Source: a virus. From it: a stretch of DNA of 24,757 bases. A program made the position numbers and the translations under genes. Numbering within the stretch: position 1 is the stretch's first letter; each line of letters begins with the position of its first letter. Of this stretch, positions 1-24,757 are shown in pieces. The notes below the pieces were generated by a model, which was not told the DNA's origin, made no database searches, and was given only the letters and a program-made list of their open reading frames with translations. Location of the stretch: positions 1 to 24,757 of the IMG/VR virus record IMGVR_UViG_3300022542_000237. One strand, given 5' to 3'.

Positions 1-348
1 AGTAACTGGCCCCCACCCATACCGAGGTGTTTCTACCTCCGCCCTAACTCTAACCTTATCCCCCACCTTAAATTCTGGCATAACATTTTCTCCTACATCG
101 TCTATTATAATTAAAGAGGAACGACAGCGACCCGTTTCTGAACCAATCCCTCTTATTCTTGATGAGATTTCATCAGAGATTCCAAAGTATCCGTCTCGAA
201 GCGAGCTAAGATCAGACATGTCCCTCGCATAAACCCTCGGCCTGACTTGTGACTCAGACTCAGGAAGACCTTGAAACCTTCTCCTGTTCCTCTCAATGGC
301 CTTCTCTCTGTCCTGTAATGCTGTGGCCCATTCTCTTTCTCTAGGCAT
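1..348 (-). CDS. Partial protein with MIB/HERC2-like (KEG-type) module
   Basis: This frame is open from an ATG at 348 to the left edge (116 codons visible), so the C-terminus is missing. The chosen start has a strong ribosome binding site (AAAGGAGG, about 4 nt upstream). An in-frame ATG at 432, 3 nt after the stop of the upstream gene, has no such site. The first 89 residues are charged and unrecognised. From Met90 the protein reads EFKVGDKVRVR, then PRYGWGPVT. From memory this matches the repeat unit of MIB/HERC2 and plant KEG proteins, a small beta-barrel usually used for binding peptides. Met90 (81 on the window) has its own Shine-Dalgarno sequence and a 16-nt leader identical to that of the gene starting at 3542, so a short product may also be made. 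The function in the phage is unknown. Confidence 0.7.
   Translation of the reverse strand, partial: MPREREWATALQDREKAIERNRRRFQGLPESESQVRPRVYARDMSDLSSLRDGYFGISDEISSRIRGIGSETGRCRSSLIIIDDVGENVMPEFKVGDKVRVRAEVETPRYGWGPVT
79..94 (-). repeat. 16-nt leader repeat (copy 1), internal ribosome binding site
   Basis: Read on the minus strand, AGGAGAAAATGTTATG is identical to positions 3540-3555. It contains a Shine-Dalgarno core followed by ATG. Here it lies inside a longer open frame and leads the MIB/HERC2-like module. Confidence 0.75.
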
Positions 349-375
349 AAGGCCTCCTTTGGGGGCGTGTGAGTG

Positions 376-386
376 GGTGATAGTAG
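376..386 (-). repeat. CTACTATCA nonamer, site 1
   Basis: CTACTATCACC on the minus strand, about 28 nt upstream of the ATG at 348. It is the leftmost of five same-orientation copies in the left arm. Confidence 0.5.
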
Positions 387-435
387 GTGTCCGAGCAAGC
401 TCGTCCACCCCTTCGCTGCGCTCAGGAAGCATAGC

Positions 436-855
436 TTATTGGTGTGCGTCCTTATCTTCTACGTGTTTATCGAACACTTTCTTATGTCGTCGAGCATAGC
501 GGGCTAGGTGAGCTAAGGCTATAGCTGACACAACAGCTAAAGTAATCTCATACATAAGAACCGCAAATGGAATGAAGATTAAGAGAACCGCAGGTAAAAA
601 GAACATCACCGCACCATCTGAGGCAACATCATCTTTGTCGTGGTAAAACGCATTACTATAACCACGCCCTCGATACTTATAGCCCATAATCTTAGCAACA
701 CCTCTTATGAAAGGATTCGTTGCTTTATCCCTTGAATCATCAATCCAAGCCCAAGTCCAATCCCAAACACAACCAAGTATGTTGAGAGCTGCCCAACCAA
801 TAGCAAGAGTAACACCAAGCCAACCTGCCATTTCAGATGTGTATATTTCATTCAT
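436..855 (-). CDS. Multi-pass membrane protein, conserved phage family of unknown function
   Basis: The 139-aa product has a good ribosome binding site (AAGGAG, 7 nt before ATG). Hydrophobic segments are visible at about residues 12-32, 82-105 and 106-118, with tryptophan-rich flanks (WDWTWAWIDD near 31-40) and a basic, histidine-rich tail (RYARRHKK). The middle loop (about 41-80) is polar and tyrosine-rich. I recall similar short membrane proteins in Vibrio and Aeromonas phages, always without an assigned function. It is co-directional with the partial gene on its left and the small gene on its right. It most likely sits in the host inner membrane early in infection, which is inference from topology and position only. 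Confidence 0.8.
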   Translation of the reverse strand: MNEIYTSEMAGWLGVTLAIGWAALNILGCVWDWTWAWIDDSRDKATNPFIRGVAKIMGYKYRGRGYSNAFYHDKDDVASDGAVMFFLPAVLLIFIPFAVLMYEITLAVVSAIALAHLARYARRHKKVFDKHVEDKDAHQ

Positions 856-881
856 TTTTATCTCCTTGTAACAAACTCAGA

Positions 882-983
882 TTAATTTACAGACATTATA
901 TTTAAAACAACCACACAAAAACATAAAAGAGAAGAAAACTTACTCCTATCCCATATACTAAATCATCGATTGCTTCAGCCATA
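882..983 (-). CDS. Small hydrophobic-tail protein (33 aa)
   Basis: The ATG at 983 follows a clean Shine-Dalgarno sequence (TAGGAG, 8 nt spacer). The frame reads MAEAIDDFSIWDRSKF, then a hydrophobic run (SLLCFCVVVLNIMSV). The stop lies about 25 nt from the next start. A run of four A (960-963, plus strand) falls in the coding region. With one A fewer the frame would encode a 26-aa protein, MAEAIDDLVYGIGVSF plus LLFYVFVWLF, which looks like a more typical single-helix membrane protein. The gene may therefore carry a frameshift or a base-calling error. The ribosome binding site is the main support. Confidence 0.5.
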
Positions 984-1005
984 ATAGAATCTCCTAGAAT
1001 ATTAT

Positions 1006-1040
1006 TAAGGGGCAGAAGAGTTCCCTCCCCTGCCCCTTAA
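1006..1040 (-). terminator. Perfect 11-bp hairpin, probable terminator
   Basis: TTAAGGGGCAG (1006-1016) pairs perfectly with CTGCCCCTTAA (1030-1040) across a 13-nt loop. It lies just after the stop of the leftward gene 1070-1981. On the minus strand the stem runs into TAATAATATT, which is U-rich but not a strict U-tract, so termination may be incomplete. Confidence 0.65.
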
Positions 1041-1069
1041 GTTTATATACCTAAGCTGTTGTTTGCAGC

Positions 1070-1981
1070 TTAGCCTTTCTTTGCAGCTGTCCGGTCGTCG
1101 ATGAAAGCAACTAGGCTAGCTACCTCTACGCCCATATCCTTCATCTTATCCAGCAAGGTTTGTGGTTTGTTGTCAATCTTATCCAGCTGGGCAATCTCAG
1201 CTTCACGAGAAGCAATCATACTGAACAGATGGTCGTCATCATAGCTATCTGACACTACGCCGTTGATAAGAGTTTGTTGCTTGATTGTAATTTGTGACAT
1301 GATAGTAGTTTCCTTTTTAATTGGAGCCATTGGCGGAATTGCCGCTGGCGGTGCTGACATAGGTGCCGGTGCTGCTGTTGTTGTTACAATATAAACCTTC
1401 TCAGGGTGTATCTTGGTGGTAGTGCCTAGAAGAGAGAGCTTCCCGTCTGAATGGACATAGTCCACCTCGGCGACATAAGTCCCACTCTTAAAGGGCTTCC
1501 CACTTTTCTTACTAATTAAATCTCCTGCTTTGAACTCTTCGTCCATACTTATTTCCTCCTCCTCTGTTATTAAATCTAAATCTTTATCACGGTAGGAATT
1601 TTCATTACCACTACCCCACCGTACCTTACAAGTGTAATCACTATCTGAACTGTAACCCTTAAGGCTAAAAGCTTCCCCATCAGTTCCTTCAGATTGCCCG
1701 CTATACTGGGAGTCTCCCCTAAGTCTCACCACGTCCCTCACCTTAAACTTATGCCCCGTAGCTTCCGCTATTGGTTCAATGCATGTCAAAGACAGGTAAG
1801 CCCCTTTCTCTGTATTAACCCCTAGACCATAGGAACAAGAACCTTCCACTAGGTCGAACAACGGAGCATCTGATCCATCGTCTCTACTTAACTCTATAAT
1901 TGAGTTAAGACTAAAGGTAACTTTATTCGTAACCTTAAACCTCATTCCAACCTTATACCCTAACTTTTCTGCTGGTGTCAT
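1070..1981 (-). CDS. Three-module protein with SH3-like repeats and nested in-frame starts
   Basis: A 303-aa frame starts at ATG 1981 behind GGAGGG. Module 1 (about 1-143) holds two beta-rich repeats, opening with GYKVGMRFKV and HKFKVRDVVRLR and closing with CIEPI and LDLI. These look like small SH3/KOW-like barrels. Module 2 (from Met146) is a third such unit (FKAGDLISKKSGKPF, then KVYIV), followed by an Ala/Pro-rich linker at about 202-222. Module 3 (from Met228, 76 aa) is helical (MSQITIKQQTLINGV, then KPQTLLDKMKDMG and ASLVAFIDDR) and looks like a small stand-alone phage protein. Both Met146 and Met228 have their own Shine-Dalgarno sequences. Either three former genes have fused, or nested products are made. 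The function is unknown. Confidence 0.8.
   Translation of the reverse strand: MTPAEKLGYKVGMRFKVTNKVTFSLNSIIELSRDDGSDAPLFDLVEGSCSYGLGVNTEKGAYLSLTCIEPIAEATGHKFKVRDVVRLRGDSQYSGQSEGTDGEAFSLKGYSSDSDYTCKVRWGSGNENSYRDKDLDLITEEEEISMDEEFKAGDLISKKSGKPFKSGTYVAEVDYVHSDGKLSLLGTTTKIHPEKVYIVTTTAAPAPMSAPPAAIPPMAPIKKETTIMSQITIKQQTLINGVVSDSYDDDHLFSMIASREAEIAQLDKIDNKPQTLLDKMKDMGVEVASLVAFIDDRTAAKKG
1298..1316 (-). promoter_or_regulatory. Internal ribosome binding site for module 3, overlapping nonamer site 2
   Basis: The minus strand reads AAGGA, a 10-nt spacer and ATG at 1300. CTACTATCA (1300-1308) is the spacer itself and runs into the ATG. If used, it gives a 76-aa protein from within the 303-aa frame. Confidence 0.55.
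1544..1563 (-). promoter_or_regulatory. Internal ribosome binding site for module 2
   Basis: The minus strand reads AGGAGGAGG, then AAATAAGT (8 nt), then ATG at 1546. This is one of the strongest Shine-Dalgarno sequences in the window, yet it is inside an open frame. The same bases encode a Glu-rich stretch (EEEEIS), so chance is a possible explanation, but the spacing is ideal. Confidence 0.6.
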
Positions 1982-2021
1982 TATATTTCCCTCCTTTTCT
2001 CCTTTGCTTACATTAATAAAA

Positions 2022-2135
2022 CTAAAACCCTCTCTTCCTCAGCCATTCATTAAAGCTCATACAAGAGAGCACCAAATAGAGCAGAATGAAGACCACTAAT
2101 AGGCCGTCGGTGATAGTAGCTAATACATCTAGCAT
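2022..2135 (-). CDS. Small single-helix membrane protein (37 aa)
   Basis: The ATG at 2135 is preceded by AGGAGGGGG with a short spacer. The product starts MLDVLATITDG, crosses the membrane once (LLVVFILLYLVLSCM, about residues 12-26) and ends NEWLRKRGF, so the basic tail should face the cytoplasm. The stop lies 41 nt before the next ATG (1981). Nonamer site 3 lies within its first codons. No family is recognised. Small membrane proteins like this are common in early regions of podoviruses. Confidence 0.7.
   Translation of the reverse strand: MLDVLATITDGLLVVFILLYLVLSCMSFNEWLRKRGF
2109..2119 (-). repeat. CTACTATCA nonamer, site 3
   Basis: CTACTATCACC on the minus strand, inside the start of the 37-aa gene, coding for part of LATIT. 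The flanking base pattern matches site 1 exactly over 11 nt. Confidence 0.5.
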
Positions 2136-2195
2136 GGTGTCCCCCTCCTATATGCCCCTCAGATAGCCTGAGAGCCTCTGTAAGACGTTTTCTCT

Positions 2196-2579
2196 CTATC
2201 CCCTACCCCTACCCTTCAATTCATCCTCAAACATCTCTCTGACGTGCTCAGGGATGTGATGTTGTGTGGCTAATATGGCCTCAATGTGGTCTGTTGTCAT
2301 CTCTTTGAGGAGGACACGCTTGAATGGTTGCTTCCCGTCTATGCCATACGTCTCCCAAGAGAAAGCTTCTCTCTTCTCCTCATGTGGGGTATCAGAATAC
2401 ACTGTAAGCTCAGAATAGGCTTCTTTACAGACGTTCCTACGGAGATAGGCATTCCCCCCATCCACCATGTACACCTCGCCATTCTTATCTGTATATTCTA
2501 TAAAATCGTGCCTTGAGTGGCTTGTGAGGACAGTGCCATCTGGTGTGCGTATTCTATTTACTAGGATGTGTGCTGTCAT
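2196..2579 (-). CDS. Conserved phage protein of unknown function
   Basis: The 127-aa product starts at ATG 2579 behind AAGGAG (9 nt spacer). It carries the pattern RIRTPDGTVLTSHSRHDF, then YMVDGGNAYLRRNV, SWETYGIDGKQPFKRVLL and MTTDHIEAILATQ. I recognise this set of motifs from a very widespread family of phage proteins whose genes sit in accessory or early regions. No biochemical role is known to me. It has no membrane segment or signal peptide, so it should be cytoplasmic. The tail (DELKGRGRG) is charged. The length looks normal for the family. Confidence 0.85.
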   Translation of the reverse strand: MTAHILVNRIRTPDGTVLTSHSRHDFIEYTDKNGEVYMVDGGNAYLRRNVCKEAYSELTVYSDTPHEEKREAFSWETYGIDGKQPFKRVLLKEMTTDHIEAILATQHHIPEHVREMFEDELKGRGRG

Positions 2580-2599
2580 GGTGTGCGCTCCTTGATTGA

Positions 2600-2608
2600 T
2601 GATAGTAG
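2600..2608 (-). repeat. CTACTATCA nonamer, site 4
   Basis: Lies in the leader of gene 2196-2579, 21 nt upstream of its ATG. Just upstream on the minus strand is TAGGGAGAAGGGA. This resembles the initiating region of T7-type promoters, but no complete promoter is recognisable. Confidence 0.45.
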
Positions 2609-2644
2609 TCCCTTCTCCCTACGGTCGAAGGAACAAAGCAGAGC

Positions 2645-2776
2645 TTAATCTTCTTTTGATATAAGGTAGCTCATTATAAAACAACCCACACCAGTGCCGG
2701 GTTCATCCCCCCAAAACATCCAAGCAATCCCCAACCCTAACCAAAACAACGCAAAACCTACCCTAAAATAATTCAT
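2645..2776 (-). CDS. Small two-helix membrane protein (43 aa)
   Basis: The ATG at 2776 has the ribosome binding site GAGGAG (6 nt spacer). The product begins MNYFRVGFALFWLGLGIA, with WMFWGDEPG after it, then VGCFIMSYLI and a short acidic end. This suggests two short membrane segments joined by a small loop (GDEPGTG). It lies between the terminator at 2805-2832 and gene 2196-2579, in the same direction. No family is recognised. The strong ribosome binding site and sensible composition support a real gene. Confidence 0.65.
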   Translation of the reverse strand: MNYFRVGFALFWLGLGIAWMFWGDEPGTGVGCFIMSYLISKED

Positions 2777-2804
2777 AGTATTCTCCTCACATTAAACACA
2801 ACAA

Positions 2805-2832
2805 AGCCACGCCCCCTTATTAGGACGTGGCT
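2805..2832 (-). terminator. Terminator after the 41-aa gene
   Basis: AGCCACG (2805-2811) pairs with CGTGGCT (2826-2832), and inner bases can extend the stem. On the minus strand it is followed by TTGTTGTGT. It lies 23 nt after the stop of the 41-aa gene at 2856, so it should end leftward transcription. Confidence 0.7.
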
Positions 2833-2855
2833 ATAGCTTCACGCCATAAACTGTA

Positions 2856-2981
2856 TTAAATACACTGCCTCATTTTCTTAAGCTGCTCTACCCTCTCTTC
2901 AAACAACCGAGCGTTAGTTGCAACCTTATAAGTATTGAGGCTTAATAGCCAAAGAGCTATCCTTAAACGTACGTCATTCAT
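2856..2981 (-). CDS. Small hypothetical protein (41 aa)
   Basis: The ATG at 2981 follows a GAGAGGGGG ribosome binding site. The product begins MNDVRLRIALWLLSLNTY and continues as a charged helix (ARLFEERVEQLKKMRQ). An amphipathic first half and a coiled-coil-like second half suggest a peripheral membrane or helix-bundle protein. It sits between two terminators (2805-2832 and 3019-3050), so it is bracketed as its own transcriptional unit. No family is recognised. Confidence 0.65.
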   Translation of the reverse strand: MNDVRLRIALWLLSLNTYKVATNARLFEERVEQLKKMRQCI

Positions 2982-3018
2982 TAGACCCCCTCTCTTGTAT
3001 GTTAACACCAGACACAAC

Positions 3019-3050
3019 AACGGCCCCTGCCATCTCTGACAAGGGCCGTT
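3019..3050 (-). terminator. Terminator after gene 3069-3542
   Basis: AACGGCCC (3019-3026) pairs with GGGCCGTT (3043-3050). On the minus strand it is followed by GTTGTGTC, nearly the same tail as the terminator at 2805-2832. It begins about 19 nt after the stop of gene 3069-3542. Confidence 0.75.
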
Positions 3051-3068
3051 ATGCTGAAGTGTAGCTAA

Positions 3069-3542
3069 TTAAGCTGTGATTGTAGCCAAGGCAGCTTCAA
3101 TACGCTTGGCCTCGTCCCTATCCTTCACCTTATGATCAGCAAGCCCTTTCTTGATGCGGCCTAGCAATGCCTTAGCTTGACCGAGAGCATCAACATCAGC
3201 CTTCACGTTGTTATGCCCAGCCCCTTCCCAATTAAACCATGTGGCTGATGGCAGCTCGACCACGGCATCCTTTCCATCCTTTTTGAATACATACGTACCA
3301 TCTGTAGTCTTACCCCACACCACATTAGCATGAGCCTTGATATAATTCTTAATGGTGACGGTGGGCATACTCTTGATGCCAATGCAGCCATTGAGGACAC
3401 GGGATAAATACCCAGCATCTTTAGTGTCGGCGTAGTGTACCAACCCAAAGACAATCAAGGCTTGCACCTTTTCACGTTGGCTCTTGGCGCTGCGAAGCAT
3501 ACCAGACAGTGTAGTTCCGAAGTTCTTTGTTGTAATATTCAT
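3069..3542 (-). CDS. Hypothetical early protein (157 aa), first gene of the left arm
   Basis: The frame is open up to 3581, but the start chosen is ATG 3542. It follows AAGGAG with an 8-nt spacer and gives MNITTKNFGTTLSGMLRSA. The longer version has no such site. The protein looks globular and mainly helical. It has a tryptophan-containing middle (VVWGKTTDGTYVF, then SATWFNWEGAG) and a lysine-rich C-terminal helix. It has no membrane segment. I recall similar proteins as the first gene of early blocks in marine podoviruses, but know no function. As the first leftward gene after the control region it is likely to be expressed early and strongly. Confidence 0.8.
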   Translation of the reverse strand: MNITTKNFGTTLSGMLRSAKSQREKVQALIVFGLVHYADTKDAGYLSRVLNGCIGIKSMPTVTIKNYIKAHANVVWGKTTDGTYVFKKDGKDAVVELPSATWFNWEGAGHNNVKADVDALGQAKALLGRIKKGLADHKVKDRDEAKRIEAALATITA

Positions 3543-3555
3543 AACATTTTCTCCT
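3540..3555 (-). repeat. 16-nt leader repeat (copy 2), ribosome binding site
   Basis: The minus strand reads AGGAGAAAATGTTATG, identical to 79-94. Here it is the ordinary translation start of the 157-aa gene and decides its start codon. Confidence 0.8.
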
Positions 3556-4110
3556 TTGTGAATAGACAATGATAAGCCCACATATACTGTAGGCTTACGC
3601 TTGGTTATTCTATGTATGCATCCGTTCGCCCTGTCATACGGCTTGGTTTTATCTGCTGTTAAGCTGATAAAGCCTTACTATATCAGTCGAGGTTGCCAAA
3701 CCCCTAACGAACGGGGATATATTATTTATAGATTAGGGCATAGAGCAAAACCTCTCTATGTCGCTATCATACAGGGTCAACACTCGCAATATAATCCCCT
3801 GACCTACCGGCGTATCCGTACCCGCTTTCAGTATCCCTGTGTTGCTACCGCCAAGCTCCCAGCCATTCCATAAGGTTTGGCCCTTTGCCTAGTTAAGCCT
3901 AGCGGTATCCAACCACTAGCCAACGCCCACAAGTATAACCCTTTAATTGTATTTATATCCCGGCGTTTAATGAGTAGTAATGGCCGACTGTTTAAAGCTT
4001 AATTCATTTAATTCTGTATGTCAAATCTAATTTAATTAACCTTCTCAATTAACGATGGACAGAGCTTAGCAGGATTAAACCCATTGTATAGTAATTGTTA
4101 ATGATAAGCA

Positions 4111-4129
4111 TATATCTAAATGAGATATA
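4111..4129. promoter_or_regulatory. Palindrome TATATCT-5-AGATATA
   Basis: Perfect 7-bp arms around AAATG, in an AT-rich stretch. It may be an operator or a promoter-proximal site. Confidence 0.4.
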
Positions 4130-4191
4130 CATTATATATTATTGCCTATAAGGAAGGGAGACAGCGAGGCAAGGAGATACCTTGTAAGGCG

Positions 4192-4200
4192 TGATAGTAG
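4192..4200 (-). repeat. CTACTATCA nonamer, site 5
   Basis: The rightmost copy, in the control region and upstream of the whole leftward block. A hairpin (CAAGG-5-CCTTG) lies immediately beside it on the left. Confidence 0.5.
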
Positions 4201-4319
4201 CTCCCCTTGCTGTGGTATTGGCTAGGTCTGTATGCAGCTTAGGGATCTTCTGAGGCATGTTGGCACGTATATTGCTAGTGCATTTATTGTGCCATGTAGA
4301 AAGGAAGAGGCTAGATACA

Positions 4320-4338
4320 AATGAGAACCATTCTCATT
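4320..4338. promoter_or_regulatory. Fur-box-like palindrome
   Basis: AATGAGAACCATTCTCATT has perfect 8-bp arms around CCA. Its central 15 bases match 11 of the 14 defined positions of the 7-1-7 Fur consensus TGATAATNATTATCA. It lies in the control region, about 470 nt before the first confident rightward gene. It may bind host Fur or another dimeric regulator. Confidence 0.45.
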
Positions 4339-4355
4339 AAGCCTATCAATATGTT

Positions 4356-4374
4356 ATGCACTATTATGGTGCAT
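4356..4374. promoter_or_regulatory. Palindrome ATGCAC-7-GTGCAT
   Basis: Perfect 6-bp arms separated by TATTATG. Another GTGCAT lies at 4279-4284. A dimeric DNA-binding protein could use these. Confidence 0.4.
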
Positions 4375-4386
4375 GTATAAGAAGTG

Positions 4387-4407
4387 AGAGAACATTTAGA
4401 GAACATT
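4387..4407. repeat. Tandem 10-bp direct repeat
   Basis: AGAGAACATT occurs twice with a 1-nt spacer, an 11-nt period close to one helical turn. This is typical of side-by-side protein binding. Confidence 0.5.
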
Positions 4408-4450
4408 CCACCTAAGTTGACTAATGATCAATTATTAACCACTTGTAAAC

Positions 4451-4663
4451 TTGGCACGGAAGTTGCATGGAGCTGCAAGCAATTATCATGCCAAGGAAGC
4501 TACTAAAAGCTTATTAGAATATTATTATATTAGGGGGGCAGTAGGGGGGAAGGGGGTCGGAGAGTATAGTGCATTAGACCCTCATATTATCTTACAAAAA
4601 ATAGGTGATCTCTTTGAAGAGGTAGAATGCCTCCCTGAATATTATCTCATAAAAATTAACTAA
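4451..4663 (+). CDS. Possible small protein (70 aa), weakly supported
   Basis: A frame with TTG start gives MARKLHGAASNYHAKEA, a glycine-rich stretch (AVGGKGVG) and a helical, acidic end (LFEEVECLPEYY). The residue mix is reasonable for a protein and the frame occupies an otherwise empty stretch. There is no Shine-Dalgarno sequence at the TTG, no ATG nearby in frame, and no family is recognised. It could be a chance open frame. Confidence 0.3.
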   Translation: MARKLHGAASNYHAKEATKSLLEYYYIRGAVGGKGVGEYSALDPHIILQKIGDLFEEVECLPEYYLIKIN

Positions 4664-4809
4664 TAACAAATGGAAGAAAAATACTTATCGAGACTTATCA
4701 ACACCTTAGCAGTTTCCTTCAATTTAATTGCATTTATTTTGTCACAAAAACGTCTTTTTTGGATGACTATATATAAATATAAGCATATTAGTAATAAGAG
4801 CACATATAA

Positions 4810-4980
4810 ATGGTAGATGTAAACTGTATAACAGGAGATAGACTTATTAGTTCCCCTCCTAATAAAGCTTATAGAGAACAATATGAATTAATATATGGAG
4901 AGATATATATTGATAATAGTCCTCTAGCCAGAGCTATGCGCCGTGAAGAGGCGGCCCTTAAAGAGGAAGAGAAATGCTAG
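4810..4980 (+). CDS. Small hypothetical protein (56 aa)
   Basis: The ATG at 4810 follows AAGAG (9 nt spacer). The product begins MVDVNCITGDRLIS, has AYREQYELIYG near the middle, and ends in a charged helix (RAMRREEAALKEEEKC). Its final codons carry the ribosome binding site of the RMF-like gene, and the two overlap (ATGCTAG), so they should be co-translated. No family is recognised. Confidence 0.6.
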   Translation: MVDVNCITGDRLISSPPNKAYREQYELIYGEIYIDNSPLARAMRREEAALKEEEKC

Positions 4981-5117
4981 AGTTAGCTTATTCAGCTGGA
5001 ATTGCAGATTGGTTTAAATATAGAGGGAAGGTCTGTAAGTACCCTGCTTGGATGGATGCAGCTGAGAAGAAGGTATGGAACAAAGGGCGGAGGTATGCCC
5101 TGAGGCAGCAAGCCTAA
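4974..5117 (+). CDS. RMF-like (ribosome modulation factor family) small protein
   Basis: A 47-aa frame starts at ATG 4974, behind GAGGAAGAG, and overlaps the previous stop. It reads LAYSAGIADW, then GKVCKYPAW, then KKVWNKGRRYALRQQA. This matches the pattern of E. coli RMF (GYQAGIAG, MCPY, YWLGGWREA) in order and spacing, with shared Y, AGIA, C, Y, W, G, R and A. RMF binds the 30S subunit near the anti-Shine-Dalgarno region and helps form inactive 100S dimers in stationary phase. Small RMF-like proteins also occur on plasmids and phages. Here it could alter host ribosomes or simply be a short nucleic-acid-binding protein. It lies directly before a tRNA gene. The assignment rests on a short alignment by eye. 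Confidence 0.5.
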   Translation: MLELAYSAGIADWFKYRGKVCKYPAWMDAAEKKVWNKGRRYALRQQA

Positions 5118-5141
5118 TAGTTTATTGGCTCCACATAGTAG

Positions 5142-5162
5142 GCCGTTCTATAACAAAACGGC
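5142..5162 (+). other. Hairpin upstream of the tRNA
   Basis: GCCGTT (5142-5147) pairs with AACGGC (5157-5162) across 9 nt, between the RMF-like gene and the tRNA. It may be a weak terminator or a processing signal. There is no clear U-tract. Confidence 0.35.
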
Positions 5163-5174
5163 TATAGATATATT

Positions 5175-5250
5175 GCCATTGTAGCTCAGCTGATAGAGCG
5201 CCTCTCTTGTAAAGAGGATGTCGAGGGTTTGATCCCTTCCAGTGGCTCCA
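5175..5250 (+). tRNA. tRNA-Thr (anticodon UGU) with encoded CCA
   Basis: The full cloverleaf can be drawn. The acceptor stem GCCATTG pairs with CAGTGGC, the D-stem is GCTC/GAGC, the anticodon stem is CCTCT/AGAGG with loop CTTGTAA, the variable loop is ATGTC, and the T-stem is GAGGG/CCTTC with loop TTTGATC. The anticodon TGT reads ACA, a codon used freely in the late genes. CCA is encoded. G1-C72, C2-G71, G35 and U36 agree with known threonyl-tRNA synthetase identity elements. The discriminator is U. Position 19 is A instead of G and position 56 is U instead of C, so the usual G19-C56 tertiary pair is replaced by A19-U56. The gene probably supplements host decoding of late phage mRNA. Confidence 0.93.
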
Positions 5251-5383
5251 AAGAACAACCAGAACCTCACGGTACAGCATTGAAGAGATTGTATGGGGTG
5301 ACAAGTCTAGGAGAGTCTAGACACAGTTTATGAGGGAAAGGGCCGCACCCTGAGTACCTCAATTAACCTATGCGGGGTTAAGT

Positions 5384-5857
5384 ATGAAGAGATGTAAGAG
5401 TTGTGATGTTATAAAAGAAAGCACGGAGTTTTATAAACATCAAACAACTAAGGACAGATTACAGACCTGTTGTAAGAATTGCTCAAAAATAAGCCTAAGT
5501 TATTATAAGCCTAACCTTGACGTAAAAAGAGCTAGAGAGAAACAATACAGGGAACTGAACAAAGAGAAAGAAACTCAACGGAAGCGAAGCTGGAAGTTAA
5601 AGAATAGAGCAATAGCTCGAGCTAACAAGGCGAGATACCGAGCTAATAAATTATCAGCGACTCCTAAGTGGAATAACAACTTCTTCATTAAAGAGATATA
5701 CCAGCTAGCTCAAGACAGAGGGAGGTTAACAGGGGTTGAATGGCACGTAGACCATATAGTCCCTTTGAAAAATAATAAGGTTTGTGGACTTCATACAGAA
5801 ATTAATCTACAAGTTATCACAGCTACAGAGAACCTAAAGAAGAGTAATACCTTCTGA
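5384..5857 (+). CDS. HNH endonuclease with N-terminal zinc ribbon
   Basis: The 157-aa protein has CxxC pairs at C4/C7 and C30/C33 (zinc ribbon), a long basic helix (about 45-100, Arg/Lys-rich, ending KARYRANKLS) and a C-terminal HNH core. That core is WHVDHIVPL (H121, D123, H124), then HTEINLQVITATENLKKSN (N141, N150). This is the layout of free-standing phage HNH enzymes that nick or cut DNA and may spread by homing. It sits between the tRNA and the tail-fibre genes. The ribosome binding site is weak (GCGGGG) and the start is the first ATG. The catalytic residues are all present, so it should be active. Confidence 0.9.
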   Translation: MKRCKSCDVIKESTEFYKHQTTKDRLQTCCKNCSKISLSYYKPNLDVKRAREKQYRELNKEKETQRKRSWKLKNRAIARANKARYRANKLSATPKWNNNFFIKEIYQLAQDRGRLTGVEWHVDHIVPLKNNKVCGLHTEINLQVITATENLKKSNTF

Positions 5858-5899
5858 CAGCTGCGAGAGCGTAGCAACAAATTTAATCAAGGAATAAGA

Positions 5900-7729
5900 A
5901 TGACAACACCCGTAGACGTAGACATTTCTGGTTGGCCTATACAGCCTGATGTTCCCTATAAGGGCAGAGATGATGGTAGCCCGCTTAATAGTCGGCCCGC
6001 TGGTTCTGTTTGGTTGTCTGGCACCCCAGAAGAAGATGAAATACTCACTGTAAATAATAACCTTACAGATGCAGATACACTTGGCACTTTCTCTTATCTG
6101 TGGACAATGGATGGTGGAGCAGCAGCAGGCCCAGCAGCAGGGGCAACCTATACTTGCCTCACCGCTGATGTAGGCAAGGTTCCTAACTGTACAATCTCTT
6201 ATACAGATGGCTCTGCTCAAGCAGAGAGTAAAATATCCACTAACGCTACAGCTATTTTAGGTACTGGAACTTCCGCTGCTTGGCAGTTGGATTTAGCTAA
6301 TTACATACCAGCAAAGTTCCCCCTACTCCTTACCTACCCTCGCCCTGATACAGAAACAAATTCAGACGCTTACTGTCGTAATGCTTACAATGATGGGGTT
6401 ACTTCACTAGCCTGGGAAATACCTGTTAAATGCCAAGGCGGGGCATGGCCGTTTAAATATACAATTGATGCAACGAGCGCAGGTAAGGGAATCTCCGTAG
6501 GAGAAACATTAACTGTTTCTGGTGATGAACAAATTGTTGGTGATGCTTATGGTAATGTTTCATGGAGTGCTCCGACAGTAGGAACTCACAGTATCGTTAT
6601 TACAGTTGAAGATCAGGAAGGAACAACTGTTAGTGTAACAATTGCTTTAGTTGTAGGATCTACAGGGCATGTGTTTATAGATTCAACAGTGACAGATGAT
6701 ACAGGCACTGGAGCTATAGGCGATCCATACAAGACATTTAATCTAGGTCTTTATGCTAATTCGCATGGCGGTGAAGTAGCTCACTTTAAAAATGGCACTT
6801 ACACAATTAACAGTGGTACGAGTGGTGTCAATACAACCCTCTCAGATGTATCTAAGCCGCGTAGTTATGTTGCTTATCCCGGTGAGTCTCCAGTTTTTGA
6901 TGTTAGTGATGCTTCGTTCTGGACGAATGGTGCTATAGATGATTTATTCATAGGTGGTGATATAACTTATGATGGTACTAAGTCAGGGGCTGCTAACCCT
7001 AAAGCAATAAACATTGCTCCCGGCTGTGACCGTTGGATGACCCATAGATTAAAATTTACCAATGTAACTAAAGGGACGTCAGGCACTGATAATCCATGTT
7101 GCATAGTTTGTCTGTCTGGTACAGCTAGAAATTATGGGTCTGTTAATCGTTGTGAGTTAGGGTTAGGTACAACAGTTGCTTTACACATCTCTTATAGAAA
7201 TAACTACCTTGTTCTTGAGCATAACACAGCAGATGGAATAACTATTGACAGTGGTAATGGCGGGTACTTCTTACGCCCTAAAGTTGATAACACTTATGTC
7301 TCTGTTAGAGCTAACAGCATCATAAATGCTACCTTTAATGGTGAAGGTGTTTATTCTTTCAATGGCGGTGGTACATCTAATCATCAAGAGTCTTGTTGGA
7401 ACCTTGCAGAAGTAACAAGTGCTTCAAATGTTGCAGCTTGTGAAAGGTGGAATGTTAGTACAGGTGGCTCTACAAGTGACAACTATAGCTATCGTAATAC
7501 TCTTATAAATGCAAAAGGTAGGGGGATGTTATTTTATAATAACTCTGTCTCTAACTCTCCAGTTATAGAAGGTAATGCAGTTCAGGGTGTATATGCAGAT
7601 GTTGCTGGTTCACCAAAGACGCTAACAAGTATTATCTATCCTGCTCCAACAGATTGGGATGCCAATGGAAAGCTCACTGGTTCTGCAAGAACTTCCTATC
7701 TTGGTACTTATGGACATGAGGTAGCATAA
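5900..7729 (+). CDS. Tail fibre/spike with Ig-like domain and beta-helix
   Basis: The 609-aa protein has no signal peptide. Residues about 36-115 (SGTPEEDEILTVNNNLTDAD to ADVGKVPNCTISYTDG) match the Ig-like repeat found in large bacterial surface and adhesin proteins. A second Ig/cadherin-like unit lies at about 155-250 (SVTIALVVG end). The rest (about 255-580) is repetitive, Asn/Gly/Ser-rich and looks like a right-handed beta-helix (GDPYKTFNLGLYANS, then NYLVLEHNTADGITID). This fold is typical of polysaccharide-binding or -cutting tailspikes. No catalytic residues can be assigned by eye. The start has AAGGAA upstream. The next gene overlaps by one base (TAATG). Confidence 0.8.
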   Translation: MTTPVDVDISGWPIQPDVPYKGRDDGSPLNSRPAGSVWLSGTPEEDEILTVNNNLTDADTLGTFSYLWTMDGGAAAGPAAGATYTCLTADVGKVPNCTISYTDGSAQAESKISTNATAILGTGTSAAWQLDLANYIPAKFPLLLTYPRPDTETNSDAYCRNAYNDGVTSLAWEIPVKCQGGAWPFKYTIDATSAGKGISVGETLTVSGDEQIVGDAYGNVSWSAPTVGTHSIVITVEDQEGTTVSVTIALVVGSTGHVFIDSTVTDDTGTGAIGDPYKTFNLGLYANSHGGEVAHFKNGTYTINSGTSGVNTTLSDVSKPRSYVAYPGESPVFDVSDASFWTNGAIDDLFIGGDITYDGTKSGAANPKAINIAPGCDRWMTHRLKFTNVTKGTSGTDNPCCIVCLSGTARNYGSVNRCELGLGTTVALHISYRNNYLVLEHNTADGITIDSGNGGYFLRPKVDNTYVSVRANSIINATFNGEGVYSFNGGGTSNHQESCWNLAEVTSASNVAACERWNVSTGGSTSDNYSYRNTLINAKGRGMLFYNNSVSNSPVIEGNAVQGVYADVAGSPKTLTSIIYPAPTDWDANGKLTGSARTSYLGTYGHEVA

Positions 7730-9093
7730 TGGCAACAGAAGATTATACCACCTACACCGAATCTGACCCCAGTGGTGAGTTAACAGTAGTTGCTGCTAAG
7801 ATTGATTGGGCTGATGTTCGTAGAGATGAGGGTGTTTGGGTTTATGATGATTTCGGCGCTGCTTATTTTAGTGGTGATTTCACTCATGAAGTTGAGTGTG
7901 AGTTGTCTGCAGACGGTGGTACAGGGTGGAGTGCTATATGGGGGATGGCAAACGCTATAGATACATTTGATTCTATAGCAGATATCGACCATTTCAATGT
8001 TAGTATTGAAGGAAACAGTGGTTCACCTTTTATCGGACTAAGAGAGCGGGATAGTAGCACTAATTACAGTGACAATTACGGAATATCTTTAGGGGTAAGG
8101 TATTATCTATCAATAGAAAGAAATGAAGCAGTAGGGACTTATGGAACTATCTACTGTAAAATTTATAGCGATTCGGGTAGAACAACCTTACTCGATACAC
8201 TGTCCGTTACGCTTCATACATCAAAGAAAGATTTTCAATACCTTTATGGCTATAACTGCTTAAACACAGGAGATGCTGCTGCTGCACGAACACAGACTGG
8301 CTTTGTTCAGAACTTAGAATTACTCGCGGTGGGTGCATCAATCTCCACCCTAGATTCCCCAGTACTAGATGCAGAACAGAATAACGCTTTCACAGTTAGT
8401 GGTGAGACAGGTGCAATAACAAGTCTAGCTATTGACAGTATTGAAGGCTTTACCTCCATAAATGTCTGGCCTTCTCTTGCAGGTACAACACCTAACTTCA
8501 CTTATGATCTACCTGATGTTGCTGCTTACGCTGTTGATACAGTAGGCACACCTTTCGACTCTGCCTCTTGGACGAATGAACTACGAGTTGGTACTTCTGT
8601 TGATGGAAACTTTACTTCTCCTATTGTTTACAGTCCTAAAGCTGGGTGGGCTTTAACTGAAGTAGCTTCTGCAAGAACAACTGTAGGGAGTCTATTCTTT
8701 GGCTGGACTGGAACGCCTGCGAATACTGACCAAGTCTACTACCCTACAGCCAATACCACTGCTGTAGCTGCTAATGGTACGCTAACTACAAACCAACTTA
8801 CTGGCACTATTGATATGGTGTTCTTTGACACCACAGACCAGAAGTGGAAGCCCTTTAGTATTATTATTTCAGCTGGGCCTCCCTCAGGGAGTAGGGATAC
8901 ATATTTAGAGATAGCCAATTATCTCCGTACACAGAGCTACGTAGGAACCAATAACGATGTTATTATGGCATGGCTAGAGTCGGTTACATCTTCTACAGGC
9001 TCAATGGAAGACCTATGGCTCAGGTATTTACAGACGCTTTATGCAAATGCAAAAACATTCAATGATGCTTACTACCAATGGAAGAATGCTTAG
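7729..9093 (+). CDS. Tail fibre with lectin-like N-terminal domain
   Basis: The 454-aa product overlaps the previous stop by one base and ends directly before the next ATG. Residues about 15-200 look like a concanavalin A/LamG-type beta-sandwich (DFTHEVECELSADGG, then GVRYYLSIERN, then YCKIYSDSGRTTLLDTLS). Residues about 205-370 are beta-rich. The C-terminus (EIANYLRTQSYVGTNNDVIM to WLRYLQTLYANAK) is a helical segment that I recall at the ends of marine phage fibre proteins. It probably assembles with its neighbours on the tail and contacts host-surface sugars. The ligand is unknown. Confidence 0.75.
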   Translation: MATEDYTTYTESDPSGELTVVAAKIDWADVRRDEGVWVYDDFGAAYFSGDFTHEVECELSADGGTGWSAIWGMANAIDTFDSIADIDHFNVSIEGNSGSPFIGLRERDSSTNYSDNYGISLGVRYYLSIERNEAVGTYGTIYCKIYSDSGRTTLLDTLSVTLHTSKKDFQYLYGYNCLNTGDAAAARTQTGFVQNLELLAVGASISTLDSPVLDAEQNNAFTVSGETGAITSLAIDSIEGFTSINVWPSLAGTTPNFTYDLPDVAAYAVDTVGTPFDSASWTNELRVGTSVDGNFTSPIVYSPKAGWALTEVASARTTVGSLFFGWTGTPANTDQVYYPTANTTAVAANGTLTTNQLTGTIDMVFFDTTDQKWKPFSIIISAGPPSGSRDTYLEIANYLRTQSYVGTNNDVIMAWLESVTSSTGSMEDLWLRYLQTLYANAKTFNDAYYQWKNA

Positions 9094-10305
9094 ATGGCTA
9101 AAATAGATTTAACAGATGTAGGTAGTGGCTTTCAGACAGCCACGGCTCAGAATGCGAACAACGCTTCTATTGAGGAACACCTAAATGACAAGGTGCTTTA
9201 TAGGGACAACCCTACAGGTGAAGCTAATACAATGCAGCAAGCATTGGATATGAATAGTAAAGATGTAAATAATGTAAATACATTGAATACAACTGCTCTC
9301 ACGATTGGCGGCGTAGGTATTGTTGCAGGGAGTGACACGGTAACTGTTCCTACAGCCGCAAGCATCCCTAATGTAGCGGCTGGTAATATTGCAGCTACAG
9401 ATGTACAAGCAGCCTTGAATGAGCTTGATACAGAGAAGGTAGGACTCGCTGGCAACGAAACAGTAGCAGGAGATAAAACCTTCTCTGGTACTACAATACT
9501 TACTGGCACTTTAGAGGTAGATGGTACAACACAACTAGACGGGGCTGTGACATTAAACGCATCACTAGCTGCAACAGAAGATGTCACACTATCTAAAACC
9601 TTAAAACAAGTTAAGGGTGCAGACGTAGCTTCAGCTACAGCTCTTACATTAGGGGATGGAAATTACTTTGATGTAACAGGCACAACTGCCATCACCTCTA
9701 TCGTCGCTAAGGGTATTGGCACTGTTGTGAGGTTACATTTCGATGCAGCAGCAGTACTTACACACCACGCTACAGACTTAGTCCTTCCGGGAGCTGCTAA
9801 CATAACAACTGCTGCTGGAGATGAAGCTGAATTTGTTGAATATGCTACAGGTGATTGGCGTTGTTTGAGGTATCAAAGAGCCTCAACTGCACCAGATGGG
9901 TTAGTCTCAACAGGTGCATGGACACCTATAATATCTGATGGCACAAACAATGCCACTATGTTTAATACTCATGGAACATATGTAAGAATGGATGACCATA
10001 TTATAGTTCAGGCTCGTGTTGGTTGGAGTTCCTTGGGGTCTGTCTCTGGGCCTGTGAGAATAAGTGGATTACCTTTCCCTAATACAAATGTAGCAAACTC
10101 TTATAGCCCTATCAATGTAGGTTATGGTAGTGGATTAGCTATTACCGCAGGAACCTCGATTGGTGGTCTTATTCAACAAAATCTTGACTATATGCTTTTA
10201 TATCTTTGGGACAGTACGGCAGGGAGTACAACTTCACTGACAGATGTACATTGTACTGCGGCAGGCACCTTAATGGTAAGTGCTGTTTATGTTACAGATG
10301 CTTAA
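9094..10305 (+). CDS. Tail fibre with repetitive shaft and C-terminal tip domain
   Basis: The 403-aa product starts directly after the previous stop, behind GGAAGA. The N-terminus (MAKIDLTDVGSGFQ, then NDKVLYRDNPTGEANTMQQ) is the typical attachment end of short-tailed phage fibres. Residues about 60-190 form a threonine/alanine-rich shaft with repeated short beta motifs (TLTGTLEVDGTTQLDGAVTL-like). The C-terminal 130 residues (from GAWTPIISDGTNN, then HGTYVRMDDHIIVQARV) are a compact tip domain seen in several tail fibres. Of the three adhesin genes this one looks most like the one attached to the tail. It probably sets host range. Confidence 0.8.
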   Translation: MAKIDLTDVGSGFQTATAQNANNASIEEHLNDKVLYRDNPTGEANTMQQALDMNSKDVNNVNTLNTTALTIGGVGIVAGSDTVTVPTAASIPNVAAGNIAATDVQAALNELDTEKVGLAGNETVAGDKTFSGTTILTGTLEVDGTTQLDGAVTLNASLAATEDVTLSKTLKQVKGADVASATALTLGDGNYFDVTGTTAITSIVAKGIGTVVRLHFDAAAVLTHHATDLVLPGAANITTAAGDEAEFVEYATGDWRCLRYQRASTAPDGLVSTGAWTPIISDGTNNATMFNTHGTYVRMDDHIIVQARVGWSSLGSVSGPVRISGLPFPNTNVANSYSPINVGYGSGLAITAGTSIGGLIQQNLDYMLLYLWDSTAGSTTSLTDVHCTAAGTLMVSAVYVTDA

Positions 10306-10543
10306 AATAATCTTTATTATTTTTTTGTTAAGTGGGTGTACTGTCTATGGAGGCCTCTCTGCTCATACGGAGCACTATGATAAACCTGAAATACAAGGGA
10401 TGGAGAACCCTATAGGAATAATTCGTGGAGAAATACCCTTAAATAATACCACTAAGATATTTTGTGAACATTTGAGCTCTATCCCAACTTATGAACAGGG
10501 ATATGGGTTTAACCACTGTGGAGGTTTAATAAGACTAAAATGA
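10289..10543 (+). CDS. Small predicted lipoprotein
   Basis: The start chosen is ATG 10289, 8 nt after GGTAAG, giving 84 aa. GTG 10280 and ATG 10298 are alternatives. A hydrophobic leader ends in the lipobox LSGC, with the modified cysteine at residue 17, so the mature protein should be membrane-anchored. The rest includes HYDKPEIQGMENPIGIIRGE, then FCEHLSSIPTYEQGYGFN and CGGLIRLK. I recall similar small lipoproteins in marine prophages, without function. An outer-membrane spanin subunit is possible by size and lipobox, but no partner inner-membrane spanin overlaps it. It overlaps the fibre gene by 17 nt and the next gene by ATGA. Confidence 0.7.
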   Translation: MLQMLKIIFIIFLLSGCTVYGGLSAHTEHYDKPEIQGMENPIGIIRGEIPLNNTTKIFCEHLSSIPTYEQGYGFNHCGGLIRLK

Positions 10544-11052
10544 TTGAACTACGTTGCAATAAAGATAGCATCTACCGCTACCTTACTCATGCTATGTTCT
10601 TTGAGTCAAGGACAAAGGGCTTTGATGCTACCTTTACTTTTAAAGAGCAAGACCATGAATATGAAGGCGTTCATTACACCTCCATGCGGAAGCTCTACTT
10701 GGAGATGGAAGACCCTACAGAGTATCTCTTCGCACAGGAAGTGCTAGGTAGTTGGGATCATTGGCAGAAACTTTGTAACAGTGCTCTCGTTTTTGAACAC
10801 ATTAAGAAATGGCGTGAAGAATTAGAGATTAAGCTTAAGGCTAAGGCTATTGGGGCGATGGTTGATACAGCTCTGACAGCTGGTTCTAAGGGCACTACAG
10901 CAGCTAAGTGGTTAGCCACAGGTGGCTTCAATAGCGGCAAAGGCCGCCCCACAAAGGCTGACAGAGAGCGTCAGGCCAAGATAGCAGCTGGTGTGGATAA
11001 AGAGACAGAGTCTCATTTACAGTTACTAAAAGAGCATCAAAGTAAACAATAA
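10540..11052 (+). CDS. terS: Small terminase subunit (probable)
   Basis: A 170-aa protein is encoded immediately upstream of the large terminase. It overlaps the lipoprotein by ATGA and the large subunit by TAATG. The central part is helical and charged (HWQKLCNSALVFEHIKKWRE, then LEIKLKAKAIGAMVDTAL). The C-terminal part has TGGFNSGKGRPTKADRERQ, a lysine/arginine-rich motif that I recall in small terminases of podoviruses. In such phages the subunit binds the packaging site and recruits the ATPase. The order of genes is the main support. No DNA-binding helix-turn-helix is obvious. Confidence 0.75.
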   Translation: MIELRCNKDSIYRYLTHAMFFESRTKGFDATFTFKEQDHEYEGVHYTSMRKLYLEMEDPTEYLFAQEVLGSWDHWQKLCNSALVFEHIKKWREELEIKLKAKAIGAMVDTALTAGSKGTTAAKWLATGGFNSGKGRPTKADRERQAKIAAGVDKETESHLQLLKEHQSKQ

Positions 11053-12620
11053 TGCCTCTATCTGAAACAGATGAAGAGATTAGGATTGCAGCTGAAAGTG
11101 ATTTAGTCTTCTTCATAAAGCTGGTTGCCCCTCATCGAGTGTTAGGGGCAATACATGTAGATATGATTAGGTGGTGGTGCAGAGAAGATGGGAAAGATCA
11201 TCAGCTTGTATTAATGCCTCGTGATCATCAGAAGAGTGCAATGATCGCCTACAGGGTGGCTTGGCAGATAACAAGAGACCCTACAAGCACATTCCTGTAC
11301 ATCTCCTCTACGTCAGGCCTAGCAGAGGCACAGCTATATTTTATTAAGAACATCTTAACATCTAAGACATACAATCGCTATTGGCCTGATATGGTCAATA
11401 GCGAAGAAGGTAAGAGAGAGAGATGGACTACCAGTGAGATTATGATTGACCACCCCCTCCGTAAGAAAGAAGGGATACGTGATTCTACAATCAAGACAGC
11501 TGGACTTACAACAAGCTTAACAGGGTTCCACTTCACACACGCAGTTATGGACGATGTGGTGGTGAGGGAAAATGCCTACACAGAAGAAGGACGAAGAAAG
11601 GTGAGGAGTCAATACTCCCTCCTGTCCTCTATTGAATCCACAGGGACAGATAAAGATTCTGTAAGTGCTGAGGAATGGATTGTAGGAACAAGGTATGACC
11701 CTCGCGATCTCTACTCTGACTTGATTCAGATGGAAGAAGACATCTTTAGTGAAGAAGGGGAGAAGGTCTCCACCAACTCTGTCTATGAAGTGTGGCAGAA
11801 GGAGGTGGAGGATATTGGGGATGGTACAGGAGAATTCCTCTGGCCTCGTCAACAGTCTTCTACAGGGAAGTGGTTTGGTTTTGACCTAAAGGTGTTGGCT
11901 CGTAAGAGGGCAAAGTACCTTGATAAATCTCAATTCCGGGCTCAGTATTATAATAACCCAAACGACCCAGATAATGCCTTAATAGGTACAGATAGGTTTC
12001 AATATTACGATAAGAAGTTTCTGGAGTATCGAGGAGGTTCTTGGTATTATAAAGAGAACAAGCTTAACCTCTTCTCAGCTATTGATTTTGCATTCAGCTT
12101 AAGTAAAAGAGCCGATTACACCTCCATAGCTGTAATAGGAATAGACTGTGACAGGAACATATACATCCTGGATATTGACAGGTTTAAAACAGATAAGATT
12201 TCTGTATACTTTGAACACATTCTCAGGCTCCACACCACTTGGCAGTTTAAGAAACTAAGGGCTGAGGTAACGGTAGCTCAGGCAGCTATTGTCAGAGAGC
12301 TGAAAGATGAATATGTAAAGTCTCACGGTCTTAACTTAAAGATAGATGAGTTTCGCCCAAGTAGGAATGAAGGGAACAAAGAAGAAAGAATGTCAGCTAT
12401 CTTAGAGCCAAGGTATGATAACATGGCTATGTGGCATTATCGAGGTGGTCATTGTCAGACGTTGGAAGAGGAGCTCATCTTAGCCCATCCACCACATGAT
12501 GATGTTAAGGATAGCGTAGCATCAGCTATTGATGTAGCTGTTCCACCTAGGCGTATGAATCAAGGTGTGAACAGAGAAAGAAAAGTCATATACAACACTC
12601 GCTTCGGCGGCGTGTCATAA
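11052..12620 (+). CDS. terL: Large terminase (DNA packaging ATPase/nuclease)
   Basis: The 522-aa length is normal for the family. The ATPase part has a deviant Walker A motif, MPRDHQKS (55-62), and a Walker B motif, AVMDDVV (164-170). A coupling-motif candidate follows strand FLYISST (81-87). The C-terminal nuclease has the RNase-H-like pattern FSAIDFAF (metal-binding Asp near 345), ADYTSIAVIGID after it, and HDDVKDSVASAID (about 482-494) at the end. It packages DNA into the procapsid with the small subunit and portal and cuts the concatemer. The start overlaps the small subunit. The portal begins 12 nt after its stop. Confidence 0.93.
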   Translation: MPLSETDEEIRIAAESDLVFFIKLVAPHRVLGAIHVDMIRWWCREDGKDHQLVLMPRDHQKSAMIAYRVAWQITRDPTSTFLYISSTSGLAEAQLYFIKNILTSKTYNRYWPDMVNSEEGKRERWTTSEIMIDHPLRKKEGIRDSTIKTAGLTTSLTGFHFTHAVMDDVVVRENAYTEEGRRKVRSQYSLLSSIESTGTDKDSVSAEEWIVGTRYDPRDLYSDLIQMEEDIFSEEGEKVSTNSVYEVWQKEVEDIGDGTGEFLWPRQQSSTGKWFGFDLKVLARKRAKYLDKSQFRAQYYNNPNDPDNALIGTDRFQYYDKKFLEYRGGSWYYKENKLNLFSAIDFAFSLSKRADYTSIAVIGIDCDRNIYILDIDRFKTDKISVYFEHILRLHTTWQFKKLRAEVTVAQAAIVRELKDEYVKSHGLNLKIDEFRPSRNEGNKEERMSAILEPRYDNMAMWHYRGGHCQTLEEELILAHPPHDDVKDSVASAIDVAVPPRRMNQGVNRERKVIYNTRFGGVS

Positions 12621-12632
12621 GGGGATAAAATC

Positions 12633-14426
12633 TTGTCAGGTAAGGTACTCGAACTTGAAAACATACTAAGTCAGGAAGACTTAGCAGCTGACATTGTAGA
12701 CACCTACGTTCAGTTTAAAGATAAGCGTGGGGGCTGGGTTGAGGAGAAAACCGAACTACGCAACTACATCTTTGCTACAGATACAAAGAGCACTACGAAT
12801 AATAAACTCCCTTGGAAGAATAGTACACATCTTCCCAAGATATGTCAGATAAGAGATAACCTCCACGCTAACTACATCTCAGCTATCTTCCCCAACGATG
12901 ATTGGATGAAATGGGAAGGAGCAGACAAAGAAGGAGATACTAAGCAGAAACGAGAAGCCATCCTTGCTTATATGGAGAATAAGATAAAGCTGTCAGATTT
13001 CAGACAGACGATTAGCCAACTCTTGTATGACTATATTGATTATGGTAATTGTATTGGTGAAGTGACATATGTAAAAGAGCTGAAGATTGACCCCCATACA
13101 GGCGAAGAGATTCCGGGGTATATCGGCCCTAAGTTATTGCGTAGGAGCCCTCTAGATATTGTATTCAACCCTACAGCTGCCTCCTTTGAAGACACACCTA
13201 AGATCACACGTCATTTAAAGACGTTTGGTGAGATACAGCTAGAACTAGAGTCTCATCCAGAGAATGCACATTATCAGACTATCCTTGATAATATGAAGGC
13301 TGTCCGTAATAACATCGGGACATATGATGCTAACGATGTAGCGAAGGCTACAGGCTATTCAGTTGATGGCTTCAGTTCTCTATTGGATTACTACCAATCA
13401 AACTATGTAGAAATCCTAGAGTTTGAAGGAACTATCTACGACCGCTATACACATACAATGCTAAAAGACTATCGTATTACGGTGTATGACAGGTCTTACA
13501 TTGCTCGTAGTGAACCCAACCCTTCTTGGCTCGGTGCTTCTACTAAAACACATTGTGGTTGGAGACTTCGTCCAGATAACCTATATGCAATGGGGCCACT
13601 AGACAACCTCGTAGGCTTACAATACCGTATCAACCACTTAGAGAATCTAGGCGCTGATGCACAAGACCTCTCTGTTCTCCCCCCTGTATTAATCAAGGGC
13701 GATGTAGAGCAGTATGTCTGGGAGCCGGGGGCTGAGATTATTGGTGGTGAAGATGCAGAGATTATTGAGCTAGGGAAGAACCTCAGTGGTGTAATCTCAG
13801 CTGAGAATAAGATTGAAATATTAGAAGCTAAGATGGAAGAGATGGCTGGTGCTCCTAAACAAGCTATGGGGATTCGTACCCCCGGTGAGAAGACAGCCTT
13901 TGAAGTGCAGAGCTTAGATAATGCAGCTGGACGTATCTTCCAAGAGAAGACCACCAACTTTGAAATTAATATCATTGAGAAGGTATTGAATCAGTTCTTA
14001 GAGGTGGCTAGACGTAATTTAGACAGCTCAGACCTCATTCGAGTGATGGACGATGATGTAGGCGTAGCTGAGTTTATTAATATTACTAAAGAGGATATTA
14101 CAGCCTCAGGTAAGCTACGTCCTGTAGGGGCTCGACACTTCGCTGCTACAGCCCAGCTCATTCAGAACCTCTCTGGGGCTATGCAAATGGCTGCTATAAA
14201 GCCGGGAATCCTTAACCATGTATCTGATAAGAAGCTTGCTCGTCTGTTGTTTGAAGACCTTCCGGGCCTAGCTAAGCATGATTTAGTACAGGATAATATA
14301 GCTGTACTAGAGCAAGCAGAGACACAGCAGATTGTTAACTCAGCTGTACAGGAGCTACAGGCAGAGAATATGACCTCCCTAGAACCGGGGGCTGATGAAG
14401 AGGTTGTTCAAGGAGGAGGTTTGTAA
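12633..14426 (+). CDS. Portal (head-tail connector) protein
   Basis: The 597-aa protein starts at TTG 12633 behind AAGGGG. It is long for a portal but in the range of podovirus portals. Recognisable features are DKRGGWVEEKTELRNYIFAT and PWKNSTHLPKICQIRDNLHA near the N-terminus, a long beta/helix wing, then NLVGLQYRINHLENLGADAQ (about 330-349) and GAPKQAMGIRTPGEKTAFEV (about 408-427). That last segment is typical of podovirus portals. The C-terminus is acidic. The protein forms the dodecameric ring at one vertex through which DNA enters and leaves. Its last codons contain the AGGAGGAGG ribosome binding site of the next gene. Confidence 0.9.
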   Translation: MSGKVLELENILSQEDLAADIVDTYVQFKDKRGGWVEEKTELRNYIFATDTKSTTNNKLPWKNSTHLPKICQIRDNLHANYISAIFPNDDWMKWEGADKEGDTKQKREAILAYMENKIKLSDFRQTISQLLYDYIDYGNCIGEVTYVKELKIDPHTGEEIPGYIGPKLLRRSPLDIVFNPTAASFEDTPKITRHLKTFGEIQLELESHPENAHYQTILDNMKAVRNNIGTYDANDVAKATGYSVDGFSSLLDYYQSNYVEILEFEGTIYDRYTHTMLKDYRITVYDRSYIARSEPNPSWLGASTKTHCGWRLRPDNLYAMGPLDNLVGLQYRINHLENLGADAQDLSVLPPVLIKGDVEQYVWEPGAEIIGGEDAEIIELGKNLSGVISAENKIEILEAKMEEMAGAPKQAMGIRTPGEKTAFEVQSLDNAAGRIFQEKTTNFEINIIEKVLNQFLEVARRNLDSSDLIRVMDDDVGVAEFINITKEDITASGKLRPVGARHFAATAQLIQNLSGAMQMAAIKPGILNHVSDKKLARLLFEDLPGLAKHDLVQDNIAVLEQAETQQIVNSAVQELQAENMTSLEPGADEEVVQGGGL

Positions 14427-14698
14427 TGCCAATCAAGAAGAAGAAAAAGAAAGGTACTACAAAAGCCACTGGCAGGGACTACAAGTCTGAGTATAAGAAC
14501 TACCATAAGAAGAAAGCGGTAAAGAAGAGGCGGGCTGAGAACAACAAAGCGAACCGTAATGCTGGGACATATGGTAACGGTGATGGAAAGGACGTAGCTC
14601 ATTCAAAACCTAAGGCCAAAGGCTCCACTAAGCTACAGAGTCCTAGTAAGAATAGGAGCTTTAAGCGAACTAAATCAGCAAAAAGGAAGACTAAATAA
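14426..14698 (+). CDS. Lysine-rich protein with degenerate HNH-like motif
   Basis: A 90-aa, very basic protein overlaps the portal stop (TAATG). The order RDYKSEYKNYHKKKAVKKRR, then NAGTYGNGDGKDVAHSKP, then LQSPSKNRSFKRTK matches a family of small phage HNH-type proteins where I recall GDGKDVDH and SKNRSF. Here the first catalytic-pair residue is changed (DVAH instead of DVDH) and the Asn/Leu core is reduced, so nuclease activity is doubtful. What remains is a highly charged nucleic-acid-binding protein. It is translated in step with portal and could act in packaging or be carried in the head with DNA. Confidence 0.7.
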   Translation: MPIKKKKKKGTTKATGRDYKSEYKNYHKKKAVKKRRAENNKANRNAGTYGNGDGKDVAHSKPKAKGSTKLQSPSKNRSFKRTKSAKRKTK

Positions 14699-14958
14699 TG
14701 GCTAGTAGACTATTGAAGAGTGCAGCTACGGCTCTCATAGCGGCTGGTAAAGTGGCTGTAAGAAAGAGCAAGGCAAAGAAGCCTCTCAAGAAGAAAGCGA
14801 AGAAGAAGAAAGCTGCCCCTAAGAAGATACCTTTCCAGCAAGCAAGAGGCAAGAAACATGCCGAAAAGCTAACCAAGCAAGCTGACAAAGATACAGCTGA
14901 ACTCAAACGGATGAGTAGCTCAATTGAGAAAAGATTGAGGAAGAGTGTAACGAAATAG
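14698..14958 (+). CDS. Histone-H1-like basic protein
   Basis: An 86-aa protein overlaps the previous gene by one base (TAATG). After a short helix (LLKSAATALIAAGKVA) comes a Lys/Ala/Pro-rich tail (residues about 23-50: KSKAKKPLKKKAKKKKAAPK), then a charged helical C-terminus with KKHAEKLTKQADKDTAELKR. The composition resembles bacterial and chlamydial H1-like proteins, which condense DNA through charge and not through a fold. Placed between portal and scaffold, it may neutralise or guide packaged DNA, or be a head component. Its TAG stop is followed in the same frame by the next gene. Confidence 0.65.
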   Translation: MASRLLKSAATALIAAGKVAVRKSKAKKPLKKKAKKKKAAPKKIPFQQARGKKHAEKLTKQADKDTAELKRMSSSIEKRLRKSVTK

Positions 14959-14991
14959 GAAATATATACAGACAGTATATACTTATATATG
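14957..14991 (+). promoter_or_regulatory. Shine-Dalgarno bridged to the start codon by a hairpin
   Basis: AGGA (14957-14960) overlaps the TAG stop of the H1-like gene. A hairpin follows (TATATAC 14963-14969, loop AGACA, GTATATA 14975-14981), then ATG at 14989. The linear spacing is 28 nt, too far for normal initiation. Folding the 19-nt hairpin brings it to 9 nt. No other Shine-Dalgarno sequence lies nearby. T4 gene 38 and gene 25 are known examples of this arrangement. Confidence 0.55.
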
Positions 14992-15237
14992 AATATAAAA
15001 TGGTTTAAGAATAAGAATAAAGAAGAGAAAGAAAAGTTTAAGAGATTAGCTCTTTCTCAGTTAGAGCTCTTTCAAACACTAAGAGAAATCTTAGAGGAAG
15101 ATTTAGCAGCTTCTCTCAAGGATGCTGCAAAAAAGGATCACTATTCCCTATCTGCTTGGCCTGAATTTCAGGCAGATAAGCTTGGTGAACAACGTACATA
15201 TAGAAAAGTAATTGACCTATTACCAAAGGATAAATAA
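14989..15237 (+). CDS. Small conserved virion-cluster protein
   Basis: The 82-aa product is MNIKWFKNKNKEEKEKF, then LALSQLELFQTLREILEEDL (helix), then YSLSAWPEFQADKLGEQRTY. I recall this short protein just before the scaffold in marine podoviruses, without a known role. It is helical, soluble and acidic in the middle with a basic N-terminus. It is in frame with the upstream H1-like gene, separated by TAG, and depends on the unusual hairpin-bridged ribosome binding site. Its position suggests a role in head assembly, which is inference. Confidence 0.7.
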   Translation: MNIKWFKNKNKEEKEKFKRLALSQLELFQTLREILEEDLAASLKDAAKKDHYSLSAWPEFQADKLGEQRTYRKVIDLLPKDK

Positions 15238-15240
15238 AAG

Positions 15241-15972
15241 ATGAGTGACCAACCATCCAGTTCGTTTGAAGCATCGACCGATGTGCCCGCAGAAGTTGTA
15301 ACCACGGTTACACCCCCTGCACCAGCTCCAGCTGCCCCTGTAGTGCCGACCATAGCCTCAGAGTTTGTAGGAGAAGGAAAGAAGTATAGTTCAGTTGAAG
15401 TAGCTCTAGGGGCTATTCCACATGCTCAACAGCATATTGAGAACCTAGAAGCCGAGAACGCTCGATTAAGAGAGGCCGAGGCCAACGCTACCAAACTAGA
15501 CGATGTAGTATCTCGATTAGAAGCTGACAACGATCAGACCGCCATACCAGCGGCTCCTGCCCCAGATCAGAAAACAATGAGAGAAGAAGCTCGAAGTGTA
15601 TACCAACAGATTACAGCAGAGGAGAGTCAGGCAGCAAATCTTAAAGCCGCCGATGACGCTATGCTGGAGTTATATGGAGATAAGCGCGAGGCAGTGACCA
15701 CTGCTGTAGCAAAGGAATTAGGAGTGTCAGTGAGCTTCCTCGCAGAAGCCGCTGCTAGATCACCTAAAGCCTTCCTGAAGTTGGTATCAGATAGTTCGAG
15801 ATCAAATAGTGGTATGCCTCATGTTGAGACTTCCACTATCAATTCAGATGCTATTAACTTAGGTAAGCAAGCAGAAGCACCTTCGATTAATGTAGGTATG
15901 AGTGGGAACACTAAAGACCTCATTTCAGGGTGGAGAGCCGCAGGCCAAAAGGTACTAGCTGAGAATCCATAA
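15241..15972 (+). CDS. Capsid scaffolding protein
   Basis: A 243-aa, acidic, proline/alanine-rich protein lies directly before the capsid gene. The N-terminal 40 residues are disordered (PPAPAPAAPVVP). Residues about 47-100 form a coiled coil (SSVEVALGAIPHAQQHIENL, then NARLREAEANATKL). The C-terminal half is helical and alanine-rich, ending in a region that can contact the capsid. This is the normal pattern of podovirus scaffolds. It shapes the procapsid and leaves before DNA enters. AAGGA lies 11 nt before its ATG. Confidence 0.85.
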   Translation: MSDQPSSSFEASTDVPAEVVTTVTPPAPAPAAPVVPTIASEFVGEGKKYSSVEVALGAIPHAQQHIENLEAENARLREAEANATKLDDVVSRLEADNDQTAIPAAPAPDQKTMREEARSVYQQITAEESQAANLKAADDAMLELYGDKREAVTTAVAKELGVSVSFLAEAAARSPKAFLKLVSDSSRSNSGMPHVETSTINSDAINLGKQAEAPSINVGMSGNTKDLISGWRAAGQKVLAENP

Positions 15973-15992
15973 TTATCTCAGGAGACATATAA

Positions 15993-16973
15993 ATGTCAGA
16001 TCGTAATAACACAACTGCTTTTATCGAGGCACAGCAATACAGCGCGTTTATCGTTGAGAATTTGCCCGATATGGCCTTACCAGAAGGATTCGCTCGTGAT
16101 GTTAGCGACTTCGCCTCTGGTACAACCCTTAATATCAAAACGGTAGGTTCACGTACAGTTCAGGATGTAGCTGAAGGTACACCAATGAACTTCACTCCAA
16201 TTGATACAAACACTCTTACCCTCACCATCACAGATTACATTGGTGATGCTTGGTTAGTAAGTGATGAACTGCGTCAAGATGGTAGTCAGATTGAAAGCCT
16301 GATGGCTATGCAAGCAATGGAAGCCACTCGCGGTATTGCTGAGAGCACGGAGACTAAATATCTTCAGGCTTGTAATGATGCTCAGACCGCTGCTAGTGTA
16401 AACTTAGTCAACGGTCGTCCACATCGTTGGATTGCTGGTGGTGATGGTGGTACTAGTCGTAATATGACTATGGCTGACATCGTAGCCATGAAGCTTGCTT
16501 TCGATAAAGCTAACGTACCTCAGGCTGGTCGTATTGCTATTGTTGATTCTGTTGTTGAAGCTACACTTAATAGCCTCACCAATATTGTCAATGTAAGCAA
16601 CAACCCAATGTTCGAGGGTATTGTCACCGAAGGTTTTGCGCGTGATCATAAATTCATCCGTAATATCTTTGGTTTTGACTTCTACACCTCTAACAAGCTA
16701 CCTGTAGCTGCCGCTGTAGAAGCTATTGATGCTTCTTCCTACAGCTTGGCTAATGATTCAAGTGTTGTTGGGGATGTATTTAACATCTTCATGTCTGTAC
16801 TTGATGACAATACCAAGCCAATGATGAAGGCCACCCGCACTCAACCATCCGTAGAAGGTTGGAGAGATTCTGAAAACCGTGAAGATAAGTTCCAGACTTC
16901 TGCTCGTTTTGGCTTCGGCGCTCAACGTGTTGACACTTTGGCTTGCATCATCACCTCAGCTTCAACATACTAA
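15993..16973 (+). CDS. Major capsid protein (HK97-type)
   Basis: The 326-aa protein starts 20 nt after the scaffold, behind AGGAG. Visible segments are MSDRNNTTAFIEAQQYSAFI at the N-terminus, FASGTTLNIKTVG and the extended-loop region that follows, and the end RFGFGAQRVDTLACI. GIAESTETKYLQACND and ADIVAMKLAFDKANVPQAGR are typical of the long spine helix and axial domain of short HK97-like capsid proteins in marine podoviruses. Together with scaffold and portal it forms the icosahedral shell. There is no N-terminal protease-processed delta domain, since scaffold is a separate gene. Confidence 0.9.
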   Translation: MSDRNNTTAFIEAQQYSAFIVENLPDMALPEGFARDVSDFASGTTLNIKTVGSRTVQDVAEGTPMNFTPIDTNTLTLTITDYIGDAWLVSDELRQDGSQIESLMAMQAMEATRGIAESTETKYLQACNDAQTAASVNLVNGRPHRWIAGGDGGTSRNMTMADIVAMKLAFDKANVPQAGRIAIVDSVVEATLNSLTNIVNVSNNPMFEGIVTEGFARDHKFIRNIFGFDFYTSNKLPVAAAVEAIDASSYSLANDSSVVGDVFNIFMSVLDDNTKPMMKATRTQPSVEGWRDSENREDKFQTSARFGFGAQRVDTLACIITSASTY

Positions 16974-16984
16974 GGAGAACTATT

Positions 16985-17464
16985 ATGGGTTTAGAAGCAG
17001 ATGCCGTTCGCGGAGTGAATAGCCATTACGGCCCTCGTTCTGTAGATGAAAAGTATGGTGGCACATACACAAGTAAAGATCAGAAGAAGATTGCTACATG
17101 GATTTTCGACTATGATGATCTTCCCACGGGAGGCTCCACTAATCAGGAAGTCTCTATTCCAGCTAATGCAACGATTGTCTCGGCTCACTTCGAGGTTCTC
17201 ACTGCGTTCACTTCTACTTCCACCACGTCCGATCTTCTGATTGGCTTGGAGCAAGCTGACGGTACAGACATTGATCTTGATGGTCTGTTAACAGCGGCTA
17301 ATCTTACACAGACAGTTATTGCTGTTGTAGGTAGTCGTACCGTTGGTTCTGGTGCTTTGGTTGGCCTTACCGTTGGTACTGCCGCTGGTGAACTATATGT
17401 AGCCCCTTCTGCTGACGATCTGTTGACAGGCAAGGCTCGTGTTGTTGTAGAATACATCGTTTAA
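16985..17464 (+). CDS. Probable capsid decoration/stabilising protein
   Basis: The start is ATG 16985, behind AAGGAG (8 nt spacer), giving 160 aa. The protein is beta-rich: QEVSIPANATIVSAHFEVLT, then LLIGLEQADGTDIDLDGLL, ending GKARVVVEYIV. I recall this pattern directly downstream of capsid genes in several marine phages, where it is usually listed as a hypothetical or decoration protein. The rich codon usage and strong ribosome binding site suggest high expression, and a terminator follows. It probably binds the outside of the shell. Confidence 0.7.
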   Translation: MGLEADAVRGVNSHYGPRSVDEKYGGTYTSKDQKKIATWIFDYDDLPTGGSTNQEVSIPANATIVSAHFEVLTAFTSTSTTSDLLIGLEQADGTDIDLDGLLTAANLTQTVIAVVGSRTVGSGALVGLTVGTAAGELYVAPSADDLLTGKARVVVEYIV

Positions 17465-17481
17465 ACTGTAAATAGATACGT

Positions 17482-17512
17482 CCCTCACCTCTGCTTGCAT
17501 GTGAGGGCTTTC
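17482..17512 (+). terminator. Rho-independent terminator after the capsid block
   Basis: CCCTCAC (17482-17488) pairs with GTGAGGG (17501-17507) around a 12-nt loop and is followed by CTTTCTT. It lies between the decoration-like gene and the next gene, so it should lower expression of the tail genes relative to capsid. Confidence 0.85.
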
Positions 17513-17534
17513 TTACTAATTAAAGGAAATTAAA

Positions 17535-17783
17535 ATGGCAAATCCAATTGCAGAAAAAGGTTTTACAGCGGACGGTAGTGGTAATCCATTGATTGCTGAC
17601 CAACAGACACTTGTAGCTGATTGTGTAGACGCATTAGATGGAGCAACCCTCACAGGAGATACACTGACAACTAGTGCCACTCCTACTGTAGATGAATTAG
17701 AAGCAAACGATGGTGTTCTTGGTGGTAAGATTAACGCTATCTTAGATATTTTAGAAGCTCATGGCTTAATGGCTGACGCTTAA
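17535..17783 (+). CDS. Small virion-cluster protein
   Basis: The 82-aa product starts behind AAAGGAAA. It begins MANPIAEKGFTADGSGNPL, and has a threonine-rich middle (GATLTGDTLTTSATPTVDE) and a helix with hydrophobic face at the end (GGKINAILDILEAHGL). It is short, acidic and soluble. No family is recognised. It is the first gene after the terminator and is followed 12 nt later by another structural-looking gene, so a head or tail role is likely. Confidence 0.65.
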   Translation: MANPIAEKGFTADGSGNPLIADQQTLVADCVDALDGATLTGDTLTTSATPTVDELEANDGVLGGKINAILDILEAHGLMADA

Positions 17784-17795
17784 TAGGAGACTATT

Positions 17796-18344
17796 TTGGC
17801 TATAGAACTAAACACTGTCACTGATCCTGAACTCCCTGAACCTAAGGGTATTGCTGCTGCTACTTCATCTGAAGTATATGTCGCAGATGGCGTAGGGAGT
17901 GGAGGATGGGAGTTCGCCAACCCTCATGGGGGTATATACTATTCAGATATAGGTACAGGTACAACCTTAACTGCTCCTACAGCATACACAAAGGTTGCGG
18001 TATCTACAACTTCTACTCATCTACGTGACTTCACTAGTGATGGTGCAGGGAGGCTAACCTACACAGGTGCAGCTAATAGGCACGTACATATGGTTGCGGA
18101 TATAGTTTTTAAACACTCCACAGGGAGTGGTCAAGATGTATTCTTTACTGTTTTCCATAATGGGGTTGAAGAGGCAGGGGCCGATATGGTTCAAACCGCT
18201 GATAGCGCAAACTACCAAAAGATTTCTATGCACTGGGATGAAGAACTTGTCACCAATGACTACTTTGAAATCTTTGCTAAGACTGCTTCAGGCAATATAA
18301 TTATACATAAGATGTATATGTTTATGATGGGAATGCCGGGATAA
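17796..18344 (+). CDS. Probable head fibre or jelly-roll virion protein
   Basis: The 182-aa protein begins at TTG 17796, behind TAGGAG (8 nt spacer). It has a short N-terminal region, then a beta-rich domain (about 45-182) with alternating strands: HMVADIVFKHSTGSGQDVFF, then FHNGVEEAGADMVQT and NDYFEIFAKTASGNIIIHKM. This suggests a jelly-roll fold like those of C1q/TNF or phage head fibres. It lies between the capsid region and the tail adaptor gene and overlaps the next gene by TAATG. The exact role is not known. Confidence 0.6.
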   Translation: MAIELNTVTDPELPEPKGIAAATSSEVYVADGVGSGGWEFANPHGGIYYSDIGTGTTLTAPTAYTKVAVSTTSTHLRDFTSDGAGRLTYTGAANRHVHMVADIVFKHSTGSGQDVFFTVFHNGVEEAGADMVQTADSANYQKISMHWDEELVTNDYFEIFAKTASGNIIIHKMYMFMMGMPG

Positions 18345-19102
18345 TGGCAAAACAGACGCTCTTAGATATAGTACAAGATGTGCTTTCCGACCTAGATAGT
18401 GATGAAGTGAATTCAATATCTGATACTACGGAGTCCTTACAAGTAGCTCAGATTGTTAAGACAACTTATGTGGACTTGATGGTAAGGGAACATCAGCCTC
18501 ATTTAAAGAGTTTATTCAAACTTGATTCAACAACCTCTGCCACCCCCTCACACATGAAGATGCCTGTAGAGGTGATGGAGCTTATTTCTGTAGGGTATGA
18601 TATACGTACCTCCACTCAGACGAATCAATACTTTCAAGAAATAACCTATCTGGAGAATTTAGACTTCCTTGCGTTAACAAACAACAGGAACACAGACCAC
18701 TCAGATACAGACCTGATTGCAGACTTTGGTGGGGCCAACCTAAAGATCGTCAATGATACAGCCCCCCAATACTGGACATCTTTTGATGATGAATACATTG
18801 TCTTTGACAGCTATGACAGCTCAATAGAGACTAATCTACAGAATAGTAAGACACAAGTGCTAGGTTATTTAGAACCATCTCTTGTATTAGCAGATGCTTC
18901 TATTCCTGACCTCCCTTCTGAGTCCTTCCCCTACCTTGTCTCAGAAGCTAAGAGACACTGTCTAGCAAAGCTGAAGCAAGTAGATTTAAACGACACTTCT
19001 TATAGGGAAGAGGTTATACGAAACAAGCGGCAAAGGACGTGGCAGAAGCGTAAGAAGTGGAGAGCACACGACCAAAGTACATACCCCGGATACGGACGTT
19101 AA
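18344..19102 (+). CDS. Tail tubular protein A-like adaptor (T7 gp11 type)
   Basis: The 252-aa helical protein starts MAKQTLLDIVQDVLSDLD, with SLQVAQIVKTTYVDLM and then LPSESFPYLVSEAKRHCLAK near the end. The arginine-rich C-terminus (RQRTWQKRKKWRAHD) is typical. The pattern fits the adaptor ring that sits below the portal in short-tailed phages. The gene overlaps its upstream neighbour and is followed by a small gene and the gp12-like gene, the usual A-then-B order. Confidence 0.8.
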   Translation: MAKQTLLDIVQDVLSDLDSDEVNSISDTTESLQVAQIVKTTYVDLMVREHQPHLKSLFKLDSTTSATPSHMKMPVEVMELISVGYDIRTSTQTNQYFQEITYLENLDFLALTNNRNTDHSDTDLIADFGGANLKIVNDTAPQYWTSFDDEYIVFDSYDSSIETNLQNSKTQVLGYLEPSLVLADASIPDLPSESFPYLVSEAKRHCLAKLKQVDLNDTSYREEVIRNKRQRTWQKRKKWRAHDQSTYPGYGR

Positions 19103-19114
19103 ATAGGAGATACA

Positions 19115-19288
19115 ATGAATACAAAAGCTTTAAAAGTAATGCCCAACAAAAGTGGCCCCCATTATGTTATTGGTTGGGAAGGTGGCGGAGAAGTGCCTTA
19201 CGCCCTTACAGGGCATTGGACGAATATGAGTTCAGCTCAATCCGCTATTGATACATATGTGAAGTCAAAAGAAAAGAAAAGAAAATAA
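19115..19288 (+). CDS. Small conserved protein between the gp11- and gp12-like genes (57 aa)
   Basis: The ATG at 19115 has TAGGAG upstream (6 nt spacer). The product has PNKSGPHYVIGWEGGGEVPY, then SAQSAIDTYVKSKEKKRK. This pattern is familiar to me as a short conserved protein of marine podoviruses. It ends 3 nt before the GTG start of the next gene. It may be an assembly factor or minor virion protein. Confidence 0.75.
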   Translation: MNTKALKVMPNKSGPHYVIGWEGGGEVPYALTGHWTNMSSAQSAIDTYVKSKEKKRK

Positions 19289-19291
19289 GCA

Positions 19292-21634
19292 GTGGGCGAG
19301 AAACAAGTCACCAAGAAATATAGCACCTTTGTAAGGGGGCTTATTACTGAAGCTAATGCCATCAGCTTTCCTGAGAATGCCTCAGTGGATGAAGAGAACT
19401 TTCATCTACATAGAGATGGTTCAAGGGAGAGGCGGCTAGGTATTAACTACGAGAGTGGCTTCTCTAAAACTTCTGTTGACTTTGCCACTGAAGTTGAGTC
19501 AGAGGTTTCTTACTTTGCATGGAACAATGCAGGTAACTCCTCTGATAAAAGCTTTATTGTTGTTCAAGCTGGTCGTTATATAGACATCTTTGAGTCTACC
19601 TTAGGTATATATGGGGTCTCAAAGAAGAGGTATACAATTGGTGTAGACACAACTGCCATCCCTTATGGAGGCACGTCTGACCTTCGTCCTAAATACGCTG
19701 TTGGCTTCACTTCAGCTAACGGAGCTCTCTATTGTGTACAGAAGACATCCACCCCTTTCTATATCACATACGATGCAGATACAGACCTTTTCTCTCTAGT
19801 TAATTATGAGATTAGTGTTAGGGATATCTGGGGTGTTCCTCTAGGTATTGCTACAGATATCACAAACCACCCTGCAACTCTTACAGGAAACGATGGATGG
19901 CAACACAGATATAACCTTGCTAACCAAGGGTGGCCTGATGAAGCTGTCCTTATGTCCACCTCCACAGGAACCCCTCCTCTCTCTGGAGGCGGTGTAATTA
20001 CAGCCAATCCGATTGATCAAACTCTCGCTGACTTCGGGTATGCCCCTTCTCTTGCTGATAGCTACTACCTCTCATATGGCCTCCTGACCGCAGGTGTAGC
20101 TCCAACTAATGTGGAGATGTATCGTCCTGATAAGCTTACTACAAACCCTCTCCTACACCTTCAGATGCCTAAGGGCAAGTTTATCATTAAGGCCTTTATT
20201 AAGGATAGAAGCAGTAAGACGAGTGTTGTATACTCTGGCACTGAGTCTCAAGATAAAGGTTCCCCCACCCTCATAGAGACATTTGCAGGAAGAGTGTGGT
20301 ATGCAGGAGTAGAGTCTGCTCTGGTAGATACCTCTACCTTTGATGATAAGGTGAGGTATAACTCCACCTTATTCTTTAGTCAGATATTAGAAACATATGA
20401 ACATGCGTCTAACTGCTACCAGCAGAACGACCCCACCTCTAAAGACTTCTCTACCATTTTAGATACAGATGGAGGTACAATAGAACTGGCTGGTGCTGGT
20501 AAGATACAGAGATTGGTTTCTCTCCACAACTTCTTAGTTGTTCTAGCAGATAATGGTATATGGACGGTTACAGGTGGTAGAGGTGGCTTCACTGCATCAG
20601 ACTACACTGTAAGAAAGGTGAGTAATGTTGGTTGTATTTCATCTAAGAGTGTTGTTGAGGTGGAAGGCTCACTTGTCTACTGGAGCCTTTCTGGTATCTA
20701 TGCTTTAGCTGTTGATGCAGAATCTCAGGATATTAGAACACAGAACATAACAGAGAGTTCAATACAAACCCTTTATCAAGACATTCCTGACGTAGCAAAG
20801 AAAACTGCTACAGGCTTCCTAGATACATCAGAGAGGCAGGTGAGTTGGTTGTATAATAACGATCCTTCTTTTGATGGTATAGCTTATAAGTGGAGAAAGA
20901 CCAAGGAGCTGTCTTACGACCTAGTGTTAAAAGCTTGGTCTGTAAACACTATCTCTCCTTTAGCAAGCAACACCCCTTACATCATTGGAGCTCTCAACGT
21001 CCCTATTGTAAACTCCTACAACCAGCTTACGGATGTAGTAGCTAATGGTGTGTTAGTGGAGGCTGACGGTGTACAGGTGCAGGTAAATGTCCCTGCTTTC
21101 TCAGCTCAAGGTCCAAGGCCTATTTACATATGCTACTCTCCCACAGGCTACACCTTCGGAGACTACCTCAACACTTCTTACCTCGATTGGTATTCTGAGG
21201 ATAGCACAGGGATAGACTTTGTAAGTTATTTGATTACGGGGTATGAAGCCCTAGATGATATAGCTCGACGTAGACAAGCTGTATATATGACAGCTCACTT
21301 TGATAGAACAGAAGACAACTTCATTTCTGATGGAGCTGGTGGAGCCATCCTAGACAACCAATCAGGTTGTACACTACAGGCTAGATGGGATTGGGCAGAC
21401 CATTCCAACTCAGGGAAGTGGGGGAGCGAACAGCAGATTTATAGGCTGAAGAGGCTTTATACACCTACAGGAACTCTTCCAGAATCATTTGACAACGGCT
21501 TCCCTATCACCTCTACAAAGAATAAGCTTAGAGGCGTAGGTCGATCAAGCCACTTGAAGTTCACCTCCGAGACAGGCAAGGATATGCACCTCCTTGGTTG
21601 GCAGATTGAATATAAAGGGAAGGAGAAGGTATAG
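19292..21634 (+). CDS. Tail tubular protein B-like nozzle (T7 gp12 type)
   Basis: A 780-aa protein starts at GTG 19292, 3 nt after the previous stop. No strong ribosome binding site is present, so translation is probably coupled. The start reads KKYSTFVRGLITEANAISFP, then NASVDEENFHLHRDGSRERR. This opening is typical of the tail nozzle proteins of many short-tailed phages. The rest is beta-propeller-like, with repeated blades (RYIDIFESTLGIYGVSKKRY, then LVVLADNGIWTVTGGRGG). It forms the hexameric lower tail tube through which DNA leaves, and joins fibres. Confidence 0.85.
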   Translation: MGEKQVTKKYSTFVRGLITEANAISFPENASVDEENFHLHRDGSRERRLGINYESGFSKTSVDFATEVESEVSYFAWNNAGNSSDKSFIVVQAGRYIDIFESTLGIYGVSKKRYTIGVDTTAIPYGGTSDLRPKYAVGFTSANGALYCVQKTSTPFYITYDADTDLFSLVNYEISVRDIWGVPLGIATDITNHPATLTGNDGWQHRYNLANQGWPDEAVLMSTSTGTPPLSGGGVITANPIDQTLADFGYAPSLADSYYLSYGLLTAGVAPTNVEMYRPDKLTTNPLLHLQMPKGKFIIKAFIKDRSSKTSVVYSGTESQDKGSPTLIETFAGRVWYAGVESALVDTSTFDDKVRYNSTLFFSQILETYEHASNCYQQNDPTSKDFSTILDTDGGTIELAGAGKIQRLVSLHNFLVVLADNGIWTVTGGRGGFTASDYTVRKVSNVGCISSKSVVEVEGSLVYWSLSGIYALAVDAESQDIRTQNITESSIQTLYQDIPDVAKKTATGFLDTSERQVSWLYNNDPSFDGIAYKWRKTKELSYDLVLKAWSVNTISPLASNTPYIIGALNVPIVNSYNQLTDVVANGVLVEADGVQVQVNVPAFSAQGPRPIYICYSPTGYTFGDYLNTSYLDWYSEDSTGIDFVSYLITGYEALDDIARRRQAVYMTAHFDRTEDNFISDGAGGAILDNQSGCTLQARWDWADHSNSGKWGSEQQIYRLKRLYTPTGTLPESFDNGFPITSTKNKLRGVGRSSHLKFTSETGKDMHLLGWQIEYKGKEKV

Positions 21635-21637
21635 ATT

Positions 21638-22435
21638 ATGGGATTTAAATTACCAAGTCCATTTGAACCAATCAATTTCGTAGACCCGGCTGGGGTTGGG
21701 GGGAGTAAGACTGAGGGTGGCCCTACATTCTCTATGAACCCAATACAGAATACAATAGAAACTGCTCAGAATGTAGAGGCTGTTGCTGGTACGGGGTATG
21801 AGACAGACTTTAATGAATGGGATCCAGATGTTTGGAAGAGTACAGCAGCGGGAGCTGCCTCAGGCTCTAAGTTTGGCTGGGTAGGTGCTGTTGTAGGAGG
21901 GCTTGTCGGTACATTTGGTGGCCTAGCGGAACAGAAGGCTAGAGAAGATGCTGAGGCTGAGCAAGGCCCATTAGATGAAGCAGCTAGAGCTAACGCTAGA
22001 AAGTCTATAACAGCCAAGAACGCCATCTCAGGTCTACAAGCTAGACGTGCTAGAATGTCTGTAATCAACAGAGCCATTACAGAGAGAGCCTCAGTTGTTT
22101 CTCAAACCACCGCTTCTGGTGTTAGGGGTAGTGGCCAAGCAGGGGCTACAGGTAATATTACAGCTCAGCTACAGGGAGAGCTTCAATACGAAAGCATAGT
22201 TCAAGAGCTAAGTAAACGTGCAGGTACGTTTGCAACTAGAGCTAAAGAAGCTGAAGATAAGTTTAACAGGCTACAAGAGGAGAAGGCTGAGATTCAGGCA
22301 TGGACACAGACAGCTTTGCAAGCTTATAGCACCTTCGGTGGGGCTTTCTCTGGTGACGAAACTACGACAGAAGTATCAACACAAAATTATTCCTCCGGGT
22401 CTGTGACCTCTGAACCTTCGATATTTAATTCATAA
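21638..22435 (+). CDS. Internal virion protein (gp14-like role)
   Basis: A 265-aa protein starts 3 nt after the nozzle stop, behind AAGGAG. The N-terminal 75 residues are flexible (PFEPINFVDPAGVGGSKT). Then comes a glycine-rich membrane-like helix (FGWVGAVVGGLVGTFGGL, about 80-97) followed by long alanine/arginine-rich helices (ARRARMSVINRAITERASVV and a coiled coil to about 230). The tail is Ser/Thr-rich. This layout (membrane-inserting helix plus coiled coil, before a giant virion gene) resembles ejected proteins such as T7 gp14, which forms a channel in the outer membrane. It overlaps the next gene by one base. Confidence 0.7.
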   Translation: MGFKLPSPFEPINFVDPAGVGGSKTEGGPTFSMNPIQNTIETAQNVEAVAGTGYETDFNEWDPDVWKSTAAGAASGSKFGWVGAVVGGLVGTFGGLAEQKAREDAEAEQGPLDEAARANARKSITAKNAISGLQARRARMSVINRAITERASVVSQTTASGVRGSGQAGATGNITAQLQGELQYESIVQELSKRAGTFATRAKEAEDKFNRLQEEKAEIQAWTQTALQAYSTFGGAFSGDETTTEVSTQNYSSGSVTSEPSIFNS

Positions 22436-24757
22436 TGGCTAATACAGAGTTTGGTAATCAAGTGCTGGCAAGTAGAGATGTTCCTCTACAAGGCTTTGTC
22501 CCTGATGATCCTGAGATGACAGACTTCCTCAATAGGTCTGCTGATGAGGCCAGTCAAAGAGAGATATATCTAGACCCTCAGTCTGAAGACTTTGACCTAG
22601 GCGGGCCTCTCCTACAAGACTCAGGTATGCCAGAGAGCCAGAAGAAGATGGAGGCCTTCGCTGGCGCTTCTCTTTCTTCTGATAAAACACATAATAACTC
22701 TGAGCGGATTAAAACAGAATTTGATACAATAGGAAACTCTCCCACCCTCAGTAAGATTACAGACTACATATATAATGATTTAGATGCACGTCGAAGAGAT
22801 GCTGTTATTGCTGTGGTGTCTGACCCTCGTAACTCTGTAGAAGATGTTCAAGAGATTATAACAAACTATGCTGCACTACGTGGTACAGATGCAGACCTAG
22901 TTACAGAGATGTTAGTAGGGCTCACTGTCCTAGATAACGCTCGTATAGAAGAAGATGCTAGGGTGCAGGATAAGAGAGTTTCTCAATCTGATAGAATTAT
23001 ACTAGGGTATGAAGAGAGGAGTAAAGAAGGGAATCGTTATTCTATTGAAGAAGACGAGGACACATTAAGTACGGTTGCTAGTTTTGCTATGCTCCTCTTC
23101 CCTCTAGCAGAAGGGCCAACAGCTGTAGCTGCTAAAGAAGCTCTAGGTGGAGACATCTCTCCATTAGATTACATCTTTATAGGGCGTACTAAACAAGATG
23201 CACAAGAGGCTCTCCTTGCCCTCTCAGCTCAGCCTGAGAAACAGAGACAAGTTGTAGAGCTCCTTAAGGAGGTTATTGAGGGCAAGGCTGATACGTGGCT
23301 AGGCTCTAGTACAATATCTAAGATATATGAACATGATGTAATTGATGGTAACATGGGTACAGGTACGGTGTGGGCTGATAACATCTTTGGTGTTGTAGAC
23401 GCACTAGGTCTTCTCCTCGCTCCTATTGGAATTGCTAAGAAGGTTGCTAAGATTACAAGCAACAGTCATGGTGGTTCTCCTGCTGGTGCTGTGGATAGTG
23501 CCAACCCTGCTGCTGCCTCTGACATTCATGCAGATGTTCTTAAGGATAAGTCAGGGAAGATAGGTGAGGATGTAGGCCTCTCTCCAGAGGATGCTGTAGG
23601 CGCTTCTATGCCTAAGCCTTGGGGCTCTGACCTCTCAGGGGCTCCCGCTTCTGTTGTTGAGACGTTGGGGAAGTCTGATGTGGAAGCAGCTGACATCTTT
23701 GCCACCTCTGGTGGACAACGTCTCCTCTATGAGACAGAAGAACTAGCTCAGACACAAGAGAAAGCCTTCGAGTATTTAGAGTCTATTACAGGGGCTAAAC
23801 TGCACGTAGGTATGTCTCAATATGCTGAGGTATCTACAGAGATAGGTAAAGGGGATAGAGGCTTTAATATCAGAGCTATCTATGGCTCTAGTGAGGACTC
23901 AGGGTGGGCTACATTACAGGGGGCAAAGAACGCTGGCACTAAAGTGTTTGGCAAAGGACAACCCATATCTATTAGGGTGAGAGACCCTGCCAATCCTACG
24001 AAGCACTATGATGTAAACTCAGAGGCAGGGCAGGCTGTTGAGGACGGAGAGTTCTTTGTACAGTTTGATTATACACACACATACGATCCTTCAGTGGTGG
24101 CTGTCTTTGGTGAGAACATTGTGTCACGTATAGGCTCAGTGCCTTATGTAGGCAAATATCTTCAAGATGCTGTTAACAGGTTCGATGATGTAATTAAGAA
24201 TGGTGCTCTCGTCTATACAGATCAAGCCTCTGGCCTAGAGAAGAGGCTCCTTGACCTGTCCTCTAAAAGACTCCTTAAATTAGGAGACAAGAGTAAGCAC
24301 AAGGTTCTTGAGGCTATTGAACAAGGCTATAAGGAAGAAAGGAATTGGGGCTATGAGGAGCTGGTAACAGGCTTCAACATGGACGCTAAGGAAGCTGTAG
24401 CATACTTCGACTACCGTAAAGGACAAGACCTTGAACACGCTCTCCACAATAGAGAGGTATATCAGAGCCTACAGAGGGGTGGTTATGAGTCTCTTTATGT
24501 AGGTGGGAAAGAAGCTAAGATATTTGCTAAGAAGATAGATGAAAGCTCAGCCGTTCAAGGCAAGAGCTCTGTCCCTGTGTATGATGCTAACACAAACACC
24601 ACTAAGCTATTGTCAACTGATGAGGTGAGTGAGTTGTATGCAGGTGGTAATTCTATTGCTAGAATGAATAGCCCTGTCTATGTAGGAAAGAATAAGTTTG
24701 ATATGGTGGTGGTGGGGAGCTCTCCTTTTAAAGGCGGGACGAGCCTCCTTAAGCCTC
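22435..24757 (+). CDS. Very large virion protein, N-terminal part only
   Basis: A frame opens at ATG 22435 (TAATG overlap) and stays open to the right edge, giving 774 codons so far. The opening is acidic and flexible (MANTEFGNQVLASRDVPLQG). A hydrophobic stretch lies at about 219-232 (VASFAMLLFPLAEG), and another near 320-338 (IFGVVDALGLLLAPIGIAKK). Residues from about 575 hold KRLLKLGDKSKHKVLEAIEQ, then RNWGYEELVTGFNMDAKEAV, then YFDYRKGQDLEHALHNREVY. I recall these in very large internal or multifunctional proteins of marine podoviruses. Such proteins are carried in the head and ejected with DNA, often with enzymatic domains further on. No catalytic domain is visible here. Confidence 0.75.
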   Translation, partial: MANTEFGNQVLASRDVPLQGFVPDDPEMTDFLNRSADEASQREIYLDPQSEDFDLGGPLLQDSGMPESQKKMEAFAGASLSSDKTHNNSERIKTEFDTIGNSPTLSKITDYIYNDLDARRRDAVIAVVSDPRNSVEDVQEIITNYAALRGTDADLVTEMLVGLTVLDNARIEEDARVQDKRVSQSDRIILGYEERSKEGNRYSIEEDEDTLSTVASFAMLLFPLAEGPTAVAAKEALGGDISPLDYIFIGRTKQDAQEALLALSAQPEKQRQVVELLKEVIEGKADTWLGSSTISKIYEHDVIDGNMGTGTVWADNIFGVVDALGLLLAPIGIAKKVAKITSNSHGGSPAGAVDSANPAAASDIHADVLKDKSGKIGEDVGLSPEDAVGASMPKPWGSDLSGAPASVVETLGKSDVEAADIFATSGGQRLLYETEELAQTQEKAFEYLESITGAKLHVGMSQYAEVSTEIGKGDRGFNIRAIYGSSEDSGWATLQGAKNAGTKVFGKGQPISIRVRDPANPTKHYDVNSEAGQAVEDGEFFVQFDYTHTYDPSVVAVFGENIVSRIGSVPYVGKYLQDAVNRFDDVIKNGALVYTDQASGLEKRLLDLSSKRLLKLGDKSKHKVLEAIEQGYKEERNWGYEELVTGFNMDAKEAVAYFDYRKGQDLEHALHNREVYQSLQRGGYESLYVGGKEAKIFAKKIDESSAVQGKSSVPVYDANTNTTKLLSTDEVSELYAGGNSIARMNSPVYVGKNKFDMVVVGSSPFKGGTSLLKP

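Follow-up and report, generated by a model that had tools for sequence, protein, structure and literature searches.

The window (the whole stretch of DNA analysed here, 24,757 nucleotides of IMG/VR record IMGVR_UViG_3300022542_000237) comes from a marine-type phage, a podovirus allied to Zobellviridae/Cobavirinae. Its large terminase is 63% identical to that of Roseobacter phage CRP-5, a terminase scan returned many Cobavirinae relatives, and the portal, scaffold and capsid genes follow the Cobavirinae order. Plus-strand late genes begin at about 5.4 kb, while the left part of the window carries small minus-strand genes without known function. Among these lies the gene studied here. The original prediction had described a 303-aa frame; a 303-codon ATG-to-stop frame is present at 1070..1981, on the minus strand, which had been left unstated. 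The features of this region are as follows.

1..348, minus strand: neighbour gene with the same type of junction (ATG at 81..79, Shine-Dalgarno (SD) sequence TAGGAGA, then an SH3-like module), truncated by the window edge.
1003..1047, minus strand: probable terminator hairpin, AAGGGGCAG...CTGCCCCTT, 3' of the 303-aa gene, read by eye.
1070..1981, minus strand (read from 1981 to 1070): 303-aa ORF with modules A-B-C-D; its start, Met1, has the SD AAAGGAGGG (-12.1 kcal/mol).
1754..1981, minus strand: module A, residues 1-76, a small SH3-like beta barrel, phrog_13152.
1544..1759, minus strand: module B, residues 75-146, matching phrog_9469, 11307 and 18715.
1547..1561, minus strand: SD (context AGGAGGAGG) and spacer ahead of Met146.
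1382..1546, minus strand: module C, residues 146-200, with the KKSGKPFKSG motif, phrog_9638.
1301..1381, minus strand: linker of residues 201-227, rich in Pro and Ala, whose end is the translated SD and spacer AAAAAGGAAACTACTATC that precede Met228.
1073..1300, minus strand: module D, residues 228-303, a possible 76-aa internal product (predicted), with relatives in contigs L147 and L144 and in Acidovorax phage ACP17.
1073..1546, minus strand: possible internal gene from Met146, with a predicted 158-aa product (C, linker and D).

The hairpin at 1003..1047 is absent from the computed site list. Two tiny hydrophobic ORFs with good SDs flank the 303-aa gene on the same strand, one of 26 aa (902..982) and one of 37 aa (2022..2135); they are likely small membrane proteins overlooked by gene callers. 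Further along, the small protein encoded at 2196..2579 (minus strand) matches DUF7695, though below threshold (E 3e-4). A second record, L002 (IMGVR_UViG_3300022540_000299), carries an identical terminase and should extend the phage about 10 kb past the right end of the window; it does not cover the region of the 303-aa gene.

Where three modules had been proposed, we found four: A (residues 1-76), B (about 75-142), C (146-200) and D (228-303), A and B together making up the first of the proposed segments. Module A matches the phrog_13152 profile over residues 1-50 (E 1.8e-07). Its predicted strands have a pLDDT of about 95 across most of residues 1-70, and the best structural hits are to barrels of the SH3, KOW and CPH types (Z 6-7 over 50-60 residues). 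The model thus supports a five-stranded SH3-like beta barrel, with Z below 8 pointing to the fold class only. Module A also occurs as a complete gene of its own in Citrobacter phage CVT22 (76 aa) and in contigs L114 and L115 (73 aa each), is present in two copies within a single protein in contig L111 and in Nitrincola phage orf96, and is flanked by other barrels in gp41 of Pseudomonas phage UAVern.

In UAVern and ventosus, separate proteins begin with B-like modules. Profile comparison of B with A gave a probability of 4.8%, and the model confidence for B and C lies below 60. Module C aligns with the 60-aa family phrog_9638 over 18 residues (E 0.001), and its KKSGKPFKSG motif recurs at the C-terminal ends of proteins from Vibrio and Xanthomonas phages. 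It had been read as a third copy of the SH3-like unit; profile comparison with A gave only 0.3% probability, and we dropped this idea. Module D is predicted to form two long helices. Ordinary searches gave no relative for it, and a hand-made DNA pattern (NKPxxLxxK...LVxxIDxR) recovered the first two, both contigs (E 4e-14 and 2e-10 within a small candidate set), which led to ACP17. The claim that this last module looks like a stand-alone protein was not borne out in the relatives: in L147, L144 and ACP17, D is seen solely fused behind other proteins, and no stand-alone D was found in the searches made.

Several broader searches returned nothing. IMG/VR scans for close relatives with the full protein, with module D and with the neighbouring phrog_14737 gene were empty, as were scans of bacterial genomes with module A and D profiles. 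The Cobavirinae relatives checked by module searches contained no A-D gene in those records. PDB sequence searches gave either nothing or meaningless hits, Pfam gave only noise on the 303-aa protein, and Foldseek alone returned nothing significant, an outcome probably due to the dominance of the low-confidence half of the model.

Both internal start signals named in the original prediction are present, with different strengths. Ahead of Met146 lies AGGAGG, an 8-nt spacer (aaataagt) and ATG, as proposed. The duplex of this SD (GGAGGAGGA) has an energy of -12.1 kcal/mol, which equals that of Met1 and is the strongest among 93 in-frame internal ATGs in the genes of the window; a random-codon gene of equal length attains it with P=0.007, and synonymous recoding of the EEEE peptide equals it in 16% of cases. 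Met228 does have the proposed 10-nt spacer (AAGGA, aactactatc, ATG), but its SD, AAAGGAA, is not perfect. At -5.6 kcal/mol it is equalled by 12 of the 93 internal ATGs and, upon synonymous recoding, in 63% of cases; we therefore dropped the description of this SD as perfect, since taken alone it is at chance level.

At both sites the surrounding RNA is open. Local folding energies are -4.0 kcal/mol at Met146 and -2.0 kcal/mol at Met228, compared with medians of -11.1 for internal ATGs and -5.3 for true starts, and the 60 nt around Met228 are the least structured among all internal ATGs. In SD-less genes of E. coli, RNA openness is an established mark of real starts as opposed to internal AUGs (PMC3121790). 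When SD energy plus half the structure term was used as a start score, Met146 ranked first and Met228 third of 91 internal ATGs. The second place was taken by the ATG at 81..79 in the neighbour gene, which opens, in frame, an SH3-like module (MPEFKVGDKVRV, phrog_17722). Both ATGs thus lie at module borders, Met146 with a strong SD and Met228 with a moderate one in open RNA. No start signal is present at the A/B junction, and control internal ATGs within the window show no SD enrichment. From these sequence features, ribosomes quite probably initiate at Met146; for Met228 the case is close to balanced, tipping slightly against initiation.

We then compared 26 module-A proteins, which contain 70 internal ATGs. 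The best nine start scores (-10.1 to -3.75) all fall at module junctions, and the remaining 61 score -2.25 or weaker; the junctions were partly judged by eye once SD scores were known, and structure was not used at that point. These nine are Met146 and Met228 of the window, M71 of L129, M158 of L116, M79 of the second gene of L115, M69 and M133 of L120, M68 of L111 and M249 of L128. Their scores resemble those of the true starts of module-A genes (median -5.6). With structure weights from 0.5 to 1, eight or nine of the top nine are junctions, and a change of window size is also tolerated; with SD alone as the score, four of the top nine are, so that SD separates junction ATGs from others only in part. 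Among 518 internal ATGs in 70 control genes from three Cobavirinae genomes, five (1.0%) reach -3.7, compared with 9/70 (12.9%) in the module-A proteins, an enrichment of about 13-fold; leaving out the window, the count is 7/63 (binomial p=3e-6). RNA openness, which was unused when the junctions were picked, differs between junction and other ATGs with p=2e-5. In L144, one non-junction ATG within D scores as equally start-like. Searched against the phage collection, the tail of L129 gave no homologue and that of L120 only two weak partial matches.

Fused and separate forms of such modules occur among relatives. In L115, the gene between ribonucleotide reductase and glutaredoxin consists of A, then CAGGAGGAAGTAGTA and ATG, then an SH3-coil module. 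In Pseudomonas phage Y1-MI, which has the same neighbours, the SH3-coil modules are the separate genes gp115 and gp114; these and phiPMW gp06 are stand-alone homologues of the downstream half of the L115 protein, beginning at its internal Met. UAVern has the fused form, in which the SD CAGGAG is kept and GTG replaces ATG at equal spacing. For module D, the ACP17 gene at 139487-139996 and its L147 counterpart have an HTH-like part in common, after which comes ATGAACGAAAC, with the SD at equal distance. Their D modules are 51% identical and their linkers differ (QALRTEETE-M and VNQPKENI-M), while SD and ATG are kept. In L144, D follows an unrelated part and AAAAGGAG-tttgac-ATG.

Thus, in both pairs (L115/UAVern and L147/ACP17, about 47-51% identical) SD and start codon stay while linker residues change, which means that the start signal, and not the linker peptide, is retained. 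This retention is the main argument that the internal starts may function. It was seen in these two analogous pairs, a small number, and the full 303-aa protein itself had no homologue in the scan.

Two further observations concern start calls in these relatives. In L147 and in ACP17 (L155), the junction ATG before D outscores the ATG of the long ORF as a start, so the start of the long forms may be weak or wrongly called. In L104 (phage T5S1-k141_653015), a MazG gene at 18205..18846 is extended at its N-terminus by 75 aa, after which come GGAGGAAAAG and ATG at Met76, whereas other Cobavirinae MazG genes encode 103-128 aa; this may be a further fusion that kept its start.

The original prediction suggested that three genes had lost their stops and kept their start signals. 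The Met146 and Met228 junctions, the seven further junctions in related contigs, the synteny with Y1-MI and the two pairs agree with it; the A/B junction, which lacks a start, does not. The search for relatives with separate modules had a similarly divided outcome. A stands alone and B-type modules occur in separate proteins, while C is represented by the 60-aa phrog_9638 profile and by C-terminal domains. D was seen fused only, and no relative was found that carries the same A-B-C-D modules as adjacent separate genes. A fusion of formerly separate units is nevertheless well supported by the sequences, the history itself being what we infer from them. We moderately favor the fuller reading that tandem small phage genes were fused in frame and retained internal starts that probably work.

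Three other explanations deserve consideration. The junction signals could be silent scars of a recent fusion, where SD and ATG are leftovers, internal initiation is slight or nil and the full-length protein alone matters. The startless A/B junction and the ordinary SD of Met228 fit this explanation, and translating ribosomes in transit often weaken internal starts inside translated frames. We nevertheless consider it unlikely, as the Met146 SD is as strong as that of Met1, and as the start signals of both pairs have persisted at this level of divergence through changes of the linker.

Alternatively, neither fusion nor initiation took place, and acidic or lysine-rich linkers (EEEE, KKE; encoded by GAG, GAA and AAG) mimic SDs by amino-acid bias and chance, being AT-rich and hence unstructured. 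The recoding frequencies at both sites and the naturally open, AT-rich character of such linkers speak for this. However, each junction places a Met at the optimal distance from the SD, opening a module that in several cases stands alone elsewhere, and the enrichment over control genes, together with the lack of SD enrichment at control ATGs of the window, makes a chance origin distinctly improbable. Finally, it is very hard to credit that indels in the metagenomic contig joined separate genes: out-of-frame stops do lie directly ahead of both junction SDs (gatTAGattTAATAAcagAGGAGG; aatTAAaaaGGA) and one contig covers the region, but two independent errors would be needed, B can be read without a frame break up to NSYRDKDLDL, its conserved end, C and D follow intact in that frame, and several other phages, the isolate ACP17 among them, have similar junctions. 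Out-of-frame stops before an SD are frequent in AT-rich DNA, and we dropped them as proof of fusion.

Our model for in-frame fusion with retained starts is therefore the following. Tandem small genes, encoding the SH3-like barrel A, module B, the small beta module C and the helical module D, would have been joined in frame. Two of the three junctions would have retained the old intergenic start region (SD, spacer and ATG), which is now translated as a linker, TEEEEIS-M146 and IKKETTI-M228. Ribosomes would most likely initiate at Met1, also at Met146 (giving the 158-aa C+D product) and more weakly at Met228 (giving the 76-aa D). A single cistron could in this way yield the full-length protein and C-terminal sub-proteins, and by analogy with endolysins the short forms would probably oligomerize with the long form or modulate it.

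More tentatively, and with some doubt on our part, we hypothesize that the loss of stops between tandem small genes is a common way for phages to form multi-module accessory proteins, with each downstream start kept by selection. The result would be a nested in-frame operon producing a ladder of shared C-terminal modules, of which the module-A and module-D proteins would be a case that spans the family and arose several times separately. If this is true, gene calls that report one long ORF overlook products across many phages. The translated SD at a module border (an E-rich linker, then Met) would then be a readable fossil of how multi-domain phage proteins formed, as well as a simple searchable signature.

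Among known families, module A is a member of phrog_13152 and shares its motif, MTPxExLGYKVG...DDGSxxPxF; no other member was seen with B, C and D fused behind it. The matches to phrog_9638 (over KKSGKPFKSG of C) and to phrog_9469, 11307 and 18715 (over most of B) are short profile matches of low identity, and in those families the modules occur as separate proteins or in other contexts.

In-frame internal starts are also used in bacteria. In type III secretion, SpaO-long and SpaO-short arise through an internal start that yields a C-terminal beta domain assembling with the full-length protein (PMC12132427), and in-frame proteoform pairs have been catalogued in Salmonella (PMC11005335). SpaO is a bacterial secretion component, and its likeness to the 303-aa gene lies in the design of the in-frame internal start.

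The closest parallel in design comes from phage endolysins, where internal starts at domain borders are already known. Internal translational starts have been described for CTP1L and Ply2638A, for Lys170 (PMC6832245) and for the Ms6 lysin (PMC3314691), and in CTP1L and Ply2638A the short C-terminal product is made and binds the full-length protein (PMC4777826, PMC12203907). Like these, the 303-aa gene is a single gene that contains, within its frame, an SD and ATG where two domains meet. In contrast to them, it has two candidate internal starts, its junctions resemble fused intergenic regions, and its short products are predicted from sequence. Endolysins are lysis enzymes with cell-wall-binding domains, whereas the 303-aa gene encodes small early-region modules without known function; it thus appears to share their design without being an endolysin. 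If our reading is correct, the principle of supplying extra copies of the C-terminal domain, as in endolysins, would reach early accessory proteins.
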